A stretch of DNA of 64,000 nt, taken from Nakamurella alba. GTDB taxonomy: Bacteria > Actinomycetota > Actinomycetes > Mycobacteriales > Nakamurellaceae. Every line of letters starts with the position of its first letter. Positions within the stretch are counted from its first letter, which is position 1. The stretch covers positions 1 through 64,000 of the forward strand of contig NZ_WLYK01000002.1 in the NCBI RefSeq assembly GCF_009707545.1, given 5' to 3'. Both the position numbers and the translations under genes were made by a program. This document shows positions 1 through 64,000 of this stretch, piece after piece. Below the pieces are notes generated by a model. That model ran no database searches and had not been told where the DNA came from. It saw only the letters and a program-made list of their open reading frames with translations.

Positions 1-41
1 CGCCAGCGTTCGTCCTGAGCCAGGATCAAACTCTCCATCGA
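1..41 (-). rRNA. rrs: 16S rRNA, 5' end only (partial)
   Basis: The reverse complement of the first ~40 bases carries the universal bacterial 16S 5' primer site (AGAGTTTGATCCTGGCTCAG) followed by GACGAACGCTGGCG. Counting back from E. coli position 8 puts the mature 5' end near base 41. The gene is transcribed leftward and the remainder lies outside the window. Confidence 0.97.
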
Positions 42-489
42 ATGTCATATAACCCCAGCCCACAAAGGGCCGCGATCAACAAAATGAAGAGCACACAACC
101 CCGAAGGGCCATGCGATCACAGGCACAAACAAGCTGACTCGCTCGTAAATGTACCAAAGGAATCCACATACAGAACCAGACACAACGCCTGGCCTGACGA
201 GGAAAAATAAATCAGTTTGGCACTGACTTTCGGTACGCTGTTGAGTTCTCAAAGAACGGACGCGCACCAATCACAGTCTCTCAACCGCTCTTGGGGCAAC
301 CCGATCAACGTTACCCGCGGAATCCCGACCCGTCAAACCGGCTCGTGACCCTCCCGCTCGCATCTCTGCGGGCGGCCTCGACCCGGTCCTTGCGGACCCG
401 GTCAGTGGGAGTTGGCACTTCGGTCCGCCCACGCTCTCCGGCCTTCGGACTCTCGTCCCGGCCTCGCGTGTTTCGGTGCTCCGCGGTGC
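42..489 (-). other. rrn operon leader (pre-16S 5' spacer)
   Basis: There is no credible protein gene in this ~450-base stretch between the rrn promoter and the 16S gene. It is AT-richer than its surroundings near 42-260. It contains a TTGAG-AA-CTCAA inverted repeat (forward-strand bases 241-252) next to TTCTTTGAG, which matches the conserved actinobacterial rrn leader element linked to antitermination and RNase III processing. The element assignment rests on family knowledge. Confidence 0.75.
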
Positions 490-496
490 ATGGATT

Positions 497-525
497 AAGT
501 TACGGGCGCGCTACCGGCGAGTCAA
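497..525 (-). promoter_or_regulatory. rrn promoter
   Basis: On the minus strand there is a -35 hexamer TTGACT (520-525), a 17-base spacer and a -10 hexamer TAACTT (497-502). Spacing is ideal for the primary sigma factor. Transcription would start near 489 and run through a ~450-nt leader into 16S. Additional upstream promoters are possible but none is as clear. Confidence 0.75.
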
Positions 526-674
526 ATTCCGAGGTCAGGACGGTGACCGTCGGACGTTCCCGCAGGTCGTCGCCTCGCTCCCGGACGGACGTCCGAGAAG
601 CGACTTTCGGTGACCTGGACCACAGGCGGCCGGGGATCACGCCGGGCCCGGTCGGCCCCGTCGACGGCGACGGT

Positions 675-1985
675 TCAGCGCGGGACCCGGGCGCCGGCCA
701 CCGACCGGCGACCGCGCCGGACCACCAGGTAGCTCCCGTGCAGCAGGTCCCCGGCAGCCACCGAGTGCTCGGGATCGCCGATCCGCACGTTGTTCACGTA
801 CGCGCCGCCCTCGGCGACGGTCCGCCGGGCCTCGGAGTTCGACTTCGCCAGCCCGGTCCCGACGAGCAGCTCGACGATCGTCGGCGCGGTCGAGCCGATG
901 TCGTGCAGACCGGTCTCGGTGAGCGCCGCCGCCAGCGTCGTTTCGTCCACCTCCGCCAGCTCGCCCCGCCCGAACAGCGCGCCGGCAGCGGCGATCGCCG
1001 CATCCGTCGCCGCCTGTCCGTGCACCAGGGCGGTCACCTCACCGGCCAGCGCACGCTGCGCCACCCTCGCGTGCGGACGCTCGGCCGTGGCCGCCGCGAG
1101 CTCGTCCAGCTCCTCGAGCGGGCGGAAGCTGAACACCCGCAGGTAGCCGTCCACGTCCCGGTCATCGGCGTTGAACCAGAACTGGTAGAAGGCGTATGGG
1201 CTGGTCAGCGCCCCGTCGAGCCACACCGTGCCGGACTCCGTCTTGCCGAACTTGGTGCCGTCGGCCTTGGTGATCAGCGGGGTGGCCAGGGCGTGCACCG
1301 AGGAGCCGGTCACCTTGCGGATCAGCTCGGTGCCGGAGGTCAGGTTGCCCCACTGGTCGCTGCCGCCGGTCTGCAGGCTGCAGCCGTAGCGGCGGTGCAG
1401 CTCGAGGTAGTCCATCCCCTGCAGGATCTGGTAGCTGAACTCGGTGAAGGACAGCCCGTCGTCGCTGCTCAACCGCGCGGCCACGGTCTCCTTCGCCAGC
1501 ATCCGGCCCATCCGGAAGTGCTTGCCGACGTCACGCAGGAAATCGATGGCCGACAGCGGCGCCGTCCAGTCGAGGTTGTTTACGATCCGGGCGGCGTGCG
1601 ACCCGCTGAAGTCCAGGTACTTCTCCACCTGCACCCGGATCCGGTCCACCCACTCCGCAACGGTGTCCGCGCTGTTCAGCACCCGCTCCCCGGACATCCG
1701 CGGGTCACCGATCAGCCCGGTGGCGCCGCCGACCAGGCCGAGCGGCAGGTGCCCGGCCTCCTGGATCCGCCGCATCGTGAGCAGCTGGACCAGGTTGCCG
1801 ATGTGCAGGCTCGGCGCGGTCGGGTCGAACCCGGCGTAGAAGGTGATCGGATCGCCGGCCAGCGCCGTGGCCAGCGCGAACTCGTCGGTGGACTGGGCGA
1901 CGAGGCGGCGGGCGCGCAGGTCGTCCAGCACGGAGGCGGGTGCGACAGGGGTGTCGGCCGTCGGGCCGGGGATCAGGTCGGACAC
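675..1985 (-). CDS. tyrS: Tyrosyl-tRNA synthetase
   Basis: Charges tRNA-Tyr with tyrosine in the cytoplasm. The class I Rossmann domain has the HIGH-like HIGN motif in the stretch APSLHIGNLVQLLTMRR. The KMSKS-like loop appears as KFGKTESG. The C-terminal ~70 residues form the S4-type RNA-binding domain (SEARRTVAEGGAYVNNVRI). At 436 aa it has normal family length. I chose GTG at 1985 because GGGAGA sits just upstream and the longer in-frame extension overlaps mpg in the same direction without similarity to TyrRS. It is the last gene of the arg-mpg-tyrS run. Confidence 0.95.
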   Translation of the reverse strand: MSDLIPGPTADTPVAPASVLDDLRARRLVAQSTDEFALATALAGDPITFYAGFDPTAPSLHIGNLVQLLTMRRIQEAGHLPLGLVGGATGLIGDPRMSGERVLNSADTVAEWVDRIRVQVEKYLDFSGSHAARIVNNLDWTAPLSAIDFLRDVGKHFRMGRMLAKETVAARLSSDDGLSFTEFSYQILQGMDYLELHRRYGCSLQTGGSDQWGNLTSGTELIRKVTGSSVHALATPLITKADGTKFGKTESGTVWLDGALTSPYAFYQFWFNADDRDVDGYLRVFSFRPLEELDELAAATAERPHARVAQRALAGEVTALVHGQAATDAAIAAAGALFGRGELAEVDETTLAAALTETGLHDIGSTAPTIVELLVGTGLAKSNSEARRTVAEGGAYVNNVRIGDPEHSVAAGDLLHGSYLVVRRGRRSVAGARVPR

Positions 1986-1990
1986 GAGGG

Positions 1991-2653
1991 TCAGTCTCCC
2001 ATCGACGAGCTGCCGGTTCGCCGCGGCCTGCGCACCGCGGCGCGGTACGCGCTCACCCCGGGCGCACCGGTGACCCAGAAGCGCCACGGCACCTGCGCCG
2101 CCACCGACACCCCGACCCGCGGCCCGGTCGAGAGCGCGTCATCGGCGACCCGGCGGCCGGCCCGCAGCTGCTCCTCGCCGGTCACCAGGTCGTGGCCGTT
2201 GGTCGCCGGTCCCCAACCGAGCACGGTGGCCAGGCCGGCCGGCCCACGGGCCAGGTCGGCGGTGCGCCGGACGCCAGGGCGGCGCAGCGCCGCCAGGTCG
2301 GACCCGGTCAGCACCTCTCCCCCGCGCAGCAGCACCGCGGAGGCCTCACCCACCGGGCCGGTGACGACGTTGGCGCACCAGTGCATCCCGTAGACGAAGT
2401 ACAGGTACAGGTGACCGGCCGGCCCGAACATGACGGCGTTGCGCGCGGTGCTCCCGCGGAAGGCGTGCGATGCCGGGTCGTCGGCGCCGGCGTAGGCCTC
2501 CACCTCGGTGAGCCGCACCGCGACCGTGGTCGGTCCGCTCCCCGACACCACCACCCGTCCCAGCAGGTCGCGGGCGACGACCTCCGGTGGCCGGGCGAAG
2601 AAGGCCCTGGTCAGCCGGCGTCCGGATCCGGGTGGAAGTTCCGGACCGGTCAT
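1991..2653 (-). CDS. mpg: DNA-3-methyladenine glycosylase (AAG/MPG family)
   Basis: Excises alkylated purines to start base excision repair. Recognisable AAG-fold signatures are LARDLLGR-like ARDLLGRVVV, the catalytic-glutamate stretch LTEVEAYAG, the motif DPASHAFRGSTARNAVMFGPAGHLYLYFVYGMHWCANVV, which I cite by its parts (SHAFRG, RNAVMFG, YFVYGMHWC), and a C-terminal RVGVSVAA. Its 220 aa is typical of bacterial members. It begins one base after the argH stop and ends 5 bp before tyrS, so it is probably cotranscribed with both. Confidence 0.93.
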   Translation of the reverse strand: MTGPELPPGSGRRLTRAFFARPPEVVARDLLGRVVVSGSGPTTVAVRLTEVEAYAGADDPASHAFRGSTARNAVMFGPAGHLYLYFVYGMHWCANVVTGPVGEASAVLLRGGEVLTGSDLAALRRPGVRRTADLARGPAGLATVLGWGPATNGHDLVTGEEQLRAGRRVADDALSTGPRVGVSVAAQVPWRFWVTGAPGVSAYRAAVRRPRRTGSSSMGD

Positions 2654-2654
2654 G

Positions 2655-4202
<1,548 letters not shown>

Positions 4203-4289
4203 TCATCCTGTCAGGGATCCCGCGCGGATCCGGACCGGGCCTTCGGGTGGGAACGATCGCCCCGGGTCGGCGGGCGGGAGCGGTCCGGG

Positions 4290-4817
4290 TCAGCCGGAGG
4301 TCGGCGACACCCCGCCGGCCAGCCGGGCACCGAGCTCGGCGCCGGACAGCCCGTCCCGGGCGACGACCAGGATGGTGTCGTCGCCGGCGATGGTGCCGAC
4401 CACGTCGGCCAGCGCGGCACGGTCGATGGCCGACGCCAGGAACTGCGCCGCACCCGGCGGGGTGCGCAGCACCGCCAGGTTGCCCGAGGAGGCATGGGAC
4501 AACAGCAGTTCGCCCAGCAGCCGGTCCAGCCGGGAGGTACCCCCGGCCATCGGCCGCGGCGCGCCGTCCTCCGGGATCACGTAGCGTCCCGGCCCGCCGT
4601 CCACCCCGCGCAGCTTGACCGCGCCGAGCTCCTCCAGGTCGCGGGACAGCGTCGCCTGGGTGACCGCCACACCGTTACCGGCCAGCAGTGCAAGCAGTTC
4701 CGGCTGCGAGTGCACCGACCCGGCCTGCACCAGCGACACGATCAGCCCGTGCCGGGCCGCCTTGGTCGCGGGCACGGCACGCGGGCCGTCCGCGGAGGTC
4801 GCCGGCGTCGCGGGCAT
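4290..4817 (-). CDS. argR: Arginine repressor
   Basis: Arginine-responsive hexameric regulator of arginine genes. The N-terminal winged helix (about residues 20-80) contains [32 protein letters not shown], best recognised by [13 protein letters not shown]. The C-terminal domain (about 100-170) carries the arginine-binding and trimerisation segment [12 protein letters not shown]. The 175 aa length is typical. It sits between argF and argH, as in Mycobacterium and Streptomyces. Confidence 0.95.
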
Positions 4818-4827
4818 CCGGGGCCGC

Positions 4828-10250
<5,423 letters not shown>

Positions 10251-10281
10251 CCACCCGGCCCGGCGGGGCGGCAGGCAGGGA

Positions 10282-11211
10282 TCAGCCGGTCTTGCCGGCG
10301 TTCGGTCCCCACTTCGCCAGCACCGCGGTCTCCACGACGGACGCCACCAGATAGGCGACGATCGAGGCGATGACCGCGAGCGCCACGATGGTCCACACGC
10401 CGCCGTAGTTCGCCTTGCCCTTGTACTCGGAGATGATGCCGCCGAGGCCGGTGAAGCCGGACAGCCACTCGCCGAGCATGGCACCGACCACCGCACCGGG
10501 GACGGAGATACGGATCGAGGCGAACAGGTACGGCAGCGAGGTGGGCAGCCGGACCTTGGTCAGCGCCATCCACTTCGACCCGCCGTTGACCTTGATCAGG
10601 TCGAGCGAGGACGGGGACACCGAACGCAGGCCGAGCACCATGTTCACCAGCGCCGGGAAGAGCACGACGATGGCCGCGATGACGGCGATGCCGACGGTGC
10701 CCTTGCCGGTGATCAGCAGCAGCACCGGCGCGATGGCGACCAGCGGGACCGAGCGCAGCAGCATCGCGATCGGCATGAAGGCGAACTCGATCGGCTTGAG
10801 CAGGATGAAGGCGCAGGCGATGCCGATGGCGACCACCATGCCGACCACGAACCCGACCAGCGCGTGCCAGAGCGTGACGCCGAGCGCGCCGAAGGACGCG
10901 GCGCGGGCGTCGGCCGCGGTCAGTGAGGTGGGCCGGACGCCCTTCTCCGGGGTCGCCGAGAACAGGTAGCTCCAGACGTCACCGGGGGTCTTGCCGAAGG
11001 CCCGCGGCACGTCGAACAGCTGCAGCAGCACCGTCCACAGCACGCCGAGCACGATCAGCGAGAGCACCAGGATCATCAGTGCGCGCAGCACCTGGCGGCC
11101 GACCGCCTTGGCCGCGGTCCCGGCGGACACCCGGACGGTGACCGGCGCCGCGGCGGATCCGCCGGACCCGCCGGCCGGGGATACCGGGGTGGTGGGCGTG
11201 ACCGTCGACAT
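10282..11211 (-). CDS. ABC transporter permease (SsuC/TauC/ThiX type), second subunit
   Basis: Inner-membrane permease of the BPD_transp_1 family. A Gly/Ala/Pro-rich 30-residue N-terminus precedes about six transmembrane segments. The EAA-like cytoplasmic loop is seen as LDLIKVNGGSKWMALTKVRLP near residue 205. The 309 aa length suits the family. Its ATG overlaps the stop of the upstream permease by one base (TGATG). It pairs with that permease as a likely heterodimer in one importer. Confidence 0.88.
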   Translation of the reverse strand: MSTVTPTTPVSPAGGSGGSAAAPVTVRVSAGTAAKAVGRQVLRALMILVLSLIVLGVLWTVLLQLFDVPRAFGKTPGDVWSYLFSATPEKGVRPTSLTAADARAASFGALGVTLWHALVGFVVGMVVAIGIACAFILLKPIEFAFMPIAMLLRSVPLVAIAPVLLLITGKGTVGIAVIAAIVVLFPALVNMVLGLRSVSPSSLDLIKVNGGSKWMALTKVRLPTSLPYLFASIRISVPGAVVGAMLGEWLSGFTGLGGIISEYKGKANYGGVWTIVALAVIASIVAYLVASVVETAVLAKWGPNAGKTG

Positions 11212-12074
11212 CAGGCACCTCCGGGGGCGGCCTGGCCCGAGGACCAGGGCGTGATGATCCTGCCGATCAGACCGATGACGAAATAGGCGATGCCGGCGAT
11301 GGCGCCGGAGATCAGCGCCAGGTACCACAGCCGCGGAGCGTCGGCGTTGAACTGGGCGGCGGTCAGCGCCTTGCCCAGCGAGCTCTCCCCGCCCGACCCC
11401 AGGTACTCGGCGAGCACGGCGCCCAGGAAGGCGGCCGGGGCGGCGATCTTCAGCGCGTTGAGCAGGTTGGGCAGGGCGGCGATCAGCTGCACCTTGCGCA
11501 GCGCGGTGAACTTGCTGCCGCCGTAGGCGCGGATCACGTCGAGCGAGGTGCGCGGCGCCGCCCGCAGGCCGAGCAGCGCGCCGACCACGGTGGTGAAGAA
11601 GCAGCCGAGCGCGGCCAGGGCGACCGAGGCGGCGTCCGGGGCGTCCCGGCCGGCCACGATGATGATGATCGGGCCGATGGCGACGGTCGGCAGACAGTAG
11701 GTGACGATGGCGATCTGGTTGACCAGTTCCTCCAGCGGCGGGATCAGCATCACCACGGCCGCCAGCACGATCGCCAGCAGGTTGCCCCACAGGTAGCCGG
11801 TGCCGGCGGAGGCGATGGTGCCGCTGACGTTGTTCCAGGTGCTCTGCCAGACGGACCCGTCGAAGAACAGGGCGATGACCGACGGCGGGGTCGGGATCGC
11901 GTGGCTGTCCTGGAACAACACGAGCGAGGCGATCCACCAGATCGCCACGATGACCACCACCCCGGCGGTCGCCCCCATCCAGGCGGGCATCGCGTCGATC
12001 CGCTCGGACAGCCGTGGCGAGCTCGCCGGGGACGTGGGCGGCGGTGCCTCCTGGTCCGTGACCGCCGCGCTCAT
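11211..12074 (-). CDS. ABC transporter permease (SsuC/TauC/ThiX type), first subunit
   Basis: A 287-aa integral membrane protein with about six hydrophobic helices. An EAA-type loop, LDVIRAYGGSKFTALRKVQL, marks the contact to the ATPase. Start ATG at 12074 shares one base with the ATPase stop. Having two distinct permease genes with one ATPase and one binding protein suggests a heterodimeric channel. The substrate is not readable from the sequence. Confidence 0.88.
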   Translation of the reverse strand: MSAAVTDQEAPPPTSPASSPRLSERIDAMPAWMGATAGVVVIVAIWWIASLVLFQDSHAIPTPPSVIALFFDGSVWQSTWNNVSGTIASAGTGYLWGNLLAIVLAAVVMLIPPLEELVNQIAIVTYCLPTVAIGPIIIIVAGRDAPDAASVALAALGCFFTTVVGALLGLRAAPRTSLDVIRAYGGSKFTALRKVQLIAALPNLLNALKIAAPAAFLGAVLAEYLGSGGESSLGKALTAAQFNADAPRLWYLALISGAIAGIAYFVIGLIGRIITPWSSGQAAPGGA

Positions 12075-12889
12075 CAGTGGTCGTCCCCCGCGCCGTGCCC
12101 GAACAGGATCTCGGAGAGCCGGTCGGCGTAGGCGTGGAACTCGGGCGTGCGCATCATGTCCGGGTGCCGCGGGCGGGGCAGGTCGATGGTCACCGTCTCG
12201 ACCACACGACCGGGGCGCGCACTCATCACGGCGACCACGTCGGACAGGAACACCGCCTCCGAGATGCCGTGGGTGACCATCAGTGTGGTGGCCGGCTTCT
12301 CGGTCCAGATGCGGAGCAGCTCGACGTTCAGCCGCTGGCGGGTCATGTCGTCGAGGGCACCGAACGGCTCGTCCAGCAGCATCACCGACGGCTTGACGAC
12401 GAGGCAGCGGGCGATGGCCACCCGCTGTCGCATGCCGCCGGAGAGCTGTGCGGGCTTGGCGTTCTCGAAACCGGTGAGGCCGACCAGCTTGATCAGGTCC
12501 TCGACCAGGCCCGGCTCGGGCTTCAGGCCGGCGACCTCGAGCGGCAGCCGGATGTTCGCGGTGACCGACCGCCACGGCAGCAGGGCCGCGTCCTGGAAGG
12601 CGATGCCCAGCTCGTGCTGGCGCTGCATGTCCTGGGTCGACATGCCGTTGACCAGAGCCGTTCCGGCGGTGGGGGTCTCGAGACCGGCGAGGATGCGCAG
12701 GATGGTCGACTTGCCGCAGCCGGACGGGCCGAGCAGGGACAGGAACGACCCCTTCTCGGTGGTCAGGTCGGTGTTGTCCAGGGCCACCACGGTCTTCCGG
12801 CCGAGGGTGAACTTCTTGGTGAGTCCACGGATCTCGATGCCGGTGGCGAAACGGGAGCCGGTCTCGGTCGCGTCGGGGGCGGTGGTCAT
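12074..12889 (-). CDS. ABC transporter ATP-binding protein (SsuB/TauB/ThiZ type)
   Basis: Energises the two permeases encoded downstream. Walker A is GPSGCGKST (near residue 55), the Q-loop lies at FQDAALLPW, the signature is LSGGMRQR, and Walker B is [12 protein letters not shown], followed by the switch histidine in VTHGISEA. The 271 aa length is normal. It is about 140 bases downstream of the binding-protein gene. Confidence 0.93.
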
Positions 12890-13026
12890 GGCACTCCAGT
12901 CGGGTCCAGATGGCGCGGTGTCCGGGTGGCGCGGTGTCCGGGTGATGCGGTGCTTCTGTTCTTCCGGTGGTACCGGGACGGACCGGGCGCTCCGGCGGTC
13001 TGCCGGGGCGCCCGGTCCCGGGCGGA

Positions 13027-14250
13027 TCAGCCGACGATGAGGTCGGGGTACTCCGCGTAGACCTCTTCCAGCAGCGACAGGTCGAACAGCTGGTCGGTGG
13101 TGACGTCGGTGATGCCGACGGCCACCAGCGCCTCGCCGATCTGGCCCATCAGCGTGTCGCTGATGGTGAACAGACCATTGGTCTTCGTCTCGTCGCTGAC
13201 CACCAGGGTGTTCTGCGCCTCGGCCTGCTCGGTCTGGCCGGGGATGTCCAGACCCAGGTCGGACCCGTAGGTCTCGACCGCCAGCTTCGCCGAACCGGCC
13301 GGGTCGGCGACCGCGTCGTTCCAGCCCTTGATCTCGGCCCAGAGGAACGCCTTCAGCATGTCGCGCTTGGAGGTGATCGTCTCCTCGGTGACGGTGAAGG
13401 TCTCCGCGGTCAGCGGCAGACCGTTGTCGGCGAAGGACAGGGTGACCGGGGTCTTGCCGTCGGCCTTGACGATGAACGGCTCGTTGGTCAGGTACGCCAT
13501 GAAACCGTCGACCTCACCGGCGGTCAGCGGCGTGGGCTCGAAGCCCACGGCCACCTGCTCCAGCTCGGAGGCATCGATCCCGTTGGCGGACAGGAAGCCG
13601 GCGAAGATCGACTGGTTGGTACCGGTCTGGATGCCGATCTTCTTGCCCTTGAGGTCCTCGGGCGTGCGGATCGGCTTGCCCTCCTCCAGGGACAGGATGC
13701 AGAAGGGGTTCTTCTGGAAGGTGGAGCCGATGATCTTCAACGGGGCACCCTGCTCGCTGACCAGGCGCGCGGTGGCGTCCGGCGCGGACAGGCCGATGTC
13801 GACCGAGTTGGCGAACACCAGGGCGTCGGCCGAGTCGACCGGACCGGAGACCAGGTCGACCTTCTCGAAGCCGGCCTGGGTGTAGTAGCCCTTCGAGTCG
13901 GCGAAGAACTCACCCGCGAACTCGATGTTCTTGATCCAGGACAGCTGCAGGGCGATCGTGCCGTAGGTGCCCGGTGCGACGCTGGGGCCGGCCCCGCCGG
14001 TGGCCGAGCCGGTGGCGCTCGCGGTGCCCTCCGACGTCGCCGAGGACATCGAGGTCTCGGCCGAGGCCGAGGTGGAGGTCCCGGCCGAGGATCCGGCGGT
14101 GGTGGCGGCCGAACTGCTGGTGGTGGCCGGGGTCTCGTCGGACCCGCAGGCGGCGAGGACACCCGCCGCGGCGGAGAGTCCGGCCGCGCGCATGAAGTTG
14201 CGGCGGGTGAAGAGCTGCTGGAGGACGGCGCGCTGGTCTTGCTGGCTCAC
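13027..14250 (-). CDS. Tat-exported lipoprotein, NMT1/THI5-like substrate-binding protein
   Basis: Captures the ligand for the importer encoded next to it. The N-terminus has a twin-arginine motif ([10 protein letters not shown]) followed by a lipobox LAAC (Cys near residue 35), then a ~50-residue Ser/Thr/Ala linker. The mature part has NMT1/THI5 features such as [16 protein letters not shown], an early domain of the family known for sulfonates, thiamine or riboflavin precursors and nitrate. The [12 protein letters not shown] segment recalls pyrimidine-precursor binders, which is only suggestive. GTG start; 407 aa. Confidence 0.85.
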
Positions 14251-14468
14251 GGATGAACGCTCCAGGGTGTCGAGGGATCAGGCTGTGCTGTTGACGGCTG
14301 CTGCGACGCCGGCCCACCACGGCGGGTCGGGCGTCGGACGGTCGGCGCAGGTCTTCCCCCTCGCCGGCTCCCGCGTGCCGGCGCCGGCCCACGGGCCCGA
14401 CAGGAGGGAGGAACCCACCCCGGCTGACCTGTGGGCAAGGTAGTGCGGCCGTTCCGGCGAGCCCGTGA

Positions 14469-14485
14469 CGGTTGTGTGACAACCG
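14469..14485. promoter_or_regulatory. 17-bp inverted repeat, candidate operator
   Basis: CGGTTGT-GTG-ACAACCG is a perfect dyad with 7-bp arms, about 220 bases upstream of the substrate-binding-protein gene. Its size and symmetry suit a dimeric regulator. No regulator gene is adjacent. Confidence 0.4.
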
Positions 14486-14651
14486 GGTAAAGACGTTCCT
14501 GACCGGTTCCGGCCCGATTCCGACCAGGGGTTTCACCCGCCTACGTGGCCGAAGAATCGGACAGATCGACACGGATCGGTTATGGATCGGGCATCAGCGG
14601 CCCCGGATGGACCCTCCCCGCGGGCGGTGCGGACATCGACGAGCGGCGGGG

Positions 14652-14670
14652 CCGATCACGTCGTGATCGG
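14652..14670. promoter_or_regulatory. 19-bp palindrome downstream of the DUF5998 gene
   Basis: CCGATCACG-T-CGTGATCGG has perfect 9-bp arms around one base, 36 bases beyond the DUF5998 stop. A single-base loop cannot form a good RNA hairpin without unpairing. A protein-binding site is therefore at least as likely as a terminator. Confidence 0.4.
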
Positions 14671-14705
14671 TCGACCGGGACCGGTCGGTGGGACCGGCCG
14701 GTGGG

Positions 14706-15296
14706 TCAGACCCGGGCGTCCCGGCCGACGGTGGCGGCCGACAGGGCCTTGGCGAAGGTGATGGCGTCGGCCAGCGCGTCGTCGCCCTCGGCGTCGGCAC
14801 TGATCCGCAGCGACAGGTCGTCGCCGGTGAGCGAACCGGTGTAGCCGTGGTCCGCCTCGCACTGCGGGTCCCCGCAGCCGGCCGGCTCCAGGTCGATGCG
14901 GTTCACCGCGCCCCAACCGATGGTCAGGGTGAGCTCACGCCCCAGCCGGCCGCGCTTGTACCGCTCGGGCTGCGGGACGACGTGGGTCACCATCACCGTC
15001 CGGATCACCGACAGCGCGACGGACTCACTGGTGGCGATGCCGTGGGCCTGCTCGCCGTGCTCCTCGTCGCCGCCGTGGTCGTCGGCGTGCACGAAGATCA
15101 GCCGGGTCGGCGTGAGGACCACGACCGACAGGTGCCGGCGGATGGTCTCCAGGTCGAACGTGGTCTCGCCGTGCACCAGGTAGGACTGCACCGGCTCGGC
15201 GGCCAGCGCCACGTCGAGCACGTCCAGGACGAAGCCCGGGTAGTACCCGGAACCCTCGATCCGCCGGATCAGTCCTTCGGGCAACGACGTCGACAT
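14706..15296 (-). CDS. DUF5998 family protein
   Basis: A 196-residue protein conserved in actinobacteria and matching the DUF5998 family in character. It shows ETTFDLETIRRHLSVVVLTPTRLIFVH near residues 45-75 (cited as TRLIFVHADDH), a conserved RTVMVTHVVPQPERY segment and a Cys pair in GCGDPQCEADHGY that might bind metal. No signal peptide or membrane segment is seen. Function is unknown. It lies downstream of pheT on the same strand, 114 bases away. Confidence 0.75.
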   Translation of the reverse strand: MSTSLPEGLIRRIEGSGYYPGFVLDVLDVALAAEPVQSYLVHGETTFDLETIRRHLSVVVLTPTRLIFVHADDHGGDEEHGEQAHGIATSESVALSVIRTVMVTHVVPQPERYKRGRLGRELTLTIGWGAVNRIDLEPAGCGDPQCEADHGYTGSLTGDDLSLRISADAEGDDALADAITFAKALSAATVGRDARV

Positions 15297-15410
15297 GCTC
15301 CCATCGTGTCACCTCGGGCTCGCCCGTGCCGCATCCGCGTGCCGGGTGTGGACACGTCGGCAGCGGGCGCGGTCACCGGAACGCCGTCGGGCGCGGTGCC
15401 TTGTCGCGGC

Positions 15411-17921
15411 TCAGTCGCGCAGGGTGGCACCCGAGGCGGTGTGCGCCGCGGCCAGGGCGGCGTCCCGCACGCCGAGCGCCTCGGCGGCGGTCATCGTGCG
15501 GTCGGCGGCCCGCACCACCAGCGCGAACGCCAGCGACTTGGTGCCCGCGGCGACCCGCTCGCCGGTGTAGACGTCGAACAGCCGGACCGACTCCAGCAGC
15601 TCGCCGCCGCCCTGCACCAGCGCCTCGGCGACGGTGCCCGCGGGCACGGTGTCGTCGACCACCAGGGCCAGGTCGAGCAGCACCGGCGGGAACGGCGAGA
15701 TGCGCGGTCCGACGGGCAGCGCGGCCGCCGGGATCGCATCCAGGTCCAGTTCCACCGCCACGGTGCGCGGCGGCAGGCCGAGCCGCTCGCAGACGGCCGG
15801 GTGCAGTTCACCGGCGAACCCGACGGTCACCGACCCGTCGCCGGCGATCCCGATCCGGGCGCAGCGGCCGGGGTGCCACGGCTGCTGCTCCCCCGCCGTC
15901 ACGGTCACCGCGACGCCCGCGGTGCGGACCACCCGGCGGGCCAGCTCGACGGCGTCCGACCAGTCGGCGGTGCGGGCCGGACCCCACCAACCGGCGCGGT
16001 CGGCCGGTCCGGCGAGCACTACGGCCAGGTGCCGGGGCTGGGCCGGCAGCGCCGCTTCGAGCGCGTCCAGCTGGGCCTCGTCCGGCCGGCGGTCGACCGG
16101 GATCCGCGGCGGCGCCGGGCTGTCCGCGGCGGGCAGGAAGACCTGTCCGATCTCGAACACGGCGAGTTCGCGGCTGCTGCGGGAGATGTTGCGCACCACG
16201 GCATCCAGCAGCCCGGGCAGCAGCGTAGTGGTCAGCGACGGACGATCGGCGTCCAGCGGGTTGGACAGCACCGCGGTGCGCCGGCGGTCGTCGCCCGCAT
16301 CCAGACCCAGCTGGTCCAGGTCCTTGGTGCCGATGAACGGGAAGCTGAGCACCTCGGTCAGCCCGGCGGAGGACAGGTCGGCGGCGATCGCCGCCACCCG
16401 GTCCTGCCGCGAGGTGCGGCCGGTGCCGGCCGGCGCCGTCGGCAGCACCCACGGGATGGTGTCGTAGCCCTCGAGCCGGGCGATCTCCTCGACCAGGTCG
16501 GCGGCGCGGGTGAGGTCGGGCCGCCAACTGGGCGGGCTCACCTGCAGGGCCGACTCCCCGCCGGTGACGGTCGCACCGATCTGCTCGAGCCGGTGGGTGA
16601 TCACCTCCGGGGTGTAGGGGCGGCCGGCGAGCCGCTCCGGCTCGCCGAGCGGCAGGGTGATCGTCACCGGTGCCGGCCGGAGACCGACATCACTGCGGCC
16701 GAGCACGGCGCCGCCGCCGAACCGGACCAGCAGGGCCGCGGCGGCTTCCGCTGCGGCAGCGGCGATCTCGGGATCGACGACCCGCTCGAAGCGGCGGGAG
16801 GCCTCGCTCGGCAGACGGTGCCGGCGGGCGGTGCGGGTGATCACCTCGGGCGCCCACCAGGCGGCCTCGATCAGCACCTCGGTGGTGCCGGCGGAGATCT
16901 CGGTGGACTCGCCACCCATCACCCCGGCCAGCGAGATAGGGCCGGACTCGTCGGCGACCACCAGGTCGTCGACGACCAGGGTGCGCACCGCACCGTCCAG
17001 CGTGCGCAGCTGCTCGCCCGGCAGCGCCCGCCGCACCACGATGTCGCCGGACAGCTGCGCCAGGTCGAAGGCGTGCAGCGGCTGGCCGAACTCGAGCATC
17101 ACGTAGTTGGTGACGTCGACGGCGAGCGAGATGGACCGGATCCCGGCGGCCAGCAGCCGGCGCCGCATCCAGAACGGTGACGGGGCTGCAGGGTCCACCC
17201 CGGACACCCGCACGGTGACGAAACGCGAGCAGCCGTGCGGATCCTCGATGTGCACGGGCCAGCCGCCGGCCTCGCGGTCCGGGACCGGATCGGCGGCCGG
17301 GTCGCGGAACGGCACGTCCATCGCGATGCCGAGTTCGCGGGCCAGACCGCGCATGGACAGCGCGTACCCGCGGTCGGGGGTGACGGCCAGCTCGACCACC
17401 GCGCCCTCGACCGGGTCGGCACCGATCAGCCGGCGCGGGTCCGAGCCGATCACCGCGGCGGGGTCGTCGGGATCGAGCACCATGATGCCCTCGTGGTCGT
17501 TGCCGACCCCGAGCTCGCGGACGGAGCAGATCATGCCGTCCGACAGGTGGTCGTAGGTGCGGCGGCTGGCGATGGCGAAATCGCCCGGCAGCACCGAGCC
17601 CGGCAGCGCCACCACGACGAGGTCGCCTTCGACGAAGTTGCGCGCGCCGCAGACGATCTCGCGGACGGCACCGCCCGGGCTGTCCGGTGCGCCGTTGCCC
17701 GGGCCCACCTCGACGGTGCAGAACCGGATCGGCTTCTTGAACCCGGTGAGCTCCTCGATGGTCAGCACCCGGCCCACCACCAGCGGACCGGTGGTCACCG
17801 GCGGGACGTGCACGTCCTCGGTCTCGAAGCCCACGGACAGCAGCGCGTCGGCGACCTGCTGGGCGTCGGTACCGGCCGGCACGTCCACGTACTCGGACAG
17901 CCATTCCACGGGGGCGCGCAC
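15411..17921 (-). CDS. pheT: Phenylalanyl-tRNA synthetase beta subunit
   Basis: Pairs with PheS to charge tRNA-Phe. Domains in order are an N-terminal segment, an EMAP-like tRNA-binding domain (about 40-150, GPLVVGRVLTIEEL), B3/B4 editing (about 210-380), the B5 domain (about 400-470), a catalytic-like core and a C-terminal ferredoxin-fold anticodon-binding domain (RISPFPPVLLDLALVV). The 836 aa length is normal for the bacterial subunit. It starts with GTG two bases after the pheS stop. Confidence 0.96.
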   Translation of the reverse strand: MRAPVEWLSEYVDVPAGTDAQQVADALLSVGFETEDVHVPPVTTGPLVVGRVLTIEELTGFKKPIRFCTVEVGPGNGAPDSPGGAVREIVCGARNFVEGDLVVVALPGSVLPGDFAIASRRTYDHLSDGMICSVRELGVGNDHEGIMVLDPDDPAAVIGSDPRRLIGADPVEGAVVELAVTPDRGYALSMRGLARELGIAMDVPFRDPAADPVPDREAGGWPVHIEDPHGCSRFVTVRVSGVDPAAPSPFWMRRRLLAAGIRSISLAVDVTNYVMLEFGQPLHAFDLAQLSGDIVVRRALPGEQLRTLDGAVRTLVVDDLVVADESGPISLAGVMGGESTEISAGTTEVLIEAAWWAPEVITRTARRHRLPSEASRRFERVVDPEIAAAAAEAAAALLVRFGGGAVLGRSDVGLRPAPVTITLPLGEPERLAGRPYTPEVITHRLEQIGATVTGGESALQVSPPSWRPDLTRAADLVEEIARLEGYDTIPWVLPTAPAGTGRTSRQDRVAAIAADLSSAGLTEVLSFPFIGTKDLDQLGLDAGDDRRRTAVLSNPLDADRPSLTTTLLPGLLDAVVRNISRSSRELAVFEIGQVFLPAADSPAPPRIPVDRRPDEAQLDALEAALPAQPRHLAVVLAGPADRAGWWGPARTADWSDAVELARRVVRTAGVAVTVTAGEQQPWHPGRCARIGIAGDGSVTVGFAGELHPAVCERLGLPPRTVAVELDLDAIPAAALPVGPRISPFPPVLLDLALVVDDTVPAGTVAEALVQGGGELLESVRLFDVYTGERVAAGTKSLAFALVVRAADRTMTAAEALGVRDAALAAAHTASGATLRD

Positions 17922-17922
17922 G

Positions 17923-19170
<1,248 letters not shown>

Positions 19171-19325
19171 TCAGCGACCTCCCCGAGCGCCCGGAACGGG
19201 CTCGGGAAATCGGCGGCTCGGCATCTGCACACCTCCATTCTGCCTGCTGCGGGTCCTGTCCACCAGCGACTTCCGCTGTCCGACGCCGTCTGCTCGCCCG
19301 ATCCGTCTGGTTCTAGGGTGACCGG

Positions 19326-19964
19326 GTGGCCTTCTTCTCCGATCTGCTCAAGGCGGTCGCCCCCGTCATCAGCCGGCTGACCCGACCGCAGAAGGACGGC
19401 CGGCAGGATGCCCGGCCGGGCGCCGGACGGCCCGGATCAGGCACCGCCCGACCGCGCCGGTCCACCCAGCCCCCGTCGACCCAGCGCCCGTCCACCCAGC
19501 GCCCGTCCACCGCGCAACCGGCAGGGACCGGCGCACTGCCCTCGCCCGGCCACGGCGGGTCGGACGCCACGGTGGAGGTGGACCCGCACCGGATCGGCGC
19601 GGTGCGGATGAGCTACTCCCCCGCCACCGACGGCGCCCCGGACCCCGGCGAGATCGTCTGGACCTGGGTGCCCTACGAGGAGAACGACGGCCGCGGCAAG
19701 GACCGGCCGGTGCTGGTGGTCGCCGCCGAGACCTCGGGCACCGTCCTCGCCGTCCAGCTGACGAGCAAGAACCACGACGGGGACAGCGATTTCGTGCCGG
19801 TCGGAGCGGGCGCCTGGGACGGCGAGCACCGTCCCAGCTGGGTGGCCATCGACCGGGTGCTGCGGGTCCATCCCGCCGGCATGCGCCGCGAGGCCGCGGC
19901 GTTGCCGCGCGCCGCCTACGACCGGGTGGCCGGGGCGTTGCGGGAGCGGTACGGCTGGCGCTGA
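19326..19964 (+). CDS. PemK/MazF-like family protein with a low-complexity N-terminal extension
   Basis: The C-terminal ~110 residues look like the PemK/MazF fold: GEIVWTWVPYEENDGRGKDRPVLVV, with the typical GKDRPVLVV core, and a later RPSWVAIDRVLRV. The first ~90 residues are an amphipathic start (MAFFSDLLKAVAPVISRL) followed by a Pro/Ser/Thr-rich linker with two RPSTQ-type repeats. No antitoxin gene is beside it, so a growth-control toxin role is unproven. GTG start. It converges with the flavin reductase gene. Confidence 0.75.
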   Translation: MAFFSDLLKAVAPVISRLTRPQKDGRQDARPGAGRPGSGTARPRRSTQPPSTQRPSTQRPSTAQPAGTGALPSPGHGGSDATVEVDPHRIGAVRMSYSPATDGAPDPGEIVWTWVPYEENDGRGKDRPVLVVAAETSGTVLAVQLTSKNHDGDSDFVPVGAGAWDGEHRPSWVAIDRVLRVHPAGMRREAAALPRAAYDRVAGALRERYGWR

Positions 19965-19976
19965 TCGCGCACCGGC

Positions 19977-21026
19977 TCAGAGGTCGAGCACCAACCGGGG
20001 GCAGGCGGCCCGGGAGACACAGATGAACATGGTGTCGTTGGCCGCGCGCTCCTCGTCGGTGAGGATCGAGTCGCGGTGATCGACGATGCCGTCCAGCACC
20101 GGGGTCTCGCAGGTGCCGCAGGTGCCTTCCCGGCACGACGACAGATCGTGCAGGCCCGCCTCCTCGACCACCTCGAGGATGCTCCGGTCCGGCGGGACCG
20201 TCAGCACCCGGCCCGACTGCGTCAGCTCCACCTCGAACGAGCCGGACAGCACCGGCGCGCCCTGTTCCTTTGGGGCGAACCGTTCGACGTGCAAGGTGCC
20301 GGAAGGCCAAGCGGCACAGGCGGATTCCACGGCCTTGAGCAGCGGTTCCGGCCCGCAGCAGTACACCTTCGTACCCGGTCGCGGGTCGCCGAGGATCGCT
20401 GCCAGGTTCAGCAGCCCGACCTCGTCCTGCGGATGCAGGCTGACCTTGCGACCCTCGGGTGCGTCAAGTGCGGCCAGCTCCTCGGTGAAGGCCATCGAGT
20501 CCCGGGTGCGGCCGCCGTAGTGCAGGGACCAGTCTGCGCCGGCCGCGTCCGCGGCGCGGGCCATGGCCAGGATCGGGGTGATGCCGATCCCGCCGGCGAT
20601 GAAGAGGTACCGGGGAGAGTCCTCCAGCCGGAAGTTGTTCCGCGGACCGCGCACATCGACGATGTCGCCCTCGCCGAGGTGGTCATGGACGTACGCCGAG
20701 CCACCGCGACCGACCGGCTCCCGCAGCACCCCGATCCGCCACACCCCACGATCGGACGGGTCGCCGCAGAGGGAGTACTGCCGGATCATGCCGTCCGGCA
20801 GGTTCAGGTCGATGTGCGCACCGGCCGACCACCAAGGCAGGTCGGCGCCGTCCGGATCGCGGAGCTCCAGCACCACCACACCGTCCGCGCCGGTACGCCG
20901 CGCGGCCACGGTCAGCCGCAGGTCCACCTCGTCATGCGTGGCGCGCACGTTGCTCCCGACTGTCGGGCCGCTCCGGGCGAGGTCGGTCGGCCTCACTGCC
21001 GGAGTGGCCAAAATGCTCGTATTCAT
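19977..21026 (-). CDS. PDR/VanB-type flavin-2Fe-2S oxidoreductase
   Basis: NAD(P)H-dependent electron donor for Rieske oxygenases. The order is a flavin domain with RQYSLCGDPSD (near residue 85; this form favours FMN as in VanB/PDR), an NAD domain with FIAGGIGITP, and a C-terminal plant-type 2Fe-2S domain with CREGTCGTC and a fourth Cys in MFICVSR. The likely partner is the KshA-like Rieske protein encoded ~13 kb away. ATG at 21026. Last gene of the MaoC-crotonase-reductase run. Confidence 0.85.
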   Translation of the reverse strand: MNTSILATPAVRPTDLARSGPTVGSNVRATHDEVDLRLTVAARRTGADGVVVLELRDPDGADLPWWSAGAHIDLNLPDGMIRQYSLCGDPSDRGVWRIGVLREPVGRGGSAYVHDHLGEGDIVDVRGPRNNFRLEDSPRYLFIAGGIGITPILAMARAADAAGADWSLHYGGRTRDSMAFTEELAALDAPEGRKVSLHPQDEVGLLNLAAILGDPRPGTKVYCCGPEPLLKAVESACAAWPSGTLHVERFAPKEQGAPVLSGSFEVELTQSGRVLTVPPDRSILEVVEEAGLHDLSSCREGTCGTCETPVLDGIVDHRDSILTDEERAANDTMFICVSRAACPRLVLDL

Positions 21027-21072
21027 GATCACAGATTGCACTGTACATGCGCCCCTTCCGCACACGCACCCG

Positions 21073-21966
21073 TCAGGGCGGCGGGTCGACGTCGGCGGGC
21101 GGCTGTGGCCAGCGCGGCACCCCGGCGACCCCGCCGGGGCCCAGCCGGGCGGCGAACCGGGGCGGGCGGCGTTCCAGGAACGACGCGACGCCCTCCTGCA
21201 CGTCCGGTCCGGCGGCGAGCTCCCGCAGCGCCGCCGATTCCCACCGGTGCGAGTCCCACGGAGAGGCCGCGCCCAGCATCGACCACAGCAGCTGCCGGGC
21301 CGCACCCGAGGCGACACCCGAGGTGTTGACGGCGATGTCGGAGGCGATCCCGTAGGCGACCGGCAACACCTGGTCGGGAGGCACGATCCGGGAGAACAGC
21401 CCCCCGCGCAATGCCTCCGCCGCGTCGAAGATCCGCCCGGTGGCCACCCATTCCATGGCCTGGCCGATCCCGACGACGCGGGGCAGGAACCAGCCCGAGG
21501 CGGCCTCCGGCGCGATCCCCCGGCGGACGAAGGGGAATCCGTACTTCCCGTCGTCCGCGGCGATCCGGATGTCCATCGGCAGGGTCATCGTCAGGCCGAC
21601 GCCGACCGCGGAACCGTTGAGCGCGGCGATGACCGGCTTGCGCATCGCGGCGATGGCCAGCGACACCGTCCCGCCGCCGTCCCGGCGGACGCCGCCGATG
21701 GTCCCCCGGGTGTCCCGGGCAGCAGCGTGGTCCGGTGGCCGGTCGAAGGTGCCCCCGGTCGGCCGGAGCTCGGCGCCGACGCAGAACGCGCCGCCGGCCC
21801 CGGTCACCACCACCACCCGCACCTCGTCGTCGGCATCCGCGGCGGTGAAGGCGGCCACCAGTTCGGCGGCCATCGTCGTGGTGAACGCGTTGCGCCGCTC
21901 CGGGCGGTCCAGGGTGATCGTCGCGATGCGATCGGCCACCTGGTAACGGATCTCGGTCGTCTCCAT
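21073..21966 (-). CDS. Crotonase-fold enoyl-CoA hydratase/isomerase family protein
   Basis: A 297-aa protein with ITLDRPERRNAFT, VVTGAGGAFCVGAEL (oxyanion hole) and ALNGSAVGVGLTMTLPMDIRIA. The two catalytic glutamates of classical enoyl-CoA hydratase are not both present (the first is in the GVGL segment and the second is displaced in GIAPEAASG). It may therefore be an isomerase, C-C hydrolase or divergent hydratase. It lies in the catabolic cluster between MaoC and the reductase. Confidence 0.82.
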   Translation of the reverse strand: METTEIRYQVADRIATITLDRPERRNAFTTTMAAELVAAFTAADADDEVRVVVVTGAGGAFCVGAELRPTGGTFDRPPDHAAARDTRGTIGGVRRDGGGTVSLAIAAMRKPVIAALNGSAVGVGLTMTLPMDIRIAADDGKYGFPFVRRGIAPEAASGWFLPRVVGIGQAMEWVATGRIFDAAEALRGGLFSRIVPPDQVLPVAYGIASDIAVNTSGVASGAARQLLWSMLGAASPWDSHRWESAALRELAAGPDVQEGVASFLERRPPRFAARLGPGGVAGVPRWPQPPADVDPPP

Positions 21967-22007
21967 CGGATCTCCGCCGTCGTCCGGCGCCCGGCCGATC
22001 GCCGACC

Positions 22008-22478
22008 TCAGACGAATCGCCGGAAGACGATGGTGGCGACCAGCGCGGGCTTCTCGCTGCCCTCGACCTCCACGGTGACGACGAGGTCGGTCTGGATGCC
22101 GCCGCGCACCTCCGTCACCGCCTCCATCGTCGCGCCGGCCCGGACCCGGCTGCCCACGGGCACCGGCGCGGGGAAACGCATCCGCTCCGAGCCGTAGTTG
22201 ACCCCCATCCGGAACCCGTCGATCCGCAGGATCTGCGGCAGCAGCTGCGGGATCAGCGACAGCGTCAGGTACCCGTGGGCGATCGGGCCGCCGTACGGGC
22301 TCTCCCGCTTCGCCCGCTCCACGTCGACGTGGATCCACTGGTGGTCGCCGGTGGCGTCCGCGAACCGGTCGACCTGGTCCTGGGTGATCTCCACCCACTC
22401 GCTGTATCCGAGGTGCCGGCCGACAAGACCACGCGCACCTTCCGGGCCCTCGACGATCGTCGGAACCACGTCTTCCAC
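22008..22478 (-). CDS. MaoC-like (R)-specific hydratase
   Basis: A 156-aa single hot-dog protein with the hydratase-2 signature DATGDHQWIHVD near residues 40-52, where the Asp/His pair of the family sits, followed by GGPIAHGYLTLSL. It is expected to hydrate 2-enoyl-CoA esters. GTG start at 22478; the stop lies ~40 bases before the crotonase gene. Confidence 0.85.
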   Translation of the reverse strand: MEDVVPTIVEGPEGARGLVGRHLGYSEWVEITQDQVDRFADATGDHQWIHVDVERAKRESPYGGPIAHGYLTLSLIPQLLPQILRIDGFRMGVNYGSERMRFPAPVPVGSRVRAGATMEAVTEVRGGIQTDLVVTVEVEGSEKPALVATIVFRRFV

Positions 22479-22493
22479 CTCCGGGGATGTCGA

Positions 22494-22514
22494 CCGACGG
22501 CGGCCAGCCGTCGG
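22494..22514 (-). terminator. Hairpin between the aldolase and MaoC genes
   Basis: CCGACGGC / GCCGTCGG forms a perfect 8-bp stem with a 5-base loop (GGCCA). A second smaller stem (CCGACC/GGTCGG) lies at 22563-22577, also downstream of the class II aldolase stop at 22628. Neither has a T-run, as is common in high-GC actinobacteria. It could equally act as a leader structure for the MaoC gene. Confidence 0.45.
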
Positions 22515-22627
22515 TGTCGACGGCCACCACTGCGATGGCCGTCTCTGATGTCTGGATGGTCACCGACCGGCGGTCGGCCGGGCGCACCTGCGTCCGGCCG
22601 ACAGCCGTTGTCGGGAGATGATTCTCG

Positions 22628-23428
22628 TCAAGCCTTCCGGGGCGGCAACGGCGGCAGGACCTGGAGCGCATGGGCGAACTGCAACTCACCCGCCGCCGGG
22701 TCCCCGACCTGACCGGCGGTGAGCCGGGCCATGTCGTCGTCGATGGCCCAGGCCTTGCCGGCGGCCTCGGCGAGCAGCTGGACCTGGCAGGCCTGCTCCA
22801 TCGCGATCAGCCACCAGGCGGCCTCCTCGACGGACCGGCCGACGGTCAGCAGCCCGTGGTTGCGGAGGATCACCGCCTTGCCGCTCCCGAGCGCGGCCGC
22901 GATCCGGTCACCCTCCCCGAGATCAAGGACCACACCGGTGTAGTCGTCGTACAGACCGTGGCACTCGAAGAAGGCGCAGCTGTCCTGGCTGAGCGCCGTC
23001 AGCAGTCGCCGCTGCGTGGACCACGCCTCGCCGTAGGCCGAATGGCAGTGCGCGGCGGCGTGGACATCGGGGCGGGCGCGATGGATGCGCGAGTGGATCG
23101 CGAAGGCCGCCCGGTTGAGCGGGCCGGATCCTTCGACCACCTCGCCCTTCTCGTTGACCAGCAGCAGGTCCTCGGGAGTCATCAGCGCGAAGTTCTTCAA
23201 CAGCGGATTGACCCAGAACATGGTCGGATCGCCCGGGTCCCGCACGGTGATGTGGCCGGCGGCCCCCTGGTTCATCCCGTGCATCGCGAGCAACCGGAGC
23301 GCATCGGCCAGGCTCTGCTTGCGGTAGGCGCGCTCCTCCTCGACGGAGGACCGTTGCGGTGGAAGCAGATCGGCGAATCCCGGCACGACCTCCCGGGTGC
23401 TCGTGGCCGGTTCCTCGGGAACTGACAT
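22628..23428 (-). CDS. Class II aldolase/adducin family protein
   Basis: Zinc-dependent aldolase-fold protein of 266 aa. Ligand histidines are visible in AAHCHSAYGEAW and RNHGLLTVG, and the N-terminal MNQGAAGHITVRDPG (the GH-T motif) is typical of the family. Substrate is unknown; AraD- or FucA-like aldol cleavage or decarboxylation are the options. A good GGGGAG Shine-Dalgarno precedes ATG at 23428. Divergent from the TauD-like gene. Confidence 0.85.
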   Translation of the reverse strand: MSVPEEPATSTREVVPGFADLLPPQRSSVEEERAYRKQSLADALRLLAMHGMNQGAAGHITVRDPGDPTMFWVNPLLKNFALMTPEDLLLVNEKGEVVEGSGPLNRAAFAIHSRIHRARPDVHAAAHCHSAYGEAWSTQRRLLTALSQDSCAFFECHGLYDDYTGVVLDLGEGDRIAAALGSGKAVILRNHGLLTVGRSVEEAAWWLIAMEQACQVQLLAEAAGKAWAIDDDMARLTAGQVGDPAAGELQFAHALQVLPPLPPRKA

Positions 23429-23458
23429 CGGTACTCCCCTTCCGGGCCGGGGCCCTGT

Positions 23459-23473
23459 TTGACATCGTCGATG
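23459..23473. promoter_or_regulatory. -35-like TTGACA overlapping a small palindrome
   Basis: In the 135-base divergent gap a perfect TTGACA (23459-23464, plus strand) runs into CATCG-T-CGATG (23463-23473). No good -10 lies 17-18 bases downstream. The site could serve either divergent gene. Confidence 0.35.
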
Positions 23474-23563
23474 ACATCTTCGAAGTTCCTGCCCAGGCTA
23501 CTGACAAGTCTCGTTACTGTCACTACTCTTATCCCGAATACACCCACCAACGGAGGTGCACGT

Positions 23564-24607
23564 ATGACCGGACCGACAGTCCTGCAAGCAGATCTGGGAC
23601 CGGGGGTGACCACGCTGCTGCGACCCGGGGACGACGGACTCCCACTGTTCGTCCTGGCACAGGACGACGACCTGCGGTCGTCGGCCGTTGCCGCGCAGCA
23701 GTGGTTGCAGTCCCACCGGGCCACCCTCGACGAGCTCCTCGTCGAGCACGGCGCGCTGGTCTTCCGCGACTTCGCGATCGGCGACTCGAAGGACTTCCGG
23801 GCCTTCGTCGCGGACTACGGCTTCGCCGATCTGACCTACACGGCGGGGGCCTCCAAGCGCGCGGCGATCGACGCCGACGTCTACGAGGCGACCGCACTGC
23901 CACCGGATGTCATCATCCCGCTGCACCAGGAGATGGCCTACCTCTCCCGCTGGCCCGGCCGGCTCGCCTTCTTCAGCAACCTGCCCGCGGAGGAAGGCGG
24001 GGAGACCATCATCGGTGACATGCGGAAGATCTCCGCAGAGCTGCCGGCCGAGCTCGTGGAGGCGGTCCGCGAGCACGGCATCCTCTACCGGCGCAACTTC
24101 CGCGCACCCAGCGACTCCTGGGAGCACCACCCGACTCTCGACGCGATCCACAAGCCCTGGCCGGATGCCTTCGGTACGGACGACCCGGCGCACATCGAGC
24201 AGTTCTGCAAGGACATGAACCTCGCTCTGACGTGGGAGCCTGACGGCAGCCTGACCACCGAGTTCCTGGCGCCGGGCTTCATCGAGTACCCGACCCTGGA
24301 CGCACCGCTCTGGTTCAACCAGCTGCATGCCCAGTCGATGACCCTGCGGACGTACGGCGCCACCAACCTCGCGCTCTTCTTCGAGTACTACCCGCGGGAC
24401 CGGGTCCGGCCCTACGAGACGCTGCTGGGCAACCGCTCCCAGATCTCCGCGCGCCAGATCGACGCCATCTACGACGTCCTCGACCGGCACACCGTGGCCT
24501 TCCCCTGGCAGCGCGGCGATGTCATGGTGGTGGACAACATCATCACCATGCACGGCCGCAACCCGTTCCGCGGCAAGCGGGACACCCAGGTCGCCCTGCT
24601 CAACTGA
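23564..24607 (+). CDS. TauD/TfdA-family Fe(II)/2-oxoglutarate-dependent oxygenase
   Basis: A 347-aa protein of the TauD/SyrP-like fold. The iron-binding His-x-acid motif is H121-Q-E123, the distal histidine is near H330 (TMHGRNPF), and the 2OG arginine is probably in GKRDTQVALL. The acidic ligand is kept, so hydroxylation rather than halogenation is expected. Start ATG follows CGGAGG. The next gene, a MaoC hydratase, is ~107 bases downstream. Confidence 0.82.
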   Translation: MTGPTVLQADLGPGVTTLLRPGDDGLPLFVLAQDDDLRSSAVAAQQWLQSHRATLDELLVEHGALVFRDFAIGDSKDFRAFVADYGFADLTYTAGASKRAAIDADVYEATALPPDVIIPLHQEMAYLSRWPGRLAFFSNLPAEEGGETIIGDMRKISAELPAELVEAVREHGILYRRNFRAPSDSWEHHPTLDAIHKPWPDAFGTDDPAHIEQFCKDMNLALTWEPDGSLTTEFLAPGFIEYPTLDAPLWFNQLHAQSMTLRTYGATNLALFFEYYPRDRVRPYETLLGNRSQISARQIDAIYDVLDRHTVAFPWQRGDVMVVDNIITMHGRNPFRGKRDTQVALLN

Positions 24608-24714
24608 TCGCCCGACCGATCGACGCCCGCCACGCCGGCCGGCCGGTGGAGCCCTTGGGCCCCACCGACCGGCCGTCGGAGCCGTTGAGACGCCGAAGCA
24701 CCTGGAGGATCCCG

Positions 24715-25173
24715 ATGACCCTGGACATGGCACAGCTGCGCGCCGGCGTCGGCACGCTGGTCGGCACCAGCGGGTGGCGGACGATCTCGCAGGACCTGAT
24801 CGACGCCTTCGCCGAGGTGAGCGGGGACCACAACTGGATCCACGTCGACCCGGTGCGGGCCGCCGCGGACGGGCCGTGCGACCGGCCGATCGCCCACGGC
24901 CTGCTGACCGTGACGCTGGTCCCCCGGTTCGTCGCCGAGGTGATCGATGTGACGGTGCTGACCCGGCGGTCGGTGAACTACGGCCTGGACCGGGTCCGGT
25001 TCATCACCCCGGTGCCGGCCGGGTCGCGGATCCGCGGCCATGTGACTGTCCAAGAACTGCAGGAGCTCTCGCCCGGCATGAGCTACCGGGTGACCTTTTC
25101 GGTCGTGGTCGAGCTCGAGGGCGCCGGGAAGCCGGCCTGTGTCGCGACCCTCATCTCGCAGCTGTCCAACTGA
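24715..25173 (+). CDS. MaoC-like (R)-specific hydratase
   Basis: 152 aa. The hydratase-2 signature VSGDHNWIHVDP is near residue 43 and is followed by RPIAHGLLTVTL. It resembles the other MaoC gene at 22008 and may act on a different chain length or stereochemistry. ATG at 24715 is chosen for its GGAGGA Shine-Dalgarno. It converges with the SDR gene 11 bases away. Confidence 0.85.
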   Translation: MTLDMAQLRAGVGTLVGTSGWRTISQDLIDAFAEVSGDHNWIHVDPVRAAADGPCDRPIAHGLLTVTLVPRFVAEVIDVTVLTRRSVNYGLDRVRFITPVPAGSRIRGHVTVQELQELSPGMSYRVTFSVVVELEGAGKPACVATLISQLSN

Positions 25174-25184
25174 CCCCGATCCCG

Positions 25185-26159
25185 TCAGGCCGGGTGGGAC
25201 TCTCCTGCCACCGGTCCGAGGGCATCGGCCACGGACACCGCGGCCCCGGGCGTCAGCCGCCACACCGGTTCCTGCCGGGCCGGGAAGTTGTCGGCGATCA
25301 GATCGGCGTCCCACCGCTCACGGTCGATGACCACCGACTCCCCCGCGTGCCGCCACAGGGCCAGTCGACGACCGTTGAACCGGACGAACTGTCCGGTCAG
25401 CGCGCGTGCCCGGTCGCTGCACAGGTACACCACCGCCGGGGCGACCTCGTCCGGGGACCCGAACCCGAGGTCCCGCGGCTCCGGGGCGCGACGTCCCTCG
25501 GACCGTGCCCGTGCCTCGATGACCGCGATCCGGCCGGCGGTCATCCCTGTCGCCGCCGTGGGGCCGAAGGCGTTCACCCGGATCCCGTAGCGGGCGAGTT
25601 CCTCGTTCAGCGTGTACATCAGGGCGAACACGCCGCCCTTGGAGGCGACGTACGACGACTGGCCGTAGCTGCCGGTCAGCGCGGCCGCCGACGGGACCAG
25701 CAGCAGGTGACCGCCGCGGTCCACCATGGCGCGGGCGGCGTGGCGGCACACCGACCAGGTCCCGCGCAGGTTCACCGCGATGCTCTCGTCGAACTCCTCG
25801 ACCGTGGCCTTCAGCAGCGTGCGGTCCCGGGCCACCGCGGCGTTGGTGATCGCGACGTCGATGCCGCCGAACTCGCCGACGCAGGCCGCGACGATCCGCT
25901 CGGCGACCGCGTCGTCGGCCACCGACCCCGTCACCGCCACGGCAGTGCCGCCGGCCGCACGGATCTCGGCGACGACGCCGTCGACGGCGACCTGGTCGGT
26001 GCCGTTCACCACCACCGCAGCACCCTCGGCCGCCAACGCCATGGCGAACGACCGGCCGAGGCCACGGGACGACCCGGAGATGGCGATCCGCTTGCCGGCG
26101 AGCCGCCGGCCGGCGACCCACCCGCCGGCCGGCGCACCGTCCGCCCCGCTGTCCGTCAC
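25185..26159 (-). CDS. SDR family oxidoreductase with C-terminal extension
   Basis: 324 aa. It has a cofactor motif SGSSRGLG near residue 30, NAAVARD (NAG-like), catalytic Ser in VPSAAALTG and YVASK near residue 175. The C-terminal ~75 residues after the usual SDR end contain a Trp/Arg-rich part not needed for the fold. The best comparison is the dehydrogenase module of multifunctional beta-oxidation proteins. GTG start; last gene of the thiolase-BVMO-ThDP-crotonase-SDR run. Confidence 0.83.
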   Translation of the reverse strand: MTDSGADGAPAGGWVAGRRLAGKRIAISGSSRGLGRSFAMALAAEGAAVVVNGTDQVAVDGVVAEIRAAGGTAVAVTGSVADDAVAERIVAACVGEFGGIDVAITNAAVARDRTLLKATVEEFDESIAVNLRGTWSVCRHAARAMVDRGGHLLLVPSAAALTGSYGQSSYVASKGGVFALMYTLNEELARYGIRVNAFGPTAATGMTAGRIAVIEARARSEGRRAPEPRDLGFGSPDEVAPAVVYLCSDRARALTGQFVRFNGRRLALWRHAGESVVIDRERWDADLIADNFPARQEPVWRLTPGAAVSVADALGPVAGESHPA

Positions 26160-26178
26160 CGGCGGCGGCCGACGGTAC

Positions 26179-27063
26179 TCACCGGGATCCCGCGGCCCGC
26201 AACGACTGTGCGCGCTCCACCACGTCGGCGGTCAGCGCCGCGAACCGGGGCGCCCGGCGCTCCTTGAACGCGGCCACGCCCTCGGCGAGATCCGGCCTGC
26301 CGAAGGACTCCTTCATCATGCCGACGGCGCCGAGATAGCTGTCCTCGAGCGAGGAGTCGAGGTCCCCGTGGATCTGGCCCTTGATCAGGGCCATGGACGC
26401 CGGCGAGCAGTTCGCGGCGAGGTCGCGGGCGTACTCGACGGCGCGCGCCAGCACGTCCTCCTGCGGCCGGACCTCGTTCACCAGACCCATCGAGCGCGCC
26501 TCGTCACCCTTGAACCGGCGGCCGGAGAGCAGGACGTCCGTCGCCGCGGAGACCCCGACGATCCGCGGCAGGATCCACGACAACCCGAACTCGGCCACCA
26601 GGCCCAGCCGGGCGAAGGACGAGGTGATGGTGGCCTTCTCGGCACAGATGCGGATGTCGCAGGCCATGGCGACGGCCAGCCCGACACCGGCGCAGGCGCC
26701 GTTCATCGCCGCGACGAACGGCTTCGGGATCAGCAGCGGCCGGAGGTAGGACCCGACCAGGCTGGCGGCGTCCACCCTCGAACCCGCGCCGGCCCCCTCG
26801 CCGTCGGCGAGCCCCTGGACCGCTGTCAGGTCGGCGCCGGCGCAGAACGCCGATCCGGATCCGGTGACCACGACGGCCCGCACCGCGGTGTCGGCCTCCA
26901 CCTCGGCCAGCACGTCGATGTAGCGCGCGCCCATGGCCGCGGTGACCGCGTTGCCCCGGGCCGGCCGGTTCAGGGTGATCACGGCGACGCCGTCGGTGAC
27001 GTCCAGCAGGACGTCCGGCCCGGCGGGCGGGGACTCGGCCGGCGGTGACCCGGCAGTGCTCAT
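26179..27063 (-). CDS. Crotonase-fold enoyl-CoA hydratase/isomerase family protein
   Basis: 294 aa. It has ITLNRPARGNAV, VVTGSGSAFCAGADL and AMNGACAGVGLAVAMACDIRIC, followed by FARLGLVAEFGLSW. The usual second catalytic Glu of hydratases is not in place, so isomerase or another crotonase chemistry is possible. The C-terminal FKERRAPRF is typical of the family. It lies between the ThDP enzyme and the SDR gene, with gaps of 19-28 bases. Confidence 0.84.
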   Translation of the reverse strand: MSTAGSPPAESPPAGPDVLLDVTDGVAVITLNRPARGNAVTAAMGARYIDVLAEVEADTAVRAVVVTGSGSAFCAGADLTAVQGLADGEGAGAGSRVDAASLVGSYLRPLLIPKPFVAAMNGACAGVGLAVAMACDIRICAEKATITSSFARLGLVAEFGLSWILPRIVGVSAATDVLLSGRRFKGDEARSMGLVNEVRPQEDVLARAVEYARDLAANCSPASMALIKGQIHGDLDSSLEDSYLGAVGMMKESFGRPDLAEGVAAFKERRAPRFAALTADVVERAQSLRAAGSR

Positions 27064-27091
27064 GGTCGTTTCCTGACGTCGGTGACGGTGG

Positions 27092-28768
27092 TCATTCGGG
27101 GGTGCTCACGCGGGCATCGATGAGGGACGGGCCCGGCCGTTCGAGCGCGGCGCCGAGACTCTTGCGGAGCGCGTCGGCGGAGTCGACCACCTCGCCCTCG
27201 ACACCGAAACCTGCCGCCAGCGCGACCATGTCGATCGCCGGCATGAGGTCGTACGGCAACGTCTCCTCCGCCGGAGCACCGTTCTGGTAGTACTGCATGT
27301 TCTTCTTCAGGATGTGGTAGCTGCCGTTGTTGCAGATCACGAAGACCACCGGCACGCCGTGCCGGGCCGCGGTCCACAGGCTCTGCACGGTGTACATCGA
27401 AGCCCCGTCGCCGACAACGGCCACCACCCGCCGGCCGCCGCTACCGAGGTGCGCGCCGATGGCGGTGGGCATCCCCTGGCCCAGACCGCCGCCCCGGGCC
27501 CGCAGGACGCTGCCGGGAATCGTCCGCGGCACCACCTGCTGCACGGTGCCGGTCATGCTCACCGACTCGTCGACCAGGATCACCTCCGGTGGCAGCACCT
27601 CCGCCAGCACCGAGGCCAGTTCCAGTGGTGTCATCCCTGCGCCCCGGGCGCCCCGGCCCTCCAGCGCGGCGACGAAGCGCTTGTCCCGTTCCTGCCGGGC
27701 GCTGACGACATCGGCGGTGCGCGCGGCCGCCGTCGTACCGAAGTCGGGGCCGGCGACCCGGTCGATCGCCGCGCCGATGAGCCGGAGCGTGCCGGGGATG
27801 TCCGCGCGGATCAGCCGGTCCGCCGGGCGGTTCTTCCCGAGTTCCCAGCCGTCCGGGTCGATCTGGACGAACTGCTGGTCGCTGCGGATCAGCGCGGCAC
27901 CGCTGACGTTGATCAGCGGGAAGAAGCTCGCGCCGAGACCGACGAGGACGTCGAAGGGATCCAGGTCCCGGGTGATGCTCCGGTCGGACAGCATGTTGAG
28001 GCCGCCCTGGAACAGCGGGGTCGTCGACGGGACGGTGAGCTCCGAGCTGCTGACGTCGAAGATCGGCGCACCGATCTGCTCGGCCAGGGCGACGACGGCG
28101 TCCGCGGCCCCGGACCGGGCGACCCCGTCACCGCAGAGCAGCACCGGGCGCTGCGCCGTGAGCAGCCGCCAGGCCAGGTCCTCCACGACCTCGGCGGCGG
28201 GGACGGTCCGGACGTCGATCCGCGAGCTCGCGAAGAAGCCTGCCTCGTCGTCGATCTCGACGGTGTCGTCCAGGACGTTCTGCGGGACGGACAGCATCAC
28301 CACACCTGTCGGCGCCTCGGCCGCGATCTTGAACGCCCGCCGGGTCAGGGTGGCCAGCTGGGCGACGTCGTCGACGCGCACGGCGCACTTCACGAACTCC
28401 TTCGCCATGCTCGCCGGCCGCCCGTACAGGATCGGCTCGAGCTCGCTCAGCGTGGTCGCGGGTTCCCCGCAGTAGACCACCATCGGTGCCCGGCCGACCT
28501 GTGCGGAGTACAACATGCCCAGCGCGTTCCCCACCCCGGCGGCGGCATGCAGTTGCAGGAACGCCGGGCGGCCCGCGGCCCGGGCGTACCCGTCGGCCGC
28601 GCCGGCGGCGATCGACTCCTGCAGACCCAGCACGTACGTCAGCTCCGGTGTCCGGGCGACCTCGCGGACGAAGGCCTGCTCCGTGGTGCCGGGGTTGCCG
28701 AAGACGTGCTCGACCCCCTCCGCCAGCAGTTGACGGACCAGCACCGTGGCTCCGGTCAGTGTTGTCAC
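27092..28768 (-). CDS. ThDP-dependent enzyme, benzoylformate decarboxylase/acetolactate synthase-like
   Basis: 558 aa with the three ThDP-enzyme domains. The PYR domain has FGNPGTTEQAF and the conserved Glu in LGLQESIAAGAADGYAR. The middle domain is about 190-340. The PP domain has GDGASMYTVQSLW to ICNNGSYHIL, the GDG...NN diphosphate/Mg motif. FGNPGTTE recalls benzoylformate decarboxylase, so 2-keto-acid decarboxylation or acyloin formation is likely. GTG start at 28768. It lies next to the BVMO gene. Confidence 0.83.
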   Translation of the reverse strand: MTTLTGATVLVRQLLAEGVEHVFGNPGTTEQAFVREVARTPELTYVLGLQESIAAGAADGYARAAGRPAFLQLHAAAGVGNALGMLYSAQVGRAPMVVYCGEPATTLSELEPILYGRPASMAKEFVKCAVRVDDVAQLATLTRRAFKIAAEAPTGVVMLSVPQNVLDDTVEIDDEAGFFASSRIDVRTVPAAEVVEDLAWRLLTAQRPVLLCGDGVARSGAADAVVALAEQIGAPIFDVSSSELTVPSTTPLFQGGLNMLSDRSITRDLDPFDVLVGLGASFFPLINVSGAALIRSDQQFVQIDPDGWELGKNRPADRLIRADIPGTLRLIGAAIDRVAGPDFGTTAAARTADVVSARQERDKRFVAALEGRGARGAGMTPLELASVLAEVLPPEVILVDESVSMTGTVQQVVPRTIPGSVLRARGGGLGQGMPTAIGAHLGSGGRRVVAVVGDGASMYTVQSLWTAARHGVPVVFVICNNGSYHILKKNMQYYQNGAPAEETLPYDLMPAIDMVALAAGFGVEGEVVDSADALRKSLGAALERPGPSLIDARVSTPE

Positions 28769-28827
28769 CGCTCGCTCCTTCCAGCTCTGTCCAGCCCGGT
28801 CCTGGTCGGTCGGGCGTCGTGGGTGCG

Positions 28828-30798
28828 TCAGCCGGCCGCCGGCCGGTTCGCGGGCGCACCCGCGGTGCTGCAGTCGAAGTCGGCGAGATCCGGGTGCCGG
28901 GTCATGTGCCAGTAGTCGACGACCCGCCACGGCGAGTTCGTCACCACCCGGCCGAAGGCGTTCTTGTAGTAGCTGGCCACCCGCGGATGGCTCCACAGCA
29001 GGCCGGCCGCCGCGACATCCACCTGCTCCGTGTAGGTCTCGTACCTCTCGGGCTTGCACTCGACGGCGGAGATGCCGTCCCGGAGCATCATCGACGCCAT
29101 CGTGCCGATGTAGTGCCCCTGGCACTCGGCGATGTAGATGAAGCTGCCGCCGGGCGGGTTGGTGTTCGGCCCGTACATCAGGAACAGGTTGGGGAACCCG
29201 GGGACGGTCATCCCCAGGTACGCCCGGGGGTCGGTCCCGTTCCACACCTCGGACAGCACCGCGCCGCCCCGGCCGAGGACCCGGATCGGGTGCAGGTACC
29301 GGTCGGTCTCGAAACCCGTGGCGTAGACGACGACGTCGGCCGGATGGTGGTCACCGGTCGAGGTCACCACGCCGTCGGCGTCGAGCCCGGCGACCGACTC
29401 GGCGACCAGGGTGACGTTCGGCCGCAGCAGCGAGCGGTACCAACCGTTGTCGATCAGGATCCGCTTGGCGAACGGCGGGTACTCCGGGACGCTTTTCGCC
29501 AACAGGTCGGGCCGCCCGGCGAGTTGCTGCTCGATGTAACCGGTCATCATCTGCCGGGTGCGGTCGTTGACCTTGTTGGCCGCCGCCGGGGACCCCTGCC
29601 ACTGCGGGTCCATCCTCAACGTCGCATGGATCTTGTCGTTCCACATCCAGACCAGCCGGAACCGGTACCAGACGTGGTAGAACGGCACCTGTTCCATCAG
29701 GCGGTGCACCTCGGCGTCGACGTCGTCGAAGTACTTCTCCATCGGGATGATCCACTGCGGCGTCCGCTGGAACACCGTCACCTCGGCCGTGCCGGTGCTG
29801 ATCGCCGGCACGACCTGCATCGCGCTCGCGCCGCTGCCGATGACCGCGACCCGCTTGCCGGCCAGGTCCAGGCCCTCCGGCCACCGGGCGCTGTGGAAGG
29901 CAGGTCCGGTGAACTCCGCGGCACCCGGCAGCTGCGGCACCTTCGGCGGACTGAACAGCCCGGTGCTCGCGACGAGAATGGTTGCCTGGTACTGTGTTTC
30001 GGTACCGTCCACCGCCCGACCGGTCACCGTCCAGGTGTCGGAGGCCCCGTCGAACTCCGCCCCTACCACCTCCACCCCCAGCACCGTCCGGGACCGCAGA
30101 CCGAGCCCCTCGGCGACCGAGGACATGTACTCGGCGACCTCGGGGCGACGGGCGAAGTAGCGGTTCCAGGAGCGTGGCGCGAAGGTGAACGAGTAGAGAT
30201 AACTGGGGGTGTCGACGCCGCAACCCGGGTAGACGTTCTCGAACCAGGTGCCGCCGAAACCCGCGTTCTTGTCGAGGATGGTGAACGGGATGCCACGATC
30301 CAGGAACTCCTTGGCGGCGACGATCCCGGACACCCCGGCGCCGACGATGATCGCCGAAACGGTCCCCGGATCCCGCGGCCCGCTGGAGGTGCCGGCCGGT
30401 GCGGCGGCCTCGGCGTCGTCGGCCGGATCCTCGAAACCCATGACGACACGGCCCATCCGGGCGTACTCGACCGGTACGTCCTCGGCCACGCACACCTGCA
30501 TCATGCGCTGCAGATGCTCCACATCCGGTGCCGGGACGGCCGCCGGCGCCCCCTGGTACCAGGCCGCCAGGGCCACCCCGGCGGCATCCCGGATCTCCTG
30601 CTGGACCGCAGGGTCCAGGCCACCGGTGTCGTGGTCGTCCTGCCCGCGGGTACGGGTCGGGCGGTACGGATCCTGCAGCCAGCGCTCGTCGCCGGTCAGC
30701 TGGTGCAACACCATCAGCAACGACGGGATGTTCGCAACGGCGAGCGCGCCGGACAGCGCCTCGGCAGTCGGGACATCCTGCGGTACAACGGTACTCAC
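28828..30798 (-). CDS. Type I Baeyer-Villiger monooxygenase, 4-hydroxyacetophenone monooxygenase-like
   Basis: Inserts oxygen next to a carbonyl using FAD and NADPH. 656 aa. There is a ~140-residue N-terminal extension, as in HapE-type enzymes, then GAGVSG (near 153) for FAD, the BVMO fingerprint F-x-G-x3-H-x3-W as FTGPAFHSARW (296-306), and a second Rossmann motif GSGASA (near 321). GTG start. No esterase gene for the product ester is obvious, though the PTE-like and amidohydrolase genes are in the same cluster. Confidence 0.87.
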   Translation of the reverse strand: MSTVVPQDVPTAEALSGALAVANIPSLLMVLHQLTGDERWLQDPYRPTRTRGQDDHDTGGLDPAVQQEIRDAAGVALAAWYQGAPAAVPAPDVEHLQRMMQVCVAEDVPVEYARMGRVVMGFEDPADDAEAAAPAGTSSGPRDPGTVSAIIVGAGVSGIVAAKEFLDRGIPFTILDKNAGFGGTWFENVYPGCGVDTPSYLYSFTFAPRSWNRYFARRPEVAEYMSSVAEGLGLRSRTVLGVEVVGAEFDGASDTWTVTGRAVDGTETQYQATILVASTGLFSPPKVPQLPGAAEFTGPAFHSARWPEGLDLAGKRVAVIGSGASAMQVVPAISTGTAEVTVFQRTPQWIIPMEKYFDDVDAEVHRLMEQVPFYHVWYRFRLVWMWNDKIHATLRMDPQWQGSPAAANKVNDRTRQMMTGYIEQQLAGRPDLLAKSVPEYPPFAKRILIDNGWYRSLLRPNVTLVAESVAGLDADGVVTSTGDHHPADVVVYATGFETDRYLHPIRVLGRGGAVLSEVWNGTDPRAYLGMTVPGFPNLFLMYGPNTNPPGGSFIYIAECQGHYIGTMASMMLRDGISAVECKPERYETYTEQVDVAAAGLLWSHPRVASYYKNAFGRVVTNSPWRVVDYWHMTRHPDLADFDCSTAGAPANRPAAG

Positions 30799-30841
30799 GC
30801 CTCACTCCGTTCGCCTGGACGAGCAGCATCGGCCACCGGAC

Positions 30842-31993
30842 TCATGACACCCGCTCCAGCACGGTCGCGTTCGAGGTGCCGCCGCCCTCGCACATGGTCA
30901 CCAGGCCGTACCGGCCACCGGTCCGCTCCAGTTCGTGGACCACCGAGGTCAACAACCGCGCGCCGGTCGCACCCAGCGGGTGGCCGAGCGAGATCGCCCC
31001 GCCGTTGACGTTCGTGCGCTCCGCGGGCGCCTTGGTCTCCTGCGCCCAGGCCAGCACCACCGAGGCGAACGCCTCGTTGCACTCGAACAGGTCGATGTCG
31101 GCCATCGAGAGACCCGCCCGTTCCAGCACTTTCGGTGTCGAGGTGATCGGCCCGGTCAGGATCAGCTCCGGGTCGGAGCCGACGACCGCCGAGGCGACGA
31201 TGCGGGCGCGCGGCACCAGGCCGTACTTCTCGACGGCGTCCTGCGACGCCAGCAGGAGCGCACTCGCCGCGTCGCTGACCTGGCTGGACAGGGCCGCGGT
31301 GATCAGCCCGCCGTCCAGGAGCGGCGGCATGGCCGCCATCTTCTCCGACGAGGTGTCGCGGCGCGGGCCCTCGTCCCGGGTGACACCGGCCACCGGGACG
31401 ATCTCGCGGTCGAAGTACCCGGCGTCGATCGCGTGCACCGCACGCCGGTGCGACTCGACGGCGAACGCCTCCATCTCCTCCCGGGTCACGTCCCAGCGCC
31501 GCGCGATCTCGTCGGCGGCGACGAACTGGGACGGTTCGGCGTCGCCGTGGTGGGCGATCCATCCCGCCCCGCCGTACGCGACCCCGGCCCCGTGCTCGGT
31601 CCCCCACCGGGCAGCACTACCGATGGGCACGATGCTCATCGACTCGACGCCGCCGGCGATCACGATGTCCTGCTGGCCCGCCCGGATCGCGTTGGCGGCG
31701 AAGTCGACCGCCTGCTGGCCGGAGCCGCAACGACGGTCGACGACCACGCCCGGCACGTGCACCGGCAGGCCCGCCGACAGCCAGGCCACCCGCGCGACGT
31801 TGCTCGCCTGGGCACCGACCTGGGTGACGCAGCCGAAGATCACGTCCTCGACCAGGTCCGCGTCCACCCCCGAACGGTCGACCAACTCGGACAGCACCGC
31901 GGCCCCGAGGTCGGTCGGATGCACCTCGGCCAGACCGCCGCGGCGGCGCCCGATCGGCGTCCGGACCGCATCCACGACGAAGACGTCACGCAT
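30842..31993 (-). CDS. Acetyl-CoA acyltransferase (thiolase)
   Basis: 383 aa with all thiolase catalytic residues: nucleophile C89 in DRRCGSGQQAV, H337 in ISLGHPLGATG and C368 in MCEGGG. Expected to cleave 3-ketoacyl-CoA with CoA. ATG at 31993 is used because homologous sequence starts MRDVFVVDAVRTPIG. The first gene of a five-gene run. Sixteen bases upstream of the start lies a 16-bp tandem repeat array. Confidence 0.92.
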   Translation of the reverse strand: MRDVFVVDAVRTPIGRRRGGLAEVHPTDLGAAVLSELVDRSGVDADLVEDVIFGCVTQVGAQASNVARVAWLSAGLPVHVPGVVVDRRCGSGQQAVDFAANAIRAGQQDIVIAGGVESMSIVPIGSAARWGTEHGAGVAYGGAGWIAHHGDAEPSQFVAADEIARRWDVTREEMEAFAVESHRRAVHAIDAGYFDREIVPVAGVTRDEGPRRDTSSEKMAAMPPLLDGGLITAALSSQVSDAASALLLASQDAVEKYGLVPRARIVASAVVGSDPELILTGPITSTPKVLERAGLSMADIDLFECNEAFASVVLAWAQETKAPAERTNVNGGAISLGHPLGATGARLLTSVVHELERTGGRYGLVTMCEGGGTSNATVLERVS

Positions 31994-32008
31994 GTTCCTG
32001 CACCACCC

Positions 32009-32080
32009 TGTGTCAGTTGCTCGATGTGTCAGTTGCTCGATGTGCCAGTTGCTCGATGTGCCGGTAGCTCGATGTGTCGG
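32009..32080 (-). repeat. 16-bp tandem repeat, about 4.5 copies, upstream of the thiolase gene
   Basis: Four full units begin at 32009, 32025, 32041 and 32057, and half a unit follows. The forward unit is TGTGTCAGTTGCTCGA with one to three changes per copy. Read toward the thiolase gene, each contains ATCGAGCAACTG. The same core recurs in the arrays at 44215 and 47643. Confidence 0.85.
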
Positions 32081-32228
32081 CCCTGGGGGTCGGTCGACCC
32101 CCGGGGCGAGTGCCGTCGCACCGCTGTAGTGCGCTCCGCGTCGTGGCAGTACGGCACGGCCCGGCACCCGTGCCCGCCCGAACGGAGCGGGCACGGTGGT
32201 CCGGTCGGCCGGGTCCGGGCGGCCGGGC

Positions 32229-32280
32229 GTGGTCACCGCAGTGTGGTCACCGCAGTGCGGTCACCGCAGTGCGGCTACCG
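32229..32280 (-). repeat. 14-bp tandem repeat, about 3.7 copies
   Basis: Units GTGGTCACCGCAGT (two copies), GCGGTCACCGCAGT and a partial GCGGCTACCG run into the stop codon of the SDR gene at 32275. The unit differs from the 16-bp array 150 bases away. The 281-base gap 31994-32274 holds only these two arrays. Confidence 0.8.
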
Positions 32281-33138
32281 GACGCGGTTGGCCCAGGCCT
32301 CGGCGCCCGGGACGGAATCGGTGAAGTCCAGCAGGGTTTCGAGGCTGGACTCGAACTCCTCCGGAGTGGGCTTGCGGCCGAAGCTCACCGGTTTCGACTG
32401 GAACAGCTGGACCGCGGCGTACTCGTCGCCACGGACGTGCAGGATCGCGCTGCTGAGCCGGCACTCCTGCGAGGCGAGGTAGACCACCGCGGGCGACACG
32501 TAGCCCGGATCCAGTGCCTCCCGCATCTGCGGTGTCATCAAGGCCTCGGTCATCGCCGTGGTGGCGACCGGCGAGATCGCGTTGACCCGGATGTCGTTCT
32601 TGGCGCCCTCGATCGACAGTGTGTTCATCAGGCCGAGCAGCGCCGTCTTGGCGGCGCTGTAGTTCGCCTGCCCGAAGCTGCCGTACAGCCCGGACGCCGA
32701 GGTCGTCACCACGACCCGGCCGTAGCCCTGGGCCCGCAGCCCGCTCCAGGCCGCCCGGATCACCTGGTAGGTGCCGCCGAGGTGGACGCTCAGCACCGCA
32801 TCCCACTGGTCCTGCGTCATCTTGACGAACGACGTGTCGCGGACGATACCGGCGTTGCAGATGAGGATGTCGAGCCGGCCGAACTCCGCGATCGCCGCGG
32901 CCACCAGGGCCGCCGCCCCGTCCGCCGTGCTGATGTCGGACCGGTCGGAGATCGCCCGACCGCCGGCCCAGCGGATCTCGTCGACGACCGCCTCGGCCGT
33001 GCTGGCACCGTCCTCGGTCCGGCCGACGTCGTTGACGACCACCGCAGCGCCCCGCCCGGCGAGGGCGAGGGCGTGGGCCCGTCCGAGTCCCTGTCCGGCG
33101 CCGGTCACCAGCGCCACCCGATCCGTCAGGTCGATCAT
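32275..33138 (-). CDS. SDR family 3-hydroxyacyl-CoA dehydrogenase-like oxidoreductase
   Basis: 287 aa. It has VTGAGQGLGRAHALAL and VVVNDVGR near residues 10-45, the form seen in the dehydrogenase of MFE-2 type beta-oxidation proteins, then NAGIVRD, catalytic Ser in TTSASGLYG, and YSAAK near residue 160. ATG at 33138 overlaps the crotonase stop by 4 bp. The TAG stop lies inside a 14-bp repeat. Confidence 0.86.
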   Translation of the reverse strand: MIDLTDRVALVTGAGQGLGRAHALALAGRGAAVVVNDVGRTEDGASTAEAVVDEIRWAGGRAISDRSDISTADGAAALVAAAIAEFGRLDILICNAGIVRDTSFVKMTQDQWDAVLSVHLGGTYQVIRAAWSGLRAQGYGRVVVTTSASGLYGSFGQANYSAAKTALLGLMNTLSIEGAKNDIRVNAISPVATTAMTEALMTPQMREALDPGYVSPAVVYLASQECRLSSAILHVRGDEYAAVQLFQSKPVSFGRKPTPEEFESSLETLLDFTDSVPGAEAWANRVR

Positions 33139-34019
33139 GTTTCCTCCGTCGTCGCGGCCGTGCTGCGGCGGAACGCCTCCCAGGCGGTGGACTGCGCCAC
33201 GCCGACGCCGCCGAAGGGGTCGTCGCGCTTGCGCAGCGCCGCCCGGATCCCGTCCTGCTTGGCCGTTTCCGCGAACGCGGCACGTCCGCGCTGCTTGTGC
33301 TGGATGAGATCGTTGGACTTCCCGATGCCGATCATCGTGGTGAGCCCCTGCAGATCCGCCAGCTGGTTCATCGCGAGCTTCTGCAGCGCGATGGTCTCCG
33401 TGTCGAGGCTGGACAACCGGCGCGCCATCCACTCGACGTACTCCTCGAGTTGGTCGGCGGGCCGGGAGGCGTTGATCATGCCCATCTCCGCGGCCTCCCG
33501 CCCGGTGATGTTGTCGCCGCACATCACGAGTTCCTTGGTCCGCCGGATGTTGATCGTCAACGGCCAGAGGCCGATGTCCGGCACCAGCCCCATCGACCGC
33601 GCCTCCGGCTGGCCGATCACCGCGTCGTCGGTGGCGTAGACCAGGTCGCAGCACATCGCGAACTGCAGGCCGCCGCCGATGCAGAATCCCTGGATCTGGG
33701 CGATGGTCGCCTTCGGCGAGCGCCAGAGCCGCAGGGTGCCGTCGCTCACCCGGTCCATGTCGAGCAGGTCCTCGGAGAAGCCGCGCTCGACCCGGTTGTC
33801 GCTGCCGGGCTGCAGTTCCCAGCCGGCGCAGAACCCGCGGCCGGCGCCCTTGACGATGATGACCCGGATGTCGTCGTCCGCCTCCAGCTCGTCCAGCGCG
33901 CGGAGGTAGGCGGTGAACATCGCCGGGGTGAAGGTGTTCAGCCGGTCCGGCCGGTTGAAGACGATACGCCCGATACGGTCGTCCTTCTCGACCAGCAGCA
34001 CCTGTTCGGGTTCGTTCAT
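33135..34019 (-). CDS. Crotonase-fold enoyl-CoA hydratase/isomerase family protein
   Basis: 294 aa. It has IVFNRPDRLNTFT, IVKGAGRGFCAGWEL and IQGFCIGGGLQFAMCCDLVYA followed by IGQPEARSMGLVPD. One catalytic glutamate position (QPEAR) is kept, while the first is replaced by Gln-Phe. It lies in the operon with the Rieske oxygenase and is 4-bp-overlapped on both sides, so its job is probably tied to the oxygenase product. Confidence 0.85.
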   Translation of the reverse strand: MNEPEQVLLVEKDDRIGRIVFNRPDRLNTFTPAMFTAYLRALDELEADDDIRVIIVKGAGRGFCAGWELQPGSDNRVERGFSEDLLDMDRVSDGTLRLWRSPKATIAQIQGFCIGGGLQFAMCCDLVYATDDAVIGQPEARSMGLVPDIGLWPLTINIRRTKELVMCGDNITGREAAEMGMINASRPADQLEEYVEWMARRLSSLDTETIALQKLAMNQLADLQGLTTMIGIGKSNDLIQHKQRGRAAFAETAKQDGIRAALRKRDDPFGGVGVAQSTAWEAFRRSTAATTEET

Positions 34020-34294
34020 GCGAAGTCACCGCCCTCCGGCGCGCCGGTGGACTCCTCGACCGCGCCGGTGTCCAGTGGCACGTAGGCGGCCAGCGCGTCG
34101 ACGACGATCTGCGGCAGGTTGGTTCCGGCGGCGGCCAGCCGCTCGTCGAGCAGCTGCCGTTCGTCGCCGGACAGGGCGAATTCGATGAACAGGTGGGTCC
34201 AGACCCGCCGCTCGCCGCCCCGCGCCGCGACGGACTGGGGCGCCGGCTCGTGGAACCCGTTGTCGGTCGCGAGATCCCCGCCGGCGGCGCTCAT
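34016..34294 (-). CDS. Unknown 92-residue protein coupled to the Rieske oxygenase
   Basis: Not recognised. Soluble, acidic and without signal peptide, membrane segment or Cys motifs. A structured core RVWTHLFIEFALSGDERQLL lies at about residues 31-50, and a possible amphipathic helix NLPQIVVDALAAYVP follows. It overlaps the Rieske stop and the crotonase start by 4 bp each, so all three are translated as a set. It could be a small accessory or stabilising subunit of the oxygenase. Confidence 0.7.
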   Translation of the reverse strand: MSAAGGDLATDNGFHEPAPQSVAARGGERRVWTHLFIEFALSGDERQLLDERLAAAGTNLPQIVVDALAAYVPLDTGAVEESTGAPEGGDFA

Positions 34295-35241
34295 GCGTCC
34301 GCCTTGGCGTAGAACTGGGACGCCCACCGGCGCAGGTCGGCGACCGCACCCTCGCCGCGGGCGAGCTTCGGGCTCTCCCGGTAGATCTTGTGCTCCCAGA
34401 CGGGGATGTCCTGCTCGATCTGGAAGTGGTAGTCCTTCATGAACGACTTCGACGCGTTCGACGGCTCGTCGGTGCCGGGCTTGCGCGGCACGATGAAGGT
34501 GTAGCGGAAGTCGACGAGTCCGTCCTCGATCGGCGTCTGCGTGGCGATGGCGCACGTCGGGATCAGGCCGACCGGCCGGTTGAAGTTGACACCCAGCCCC
34601 CACACCTCGTTCTCGATGTACCCGTCGACCAGACCGCGGGGGGTGCCGAAGGTGATCGCGGCGGTGGCGCGCAGCATCGGGCCGTCCTCGACGACCTCCA
34701 GGGCACCAAAGCCCTTGACCCCGTGGATGTAGCGGAAGTGCGCCATGTCCACGACGTTCTCGATGATCTCCTGCACGTGGGTGCGGATCGTGTAGGACTG
34801 CCCGGGGATCGGCGGCAGGTAGGCCTCGTCGTCGAGCTCCTTCAGCCGGGGGACCTGCCAGGTCGGCTGCTCGTCCTCGTGACCGAGCCAGACCATGACG
34901 GTACCGTTGCTCTCGTCGACCGGCCAGGCACGGAGCTGCGCGCGCCGGTTGAACGTGTCGCGGTACGGGATGTCGACGTTGCGGCCGTCCCGGTCGAACC
35001 GCCAGTGGTGGAACGGGCAGACGATGTCGTCACCGCGGACCATGCCGCCGTAGCCGATGTTCGCACCGAGGTGCGGGCAGTGCGCGTCCATCACCCGCAC
35101 CTCGCCGCTCTCCCCCCGGTAGGCGACCAGCTCCTGGCCGAACCGACGGAGCGGCACGACCTGACCCACCGGGATCTCCGCGGAATGCGCGACCACGTAC
35201 CAGCCCTGCGGGTACGGCGGCATCGGGAAGCGATCGGACAT
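34291..35241 (-). CDS. Rieske 2Fe-2S oxygenase, KshA-like
   Basis: 316 aa. The Rieske cluster is C55-P-H57 and C75-x2-H78 (CPFHHW). The catalytic mononuclear iron site is ENVVDMAHFRYIH, with D165, H168 and H173 likely. The family of 3-ketosteroid 9-alpha-hydroxylase (KshA) is the closest in overall form, but steroid substrates are not implied. Its electron donor is probably the reductase at 19977. It has its own promoter region 52 bases upstream. Confidence 0.85.
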   Translation of the reverse strand: MSDRFPMPPYPQGWYVVAHSAEIPVGQVVPLRRFGQELVAYRGESGEVRVMDAHCPHLGANIGYGGMVRGDDIVCPFHHWRFDRDGRNVDIPYRDTFNRRAQLRAWPVDESNGTVMVWLGHEDEQPTWQVPRLKELDDEAYLPPIPGQSYTIRTHVQEIIENVVDMAHFRYIHGVKGFGALEVVEDGPMLRATAAITFGTPRGLVDGYIENEVWGLGVNFNRPVGLIPTCAIATQTPIEDGLVDFRYTFIVPRKPGTDEPSNASKSFMKDYHFQIEQDIPVWEHKIYRESPKLARGEGAVADLRRWASQFYAKADA

Positions 35242-35292
35242 GTGCCCTCCTCCTCGAGGTGCGAGCGGCGCGCCCAGCGGGCCACCTACTCT

Positions 35293-35308
35293 GCTTACCA
35301 TTATACTG
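35293..35308 (-). promoter_or_regulatory. Promoter -10 and shared 16-bp motif upstream of the Rieske gene
   Basis: The minus strand reads CAGTATAATGGTAAGC, containing a perfect TATAAT (35300-35305). No good -35 is visible at 17 bases, so an activator may be needed. The same 16-bp motif recurs near the FadR-type regulator gene, the second ThDP gene and the Liv binding-protein gene. Confidence 0.55.
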
Positions 35309-35344
35309 TTCACCGGGCAATGCGTTCCGGACGTCGACCTGGTC

Positions 35345-36340
35345 TCATTCCGCACCTGTGGGGGTGAAGAGCCGGCGCGGGTTGTCGGTGAGGATCCGGT
35401 CGACGACGTCGCCACCGACCCCGAACTGCGCCAGCGTGGACCGGAAGCCGTCGAGCACCTCCGTGTAGGCGGGCGCGGCGCCGTCGACGAGCGAGTTGTC
35501 CTCGCCCACGTAGGACACCGCCGAGTCCATCGACAGGCAGATCCGGCTCTCGAACCCCTCACGCACCATGGCGGCCACCAGGCCCGCCCGGAAGCTGTCC
35601 GGCAGGAAGACGTCCCGCCCAACCCGGTCGAGACCGACGTAGGCGCCCAGGCGCAGGATCCGGAGGAACGTCGCGATCGGAGTCCGCCGGTGGTCCAGGT
35701 GCCCGACCACGACGCGGCCCGGATCGACCCCGGCCCGCAGCAGCACCTCGAGCTGCTCCACCCCGGACGAGCCGGACGTGTGGGTCACGATCGGCACGCC
35801 GGTGGCGAGCTGCGCGCCGGCTGCGGCGGTCAGGATCTTCTCCTCGACCGGGACGATCCCACCGGGCGAGGTCGCCACCTTCAGCACTCCGGCCCGGATC
35901 CCGGTGTGCCCGATGCCGTCGGTGATCTCGCCGGCGAAATGGTCCCGGAGCTGCTCGGTCGCCATGTGCCGGAAGTACCCGGGCACGCCGTGCGAGGCGG
36001 TGTAGAGCCCGGTGGCACAGACGATCTGGACCCCGGCGGCCTCCGCCACCCGGCGCAGCAGCAGCGGTCGGCGGTACATCTCGATGGGCGTGGCGTCCAC
36101 CATCGTCCGCAGCCCCAGCGCGGCCGCCCGGCGGAGCTGGTCCACCGCACGGGCACAGGTGTCGGCCTCGTCGACCGCACGGCGCGCGTCCAGGTGCACG
36201 CCGTCCATCCCGAAGAAGACGTGCTCGTGCACCAGGGTCGTGCCGAGCTCGGTGACCGGTACCGTCCCGGTCACCGTGTTGACCACGGCAGAGGTCGGGA
36301 CCGGTGCCGTGGACTGCCTCTCGGCCGGTTCAGCCGACAT
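35345..36340 (-). CDS. Phosphotriesterase-family metal-dependent hydrolase
   Basis: 331 aa, PTE/PHP-like TIM barrel. Metal ligands are seen in TLVHEHVFFG (HxH near residue 38), AGVLKVATSP (carbamylated Lys), PIVTHTSG, VVGHLDHR and CLSMDSA (the Asp). Lactonase or ester hydrolysis is the usual activity of this family outside pesticides. It could open a lactone or ester made by the Baeyer-Villiger enzyme. ATG at 36340. Confidence 0.85.
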   Translation of the reverse strand: MSAEPAERQSTAPVPTSAVVNTVTGTVPVTELGTTLVHEHVFFGMDGVHLDARRAVDEADTCARAVDQLRRAAALGLRTMVDATPIEMYRRPLLLRRVAEAAGVQIVCATGLYTASHGVPGYFRHMATEQLRDHFAGEITDGIGHTGIRAGVLKVATSPGGIVPVEEKILTAAAGAQLATGVPIVTHTSGSSGVEQLEVLLRAGVDPGRVVVGHLDHRRTPIATFLRILRLGAYVGLDRVGRDVFLPDSFRAGLVAAMVREGFESRICLSMDSAVSYVGEDNSLVDGAAPAYTEVLDGFRSTLAQFGVGGDVVDRILTDNPRRLFTPTGAE

Positions 36341-37178
36341 CGGCCGGTACCGCGGGCTCGTAGGAGCCCAGCCGCAGCAGGGTACGGATGTTGCCGCCCA
36401 GCACCTTCGTCAGGGTGTCGGTGTCCAGCCCGAGGTTGAGCAGTTCGTACAGCGGGAACGGCAGCGCGAACATCCGTGGCGCGGAGTAGAAGTCCGACCC
36501 GAAGACGAGTCGCTCCGGTCCGACGGCGTCGATGAACCGGTCGAGCCCGTGCGCCACGGAGATGCACACACCGGTGTCGAAGGTGATGTTGGGGCAGCGG
36601 CGCGCCAGCTCCGGCATCTGACCCGCCTGCGGCCCGGACGAGAAGCCGTCCAGCGCAACGATGTCCAGCTCCGGGAACTTGTCGGCCAGCACCTGCAGTC
36701 GCCACGGCTCCTCCAGGAAGGACTCGGCGAGGATGTGCACGAAGGCCGGCACCCGGTGCTCCTGCAGCCGCGCGAACAGCGGTTCCATCCGCGGGTCGTT
36801 GATCACCGTGCCCTGGAAGTGGTGATGCCAGGTGAAGCCGCGGACGTCGAGTTCGGTGACTGCGCGGTCGATCTCGGTGAGCGCGGCGTCGACGTCCAGC
36901 GGGTCGACGGTGCCCAGAGCGGCGAGGAAGCGGTCCGGGGCGAGATCACGGTAGGCGGCCGCCTGGTCGTTCAGCCGGGGCGCGGTGGTGCTGTGCACGC
37001 CGACCGACGAGGGCGAGATGATCGCCCCGGCGATGCCGTGCGCATCGAGGTAGGCGATACGGGCGTCGACCGGGTCCGCCGCCCGGGTGCCGGTGTTGCG
37101 AGCACCGACCAGACCCTCGATCTCGGCCACGTGGTGATGGACGTCGATGACCTCGCAGGGCGCCTCGGTGGTGATCAC
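36330..37178 (-). CDS. Amidohydrolase-2/ACMSD-family metal-dependent hydrolase
   Basis: 282 aa. The N-terminal motif EVIDVHHHVAEIEG is a metal-binding HxH variant. The barrel continues with TWHHHFQGT, PAFVHIL and a C-terminal FGSDFYSAP carrying the conserved Asp. Members hydrolyse or decarboxylate ring or chain intermediates. GTG start overlaps the CoA ligase stop by 4 bp and its own stop overlaps the PTE start by 11 bp. Confidence 0.83.
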   Translation of the reverse strand: MITTEAPCEVIDVHHHVAEIEGLVGARNTGTRAADPVDARIAYLDAHGIAGAIISPSSVGVHSTTAPRLNDQAAAYRDLAPDRFLAALGTVDPLDVDAALTEIDRAVTELDVRGFTWHHHFQGTVINDPRMEPLFARLQEHRVPAFVHILAESFLEEPWRLQVLADKFPELDIVALDGFSSGPQAGQMPELARRCPNITFDTGVCISVAHGLDRFIDAVGPERLVFGSDFYSAPRMFALPFPLYELLNLGLDTDTLTKVLGGNIRTLLRLGSYEPAVPADVG

Positions 37179-38833
37179 GAGGACACCCCGGTCCGCGCCG
37201 CGAGCTCCAGGGCGCGCACGGCGAGCACCTTCTTGTCCACCTTGGTCAGTGACATCGGCCAGTCCCCCGGCTCCACCCACCACACGTGCCTGGGCACCTT
37301 GTAGGAGGCCATCGCCGTCCGGCAGGCGGCGAGCAGCTCCGACTCGGTCAGCTCGGTGTCCGGGTACTTCTCGACGAACGCCACCGGGACCTCGTCCAGC
37401 TTCGCGTCCGGCAGGCCCACCACCGCGGCCTGACGAGTGCCCGGGACCGTCAGCAGCATCGCCTCGATCTCGGCGGGTGCCAGATTGATCCCGCCCACCT
37501 TCAGCAGCTCCTTGCGCCGCCCGGTCCAGGCGAAGGTGCCGGTGGCGTGGTGCACACCCATGTCGCCGGTGTGGAACCAGCCGTCGGCGTCGATCGCGGC
37601 GGCCGTGGCCTCGGGGTTCCGGAAGTACCCCAGGAACAGGCAGCTGCCGCGGACCACGATCTCGCCCTCGACGTCGTCGGGCAGCGTCGTACCGGTGACC
37701 GGATCCACCACCGCGACCTCGATCCCGTCGAACGGCCGCCCGGAGGTCCCGATCCGACTCTCGTTGTCCCCCGACAGGTCCGGGCAGGAGATGAAGGCGT
37801 TGAGCTCCGTCGATCCGTAGCCGGAGAGGATGGCGGCGTTCGGGAACAGCCGCTCGCCCTGGTCGAAGGCCGCGCGGGTGCCGACCACGGCCACCTGGCG
37901 GACGTGCCCGAAGTCGATGTCGGACCCCGCGACGGCGTCCTCCAGGCCCTGCAGCACGGCCGGGAACTGCGGCCAGAGGGTCACGCAGCGCTCGCGCTCG
38001 ACGAGCCGCGCGGCCGTCGGACCGTCGAACCAGCGGGAGGTGACGAAGGTGAGGCCGGACCCGAGAGCGCCGAGCATGAAGACGAGTGCGGCGGTGTGGC
38101 ACAGCGGTGTGGGGATCCAGACCCGGTCACCGGGCTCGTGGTGCAGGCCCTGCTGCCAGCGGGCCAGCGCGGTACCGCCGATGGCCCGGCCCGAGTGCAT
38201 GACGGCCTTCGGTCGGGACTCGGTGCCGGAGGTGAAGACCATCACCGCGATGTCGTCCGGCGACACCGCGGCGGCCCGGACGGCGACCTCGTCGGGCACA
38301 CCCGGGGCGACGTCCGCACGCAGATCGGCCATCAGCGGGTGTCCGGCCGATCCGACCCGGTCCAACCAGACGATGTCCCGCGGCGCGCCCGCATCGCCCG
38401 CCCCGAACGCCTCGCCCACCAGCCGCGCGGCGTCGTCGTCGTGCCGCCACCCGCCGCCGGCCACCAGCAGGACGCGCATCCCGGTCAGTTCCGCCGCGTA
38501 CCGCAGCTCGTCGGCAGACATCCGGTTGCTCAGCGGCACCGCGACCGCTCCGGCCAGTGCGATGCCGAACAGGGCCTCGACGAACTCGACGGTGTTGGCG
38601 CTGAGCAGGCCGACCCGATCACCCGCCCGCACGTCGAGACCGACCAGCGCACCGGTGATCCCGACGGCCGCCGCGGACAGCTCGGCGTAGCTGCGGCGGT
38701 CGTCGTCGACGACGACCGCCTCGGTGTCCGCCCGGCCGGTGCGACCGGCCGCCAGCAGGCCGGCGAGCGTCCCGGGCCGGGCGCCGCCCCAGATCTCGTC
38801 GTGGCCGGCGATCCCGGAGAGCGTCGTGCTCAT
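37175..38833 (-). CDS. AMP-dependent CoA ligase (acyl-CoA synthetase)
   Basis: 552 aa, ANL superfamily. The P-loop is a variant, FTSGTESRPKAVMHS, near residue 200. YGSTELN, GWFHTGDMG and GRRKELLKVGG are the later motifs, and the catalytic Lys lies in SLTKVDKK. Activates an organic acid to its CoA ester. It follows the LivF gene with a 4-bp overlap, which ties import to activation. Confidence 0.88.
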   Translation of the reverse strand: MSTTLSGIAGHDEIWGGARPGTLAGLLAAGRTGRADTEAVVVDDDRRSYAELSAAAVGITGALVGLDVRAGDRVGLLSANTVEFVEALFGIALAGAVAVPLSNRMSADELRYAAELTGMRVLLVAGGGWRHDDDAARLVGEAFGAGDAGAPRDIVWLDRVGSAGHPLMADLRADVAPGVPDEVAVRAAAVSPDDIAVMVFTSGTESRPKAVMHSGRAIGGTALARWQQGLHHEPGDRVWIPTPLCHTAALVFMLGALGSGLTFVTSRWFDGPTAARLVERERCVTLWPQFPAVLQGLEDAVAGSDIDFGHVRQVAVVGTRAAFDQGERLFPNAAILSGYGSTELNAFISCPDLSGDNESRIGTSGRPFDGIEVAVVDPVTGTTLPDDVEGEIVVRGSCLFLGYFRNPEATAAAIDADGWFHTGDMGVHHATGTFAWTGRRKELLKVGGINLAPAEIEAMLLTVPGTRQAAVVGLPDAKLDEVPVAFVEKYPDTELTESELLAACRTAMASYKVPRHVWWVEPGDWPMSLTKVDKKVLAVRALELAARTGVSS

Positions 38834-39588
38834 TGCTGTCCACCCCGTCCTTCGTCGGTGAGGAACGCCGGCGGCCCGGCGGCCGTGACCTCCTCGGCGA
38901 GCAGGTCCGGGCCCGGCAGGCCCGCACCCAGGGGTCGGGACTCCGCGACCCGACCGGTCTCGATCACGTAGTACCGGGAGGCGAAACCCTCGACCCAGCG
39001 CATGTCCTGCTCGGCCAGCAGCACGGCCACGCCGGTGCGGCAGAGCTTCTGGATCGCCTGGAACACCGCCTCGGTCATCGACGGGGCCAGGCCGGCCGAG
39101 GGTTCGTCGAGCAGCAGGACGTCGGGACGGGAGACCAGTGCCTGGGACAGGCAGAGCATCTGCCGCTGGCCGCCGCTGAGCACCCCGGCCATGGCGTGCC
39201 GGCGCTCGCCGAGCATCGGGAACCACTCGAAGGCGTCCTCGATCGCCGCGGCATCCCGGCCACGGCGGCGCCCGAGCCGGGCGCCGAGCTTGAGGTTCTC
39301 CTCGACGGTCAGGTGGGTGAAGACCGGTGCGCCCTCGCGGACCAGCGACACCCCCATCGCGGCAACGGCGTTCGGCCGCAGTTCGACGACCGACCGGCCG
39401 CCGATCTCGATGGTGCCCCGCGCCTCGCGGTGCACCCGCGCGATGGACTTCAGCAGGGTCGACTTGCCGGCTCCGTTGTGCCCGAGGATGGCCACGATCT
39501 CCTCCTTGTGGACGTCGACCTCGACGTCCACCAGGGCACGGGCCTGCCCGTACCTGGCGCTGAGCCCGGACACCCGGATGCTGCTCAC
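38830..39588 (-). CDS. Branched-chain-type ABC transporter ATP-binding protein LivF-like
   Basis: 252 aa. Walker A GHNGAGKST, signature LSGGQRQM, Walker B VLLLDEPSAGLAPS and switch region AEQDM. The LSGGQRQ and EPSAGLAP forms are typical of LivF. GTG at 39588 begins VSSIRVSGLSARYG. Downstream of the fused LivM-LivG gene. In known systems LivF pairs with LivG. Confidence 0.9.
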   Translation of the reverse strand: MSSIRVSGLSARYGQARALVDVEVDVHKEEIVAILGHNGAGKSTLLKSIARVHREARGTIEIGGRSVVELRPNAVAAMGVSLVREGAPVFTHLTVEENLKLGARLGRRRGRDAAAIEDAFEWFPMLGERRHAMAGVLSGGQRQMLCLSQALVSRPDVLLLDEPSAGLAPSMTEAVFQAIQKLCRTGVAVLLAEQDMRWVEGFASRYYVIETGRVAESRPLGAGLPGPDLLAEEVTAAGPPAFLTDEGRGGQQ

Positions 39589-39601
39589 GTCGTACCTTCC
39601 T

Positions 39602-41407
39602 TCAGGCCATGTGCGTGCGGAGGGAATCCGGCAACCGGTCCAGCTGTGCCACGTCGGGCACCCAGGTCTGCACCCGTCCACGGTCGAGAATGAGGATGTC
39701 GTCGCAGACCTCGACCACGAAGCGCATGTGGTGCTCGATCAGCACCACCGTCCGGCCGGCCCGCGCGACGTTGCGCAGCGCTCGGCCGAGGCGCTCGATC
39801 TCGGCCTCGTCCAGGCCGGCCGCGGGTTCGTCCAGGCAGAAGACGGTCGCCCCGGTGGCCAGTGCCCGGCCGATCTCGATGACCCGCTTCATACCGAGGG
39901 ACAGTGCACCGGCGGGTTTGTCGAGCAGCGAGGGGGCCAGCCGCAGGATGTCGACCACCGGCTGCAGTTCCGCGTCCCGCCGGCGTTGCAGGGCGGCGTT
40001 GCGGCCCACCAGCAGGGCGGCGGCGGAGTCGCTCGATCGGCGCAGCAGCCCGATCTCCAGGTTCCGGCGCACGGTCAGGTCGTCGACCAGCTGCGGGATC
40101 TGGAAGGTGCGGGTCAGTCCCTGCCGGGCGATCGCCGCCGGCGCCATGCCGAGCAACGCCACCTCCCCCAGCCTGACCGTGCCGCTGTCGGCGGGCAGGA
40201 ACCCGGTCATCACGTTGACCAGCGTCGTCTTGCCGGATCCGTTGGCGCCCACCAGGCCGACGATGCGACCGGGCCGGAACTCGCAGGACACGTCGTCGAG
40301 GGCGAGGTTGCCGCCGAACGACTTCGAGACGTGCTCGACCACCAGTCCGGCGGTCCGGCCGGCCGGTCCGCCGAGTTCGCCGGCGGCCGACTCCTCGCCG
40401 GGCACTTCGTCGGCGTCGTCGAGGAAGCCGTCGGCCGCGTCGTCCGGGTCGGCCGGACCCGTCCGGCGGAACCGCCTGCGCCCCACCAACGCGCTCAGCC
40501 CGGACGGCGCGATGATGATCACCAGCAGCAGCACGATGCCGAGCCCGAGCCGGCTCCACTCGCTGAACGGGCCGACGAACTGGCCGTACCCGGCGAAGAT
40601 CGCGGTGCCGACGAGGACCGCCCCGGCCATGTTGCGACCGGCGGCCACCACGGCGCCGAGCAGCACGATCACCAGGCTCAGCGAGAACAGACCCGGGAAG
40701 ACGACGCCGTTGACGAAGACGATCAGCCAGCCGGCCACCGAGGCCGGCAACGACGACAGCAGGTACCCGATCGCTTTCGTCGAGGTGAGCGGGACACCGG
40801 CGGCCTGCAGCGCCTGCGGGGAGTCGCGCAGCGCCATCAGCCGGGTGCCCCAGGTGGTCCGCAGGATGTTGCGGGTGTACAGGTAGGCCCCGACCACCAC
40901 CACCAGGCAGAGGAAGTAGGTGCCGATCGTGCCCAGATCGGTCCCGAACAGCGACAGCTTCCCGACGCCGCTGAGCCCGAACTCGCCGCCGGTGACGCCG
41001 CGGGACAGCCGGGTGATGTCCGGGATGATCAGCACCGCGAAGAACGAGAACAGCGCGAGATAGAAGCCGGAGAGCCGGATCCCGGGCAGTCCGAGGATCA
41101 GCACAGCGACTGCGCCGGCGACGATCGCGAGCGGCAGGGTCCACCACGGCGGGACCCCGCCCTTCACGTTGAACCACGCGGTGATGTACGCCGCGACGGC
41201 CACCACGACCACGTGGCCCACCATGAACTCGCCGGCGATCTCCATGCAGATGAACATCGCCAGCGCGGCCGTCGCGTAGAGCATGATCAGCTGGATCTGG
41301 AACGCCACGTTCGACGCCACCAGGAACGGCGCGGCGATGCCGGCGAGCACCGCAAGGGTCCTCACGTACGGCCCGGCCGCCGCCAGGTGCAGGTTCTTCA
41401 CGACCAC
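39602..41407 (-). CDS. Fused LivM permease - LivG ATPase of a branched-chain-type importer
   Basis: 601 aa. The first ~315 residues are a LivM-type membrane domain with about nine hydrophobic segments and the EAA-like loop LMALRDSPQALQAAGVP. After an acidic Asp/Glu-rich linker (about 325-365) comes the ATPase: Walker A GANGSGKTT, signature LSLGMKRV, Walker B FCLDEPAAGLDE and switch IEHHM. In most genomes these are separate genes. GTG start. Confidence 0.88.
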   Translation of the reverse strand: MVVKNLHLAAAGPYVRTLAVLAGIAAPFLVASNVAFQIQLIMLYATAALAMFICMEIAGEFMVGHVVVVAVAAYITAWFNVKGGVPPWWTLPLAIVAGAVAVLILGLPGIRLSGFYLALFSFFAVLIIPDITRLSRGVTGGEFGLSGVGKLSLFGTDLGTIGTYFLCLVVVVGAYLYTRNILRTTWGTRLMALRDSPQALQAAGVPLTSTKAIGYLLSSLPASVAGWLIVFVNGVVFPGLFSLSLVIVLLGAVVAAGRNMAGAVLVGTAIFAGYGQFVGPFSEWSRLGLGIVLLLVIIIAPSGLSALVGRRRFRRTGPADPDDAADGFLDDADEVPGEESAAGELGGPAGRTAGLVVEHVSKSFGGNLALDDVSCEFRPGRIVGLVGANGSGKTTLVNVMTGFLPADSGTVRLGEVALLGMAPAAIARQGLTRTFQIPQLVDDLTVRRNLEIGLLRRSSDSAAALLVGRNAALQRRRDAELQPVVDILRLAPSLLDKPAGALSLGMKRVIEIGRALATGATVFCLDEPAAGLDEAEIERLGRALRNVARAGRTVVLIEHHMRFVVEVCDDILILDRGRVQTWVPDVAQLDRLPDSLRTHMA

Positions 41408-41423
41408 GACATCCCGTCCTCGG

Positions 41424-42317
41424 TCAGATCTTCCGGACCTCGGCGAGGCCGAGGATCCCGGTGGGCCTGATCATCAGCACGACGACCACGAGCAGCAGCA
41501 CCAGCGGGTTGATGGCCGCCGGAGTGACGAACAGCGGGGTCATCGCGACGACGATGCCGATCGCGGACGCGCCGATGATGGCCCCCTTGAAACTTCCGAA
41601 TCCGCCGATCGCCATGGCGGCGAACCCGTAGAGCAACAGGTCGAACCCGACGAAGGCCGACGAGAAGGTCACCGGGCTCATCAGCAGGCCGGCCAGCACG
41701 CCGAACGCCCCGGCGAGGGCGAACGAGATGAGGATCGTCCGCTGGAAGTTGACGCCCATCAGCTCGATCCCCTGCGGGTCGTCGTGGGCGGCCCGCAGGA
41801 TGCGGCCCATGGACGTCCGGCGCAGCACGATGTCGAGCGCGACCGCCACCACGACGATCACCACGATCATCACCGCGAAGACCCTCCGCACCGGGACGCT
41901 GCCCAGCTGGAACGGTTCACCGTCCCAGTACGAAGGGACCCGCAGCTTCTCCGAGCCGAACCACAATGCCGCGATGCTGTCGACCGCGATGAGAAAGCCC
42001 ATCGTCGTCAACATGACGGCGGTCCGGTCGTTCTTGGTGCGGTTGCGGACCGGCCGGACGGTGATGAGCTCGGTGAGCGCACCGCCGACCGCACCGACCA
42101 CGAGGACGAGAAGAATGGTCAGCCCCCAGCCCATGCCGAGCCCGACCACACCCACGTAGGCACCGACCGATCCCAGGGTGACGAATGCCGCCACACCGAG
42201 ATGGAAATAGCCGGTGGCCGAGAAGACGAGGGTGAAGCCGAGCGCGACAAGGGCGTAGGCGCTTCCCATCCCGAGCCCGGAGACAAGGGCCGTGAGCAGG
42301 GACTGCAAGCTGGGCAT
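41424..42317 (-). CDS. LivH-type branched-chain ABC transporter permease
   Basis: 297 aa, eight or so hydrophobic helices. LivH features are GLGMGSAYALVALGFTLV, GRILRAAHDDPQGIELMGV (EAA loop) and FVGFDLLLYGFAAMAIGGFGS near the C-terminus. ATG at 42317. Located 52 bases downstream of the binding-protein gene. Confidence 0.9.
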   Translation of the reverse strand: MPSLQSLLTALVSGLGMGSAYALVALGFTLVFSATGYFHLGVAAFVTLGSVGAYVGVVGLGMGWGLTILLVLVVGAVGGALTELITVRPVRNRTKNDRTAVMLTTMGFLIAVDSIAALWFGSEKLRVPSYWDGEPFQLGSVPVRRVFAVMIVVIVVVAVALDIVLRRTSMGRILRAAHDDPQGIELMGVNFQRTILISFALAGAFGVLAGLLMSPVTFSSAFVGFDLLLYGFAAMAIGGFGSFKGAIIGASAIGIVVAMTPLFVTPAAINPLVLLLVVVVLMIRPTGILGLAEVRKI

Positions 42318-42369
42318 CGATGCCTCCGAACAGTGGTGACCTCTGCGTGCGGAACTGCCGTGCTGTCGA

Positions 42370-43770
42370 TCAGGAGGTGCTGAGAGGTTCTCCGGGGAAT
42401 GCGCCGCTCTGCGGATCGCCGACGTGGCAGACCCAGGTGAGTGCAGCGGTGTCGACATTCTCCGTGGTGTGGAACTCGCCGGAGAACTTGGGTCCCTGAC
42501 CGCCGAAGAACAGCCACGGCAGATCGGTCGCGGCCGGGTCGTCGTTCATGCCCTCCATGGCGGTGATGGCGGCGGCCGAATCCATCGAGCCGGCCTTCTC
42601 GAAGGCGTAGTCGATACCGGTGAGCATGTCCGATCCCACCGCGGAACCGAGCATCGCCTTCAGCTCGCCGCCGGTGGCCTTCACCGCCGCGACGAAAGCC
42701 TGCTGGGTCGAGCTCAGACCCTCGGGGCCGAAGCAACCGGCCGGCGGGCTGGCCCAGAAGACCTGCCCCCAGGCCTCCTTCGGCACCAGCTGGTCCACCG
42801 GGCTGGACCCGAACCCGGGCGTGCCCATGATCTTCGCGTCCGACCATCCCAGGTCGACGAGACCCTGCGACAGCACGCCGATCGGCGCACCGAACAGGTT
42901 GCCGACGATGACCTCGACGCCGGCGTCCCGCAGCACCTGCAGCTGCGCCGTGTAGTCGGTCGCCGCGCCGTCCAGGAACTGCGGCTCGCCGGCCACCTCG
43001 AGACCGAACTCGGCGGCGGAGGACTGGATGAGATCCGCGTAGCCACGCCCGGTGTCGTCGTCCAGACCGACGATGCCGATCTTCGTCGCACCGGTGCCGG
43101 CTGCGGCCGCCAGCATCATCTTCGTCTGCTGGGCGGGCAGCAGCGCGAACTGGAAGTTGGTCGGGAAGTCTGCCTTGTCGCCGACGCCGCTGGATCCCGC
43201 GGCGGTCGCCCCGAGCAGGCCCGCCTCGGTCACCTGCGGCAGCACTGCGGCGGTGATCGGGCCGATGGTGTCGGGGATCACCGCGTCAACGGTGCCGCCC
43301 GCCAACAGGTCTCGCATCGCGGTGACCGCCTGCTGCCCGTCCCCGGCGGAGTCCCGGGTCTCGATGACCACCTTCTGGCCGAGGATGCCGCCGTCCTGGT
43401 TGAGCAGGCAGGCCTCGGCCTGCATGCCGAGCAGGATGTTCGACCCGACGGCGCCGAGCGGCCCGGACAGCGGCAGCACGGCGCCGATCACGAACTCGCC
43501 GTCGAGCGGCGACGCCGGCTCGCAGGTGATCTCGGCGGGCGTGGTGGCGCTGCTCGTCGCCTCGCTCGAGGTGGCACCACCGGTCGAGGTGGCCTCGCTG
43601 CTGGAGGTCGGTCCGCTGGTGGCCCCACCCGATGATGCGGCGGAGGCCGTCGTCGGGGTCGCGGCCGCGGACGACGATGACGTCCCCGCCTCCGACCCTG
43701 ACGAACAGCCGGCCAGGACCACGGCCGTGAGGGCCAGTCCCGCCAGTTGATGGGTGCGACGAAGTCTCAT
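42370..43770 (-). CDS. Substrate-binding lipoprotein of the branched-chain-type importer
   Basis: 466 aa, LivJ-type Peripla_BP_6 family. The N-terminus has a signal peptide and lipobox VLAGCS (Cys near 22), then a long Ser/Thr/Ala linker (about 23-80). The mature domain starts at FVIGAVLPLSGPLGAVG and has ILLGMQAEACLLNQDGGILGQK. Substrate unknown; aromatic acids are a common ligand class for such systems in catabolic clusters. ATG at 43770, GGGAG Shine-Dalgarno. Confidence 0.89.
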   Translation of the reverse strand: MRLRRTHQLAGLALTAVVLAGCSSGSEAGTSSSSAAATPTTASAASSGGATSGPTSSSEATSTGGATSSEATSSATTPAEITCEPASPLDGEFVIGAVLPLSGPLGAVGSNILLGMQAEACLLNQDGGILGQKVVIETRDSAGDGQQAVTAMRDLLAGGTVDAVIPDTIGPITAAVLPQVTEAGLLGATAAGSSGVGDKADFPTNFQFALLPAQQTKMMLAAAAGTGATKIGIVGLDDDTGRGYADLIQSSAAEFGLEVAGEPQFLDGAATDYTAQLQVLRDAGVEVIVGNLFGAPIGVLSQGLVDLGWSDAKIMGTPGFGSSPVDQLVPKEAWGQVFWASPPAGCFGPEGLSSTQQAFVAAVKATGGELKAMLGSAVGSDMLTGIDYAFEKAGSMDSAAAITAMEGMNDDPAATDLPWLFFGGQGPKFSGEFHTTENVDTAALTWVCHVGDPQSGAFPGEPLSTS

Positions 43771-44016
43771 GCTGGTCTCCCTTGGAACGCAGGGTGCCGA
43801 GCACCCTGCTTGTCGTCGTTGACTTCGCTGCTCGGCAGATGCAGCGTCCAGAGCTTCACAGTCCGATCACTTTCAGGATATCCATGCCTATGGTTGTCCC
43901 GCTCGGTGAACGTTTCGGAGTCTATGCGGACGGCGAACCGCAGGGCAAGTAGGAGATTCGGGCTGGTCGAACCCAGTTCCGTGCGGGACAAGCACTTTTC
44001 ACCCGTGGCCTACCCT

Positions 44017-44032
44017 GAAGATCGTTATACTG
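44017..44032 (-). promoter_or_regulatory. Shared 16-bp motif upstream of the Liv binding-protein gene
   Basis: The minus strand reads CAGTATAACGATCTTC, which shares the CAGTATAA part with the Rieske site and has a TATAAC -10 candidate. The site is ~250 bases from the start codon, so a long leader would result. Weakest of the four matches. Confidence 0.4.
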
Positions 44033-44214
44033 AATCGGTGATTCATTCCTGACCTGGCCGGACGTGGCAGGCACACCGTCCGCGGCCGCACCGGGGTCCC
44101 GGGCCACCCGGCGGACACCGCCCGGCGTTGTCCCGGCGCGCCCCGGAGGGTGACGACCCGGCCGACGGCACGATCGCGGCCGCTGGTGACTCCCGACCGG
44201 CAGTGCGTCCCGCC

Positions 44215-44319
44215 GGATCGAGCACTGCTTGATCGAGCACTGCTTGATCGAGCACTGCCGGATCGAGCACTGCCGGATCGAGCACTGCCGGATCGAGCAC
44301 TGCCGGATCGCGCTCCGCC
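44215..44319 (+). repeat. 15-bp tandem repeat, six clear copies plus one degenerate
   Basis: Units GGATCGAGCACTGCT / TGATCGAGCACTGCT / GGATCGAGCACTGCC repeat with exact 15-base period from 44215 to 44304. A degenerate unit GGATCGCGCTCCGCC follows to 44319. No spacers, so it is not CRISPR. The core ATCGAGCACTG resembles the units at 32009 and 47643. Confidence 0.9.
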
Positions 44320-44584
44320 GGATGGGATCCGCCGGCTGGGTATCAGCGCCCGGTGGACCCGCCCACCTGGCCGGGATCGCCGATTCGCCGGATCGGGCCG
44401 GCGGTGGCTTGCGCAGCCGGAGGACCGCGTGTGGCCACCCCGACATCCCGATGGCACAGGGGTGCTCGGACGGCAGCGACGCCGGAGGCACCCCTTGAAC
44501 CAGTCCGGAGGAACCGTCCACGCATCCGGACGGACACCCGGCGCCGGTGGTATGTCGTCCGACCCATGGTGCGGCGCCGCCGGA

Positions 44585-44603
44585 CCTGACCGACCAGGTC
44601 AGG
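44585..44603 (-). terminator. Terminator hairpin downstream of the FadR-type regulator gene
   Basis: CCTGACC / GGTCAGG with a 5-base loop, perfect 7-bp stem, starting 10 bases after the regulator stop at 44613. No U-tract follows, as is common in GC-rich actinobacteria. Confidence 0.55.
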
Positions 44604-44612
44604 ACTCTCTGA

Positions 44613-45404
44613 TCAGTCGGAGGCCCGCCACTCGATCGTGTCGTTGAGGAGCCGGTGGGTGCCGCGGGCGAAGAAGCGCTCGCTGTCCCGGAGGTGCTGC
44701 CACATGGCCGCCCGGGCCTCCTGCGGATCTCCGTCGCGCAGTTTGGCCAGGATCTCGGCGTGCGACTGGTGGATCGCGCGCCGCACCCGGGGCGAGTACG
44801 TGATCGCCAGCTTCCGGTCGAGGATGTGGTCCAGGGACTCGACGATGCTGGCCAGCAGCACGTTCCCGGAGGCCTCGGCGACCAGCTGGTGGAACCGCAT
44901 GTTGGCGCTGACGAAGGCGCGGTCGTCGTCCAGGCTGTCCTGCATGGTCGACAGGTTCTCGTCGAGGCGGGCCAGCTGGTCGGCGGTGATCCGGTCGGCG
45001 GCCAGCGCCGAGAGCAGCGGCTCGGTCAGCGTTCTCAGCTCCAGGACGGCACTGACCGGGACCTTCTTGACCTGCATGAGCAGTGCCAGCGTGGAGGCCA
45101 GGTGCCCGGCGCCGGGGTTCTGCACCATCGGGCCGCCGCCGGGGCCGGAGCGGACCCGGATCACACCGTGGTGCTCGAGGATGCGCAGCGCTTCCCGGAG
45201 GGTGCCGCGGGCGACGCCGTACTCCTTCATCATCTGCAGCTCGGAGGCCAGCCGGTGCCCGGGGGCGTAGCCGTACTCGGAGATCTCGTTGACGATGCTC
45301 TGCGCGACCAGGGTCGCCGCCTTCGGCACCGTCTGCACCAGCTTCCGCGACGGCCGCTCGTCGGTGGAGGTACCGCCGTTCACGGCATCGTTGTTCTCGT
45401 TCAC
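44613..45404 (-). CDS. FadR/GntR-family transcriptional regulator (FCD domain)
   Basis: 263 aa. The winged helix (about 25-95) contains ASELQMMKEYGVARGTLREALRIL, recognised by VARGTLREALR. A C-terminal FCD effector domain (about 115-245) follows, with FHQLVAEASGN. I chose GTG at 45404 because AAGGGAG lies seven bases upstream; the longer GTG at 45410 is too close. It probably senses an intermediate of the surrounding catabolic cluster. Its own promoter region carries a GT-N2-AC dyad typical of GntR operators. Confidence 0.86.
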   Translation of the reverse strand: MNENNDAVNGGTSTDERPSRKLVQTVPKAATLVAQSIVNEISEYGYAPGHRLASELQMMKEYGVARGTLREALRILEHHGVIRVRSGPGGGPMVQNPGAGHLASTLALLMQVKKVPVSAVLELRTLTEPLLSALAADRITADQLARLDENLSTMQDSLDDDRAFVSANMRFHQLVAEASGNVLLASIVESLDHILDRKLAITYSPRVRRAIHQSHAEILAKLRDGDPQEARAAMWQHLRDSERFFARGTHRLLNDTIEWRASD

Positions 45405-45451
45405 GAGCACTCCCTTCGATGCCTCGGCCGGAGCCCCTCGATGCCGACTGT

Positions 45452-45467
45452 GCTAATCAGTGTACTG
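45452..45467 (-). promoter_or_regulatory. Putative operator of the FadR-type regulator gene
   Basis: The minus strand reads CAGTACACTGATTAGC. Its inner part CAGT-GT-ACTG (45458-45467, plus strand) is a near-symmetric GT..AC dyad as used by GntR-family repressors. It lies 48 bases upstream of the start codon and matches the motif of the Rieske and second ThDP promoters. Confidence 0.5.
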
Positions 45468-45661
45468 GACCCGGGGGCAGCCCCGGCCTCCGCGCAGCGA
45501 CGGTGCCACCGGGTGGGCGACGTCGGATCGCAGTCGTCCATCCCGGTTCCTCCGTTCCTGTCCGGACGACGGCAGGGTACTCAGGATCGACCGGCGTGTC
45601 CCGAAGGCGACCGGTATGTCGGCCGATGCTTCGCGACCGCTCCCCCGGCCTGCGGGGCTCG

Positions 45662-47311
45662 TCATTCGAAGAGGGCGCGGTGCGAGAAGGGCGGGTCCTC
45701 CGGTGAGGTGATCACCTCGAGCAGCACCGCCCGGCCGTCCAGGGTGGCCGTATGTGCCTCTTGCAACGCGCCGCGGATGTCGGACGGCCGGTCGACCCGG
45801 ATCCCCACACCACCCATCGCCCGGGCCATGTCCGCGTAGTCCCCGCCGGTCGTCCGGGCACCGTACCGCTTGTGCGAGACCCGCATGACCTCCTCCTCCC
45901 CCGCCATGATGAAGTTGTTGAGAACGACGGTGATGATGGGGATCTCGTTGCGGACTGCGGTCTCGAAGTCCAGTCCCACCATGCCGAAGGCGGCGTCCCC
46001 CATCACGTTGACGCAGACCGCGTCGGGACGGGCGAGTTTGGCCCCCATGATGAGCCCGAGACCGGAGCCGAGGGCATGCGACTTGCCCCAGCCGAGGTAC
46101 CCGCCCGGCTCCCTGGTGTGCACGAACGGCACCATCATGTCCCGGGTGCTCCCGGAGTCGTGGGTGAGGACCGACCGGGGCACACCGGCACAGAAGTCGT
46201 CCACCTCCCGGATGAACCGATAGGGGCTGATCGGGGTGGAATCCGAGGTGAGGACCGGCTCCCATTCCCGCATCCAGGCGCTCCGCACCTCGGCGATCCC
46301 GCTCGTCACCGCGTCGGTCCGGGCCTCGGAAGCGCTGTCGCCGTCCAGCGCCTGCTGCAGCGCGACGATCGCCTGCCGGACGTCTCCCAAGACCGGGCAG
46401 GCGATCTCGTAGTCGGCGTACAGGTCGCCGGGGTTCACCGTCACCTGGATCAGGGTCGGACTCCCGGACAGCGTCCGGGTCATCAGGTGTTTCTTCAGGC
46501 TGGTACCGAGCGCCAGCACGACGTCCGCGTGGTCCAGGAAGTGCACGGCCGTGGCCGTGGACGACGAGGCGGCCGTACCCAGCGCCAGTGGGTGGCGTTC
46601 CGGGAACGAGCTCTTGCCGGCCAGGGTGGTGACCACGGGGATCGCGAGATGCTCGGCCAGCGAGAGCAGTTCGGCGGACGCCTGCCCGTACAGCACGCCC
46701 TGGCCGGCCAGGATCACCGGTCGCTCGGCGGCGCGGAGCAGCCGGGCGGCCTCCTCGATCGCCGCCGGGTCAGGGCCGGGCACAGTACGCCGGACGGACT
46801 GCGGCGCGGCCTCCGCCTCGGGCACCGTGACGAGCGGCAGGTCGTGCGGCACCTCGAGCATCACCGGGCCCGGCTGGCCGTTCCGCAGACGGCCGAGCAC
46901 CCGGCGCATCGTGTCCCGCAGCAGGTCTGCCGACTGCAGCCGGTAGAAGGCCTTCGTCACGTGTTCGAATGTCTCGGCCGACCGGAAGTACGGTGTCACA
47001 CCGGAACGGTCGGCCGGATACCCCAGGGGCAGCAACAGGATCGGCACGCTGTCCGCGTAGGCCGACGAGATGCCCGAGAACGCGTTCTCCGCTCCCGGGC
47101 CGTACTGCATGGCGAACACCCCCGGCGGGTTCCCGAGCGTCAGCCGCGAGTAACCGTCGGCGATACCGACGCCCACCCGCTCCTGCCGGCAGACGATCGG
47201 CCGGATGCCGATCCGGGCCGCGGTGTCGATGAAGGGTGTCGTGGGGTAGCAGCTGAGGATCTCGACCCCCTCGGCCTTGAGCTGCTCCATCAGCGCAGTC
47301 GCCAGTCGCAT
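45662..47311 (-). CDS. ThDP-dependent enzyme, acetolactate synthase-like
   Basis: 549 aa. The PYR domain has CYPTTPFIDTAAR and the conserved Glu in CRQERVGVGIADGYSR. The PP domain has VMGDAAFGMVGLDFE and LNNFIMAGEEE, a variant of the GDG...NN motif. Unlike the first ThDP gene, the N-terminal motif is not benzoylformate-decarboxylase-like. Lyase, decarboxylase or carboligase activity is possible. ATG at 47311 follows GAGGA. Monocistronic in appearance, and read away from the SDR gene at 47832. Confidence 0.8.
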   Translation of the reverse strand: MRLATALMEQLKAEGVEILSCYPTTPFIDTAARIGIRPIVCRQERVGVGIADGYSRLTLGNPPGVFAMQYGPGAENAFSGISSAYADSVPILLLPLGYPADRSGVTPYFRSAETFEHVTKAFYRLQSADLLRDTMRRVLGRLRNGQPGPVMLEVPHDLPLVTVPEAEAAPQSVRRTVPGPDPAAIEEAARLLRAAERPVILAGQGVLYGQASAELLSLAEHLAIPVVTTLAGKSSFPERHPLALGTAASSSTATAVHFLDHADVVLALGTSLKKHLMTRTLSGSPTLIQVTVNPGDLYADYEIACPVLGDVRQAIVALQQALDGDSASEARTDAVTSGIAEVRSAWMREWEPVLTSDSTPISPYRFIREVDDFCAGVPRSVLTHDSGSTRDMMVPFVHTREPGGYLGWGKSHALGSGLGLIMGAKLARPDAVCVNVMGDAAFGMVGLDFETAVRNEIPIITVVLNNFIMAGEEEVMRVSHKRYGARTTGGDYADMARAMGGVGIRVDRPSDIRGALQEAHTATLDGRAVLLEVITSPEDPPFSHRALFE

Positions 47312-47362
47312 GGTCGGGTCCTCGCGTCGGTCGGAGCCTGTCGGCACTGCCAGGCAGTTCAT

Positions 47363-47378
47363 GCTTATCATTGTCATG
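47363..47378 (-). promoter_or_regulatory. Shared 16-bp motif upstream of the second ThDP gene
   Basis: The minus strand reads CATGACAATGATAAGC, sharing 13 of 16 bases with the consensus of four sites. It lies 52 bases upstream of the start codon, the same distance as at the Rieske gene. Confidence 0.45.
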
Positions 47379-47642
47379 GCTGTGGAACAACAGTCGGGTT
47401 CCGGTGACATCCGGCCGACGCCACGCCGCCGCCGGACGGACCGCGGTGCAGATACTCCGGGCAGCCGACACGGAGCCGTTGTCGGGCGGTATCATCTCTG
47501 CTGCAGTATTTCTCGTGGTTGGACTCCGGCCGGGACCTCGGTCCGTCATCCGACCCGGACGGGTTCCCGGGGCGGACCCGCGGGCCGGGAACCTCGTCCT
47601 AACCCTTGTCCGGTCGGCGGGTATGCAGTACAACTCGTATCA

Positions 47643-47786
47643 GCATTGTGCTGGATCAGCACTGTGTTGTGTCAGCACTGTGTTGGATCGGCACTGTGTT
47701 GTGTCAGCACTGTGTTGGATCGGCACTGTGTTGTGTCAGCACTGTGTTGGATCGGCACTGTGTTGTATCGGCACTGTGTTGTATCG
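47643..47786 (+). repeat. 16-bp tandem repeat, nine copies, with a 32-bp super-period
   Basis: Units begin at 47643 and every 16 bases to 47771. Two variants alternate, GCACTGTGTTGTGTCA and GCACTGTGTTGGATCG, which gives a 32-bp higher-order period for three cycles, before two copies of GCACTGTGTTGTATCG. A degenerate unit follows. The array ends 45 bases upstream of the SDR start codon. Confidence 0.9.
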
Positions 47787-47831
47787 GCATCGTGCGGCGG
47801 ACAACGACTCGAGGACGGTGTGGTCTCCGGG

Positions 47832-48626
47832 ATGAACCTGACGGACATGACGGGCAAGGCCGGCCTGGTCACCGGGGCCGGCTACGGCATCGGACGGGGG
47901 TCGGCGCGCCATCTGGCATCGCTCGGGGCGCAGGTGGCGGTGATCGACCGCGATGTGGAACGCGGCCACGAGACCGTCGACATGATCGCGGCCGACGGCG
48001 GTCCGGAGGCGTTGTTCCTCGAAGCCGACGTCTCCGACGAGGAACAGGTCGCCCACGCCGTCGCCGCGACGGTGGCGGCGTTCGGCAGGCTGGACTTCGC
48101 CCACAACAACGCGGCCATCTCACCGGTCACCGGGAACACCGTCGAATGCAGCCTGGAGCACTGGGACGCGATCCTGTCGGTGAACCTGACCGGCTTGTGG
48201 CTGTGCATGAAACACGAGATCCCGCAGATGGTATCGAGTGGCGGAGGGGCGATCGTCAACACGTCCTCCGGTGTCGGCCTGCTCGGGATGTCCCACCAAC
48301 CCGCCTATGTCGCGAGCAAGCACGGCATCATCGGCGTCACCAAGGCGGCCGCGCTCGAGTTCGCCGCCGCCGGCGTGCGGGTCAATGCGATCTGCCCGGG
48401 ACCGGTGCTCACCGGTCTGACCGAACAGGGTCTGCTCGACGGCAAGTACACCCTGGACACGCTGGCGTCGCTGAACCCGATGAAGAAGGTCGCCTACCCC
48501 GACGACATCTCCGGCGCCGTGGCCTGGCTCTGCAGCGATGCCTCCGCCTTCGTCACCGGCGTCGCGCTCCCGGTGGACGGCGGCACCGTGGCCGGCCTCC
48601 CGTCCTTCCGTCCTCCGGCCGCCTGA
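47832..48626 (+). CDS. SDR family oxidoreductase
   Basis: 264 aa, classical SDR. Cofactor motif TGAGYGIGRGSARHLA near residue 12, NNAAISPVTG (NNA form), catalytic Ser in NTSSGVGLLG, YVASK near residue 160 and NAICPGPV. ATG at 47832 is used. An in-frame GTG at 47820 has GAGGA four bases upstream and is a real alternative start. It converges with the VOC gene. Confidence 0.87.
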   Translation: MNLTDMTGKAGLVTGAGYGIGRGSARHLASLGAQVAVIDRDVERGHETVDMIAADGGPEALFLEADVSDEEQVAHAVAATVAAFGRLDFAHNNAAISPVTGNTVECSLEHWDAILSVNLTGLWLCMKHEIPQMVSSGGGAIVNTSSGVGLLGMSHQPAYVASKHGIIGVTKAAALEFAAAGVRVNAICPGPVLTGLTEQGLLDGKYTLDTLASLNPMKKVAYPDDISGAVAWLCSDASAFVTGVALPVDGGTVAGLPSFRPPAA

Positions 48627-48737
48627 TCTGCGGTTCGATCGGACGGAACCCGTCGGTACCGGCCGATCGGAACGAGACGCGCCACGGATCCGGGTCGTCC
48701 CGGTGCATGCCCGGGAGAGGTCGCAGGCGGTGGGAAC

Positions 48738-49199
48738 TCAGGCCGGCGTCGCGACGAACTCGAGCAGGTTGCCGTCCGGGTCCTCCACCAGACACATCAC
48801 CACCGACGCGGTACCGCCGATCAGCACCGGCTGCGGCGGCCCGTAGCTGCGGCCGCCCAGGGCGACGAGTCGCTCCCGGAGCTCGTCGATCTCGTCGGCG
48901 GGCACCGCGAAGGACAGCATGTAGAAGCCGGGAGCGCCCGGGCCGGAAGTCTCCGTACGCGGACGCGCGAACGGTGCCTCCCACTCGAGAAGTTCGATCA
49001 TCGCCTGGCGGGACGGCCCGCGGAGGAAGACGGACCGACCGGTGGTGCCGGCCGGCAGCCGCAGCGCGTCGCGCAGGTCGTCGCCGTCCAGGGTCAGCCC
49101 GGCGCCCTGTCGGTACCCCAGGCCGTCCCGGTAGAAGGTCACCGACCGCTCGAGGTCTGCGACAACTACGGCGACGTGGTGGATCTCGCTGACGGGCAC
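48738..49199 (-). CDS. VOC/glyoxalase-fold protein
   Basis: 153 aa with two beta-alpha-beta-beta-beta modules. HHVAVVVADLERSVTFYRD is the first metal-ligand module; DPDGNLLEFVATPA is the C-terminal module with a possible metal Glu. Could be a lyase, epimerase (methylmalonyl-CoA epimerase-like) or extradiol dioxygenase relative. GTG start with GAGGAGAG Shine-Dalgarno. Confidence 0.8.
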   Translation of the reverse strand: MPVSEIHHVAVVVADLERSVTFYRDGLGYRQGAGLTLDGDDLRDALRLPAGTTGRSVFLRGPSRQAMIELLEWEAPFARPRTETSGPGAPGFYMLSFAVPADEIDELRERLVALGGRSYGPPQPVLIGGTASVVMCLVEDPDGNLLEFVATPA

Positions 49200-49430
49200 G
49201 GCTCTCCTCGTGGCATGGCGTCGTCGTGGCGGAGCTCCGACGACTCCCGTGGCGTCCGGATCGACGGTGCAGGTCCCGGCGGCTGTTCGATGCCGACGCT
49301 AGCCACGTTTCGACCCTCACCCTCGGCCCTGTCGCAGTCGGATTGTCGGACTCCACAAGGCACACGGTCGTTCGCCGACGAGCCGGGATCCGGCAGGCCC
49401 GGCCGGTCGGGGCGGACCGTCCGGCGCCGA

Positions 49431-50507
49431 TCAGCCGCCGGTGGGCGGGGTGCCACCGCCGCCGGGGCCGCCACCCATGCCGCCCCCGCCGCCGCCGGAC
49501 GGGGCGCTGCCGGCGCTCGGCGTGGTGGTGGTGTCCACCGGTGCGGTCAGCGAGGCCGTGTAGCCGGAGGTGACATCGCCGCTGACGGTGCCGATCTGAT
49601 GGATGCCGGCGTCGTCACCGAACACGTTGTCGGACTGCAGGGTGATCTGCGACAGGTTGGTCACCGATTGCTCGTACCCCGTGGTGGCGTACACGGTCTC
49701 GCACACGTTCTGCGGCAGCGCCATCTGCGAGGTGGCGATCGCGTTGGCCGAATCGGAGATCGACGCCTCGTCCGGGTAGACCTCGAAGTGGATGTGCGGC
49801 CAGCGGCCGGAGTAGCACGCCGGGAAGATGCTGGTGAAGCTGACCTTGCCGTTAGCGTCGGCGATCTGCACACCGCGGAGGTAGTTCTCGTCCTCGATGC
49901 CGCTGGAGTACATCGAGTAGTTGCCGTCCCGGTCGCAGTGCCAGGCGTACACCGCCACGCCGGCGAACGGTGATCCGCCGCTGGCCATGTCGAGCACGGT
50001 GAATTCGAAGGTCAGCGGCACGCCCTCGGCGGTGGTGGTGGAGGTGCCGAAGCTGGAGCGGATGTCCTGCCGGACGATCCCGCTCTCCTCGAGCACGTCG
50101 GGCCCGTTCGACCCGTCGCCCGGGTAGGGGCCGGCCGTCTCGTCCGGGATCTCGGTCAGGTCGCCCGAGGTGCTCGAGGCGGCCGAGCTGGTGCTCGAGT
50201 CCGCAGCACTGGTGGCATCCGAGCTGGTGGATCCGGAGGAGGTGGTGAAGCCGGCGGCGGTGCTCGAGCCGGTCGTGGTCGCCGCGGCGGCGGTGCTCGA
50301 CGTCCCGGTCACGGTGTCGGTGCTGCAGGCGGCCAGCGCAAAGGCGCCGGCGCCGAGCCCGACGACCCGGAACATGCGGCGGCGGGTCAGCAGGGTGCGG
50401 ACGTCGAAGGACAGGCCCTGGTCGACGACCTCGTCGTCCGGGCGGGGCAGCAGTCGGCCCTGGTAGGCAGGGCCCTGCGGCGTCTGGTCGGGCGTGGGCT
50501 GGGACAC
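49431..50507 (-). CDS. Tat-exported lipoprotein with an intradiol dioxygenase domain
   Basis: 358 aa. The N-terminus has a twin-arginine-type motif TRRRMFRVVG, a hydrophobic stretch and a lipobox LAACS (Cys near 64). A Ser/Thr linker follows to ~115. The domain has ETAGPYPGDG, and the iron ligands are visible in CYSGRWPHIHFEVYP (the Tyr, and the H-x-H pair). A C-terminal Gly-rich tail (~30 residues) ends the protein. So it is an exported, probably membrane-anchored ring-cleaving enzyme. GTG start with GAGGAG Shine-Dalgarno. Confidence 0.83.
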   Translation of the reverse strand: MSQPTPDQTPQGPAYQGRLLPRPDDEVVDQGLSFDVRTLLTRRRMFRVVGLGAGAFALAACSTDTVTGTSSTAAAATTTGSSTAAGFTTSSGSTSSDATSAADSSTSSAASSTSGDLTEIPDETAGPYPGDGSNGPDVLEESGIVRQDIRSSFGTSTTTAEGVPLTFEFTVLDMASGGSPFAGVAVYAWHCDRDGNYSMYSSGIEDENYLRGVQIADANGKVSFTSIFPACYSGRWPHIHFEVYPDEASISDSANAIATSQMALPQNVCETVYATTGYEQSVTNLSQITLQSDNVFGDDAGIHQIGTVSGDVTSGYTASLTAPVDTTTTPSAGSAPSGGGGGGMGGGPGGGGTPPTGG

Positions 50508-50691
50508 GATGATCTCCTCGTTCGGCGGCGTGAGGACATCCTCTGAGGGTTCCCTGTGGGCGTCCGGATCGCACGCTGTGCCGAACCTGTGAGAGTCGCG
50601 GGCCGGGATGGTGCGTCGAACGCACTGCTCCTCCGGCCCGAGATCTGCTGTGCAGCAGGCACTGTGGGGTCGCGAGGCCGGCCGGGCGGGT

Positions 50692-50779
50692 GCGCGTACG
50701 AAACTGGCGACTCCTGCACCACCCGTCCCAACGGCGGCATCTTCACACGCGCAAGCGATGTTGATCATCGCGCCTCGGG
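50692..50779. repeat. 88-bp direct repeat, copy 1
   Basis: Begins GCGCGTACGAAA and ends GCGCCTCGGG. Copy 2 starts 111 bases later and differs at only two positions. A TGATCA-centred stretch lies near the right end of each copy. Confidence 0.9.
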
Positions 50780-50802
50780 GCGGGGCGGTGGCGGTGGAAG
50801 GC

Positions 50803-50890
50803 GCGCGTACGAAATTGGCGACCCCTGCACCACCCGTCCCAACGGCGGCATCTTCACACGCGCAAGCGATGTTGATCATCGCGCCTCGGG
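50803..50890. repeat. 88-bp direct repeat, copy 2
   Basis: 86 of 88 bases are identical to copy 1. The 23-base segment between the copies is G-rich. The pair looks like a recent local duplication, or a selected pair of regulatory or RNA elements. Confidence 0.9.
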
Positions 50891-50914
50891 CGGGTCGGGA
50901 CGGGGGGAAGGCAA

Positions 50915-50947
50915 CCGGCCCGACACCCGGGGTGGGCGTCGGGCCGG
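50915..50947 (-). terminator. Terminator downstream of dctA
   Basis: CCGGCCCGAC / GTCGGGCCGG is a perfect 10-bp stem with a 13-base loop, 42-74 bases after the dctA stop at 50989. On the minus strand it is followed by a short pyrimidine-rich stretch. Confidence 0.65.
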
Positions 50948-50988
50948 CTGCGGCTCGCTGGTGGGTGCGGTCACCCCGGATCAAGGCG

Positions 50989-52437
50989 TCAGCGCGCGGC
51001 GCCGGCCTTCTCCAGCACGGCCGGCCGCTGCTGCGGCAGCGACTCGACCGGGGCTGCGGACGGCGCCGTCCCGTCCACCACGGGAGCGGGATCACCGTGG
51101 TCGTCGAGCATGTCGCTCTCGTCGAAGGGCAGCCCGCCGTCGAGCACCTGGTCCAGCCGACCGCGGTCGACCTCCTTGGTCCAGGTCCCGACGAGCACCG
51201 TGGCGACGGCGTTGCCGGCGAAGTTGGTCAGCGCCCGGGCCTCGGACATGAAGCGGTCGATGCCGACGATCAGGCCGACGCCGTCGACCAGGTCGGGCCG
51301 ATGCGCCTGCAGCCCGCCGGCCAGGGTGGCCAGCCCGGCGCCGGTGACCCCGGCCGCCCCCTTCGACGCGATGATCATGAAGACCAGCAGGCCGATCTGC
51401 TCGCCGATCGACATCGGCGTGCCGACCGCCTCGGCCACGAACAGCGAGGCCATGGTCAGGTAGATCGCCGTGCCGTCCAGGTTGAAGGAGTAGCCGGTCG
51501 GCACCACGACGCCGACCACCGGCTTCGACACGCCCAGGTGCTCCATCTTGGCGATCAACCGCGGCAGCGCGGTTTCGGACGAGGAGGTGGACAGGATCAG
51601 CAGGAACTCCCGGCCCAGGTACCGGAAGAGCCGGAAGATGTTGACCCGGGCGACCACCCGGAGCAGCGTGCCCAGCACGCCGAAGACGAACAGCACGCAG
51701 GTCAGGTAGAAGGCGAGCATCAGCATCGCGAGGTTGCCGAGCGCGGACAGGCCGGTCGCACCGACCACCGCGGCGATGGCGCCGAAGGCACCGACCGGGG
51801 CCGCCCACATCAGCATCGCCAGCACCTTGAACACCAGCCGCTGGACGTGCCCGATGCCGCGCAGCACCGGCTCGCCGCGGCTGCCCAGCGACTGCAGGGC
51901 GAACCCGACAAGCAGCGCCACGAACAGCGTCTGCAGCACCTTGCCCTCGGTGAGCGCCGACAGCAGCGACGTCGGCACCAGGTCGCCGACGAACTCCCAG
52001 GTACTGGTCGCCGACCCGGTCTCGGCGGCCTTCTCCCCCGCCGCCGCCATCGCGTCGGTCAGCTGCAGCCCGGTGCCCGGCTGCACGATGTTGCCGACCA
52101 CCAGGCCGATACCCAGCGCCAGCGTCGACATCGAGACGAAGTACAGCAGCGCGAGACCGCCGACCCGGCCGACCTTCGCCGCCTGCCGCACCGAACCGAT
52201 GCCCAGCACGATGGTGCAGAAGATGATCGGGCTGATCATCATCTTCACCAGGGACACGAACAGCTCGCCCAGCGGCTTGAGCGAGACGCCGAACGCCGGC
52301 GCGATGACGCCGACCAGGATGCCGGCGCCGACGGCGACGATCACGGCGATGTAGAGCCAGTGACTGCGGTCGCGGCGACGGGCCGGGCCTTGATCGGAGC
52401 CGCCTGATCCCTGGCGCCGCAGGTGCGGGATTGTCAT
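50989..52437 (-). CDS. dctA: C4-dicarboxylate:cation symporter DctA
   Basis: 482 aa of the DAACS family, imports succinate, fumarate, malate and perhaps aspartate. The serine-rich signature LSTSSSETALPRL is near residue 285, and the substrate motif VVPTGYSFNLDGTAIYLT near 310. Eight or so hydrophobic segments. ATG at 52437 is chosen for GGAGG upstream; the GTG 12 bases earlier would remove it. Divergent from a two-component system that probably controls it. Confidence 0.92.
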   Translation of the reverse strand: MTIPHLRRQGSGGSDQGPARRRDRSHWLYIAVIVAVGAGILVGVIAPAFGVSLKPLGELFVSLVKMMISPIIFCTIVLGIGSVRQAAKVGRVGGLALLYFVSMSTLALGIGLVVGNIVQPGTGLQLTDAMAAAGEKAAETGSATSTWEFVGDLVPTSLLSALTEGKVLQTLFVALLVGFALQSLGSRGEPVLRGIGHVQRLVFKVLAMLMWAAPVGAFGAIAAVVGATGLSALGNLAMLMLAFYLTCVLFVFGVLGTLLRVVARVNIFRLFRYLGREFLLILSTSSSETALPRLIAKMEHLGVSKPVVGVVVPTGYSFNLDGTAIYLTMASLFVAEAVGTPMSIGEQIGLLVFMIIASKGAAGVTGAGLATLAGGLQAHRPDLVDGVGLIVGIDRFMSEARALTNFAGNAVATVLVGTWTKEVDRGRLDQVLDGGLPFDESDMLDDHGDPAPVVDGTAPSAAPVESLPQQRPAVLEKAGAAR

Positions 52438-52445
52438 GCGAACCT

Positions 52446-52459
52446 CCACATCGATGTGG
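52446..52459. promoter_or_regulatory. 14-bp perfect palindrome next to the dctA Shine-Dalgarno
   Basis: CCACATCGATGTGG is its own reverse complement and partly overlaps the GGAGG of dctA. It may be an operator for the DctR-like regulator or a translation-control hairpin. Only the symmetry is seen. Confidence 0.5.
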
Positions 52460-52597
52460 CGCGGACCACTCCGCCGCCGGATGTCGAGGACTCTGTCCCG
52501 GGGATCATGGCCCTGTCGTGGTTCTGCTCACAGAGTTCACGGCCCCGCGCGCTCCTCCCCGGTGACGCCGGTCATGTGATGGGTGACACTGACCGGT

Positions 52598-54238
52598 ATG
52601 AGGCGCTGGAGCCTGGCCCGCCAACTGTTCGTCGTGCAGACGGTGCTGTTGACCGTCGTGGTGCTGGCGGTCGGTGCGATCGCGTTCGCCCTGGAGCGGT
52701 CCCGGGACCGCAGCCACGCCGAGGCGCAGGTGCTGCGCGCCGCGCAGTCGATCGCCGCCGACCCGGTCGTGATGGCCGGGGTGGCCGGTTCGGACCCCAC
52801 CGCCGCCCTGCAGCCGTACGCGCTGTGGACCATGGCCACGGTCGGCGCCGACTTCATCGTGATCATGACCCCGGACGGGATCCGCTGGACGCACGCCAAC
52901 CCCGACGTGATCGGCGGCCGCTACCTCGGCACCATCGAGCCCGCCGTGGCGGGCGGGACGGTCGTCGAGCAGTACACCGGCACACTCGGGCCGTCGGTCC
53001 GCGCCGTCGCCCCGGTGATCGTCGACGGGCAGGTCGTCGCGCTGGTCTCGGTCGGTATCACCCTGGAACGGCTGTGGACCCAACTGGTCCGGACTCTGCC
53101 GACGCTGGCGCTGCTGCTCGCCGGTGTGCTGGCGATCGCGGCGACCGGTGCGTGGTGGGTGGCCCGACAGGTCCGCCGGCGCACCCGGGACGCCGCGATC
53201 GGTGAGATCGAGAACGCCCTCGCCGCACAGGAAGCCGTTCTGCAGTCGCTGAAGGAAGGCCTGGTCGCGCTGGACGACCACGGCCGGATCCGCTGGGTCA
53301 ACCCGGCCGCCCGCACCTTGCTCGGGCTGCACGGCGAGGACATCGGCCGGCCCGTCGCCGGGACGGCGCTGCAGGGCACACTGGCGGCGCTGCTGGTCTC
53401 CGGACGTGCGGCGGTCGACGAACCACACCTGGTCGGCGACACCGTGCTGATCGTGAACCAGCGGTCCGTGCGGTGGGGCGGCCGGTCCTTCGGAACGGTG
53501 GCCACCCTGCGGGACCACACCGAACTGCGGTCCGCCACCGACGAACTCGCCTCCACCAAGGCCTTCGCCGACTCGCTTGCCGCGCAGTCGCACGAGACCG
53601 CGAACCGGCTGCACACCATGGTCATGCTGATCGAGACCGGCCGGCCGGAGGAGGCGCTGCGCTACGCCACCGAGCAGATCGAGCTCTCCCAGCGGGTCAC
53701 CGACGAGGTGACCGGGCAGGTCGACCACCCGGTGCTGGCTGCATTGCTGATCGGCAAGGCCGCACAGGCCGAGGAACGCGGCGCCGCGCTGGATCTGCGG
53801 GTCGAGGTCGAGCTGGCCGGGATCACCGGCTGGCTCCCGGATTCCGACATCGTCACCGTGGTCGGCAATCTCCTGGACAACGCGATCGAGGCGAGCACCG
53901 CCGGGGTCACCGACCAGGACGTGGCGCGGGTCCGGCTGACGCTGACCGGCGGGCCGGGGGAACTCGGGATCGTCGTGGAGGACAACGGTCCCGGCATCCC
54001 GGACGAGGACCTGGAGCATGTCCGGGAACGCGGCTGGTCGACCAAGGGGCCGCGGCACGGGTCCGGGCGGGGCATCGGGCTCGCCCTCGTCGACCGGGCC
54101 ACCCGGCGGTACCACGGCACCCTGCAGATCGATCGCGGCGAGTGGGGCGGGGCCCGGTTCACCGTGCACCTGCCGGCACCGGCCGTCGCACCGGCCCGGG
54201 TGACGGGGCCGGCGCAGGTGTCGGTGACGCGCACGTGA
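52598..54238 (+). CDS. CitA/DcuS-type sensor histidine kinase
   Basis: 546 aa. One transmembrane helix near residues 12-35, an extracytoplasmic PAS-like sensor (about 36-165), a second helix near 170-190, a cytoplasmic PAS (about 215-320), and the kinase core with H-box SHETANRLHTM (His near 340), N-box NLLDNAIEA and G-boxes DNGPGIP and GSGRGIGLAL. Expected to sense a di- or tricarboxylate outside the cell. ATG at 52598 is used; a GTG 15 bases upstream is possible. It ends in a 4-bp overlap with the response regulator. Confidence 0.88.
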   Translation: MRRWSLARQLFVVQTVLLTVVVLAVGAIAFALERSRDRSHAEAQVLRAAQSIAADPVVMAGVAGSDPTAALQPYALWTMATVGADFIVIMTPDGIRWTHANPDVIGGRYLGTIEPAVAGGTVVEQYTGTLGPSVRAVAPVIVDGQVVALVSVGITLERLWTQLVRTLPTLALLLAGVLAIAATGAWWVARQVRRRTRDAAIGEIENALAAQEAVLQSLKEGLVALDDHGRIRWVNPAARTLLGLHGEDIGRPVAGTALQGTLAALLVSGRAAVDEPHLVGDTVLIVNQRSVRWGGRSFGTVATLRDHTELRSATDELASTKAFADSLAAQSHETANRLHTMVMLIETGRPEEALRYATEQIELSQRVTDEVTGQVDHPVLAALLIGKAAQAEERGAALDLRVEVELAGITGWLPDSDIVTVVGNLLDNAIEASTAGVTDQDVARVRLTLTGGPGELGIVVEDNGPGIPDEDLEHVRERGWSTKGPRHGSGRGIGLALVDRATRRYHGTLQIDRGEWGGARFTVHLPAPAVAPARVTGPAQVSVTRT

Positions 54239-54933
54239 GCGGGACCGCTCCGGACACCGGCCTGCGGGTGCTGGTGGTCGAAGACGACCGGCTGGTCGCG
54301 CAGGCGCACGCCGACCTGGTGGCCAGGATCGCCGGATTCCGCCCGGAGGCGGTGGTGCACTCCGCCCGGGACGCCCGGCGGCGGCTGGCCGCCGCCGCCG
54401 ACATCGACCTGGTGCTGCTGGATCTCAACCTGCCCGACGAGCACGGGCTGGACCTGTGCCGGTCACTGCGCACCGCCGGTGTCGAGGTGGACGTGATCGC
54501 GGTGACCTCGCAGCGGGACGTGCACGCGGTGCGCACCGCGGTCAGCCTGGGCATCGTGCAGTACGTGCTCAAACCGTTCACCTTCCGGATGCTGGCCGAC
54601 AAACTGGGCCAGTACAGGCGTTTCCGCGACCGGCTGGACCCCGGCGGCGCCGATCTGGAGGCGCAGAGCGAGGTGGACCGGGCGCTGGCCGCGCTGCGGC
54701 CGGAGACCACCGGCACGCTGCCGACCGGACTGACCGAGTCCACGCTCGCCACCATCGCGCAGACCCTGCGGCGGCACCCGCGGTCGTCGGCCGCCGAGGT
54801 GGCCGGGCACACCGGGACCTCCCGGGCCACCGCCCGGCGCTACCTCGAGCACCTGGTCGCGGTCGGCCGGGCGGAGCGGGAGCAGCGGCACGTCGGGTCG
54901 GGTCGGCCGGAGATCGAGTACCTGCCGGCCTGA
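54235..54933 (+). CDS. CitB/DcuR-type response regulator
   Basis: 232 aa. Receiver domain with acidic VVEDDRLV, phospho-Asp in VLLDLNLPDEHG and Lys in LKPFTFRML. C-terminal winged-helix-like domain with VAGHTGTSRATARRYLEHLV. Pairs with the sensor kinase through a GTGA overlap. Likely activates dctA. Confidence 0.88.
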   Translation: MSGTAPDTGLRVLVVEDDRLVAQAHADLVARIAGFRPEAVVHSARDARRRLAAAADIDLVLLDLNLPDEHGLDLCRSLRTAGVEVDVIAVTSQRDVHAVRTAVSLGIVQYVLKPFTFRMLADKLGQYRRFRDRLDPGGADLEAQSEVDRALAALRPETTGTLPTGLTESTLATIAQTLRRHPRSSAAEVAGHTGTSRATARRYLEHLVAVGRAEREQRHVGSGRPEIEYLPA

Positions 54934-54968
54934 CCCGGACAGCCGACGGCGCGGCATGCGAACCGCAA

Positions 54969-55084
54969 CCGGACCGGACCCGACCGACGGTCAGCGGGTT
55001 CCGGCCGCCGGAGGACGGCCGTCCGGACCGGACGACCGTCGATCGGACCGGACCCCGCCGACGGTGAGCCGGTTTGGCCGCCGG
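54969..55084. repeat. Imperfect direct repeat in the convergent region
   Basis: A ~43-base segment (starting CCGGACCGGACCC, 54969-55011) recurs with several changes at 55043-55084, with period ~74 bases. It lies between the convergent response-regulator and HIT genes. Function unknown; the base composition makes chance similarity likely to add to it. Confidence 0.55.
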
Positions 55085-55102
55085 CCGCCCCGGCGGACCT
55101 GG

Positions 55103-55522
55103 TCAGCCGGCGACCTCGGAACGGCCGGCGGCGCGCAGTGCCTCGCGGATCTTCTCCGCGGGTGCGAGCAGCTCGGACGGGTCCACGGGCTGCGCCCTGG
55201 AGAAGTCGAAGACGCCGAGTTCGGACGCCGGGAAGACGTGCACATGGGTGTGCGGCACCTCGAACCCGGCGATGATGACGCCGGAGCGGGGCGCGTCGAA
55301 AGCGGTGGTGACGGCCCGGCCGATGTGCGCCGACACGTCGGTCACCTTGGCGAGGAGATCGGCGGGCAGGTCGGTCCAGATGTCGATCTCCTGGCGCGGC
55401 ACCACCAGCGTGTGCCCGGGGATGATCGGCGCGATGGACAGGAACGCGACGACGTCGTCGTCCTGCCAGACGAAGGTGCCGGGCAGCTCCCCGGCGATGA
55501 TGCGGCTGAAGATCGACGGCAT
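55103..55522 (-). CDS. HIT-family nucleotide hydrolase
   Basis: 139 aa with the histidine triad PHTHVHVFP near residues 89-97. The N-terminal MPSIFSRIIAGELPGTFVW and IPGHTLVVPR are typical of Hint/protein kinase C interacting homologues. ATG at 55522 is used because family similarity begins there. Confidence 0.9.
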   Translation of the reverse strand: MPSIFSRIIAGELPGTFVWQDDDVVAFLSIAPIIPGHTLVVPRQEIDIWTDLPADLLAKVTDVSAHIGRAVTTAFDAPRSGVIIAGFEVPHTHVHVFPASELGVFDFSRAQPVDPSELLAPAEKIREALRAAGRSEVAG

Positions 55523-55610
55523 GTGCCCCAGTCTGGCGGACCTCCGCCGGGCACCGACCGGAGGGTCCGGTTCGGGAGCTCCACCGCCCACCACAGGTGC
55601 CACTGGCCGA

Positions 55611-55646
55611 CCAGGAGGACCGGACCCGTGGATCCGGTCCTCCTGG
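55611..55646 (-). terminator. Terminator downstream of rsr
   Basis: A perfect 14-bp stem (CCAGGAGGACCGGA at 55611-55624 with its complement at 55633-55646) and an 8-base loop, 30 bases after the rsr stop. No U-tract. Strong enough to separate rsr from the HIT gene. Confidence 0.75.
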
Positions 55647-55675
55647 CCGTGACGGCCATCAGTCGGCTGCCCGCC

Positions 55676-57241
55676 TCAGGCGGCGAACGGCCAGCGCCCC
55701 TGCTCGCCCGCCTCCAGCAGCGGGATCATGTCGAACCCGGCGTCGGTCAGGCCGCCGAAGGTGTGCCGGTTGCCGACCGACGACGGCGAGTGGCCGAACC
55801 GGTAGCCGAGGAGATTCCAGGTGTAGATCGGGATCTCCGCCGGTACCGCCCGGTCCGGGCGGGCGCCCGCCCCGCGCATCGCCTGCTCGTCGGTGACGAT
55901 CACCACCCGGTCGTGACCGGCCCAGTGCCGCCGCAGCGCCTCCGCGGTGTTGGTGCCGCCGAGGTTGCCGAACCGGCCGACGACCCGGAGCACCGACTCG
56001 CCCCTGCGGAACCGCACCCGCTCGGAGTCGGTGCCGAAGGCGACCAGATCGGCCGACTCCGCCCGCACCGCCAGGGCGGACCCGAACAGCGCGGCCGCGT
56101 CCGCCCAGGTCATCCGCGACCGCTCCGCCAGCTGCCCGAACATCGAGCCGGACCGGTCGACCAGCACCAGGGTCCGGCCCGGCAGGGCCGGCACCCGGGT
56201 CAGCGAGCACTGCAGCGCCTTCTCCAGGGCCGGCGCCCACCGCAGCTCCAAGGCCGACAGGTAGGCGGCCAGGTAGCGCAGCGGCAGCAGCGTCGACCGG
56301 CTCACCTCGTCCGGATCGGCCAGCCGCGCCGCGACCTTCGCCGCGACGTCGTCCGGCACCCCGGCGACATCGAAGTTCCGCAGGTTCCGGAGCAGCGCGA
56401 GGTACCCCATGGACGGGATGACCGCCTGCCAGGCGGCCGCGTCCAGCGGACCCTGCAGCCAGCCGGCCAGCGCCTCCCAGCTGACGCCGGCCGCGGCCAG
56501 CCGGTCGGGGTCGGCCAGCACCGCCCGCCGGTCGGCGACCGGGACCCGGCCGAGCTCGGCCCGGCGCGCCAGCATCGGCAGCCGGTCGTCGACCGGATTG
56601 CCGCGGTCGTGCCGCACCTCGATCGCGCGCCGGAACAGCGCACCCTGCGCCGCCGACGACGGACGCGGGTGCACCAGCTCGATGACGTCGCCGAACCGGA
56701 TCGCCCGCTCCGCCGAGTCCCACTTCAGCAGCGACCGCTCGGTGTACAGCCGGACCACCGCGTCGGCCACGCCCCGCTTGACCGGCTGCGGCAGCGCACG
56801 GCCGAACGTGCCGGTCCAGTAGCCGAGGAACTCGCCCGGCTCGTCCGCCCGCCGCAGCACGGAGGCCACGAGATCCCGGTTGCCACCGGTGATCCCGGCG
56901 GCGAGTCGGGCGTGCACGAACTCGGCGGCGCCGACCAGCGACGCGGTCCGCAGACCGGCGCCGGTGCGCACCCACCGCAGGAAGCCGGTGGTCCACTCCG
57001 GATCCTCGACGGCCGAGGCCCGGACCAGGGTGACGAACCGGTCGTCACGATCGGCGGCACGCTCGTAGAACGAGTCCTGGCCGACCATGCCGGCGACCGC
57101 GACCAGGAACAGCTCGCCACGACGGTCGCGGGCGAAACCCGGCGCACCCTCGTGGGTCACACCGCTCGGAGTGCGCTCGGCGGTGATCGGCGAGCCGGGT
57201 ACGGGCCGCTGCGCGGCGGCCCTGCGGTTGAAGATCGACAT
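55676..57241 (-). CDS. rsr: TROVE-domain protein, Ro60 orthologue (Rsr)
   Basis: 521 aa. Residues 1-345 are the helical TROVE ring that binds RNA in Ro60, with FLYWTGTFGRALPQPVKRG and the conserved VRTGAGLRTASLVGAAEF among the recognisable parts (cited as LPQPVKRG and GAGLRTAS). A von Willebrand A domain follows with MIDAS DRSGSM at about 362-367. In bacteria with characterised systems Rsr binds Y RNA and helps exoribonucleases and rRNA maturation or degradation. ATG at 57241 follows GAAGGAGG. A Y-RNA-like fold lies upstream on the same strand. Confidence 0.88.
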   Translation of the reverse strand: MSIFNRRAAAQRPVPGSPITAERTPSGVTHEGAPGFARDRRGELFLVAVAGMVGQDSFYERAADRDDRFVTLVRASAVEDPEWTTGFLRWVRTGAGLRTASLVGAAEFVHARLAAGITGGNRDLVASVLRRADEPGEFLGYWTGTFGRALPQPVKRGVADAVVRLYTERSLLKWDSAERAIRFGDVIELVHPRPSSAAQGALFRRAIEVRHDRGNPVDDRLPMLARRAELGRVPVADRRAVLADPDRLAAAGVSWEALAGWLQGPLDAAAWQAVIPSMGYLALLRNLRNFDVAGVPDDVAAKVAARLADPDEVSRSTLLPLRYLAAYLSALELRWAPALEKALQCSLTRVPALPGRTLVLVDRSGSMFGQLAERSRMTWADAAALFGSALAVRAESADLVAFGTDSERVRFRRGESVLRVVGRFGNLGGTNTAEALRRHWAGHDRVVIVTDEQAMRGAGARPDRAVPAEIPIYTWNLLGYRFGHSPSSVGNRHTFGGLTDAGFDMIPLLEAGEQGRWPFAA

Positions 57242-57439
57242 CAGCGGTCCTCCTTCTGTGGGGGTTCGTGCGGGGTTCGTTGCGGGGTGGCATCTGATGG
57301 TGGCAGGTCGGACAACACCTGCGGTGCAGGCAGTTCCACGGGGGTCGGCGCTGGTGCGCCGGCCACCGTGGGACTGCAAGGTCGGGGGCGCCCGGGAACG
57401 GGTCGGCGACGGTCGCGCCGGTCCGGACCAGCCGGTGCC

Positions 57440-57501
57440 GACGCCCGCGGAATCGAACCACGGTTGCGCCAGAAGTAACCGTCACCTGCGCATCGGGCGT
57501 C
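57440..57501 (-). ncRNA. Y RNA candidate (YrlA-like) tRNA-like module
   Basis: The minus strand folds as a tRNA lacking the anticodon arm. The acceptor-like stem is GACGCC (57496-57501) with GGCGTC (57440-57445). Two linker bases lead to a D-arm TGCGC / GCGCA (57488-57492 and 57465-57469) with an 18-base loop, and a short linker leads to a T-arm CGTGG-TTCGATT-CCGCG (57446-57462). Bacterial YrlA Y RNAs carry such a module and are usually encoded next to rsr. Mature ends and the Ro-binding stem are not resolved; the transcript would be longer, roughly 57420-57560. Confidence 0.65.
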
Positions 57502-57613
57502 CGTGCCGTCACCGAGTTCGAGTCGGTGCCGGGAACCCGCGCACGCGGCGCGGCCCGCGACCGGTCACCACCACCGCCCGGCGAACCGGAGGGGCGTGGT
57601 GCCGGACCGACGG

Positions 57614-57643
57614 TCGAGAAGTAACCGGCACCTGCGCACCGGT
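57614..57643 (-). repeat. Second partial copy of the Y-RNA D-loop segment
   Basis: AGAAGTAACCGGCACCTGCGCA (forward strand, from about 57617) repeats the D-arm sequence of the module at 57440, with one change inside that stretch, 145 bases upstream. I could not find a matching T-arm. It may be a second, degraded or differently folded Y RNA. Confidence 0.5.
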
Positions 57644-57839
57644 GACAACAGCGGACTGACCCCCGTTGCCCGGTCGACACTCTCGCGCAACCGGACACCA
57701 CGGACGTTACTCCGCAGCCGCTGTCGTGTCGTGCCATTTATCCGGCCGCCGGTGGATCTCCGGGCCGCTGCGATCCGACGATCCTCTGTTCGCGGGGGTC
57801 AGAGCCGTGGGGTCAGCGCCGAAGGTTCATGGCCGTGCG

Positions 57840-58808
57840 TCAGGGCCGCGCGTCGTCCATCGTCGGTCCGGCTGCTGCTCCGCCGCGCTCCGGCGGCAGC
57901 AGCCCGCCGAGTGCCTGCCGCATCCGCTGCACCACCAGCTCGACGACCACGGCGGTGGGCCTGGACAACGGGACGTCCTTGCGGTGGACGATCGCGAACT
58001 CGTCGAAGAGCCTGGGGCGCAGGGAGTTCCAGTGGAGTCCGGGGATCCTGTCGCCGAGCCGGCGCAGCACACCTCTCGCCGCGATGGTGTCCACCACCCC
58101 GGTGGCGGCGATCTCCAGCGAGGTCTCGACGTCCTCCACCAGCACCTGCACGTCCAGGTTCTCCCCGATCGCCTGCACCCGACTGGCCAGCCCGAGCCAG
58201 GCCGGGTCCTGATCGCGCCAGCTCGACTCCGACAGTGCCAACCGGGCCCTGGCCAGCGCGTCCGCGGTCACCGGCCGGCGCACCCGGTCCGGATCGGTGC
58301 TGACGTAGACCTCCTCGTCCCGGCCGACCGGCCGCACCGCCAGCGAGGCGTCGGGGACCGGCAGCGCGATGAGCGCCGCCTCCAGCCGGCCGCGGCGCAT
58401 CTCCGCCAGCACGTGCTGGCTGTGCTGGCCGATCAGTTCCACCCGCAGATCCGGGTACCGCTGCAGCAGGTCCGCGGCGAGCTCGGCCCCGACGTAGAGC
58501 CGGGCGGTGCCGAACAGCCCGAACCGCACGGTCCCGCTGAGCATCTCCCTGGTCGCCGCCACGGCGTCCGCCGCCTCCTGTGCCGCGGCCAAGGTGCGCC
58601 GGGCGTGCGGCAGCAGCAGGTCGGCCGCCTCGGTCGGCACCACCCCGCGCCCGACCCGGCGGAAGAGCGACACCCCGAGACTGCGCTCGAGGGTGCGGAT
58701 CTGCTCCGCGACCGAGGGCTGGGCCAGTCCGAGGTCGCTCGCCGCAGCGGTCAGTGAGCCGCCCTGGACGGTGGCCTCGAAACAGCGCAGCTGGTGCAAG
58801 GTGAGCAC
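57840..58808 (-). CDS. LysR-family transcriptional regulator
   Basis: 322 aa. N-terminal winged helix with QLRCFEATVQGGSLTAAASDLGLAQPSVAEQIRTLE, recognised by LAQPSVAEQIRTLE. A C-terminal substrate-binding-like domain (about 90-300) follows. GTG at 58808 begins VLTLHQL. Divergent from the EamA exporter by 72 bases, which it probably controls. Confidence 0.88.
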   Translation of the reverse strand: MLTLHQLRCFEATVQGGSLTAAASDLGLAQPSVAEQIRTLERSLGVSLFRRVGRGVVPTEAADLLLPHARRTLAAAQEAADAVAATREMLSGTVRFGLFGTARLYVGAELAADLLQRYPDLRVELIGQHSQHVLAEMRRGRLEAALIALPVPDASLAVRPVGRDEEVYVSTDPDRVRRPVTADALARARLALSESSWRDQDPAWLGLASRVQAIGENLDVQVLVEDVETSLEIAATGVVDTIAARGVLRRLGDRIPGLHWNSLRPRLFDEFAIVHRKDVPLSRPTAVVVELVVQRMRQALGGLLPPERGGAAAGPTMDDARP

Positions 58809-58880
58809 AAGGATTTCCCTTCGGCAGCCCCAGGACAGCGAGGCTACCCCGTCGGCCCGCTGTCTTCTAGCGTCGTCGAC

Positions 58881-60065
58881 GTGACACCCGCACCGACCAG
58901 CGCTCCCGGTTCGCCTCTCCCGACCGGCCCCGCCCTGCCCATGACCCTGCCCACCGCCCCGTCGACCTCCCCCGCCGCCGTTGGCACCCAGAAGGGCATC
59001 CCCGCCGCGGGCGTCCTGCTGTGCCTGCTCTCCGCGGTCTGCTTCGGCCTGTCGGCGGTGATCGCGAAGGCCGGCTACGCCGCGGGGTGGGACGTCCCGT
59101 CCCTGCTCACCGTTCGGTTCGCGATCGCCTCGCTGCTGCTCTGGGCGATCGTCGCGATCCGCCGCCCGGCCCGGCCGGAGCGGCGCACCATCTGGATCTG
59201 TATCGCGCTGGGTGCCGTCGGCTACGCCTTGCAGGCCGCCCTGTACTTCCAGGCGATCACCCTGCTGGACGCCGGCCTGGTGGCACAGCTCGTCTACGTG
59301 TACCCCGCGCTGGTCTTCCTGATGGCGATCGCGTTGCGCCGCGAGCGGGTCCGTGCCCGCAGCGTGCTGGCGCTCGCCTGCACGACGATCGGGCTCGTCC
59401 TGCTGCTGGGGGGCGGTGGCGGGACCGGCTTCTCGATGACCGGCGTGGTGCTCGCCCTCGCCTGTGCCGTGGTTTACGCCCTGTACATCATCGTGTCCGA
59501 CGTCGTCCCGGCGGCGACCGATCCGTACCTGGTCACCGCGATCGTCAGCTCCTCCGCCACGGTGACCCTGGGCGGGTGGATGCTGGCCAGCGGCCGCACC
59601 GCAATGGCCACCGAGCCGTCGGGCTGGCTGTGGCCGATGCTGTTCGCGATCGTGTCGACCCTGCTCGCCATCAGCCTGTTCCTCCGCGGGCTGCGGATCG
59701 TCGGGCCGTCGGTGGCCGCGGTGCTGTCCTGCATCGAACCGGTGGTGACGGCCGCCTCGGCCGCCCTGTTGTTCGGCGAGATCCCGGCGCCGGTGCAGTA
59801 CCTCGGTGCGGCGACCGTGCTCGGTGCGATGGTGCTGCTGTTGACCGGGAAGCGCCGGGAGCCCGCTCCGCCGGTCGCTGCCGCCCCCATTGCCTCCCAA
59901 GGCGTTGCTCCCCAGCCCATTCCCTCCCAGCCCGATGCCGCCCAGGCCGTTGGGTCGCAGGCTCCCGACCTGGGTCAGGCCCGACCCCAGGAGCCGGTCG
60001 GAGTGGCGGCGCGCTCGAGCAGCATTGCTGCCCGGCGGAGATCGGCGTCGCTGCGTCGTCGGTAG
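58881..60065 (+). CDS. EamA-family (DMT) transporter with long low-complexity C-terminus
   Basis: 394 aa. About ten transmembrane segments (residues ~40-325) in two EamA repeats; the motif ALYFQAITLLDAGLVAQLVYVYPALV is typical (part cited: GLVAQLVYVYPAL). The last ~65 residues are Pro/Gln/Ala/Arg-rich and overlap the SRPBCC gene in antisense by 91 bases. GTG at 58881 is preceded by TAGCGT, so a leaderless start is plausible; an ATG at 58941 is the alternative. Substrate unknown, drug/metabolite export likely. Confidence 0.82.
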   Translation: MTPAPTSAPGSPLPTGPALPMTLPTAPSTSPAAVGTQKGIPAAGVLLCLLSAVCFGLSAVIAKAGYAAGWDVPSLLTVRFAIASLLLWAIVAIRRPARPERRTIWICIALGAVGYALQAALYFQAITLLDAGLVAQLVYVYPALVFLMAIALRRERVRARSVLALACTTIGLVLLLGGGGGTGFSMTGVVLALACAVVYALYIIVSDVVPAATDPYLVTAIVSSSATVTLGGWMLASGRTAMATEPSGWLWPMLFAIVSTLLAISLFLRGLRIVGPSVAAVLSCIEPVVTAASAALLFGEIPAPVQYLGAATVLGAMVLLLTGKRREPAPPVAAAPIASQGVAPQPIPSQPDAAQAVGSQAPDLGQARPQEPVGVAARSSSIAARRRSASLRRR

Positions 60066-60457
60066 GACGGCGCCAGCATCCTGGTGAACTGCCGGAGCAG
60101 CCCGCGAAGCGCGAGCTCCAGCCGGGTGTCGATCCGACATCGACCGCCGCCCAGGTCGTGCACCGCGCGGCTGCCGGACACCGTGACCGAGGAACTGCCA
60201 CCCGCATAGGTGATGCGAACGGCTCCTGACAGCCGGGCGACATCCTTGATCACCGTGGGGGTCTCGAACACCAGGCCGGCGAACCGCAGCCGTTCTACGA
60301 TCTGCTGCCCAAGGACCGCAGGACCGGGCGGGGTGGTCCGGACGTCCAGGACGGTGCGCCATTCCGCATCCCGGCCCCAGTCCAGCACCAGCGCCGCCAC
60401 CGTCCGGAAGTCCGCGGCGACCTCGACCGACGAGGTGATGACGACCATCCCGCTCAC
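59975..60457 (-). CDS. SRPBCC (polyketide cyclase/START-like) family protein
   Basis: 160 aa. The helix-grip fold is suggested by VEVAADFRTVAALVLDWGRDAEWRTV at the N-terminus, RSGSRAVHDLGGGRCRID-like strands and the final amphipathic helix LRRAAMLLERAA. The GTG overlaps the SnoaL stop by 4 bp (GTGA), so it is coupled to that gene. ATG at 60448 is an alternative start. Confidence 0.7.
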   Translation of the reverse strand: MSGMVVITSSVEVAADFRTVAALVLDWGRDAEWRTVLDVRTTPPGPAVLGQQIVERLRFAGLVFETPTVIKDVARLSGAVRITYAGGSSSVTVSGSRAVHDLGGGRCRIDTRLELALRGLLRQFTRMLAPSYRRRSDADLRRAAMLLERAATPTGSWGRA

Positions 60458-60873
60458 CGGGCCCAGAAGGCGTCGACGGCGTACTGGTCCCTGGCCTGCA
60501 GCCAGCCCTCGGCGATCAGCCCGCCGCGCAGCCGCATGACGTGCGCCAGATGGTTCTCCAGCACCACCTCCCGGCCCGGCCGGGTGGCGGTGTAGGTCGC
60601 GAGGCCGACCGCCCATTCGTCGTCGGCGAACGCGCGGTGCAGGGTGAGGCGGAGCGTACCGGCGGTGGTCTCCGCCGCCTTCTGCACGAAGTCGAGCACC
60701 CCGGCGCGGCCGGTCCAGGTGCCAACATTGATCCCGGTCCCGGGCACGTGCAGCACCGTGTCGTCAGTGAGAGTCGCTGCTGCTGCATCGATGTCGCCGA
60801 CCGCCAGCGCCCGGTAGAGCCGGTGCACCACGCCGGCGGGATCGGTGCCCGATGTCGTCCGAAGTTGTTCCAT
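60454..60873 (-). CDS. SnoaL-like/NTF2-fold protein
   Basis: 139 aa. Signs are VVHRLYRALAVGDIDAAAATLTDDTVLHVPG, with an NTF2-like start (part: DIDAAAATLTDDT), and a strand-rich rest ending GLIAEGWLQARDQYAVDAFW. Could be a ketosteroid-isomerase-like or polyketide-cyclase-like enzyme. Divergent from marR and preceded by the MarR-type dyad. Confidence 0.75.
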   Translation of the reverse strand: MEQLRTTSGTDPAGVVHRLYRALAVGDIDAAAATLTDDTVLHVPGTGINVGTWTGRAGVLDFVQKAAETTAGTLRLTLHRAFADDEWAVGLATYTATRPGREVVLENHLAHVMRLRGGLIAEGWLQARDQYAVDAFWAR

Positions 60874-60903
60874 GTCGAAAGAGTGTGCCACAGTTCTTTC
60901 GAC
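60874..60903. promoter_or_regulatory. 30-bp dyad between SnoaL and MarR genes
   Basis: Perfect 9-bp arms GTCGAAAGA (60874-60882) and TCTTTCGAC (60895-60903) with a 12-base spacer. It directly abuts the SnoaL start codon and lies 28 bases upstream of marR, a typical place for a MarR-type operator. Confidence 0.65.
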
Positions 60904-60931
60904 GTGGAAGGAAATTTGCAAGAATGGTCGG

Positions 60932-61516
60932 GTGGTGGACGACCGACGGGCGCGCAGCGCCGTGACCGAGACCCCGGCGAGTGCCCCGACCGATGCCGAC
61001 GCCCCGGTCCGCACGATGCTCGACCAGTGGCGGGCGGAGCGGCCGGAGATCGATCCGACCCCGATGGCACTGTTCGGTCGGCTCACCCGCGCCGACACCC
61101 TGGCCCGGGCGGCCATCGAGGAGAACCTGGCGCGCTTCGGGCTGCAGCGCGGCGAGTACGACGTGCTGGCCACGTTGCGGCGCTCCGGCGCGCCGCACCT
61201 GCTGTCCGCCGGCCGGCTGGCCGCCGCGATGCTGCTCTCCCCCGCCGCGACCACGCACCGGCTGGACAAGCTGGAACGGGCCGGCCTGGTCGAGCGGCGG
61301 CCGGATCCCGACGACGGGCGCGGCACGCTGGCCGGGCTCACCCCGGCCGGGCTCGCCCTGGTCGACCGGGCCACCGACGGCCACCTCGCCGGGTTGGTGG
61401 ACCTCCAGGGTGGTCTGACCCCGGCCCAGCGCCGGGAGCTCGACCGACTGCTCGCCCTGTTCCTGCGCACCGCCCCGGGCACGGGCGACGGAAGGACCGC
61501 CACCCGGATCGGGTGA
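60932..61516 (+). CDS. MarR-family transcriptional regulator
   Basis: 194 aa. Winged helix (about 60-150) with QRGEYDVLATLRRSG, SAGRLAAAMLLSPAATTHRLDKLERAGLVERRPDPDDGRG (parts cited: SPAATTHRLDKLERAGLV and PDPDDGRG). GTG at 60932 is used; no Shine-Dalgarno is near and a leaderless start is possible. The stop codon lies inside a terminator hairpin. Confidence 0.86.
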   Translation: MVDDRRARSAVTETPASAPTDADAPVRTMLDQWRAERPEIDPTPMALFGRLTRADTLARAAIEENLARFGLQRGEYDVLATLRRSGAPHLLSAGRLAAAMLLSPAATTHRLDKLERAGLVERRPDPDDGRGTLAGLTPAGLALVDRATDGHLAGLVDLQGGLTPAQRRELDRLLALFLRTAPGTGDGRTATRIG

Positions 61517-61527
61517 CGGTCCTTCCG
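61489..61527. terminator. Nested hairpin terminator overlapping the marR stop
   Basis: Outer stem CGGAAGGACCG / CGGTCCTTCCG (11 bp), inner stem CACCCG / CGGGTG (6 bp) with loop GAT. The TGA of marR (61514-61516) is within the hairpin. It can serve both convergent transcripts. Confidence 0.8.
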
Positions 61528-61532
61528 TGCTG

Positions 61533-61600
61533 TGCTCCGCGGTCCTACCGTCAGGTGCTCCGCGGTCCTCCTGTCAGATGCTCCGCGGTCCTCCGTCAGG
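61533..61600. repeat. Tandem repeat, three copies of 22-23 bp
   Basis: Units beginning TGCTCCGCGGTCCT start at 61533, 61556 and 61579, with small changes and a one-base shorter third copy. The array lies between the marR terminator and the oxygenase stop. No function is suggested. Confidence 0.8.
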
Positions 61601-61628
61601 TGCTTCGCTCGCGGCGGAGCGGGGCCGA

Positions 61629-62402
61629 TCAGGCCTCGCTCATCGCGGTGACCTCTTCACGGCCGCGGGCCGCCAGGGCGGCGGCGCGGGCGGCGATCCG
61701 GCGGGACTGCTCGGCCTGGCCGGCATCCAGCAGCTCCTGCGGCACGGCGACGTTGTCGGCGTGCGCCCGGCCGTTGTACTTCGCGATGTACTCGTCGAGC
61801 TGCGGGCCGGACTCCCACGAGGTGATCAGGCAGTAGCGCGGATCGGTGCCGACGTGGGTGGCCGCGTGCCACAGCCGCTGGGTGTCGATGATCAGCTGGG
61901 CGCCGGCCGGCAGCGCGATCCGGGTCTCCTCCGACGGGTCGGTGCGGTTCTCCCGGAGGACGAAGTAGCTGTCCTTGTCGTCGGTGAGGTTGAAGAAGCC
62001 GCGCACCACCCAGCCGGTGCCGTCCGGGTTGAGCCGGTTGTTGTCATCCTGGTGCAGGTTGTAGAGGCAGTCCGCATAGGTGTTGGGCTGCAGCTCGATG
62101 ATCCGGCAGCGGCCGACGTTCGCGCCGGGCTCCTGCGCCCGGCGGGTCAGGTTCGGCGCCTTCTCGGTCTGCGCCGGGATCCACACGCCGTCCTTGTCGG
62201 TGCGCGGCGGGGTGTGGTTCCAGAAGCCGTTGCACTCGATCTCGCCGAAGGCGCTGGCCAGCGGCGCGAACCGGGTGTCGCCCGAGGACTTCCAGTCGAC
62301 GAACTCGATGTCCAGCCACTCCTTGGGGTCGAGTTCCTGCTGGTAGCTGTCGAGGACGACGTAGCCGGTTTCTTCCAGAGCGGCCGACTTGATGTAACCC
62401 AT
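61629..62402 (-). CDS. Putative Fe(II)/2-oxoglutarate-type oxygenase
   Basis: 257 aa. A candidate iron site is H117-Q-D119 (YNLHQDDNN) with a distal His at 179 or 183 (RLWHAATHVG) and an Arg at ~189. This fits a jelly-roll non-heme iron oxygenase (PhyH-like), but no named family is certain. No signal peptide. ATG at 62402. An iron-box-like site lies ~95 bases upstream, which would fit an iron-regulated iron enzyme. Confidence 0.65.
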   Translation of the reverse strand: MGYIKSAALEETGYVVLDSYQQELDPKEWLDIEFVDWKSSGDTRFAPLASAFGEIECNGFWNHTPPRTDKDGVWIPAQTEKAPNLTRRAQEPGANVGRCRIIELQPNTYADCLYNLHQDDNNRLNPDGTGWVVRGFFNLTDDKDSYFVLRENRTDPSEETRIALPAGAQLIIDTQRLWHAATHVGTDPRYCLITSWESGPQLDEYIAKYNGRAHADNVAVPQELLDAGQAEQSRRIAARAAALAARGREEVTAMSEA

Positions 62403-62494
62403 GGTGTGACTCTCAATCCCTTCGTGTGGGTCACGGATGACCCGTTCGTCCGGGCCCGGTGTTCGGGCCGCATGAGGCGCCTGACCGTGCCGAG

Positions 62495-62507
62495 TTAGGT
62501 AAGCCTA
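62495..62507. promoter_or_regulatory. IdeR/DmdR iron-box-like site
   Basis: TTAGGTAAGCCTA matches 12 of the first 13 bases of the DtxR/IdeR consensus TTAGGTTAGCCTAACCTAA. The right end of the site diverges. It lies in the divergent region between the oxygenase and the DUF262 gene. Confidence 0.5.
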
Positions 62508-62560
62508 CGCCCGGGTGTCATGGCCCGGGCACCACCGACATCCGCCTAGGGTAGTTGCCG

Positions 62561-64000
62561 ATGAGCGCCCAGATCAGCACCGGAACCGATGCCGCCGCCA
62601 ACGTGGACGCACGAGCGGTCAACACCGTTGCGTGGCTCTCCGCGGCGGACACGTCGATCGTGGTCCCGGTCTACCAGCGCCAGTACCGGTGGGACATCGG
62701 CCGCTGCGAGCAATTGCTCACCGACGTCCGGGCCGTCGCGGACTTCGAGGACCGGCACACCCACTTCATCGGTTCGATCCTGTCGGCGGGGGCGGGTGCA
62801 GGTGAGGAGACGGGTGCGGGCGGGGAAACGGGGGCCGACCCGGCGGAACTGGTGCTGATCGACGGTCAGCAGCGGATCACCACGTTGATGCTGCTGGCCG
62901 CCGCCGTGCAGCACACCCTGCGGGCCGCCCACCCGGAGGTCGCCGCGGAGATCGACGGCCTCCTGGTCCGGCCCGGCACGGGTCGCACCAAGTTGCGGCC
63001 GCACCATGCCTGGGCCGAGGTGTTCGAGGACGTCGTGCTGGACAGGCGTGCGGCCGGTGACGGGACGGCGGACTCCCGGTTCGCGGACAACTACGCCTTC
63101 TTCCGGAGCCAGGTGTCCGCGGACGAGGCGCCGCGGATCTGGCGCGGGCTGTGCAAGCTCGAGCACGTCGCGATCAGTCTCGGCGCTGACGCCAATGCCC
63201 AGCAGATCTTCGAGAGCCTGAACTCGACCGGTGAGCCGCTGCGCGACGACGAGCTGATCCACAACTACGTGCTGATGGGGCTGTCGCACGCCGAGCAGAA
63301 CCGGATCGAGGACACCTTCTGGGCGCCGATCGAGCGGGCGACCGGAGAGGCGATCGGCCGCTTCTGGCGGCACTACCTGGTGATGACCACCGGGCGAGAG
63401 GTGGTGGCGGCCGGCGAGCGCGGGGTCTACGACGCCTTCCACCAGCGCTTCCCGCGGCTGGACCGCGGCACCCTGCCGGACCTCGCCGCCGAGTGGGTCG
63501 GCTACGCCGAGGTCTACCAGGTGCTGCTCGGTCCGGAACTCGAACCGGACCCGCGGATCGCCCGACACCTGGCCCACCTCAACGTGTTCGGCCACGGCAC
63601 GTACCCGCTGGTGATGCGCGCCTATCACGGCTACCGGACCGGGCTGGTGGACGCCGACACCCTGGTGACCGTGCTCACCGACATCCAGTCGCTGCTGCTG
63701 CGGCGGACGATCGTCGAGATCGGCACGGACCGACTGGTGGCCCGGCTGTGCCGCGCGGCCCTGGACGGCCCGGCGGCCCTGGTGGTGGCGATGGCCCGGA
63801 TCACGCCATCCGACGAGCGGGTGCGGATCGCGCTGAAGTACCGGCCGCTGCCGCACCCGCGGTACGTGCTGAGCCGACTGGCCGGCGGCGAGGTGATCGG
63901 TGCGGCCGGCCCGCTCGACCTCGAGCACGTGTTCCCGCTCGCCCCGGCGGACACCTGGACCGGCGACGGGCGGCGGATCTGGGCCGACTACTCCGAGGAC
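62561..64000 (+). CDS. DUF262 protein with start of DUF1524, GmrSD-like (partial)
   Basis: First 480 residues; the gene runs off the right edge. The N-terminal DUF262 has the VPVYQRQYRW motif near residue 36 and the ParB-like DGQQRITTLML motif near 101. Near the end, LDLEHVFPLAP looks like the start of the DUF1524 HNH motif. Such proteins are GmrSD-type modification-dependent nucleases or related defence proteins, but many have no proven role. Start ATG at 62561 has a TAGGGT -10 candidate at -10 to -15, so it may be leaderless. Confidence 0.8.
   Translation, partial: MSAQISTGTDAAANVDARAVNTVAWLSAADTSIVVPVYQRQYRWDIGRCEQLLTDVRAVADFEDRHTHFIGSILSAGAGAGEETGAGGETGADPAELVLIDGQQRITTLMLLAAAVQHTLRAAHPEVAAEIDGLLVRPGTGRTKLRPHHAWAEVFEDVVLDRRAAGDGTADSRFADNYAFFRSQVSADEAPRIWRGLCKLEHVAISLGADANAQQIFESLNSTGEPLRDDELIHNYVLMGLSHAEQNRIEDTFWAPIERATGEAIGRFWRHYLVMTTGREVVAAGERGVYDAFHQRFPRLDRGTLPDLAAEWVGYAEVYQVLLGPELEPDPRIARHLAHLNVFGHGTYPLVMRAYHGYRTGLVDADTLVTVLTDIQSLLLRRTIVEIGTDRLVARLCRAALDGPAALVVAMARITPSDERVRIALKYRPLPHPRYVLSRLAGGEVIGAAGPLDLEHVFPLAPADTWTGDGRRIWADYSED

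Follow-up and report, generated by a model that had tools for sequence, protein, structure and literature searches.

We identified a probable Ro ribonucleoprotein locus in Nakamurella alba, within the first 64,000 nucleotides of contig NZ_WLYK01000002.1, the stretch analyzed here and called the window. Two Y RNA genes, Y1 then Y2, lie in tandem on the minus strand upstream of rsr, the gene of a Ro60-like protein. In the reading we favor, to which we assign a probability of about 0.82, Rsr sits on the end stem of each RNA and the insert most likely tethers PNPase. The assignment rests on the genes themselves, the RNA fold (covariation in relatives and folding energy), the association with Rsr, a Ro60 fold predicted for the protein, and a PNPase gene present in the genome.

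The rsr gene (55676-57241, minus strand) encodes a protein of 521 aa, P0001, which matches the Pfam TROVE family (PF05731) with 41.1 bits (cut-off 23); a ribosome-binding site, AAGGAGGA, was recognized by eye just 5′ of the gene. The AlphaFold model of P0001 (mean pLDDT 88.3, pTM 0.87) predicts the Ro60 fold, a ring of HEAT repeats with a von Willebrand A (vWA) domain. In Foldseek searches the model resembled vertebrate Ro60 (1yvp, from Xenopus; TM 0.77, 14% identity) and the D. radiodurans Rsr structure 2nvo (TM 0.60), and all 13 matches at E ≤ 0.001 were Ro60 or TROVE proteins. D362, S364, S366, T430 and D451, the residues of the MIDAS motif (DxSxS, T, D), are invariant among 21 aligned proteins. 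The frame is intact, and the metal-site residues of the vWA domain are retained. A sequence-only reading of this DNA had proposed an rsr gene adjoining a Y RNA, and the domain match and the predicted fold bear out the gene.

Within the genus, rsr is present in 1 of 17 genomes, that of Nakamurella alba counted among the 17; the locus is therefore patchy and probably moves between genomes, and it may be a recent arrival or decaying. It is not an rsr-yrl-rtcBA RNA-repair operon: no rtcB lies next to rsr, and the sole RtcB match of the genome is on contig C9, with rsr on C2. The gap between Y2 and rsr measures 146 nt. By eye, a 12-pair hairpin was observed on the minus strand in the gap from Y2 to the start codon of rsr (57330-57377; strands GCAGTTCCACGG / CCGTGGGACTGC in plus-strand letters, with one G-T), possibly a processing site or a cis element.

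Relatives of the two RNAs were sought around 20 rsr homologs from named genomes (Rhodococcus, Streptomyces, Sciscionella and Kineococcus) and at a further 29 homologous loci, the best matches among genomes of the class. Both strands of these 49 loci (L002-L050, 314 kb) were scanned at a score of at least 11 with a pattern designed from the first homologs, and hence not blind. Y RNA units were found upstream of rsr at all 49 loci: 122 units, 118 of them distinct, with 1-5 per locus. All 122 lie on the rsr strand, and none was found on the opposite strand in the 314 kb scanned. Two pairs of loci (L007 and L041, L009 and L029) carry identical sets of units, which leaves 47 distinct sets in the 49 loci. 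Successive units stand close together, with 65 of 73 spacers 8-30 nt long. A scan of the plus strand only, at a score of at least 10, returned 86 units, two of them from the window, and its low-scoring rows looked spurious (e.g., L019 771-860 and L046 1452-1602).

By a length-and-motif rule made in this analysis, the units fall into 70 of type A (long, with a T-arm motif), 33 of type B (bare hairpin) and 19 of type C (other). The 32 type A units that were aligned have the parts of a tRNA in permuted order: T-arm, acceptor strands, D-arm. The largest set, seen at L050 (G167, 754-1422), comprises five units in the order B, A, A, C, A before one rsr.

Covariation at homologous rsr loci, which the sequence-only reading had held would support an RNA here, is present and is strong in the unit subsets aligned. 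Two alignments were picked for diversity from the 122 units, A1 with 26 short units and A2 with 32 type A units. Changes on both sides of a pair occur in 10 of 15 pairs in A1 (43 cells versus 11.5 after shuffling, with 0 of 500 shuffles as high) and in 28 of 34 pairs in A2 (178 cells versus 46.9, again 0 of 500). Structures slid along the alignments gave 5-8 cells in A1 and 28-44 in A2, and this control weighs most because related sequences can beat shuffles without any structure. The weakest helix of A2 is the anticodon-like one, with 66.4% of cells paired, and an inner-stem pair is often open (A1 columns 19-77, unpaired in 16 of 26 units; A2 columns 19-142, unpaired in 14 of 32). Long mechanical ORFs, which are common in GC-rich DNA, span the region on both strands; we prefer an RNA to a protein reading because of the covariation.

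Covariance models R1 and R2 were built from A1 and A2, respectively, with no window sequence in either. Searched against the window, both detect Y2 (R1: 44.3 bits, E 3.4e-7; R2: 51.7 bits, E 1.3e-10) and Y1 (R1: 41.5 bits, E 1.3e-6; R2: 41.9 bits, E 2.9e-8), and these are the only strong matches, the next best having E-values of 0.095 (R1) and 0.11 (R2). An unfiltered R1 search of 57240-57900 brought up no further unit (next E 0.12). Over the whole 6.05-Mb genome the top two R1 matches lie at this locus, with Y2 best and Y1 at merely 26.8 bits (E 0.169), in shortened form; the match that follows, at 23.4 bits, is likely due to chance.

Y2, the rsr-proximal gene, was delimited by the R1 and R2 matches and is 113 nt long (57388-57500, minus strand). 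Its outer stem pairs 57494-57499 (5′ strand) with 57389-57394 (3′ strand), as placed by pair probabilities and the R1 alignment. The inner stem pairs GGUGACGG (57479-57486), whose columns covary in A1 and A2, with CCGUCGCC (57405-57412) at a probability of ~1, again in line with the R1 alignment. A UUACUUC follows the 5′ strand of the inner stem (57472-57478) in columns mostly conserved in A1 and A2. In the minimum free energy (MFE) structure the insert forms two hairpins, one at 57439-57471 that includes the T-arm and a second at 57415-57438. The T-arm itself (CCGUGG-UUCGAUU-CCGCGG, 57445-57463) has pair probabilities >0.99, and only two perfect 5-pair TTCGANN T-arms, Y2's among them, occur in the 64 kb, both strands counted. 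Under a more permissive rule of 4 or 5 pairs, 33 of 5000 shuffled inserts gave a T-arm. Y2 departs from the consensus in having GAUGCG for GGUGCG and GUUCC for GAUCU. The full-length RNA folds at -59.8 kcal/mol, with pair probabilities of 0.92-1.0 for the family fold. Folded as 57390-57501, Y2 has a z-score of -1.18, with 24 of 200 shuffles as good, and is thus unexceptional on energy alone.

Y1, likewise delimited by R1 and R2, is 139 nt long (57508-57646, minus strand) and lies upstream of Y2 across a spacer of 7 nt. In the R1 alignment its outer stem joins GUCACCG (57640-57646) to CGGUGAC (57508-57514) with 7 of 7 pairs formed, and its inner stem joins GGUGCCGG (57625-57632) to CCGGCACC (57525-57532). 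It folds at -80.2 kcal/mol (z-score -2.45), with 4 of 200 shuffles folding as well. No canonical T-arm was found in its insert, which is a set of hairpins unlike that of Y2. In the R1 alignment the outer and inner stems stay paired in both RNAs even though the stem sequences of Y1 and Y2 differ. A simple scan of 57200-57900 found neither a sigma-70-like promoter nor a terminator.

The sequence-only reading had drawn a single YrlA-type tRNA mimic at 57440-57501, with an acceptor-like stem, a D-arm and a T-arm. As drawn, this structure is largely refuted, and we regard it as very improbable. Its T-arm is real and perfect, on the minus strand at 57445-57463. The letters of its acceptor (57495-57500 with 57441-57446) do pair, 6 of 6, and the drawn fold is the MFE structure of the isolated 62-nt piece (-22.6 kcal/mol). 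In the full RNA, however, the acceptor is absent: its pair probabilities round to 0, and forcing it into full-length Y2 yields -44.9 versus -59.8 kcal/mol, a cost of ~15 kcal/mol. Neither is it a feature of the relatives, occurring in 0 of 83 T-arm-bearing units, 65 of which have a family outer stem with 6 of 6 pairs; the alignment of 32 type A relatives places the acceptor and D-arm columns 3′ of the T-arm. Folded as 66 nt, the drawn structure reaches -27.0 kcal/mol with a z-score of -0.73, and 43 of 200 shuffles are equally good, which is chance level.

The supposed D-arm, GCGCAGGUGACGGUUACUUCU, proved to be the conserved core together with the inner stem, of which 57479-57486 is a part, and it matches the best-conserved 5′ portion of related units. 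Its sequence recurs 146 nt upstream at 57617-57642 with 92% identity, a repetition that pointed to the second RNA. Where one RNA had been described there are two, Y1 having been missed, and Y2 runs on past 57440 to 57388. Only the T-arm of Y2 is tRNA-like, Y1 having no canonical one. ARAGORN called no tRNA in the window, and a tRNA reading was rejected on this basis. The central proposal, that Rsr is partnered by a Y RNA which escapes protein annotation, is supported, and Rfam at its gathering score misses this RNA as well.

Rfam returned 0 matches at gathering score in the whole window; relaxed, it gave weak matches in 57200-57900 (best E 0.58), none of them to YrlA even at E ≤ 10. The YrlA model (RF02553, Salmonella and others) matched units of relatives weakly: of six loci searched at E ≤ 5, each had a match (32.9-43.2 bits, E from 2e-3 down to 2.2e-6). 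A scan of 13 related loci at the model's gathering score of 69 gave 0 matches. Type A units share with YrlA the order T-arm, acceptor, D-arm. Y2 differs from YrlA in having no paired acceptor and D arms: the corresponding columns of the R2 alignment are partly mismatched or deleted, and these arms are not formed in the MFE structure. Y2 is not a YrlA, because it keeps the T-arm but leaves the acceptor and D arms unpaired.

Across the class, a TROVE protein is present in 54 of 394 genomes. The best R2 match reaches E ≤ 1e-9 in 50 of these 54 and in none of the other 340 (Fisher p 4e-59, relatedness ignored), at a cut-off picked after viewing the match list and in a search whose stricter filters lose weak matches. 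The cut-off was set there because partial matches, at least one of them on tandem tRNA genes, reach 4.3e-9 to 6.9e-9: many of the weaker matches listed span model positions 29-113 or 41-106 only, and of two that were checked, L087 is two tandem tRNA-Asn genes and L080 has no tRNA by ARAGORN. At E ≤ 0.01, R2 matches 171 of 394 genomes, far above the TROVE count. The four TROVE genomes short of the strict cut-off are that of the window itself (R2 1.2e-8), G187, with 59.0 bits on direct search, G355 (R2 31.0 bits; R1 34.8 and 34.3), and G370, which has no unit near its rsr. Three Y-RNA-positive genomes without a match to P0001 (G047, G331 and G399) hold a TROVE frame beside the RNA. In the actinobacteria sampled, a TROVE protein thus almost always comes with a Y RNA (50 of 54 genomes at the strict cut-off).

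Some units stand apart from any Ro gene. TROVE-negative G285 carries a full-length unit (51.3 bits, E 2.2e-8) between metK and priA, an orphan Y RNA in a genome without a TROVE match, and among the matches listed, G305 (1.8e-5) and G337 (2.9e-5) are the full-length ones in other TROVE-negative genomes. Away from rsr, full-length units sit between metK and priA at L081, L097, L099, L100 and L101, in the Streptomyces-type genomes G285, G198, G372, G364 and G387, respectively (metK alone was confirmed at L101). R2 matches at E ≤ 1e-6 lie within ~2 kb of metK in 5 of a sample of 61 genomes of that genus (G198, G432, G448, G457 and G461). A permuted tRNA-like element with a T-arm, acceptor strands and a stem-closed D-arm was noted by eye at L080:256-340; it has no Ro-binding end module, its genome (G376) has no TROVE match, and ARAGORN found no tRNA at L080.

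Mobile elements carry the system as well. Among 50,697 phage and 72,556 plasmid records, 70 and 76, respectively, have a match to an Rsr-like protein. R2 found a full-length unit at 13 of the 14 loci examined (9 viral contigs, 4 phages and 1 plasmid), and at the 14th, L074, just 63 bases precede the match. Some of the weaker R2 matches in phage loci may be tRNA genes. In Streptomyces phage Alone3 a 59.4-bit Y RNA match (L088:2269-2414) lies just upstream of a Ro-like gene, and an annotated tRNA-Ser(gct), 2274-2347, sits within it; the annotation may be a misread Y RNA. Within a solitary Y RNA unit at L096, ARAGORN calls a tRNA of unknown type (2546-2619), which implies that Y RNAs can pass for tRNAs. 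Bifidobacterium longum plasmid p1 has a pair of Y RNA matches (L092:4036-4246; 45.8 and 40.6 bits) downstream of a "hypothetical protein" 35% identical to Rsr.

In the predicted fold, the 5′ and 3′ ends of each RNA pair into the outer stem, followed by an asymmetric internal loop (RUGCGCA opposite ~10 nt), the inner stem and then UUACUUC. This module, with its paired ends and conserved core, is the presumed Rsr-binding site. The end-stem Ro site of vertebrate Y RNAs resembles it in concept. The inner stem bears a variable insert, presumably facing an effector: in Y2 two hairpins, one with the tRNA-like T-arm, and in Y1 other hairpins. With Rsr on the end stem, the insert could tether a second RNA enzyme, PNPase being the likeliest, and damaged or structured RNA would then be handed to that exonuclease, on the model of the D. 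radiodurans RYPER complex; the Y RNA may also gate the Rsr ring. We infer that both RNAs are transcribed and bound by Rsr, and a PNPase tether, together with any function in stress, is likewise presumptive.

This proposal leans on described bacterial Y RNAs. In the D. radiodurans Y RNA, as reviewed, a two-hairpin region with one T-arm-like hairpin is where PNPase binds, through its KH and S1 domains (PMC6181284). Going by that description, the Y2 insert shares the two-hairpin layout with one T-arm-like hairpin, and the Rsr-binding end stem of the RYPER RNA likewise has a presumptive counterpart here (PMC6181284); unlike that RNA, Y1 and Y2 are two in tandem. A Yrl RNA of Mycobacterium smegmatis, likewise an actinobacterial Y RNA, is reported to be Rsr-bound (PMC4726728, citing Chen 2014). 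Because Rsr-bound Y RNAs have been reported there, the kind is already known, and Y1 and Y2 are newly found members of it.

Insert types vary widely (70 type A, 33 bare hairpins and 19 other), the tRNA enzymes DusA and TruB are described as acting on YrlA (PMC8394870), and the genome encodes RtcB, on another contig. It may be, at somewhat under even odds, that Y1 and Y2 are Rsr-bound Y RNAs whose insert docks a partner other than PNPase, for example a repair ligase or an enzyme that modifies tRNA, or docks nothing, with the RNA only gating the ring. The T-arm hairpin of Y2, however, fits the PNPase-binding region of the D. radiodurans RNA as reviewed (PMC6181284), and PNPase tethering appears the likeliest job.

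Units that occupy the rsr strand upstream of the start codon at 49 of 49 loci, with nothing resembling a promoter or terminator seen from Y2 to rsr, might instead be a cis-acting leader of the rsr mRNA, with 5′ UTR structures that control rsr, e.g., through Rsr autoregulation, and that are not free RNAs. We consider this unlikely in view of copy numbers that range from 1 to 5, units placed downstream of the Ro gene in one phage (L089) and one plasmid (L092), units away from any rsr (L082, L095-L101), and the description of bacterial Y RNAs as Rsr-bound small non-coding RNAs (PMC4726728). Leader and free-RNA roles could both hold if the RNAs are cut from one transcript. An intact rsr of 521 aa with its MIDAS residues kept, and outer and inner stems that stay paired in both RNAs though the stem sequences differ, make it quite unlikely that the locus is a decayed or non-functional remnant carried in with rsr by a mobile element, even with rsr in just 1 of 17 genomes of the genus, Rsr and Y RNAs on actinophages and a plasmid, and no canonical T-arm in Y1. 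We retain a Ro ribonucleoprotein locus with two Y RNAs as the best explanation.

Rfam at gathering score is blind to the units in the window and in 13 related loci, and R1 and R2 find them. Tentatively, as an idea that is rather less likely true than false, actinobacterial Rsr loci might form a Y RNA kit, with one shared Rsr-binding stem and exchangeable effector modules: the permuted tRNA, the T-arm plus hairpin of Y2, and the bare hairpin. If so, a single Ro60 ring could dock more than one kind of RNA enzyme, and the same parts would serve again in phages and in solitary chromosomal copies. With 1-5 RNAs of differing insert type per Rsr, the partners that Ro60 gains through Y RNAs become directly testable.
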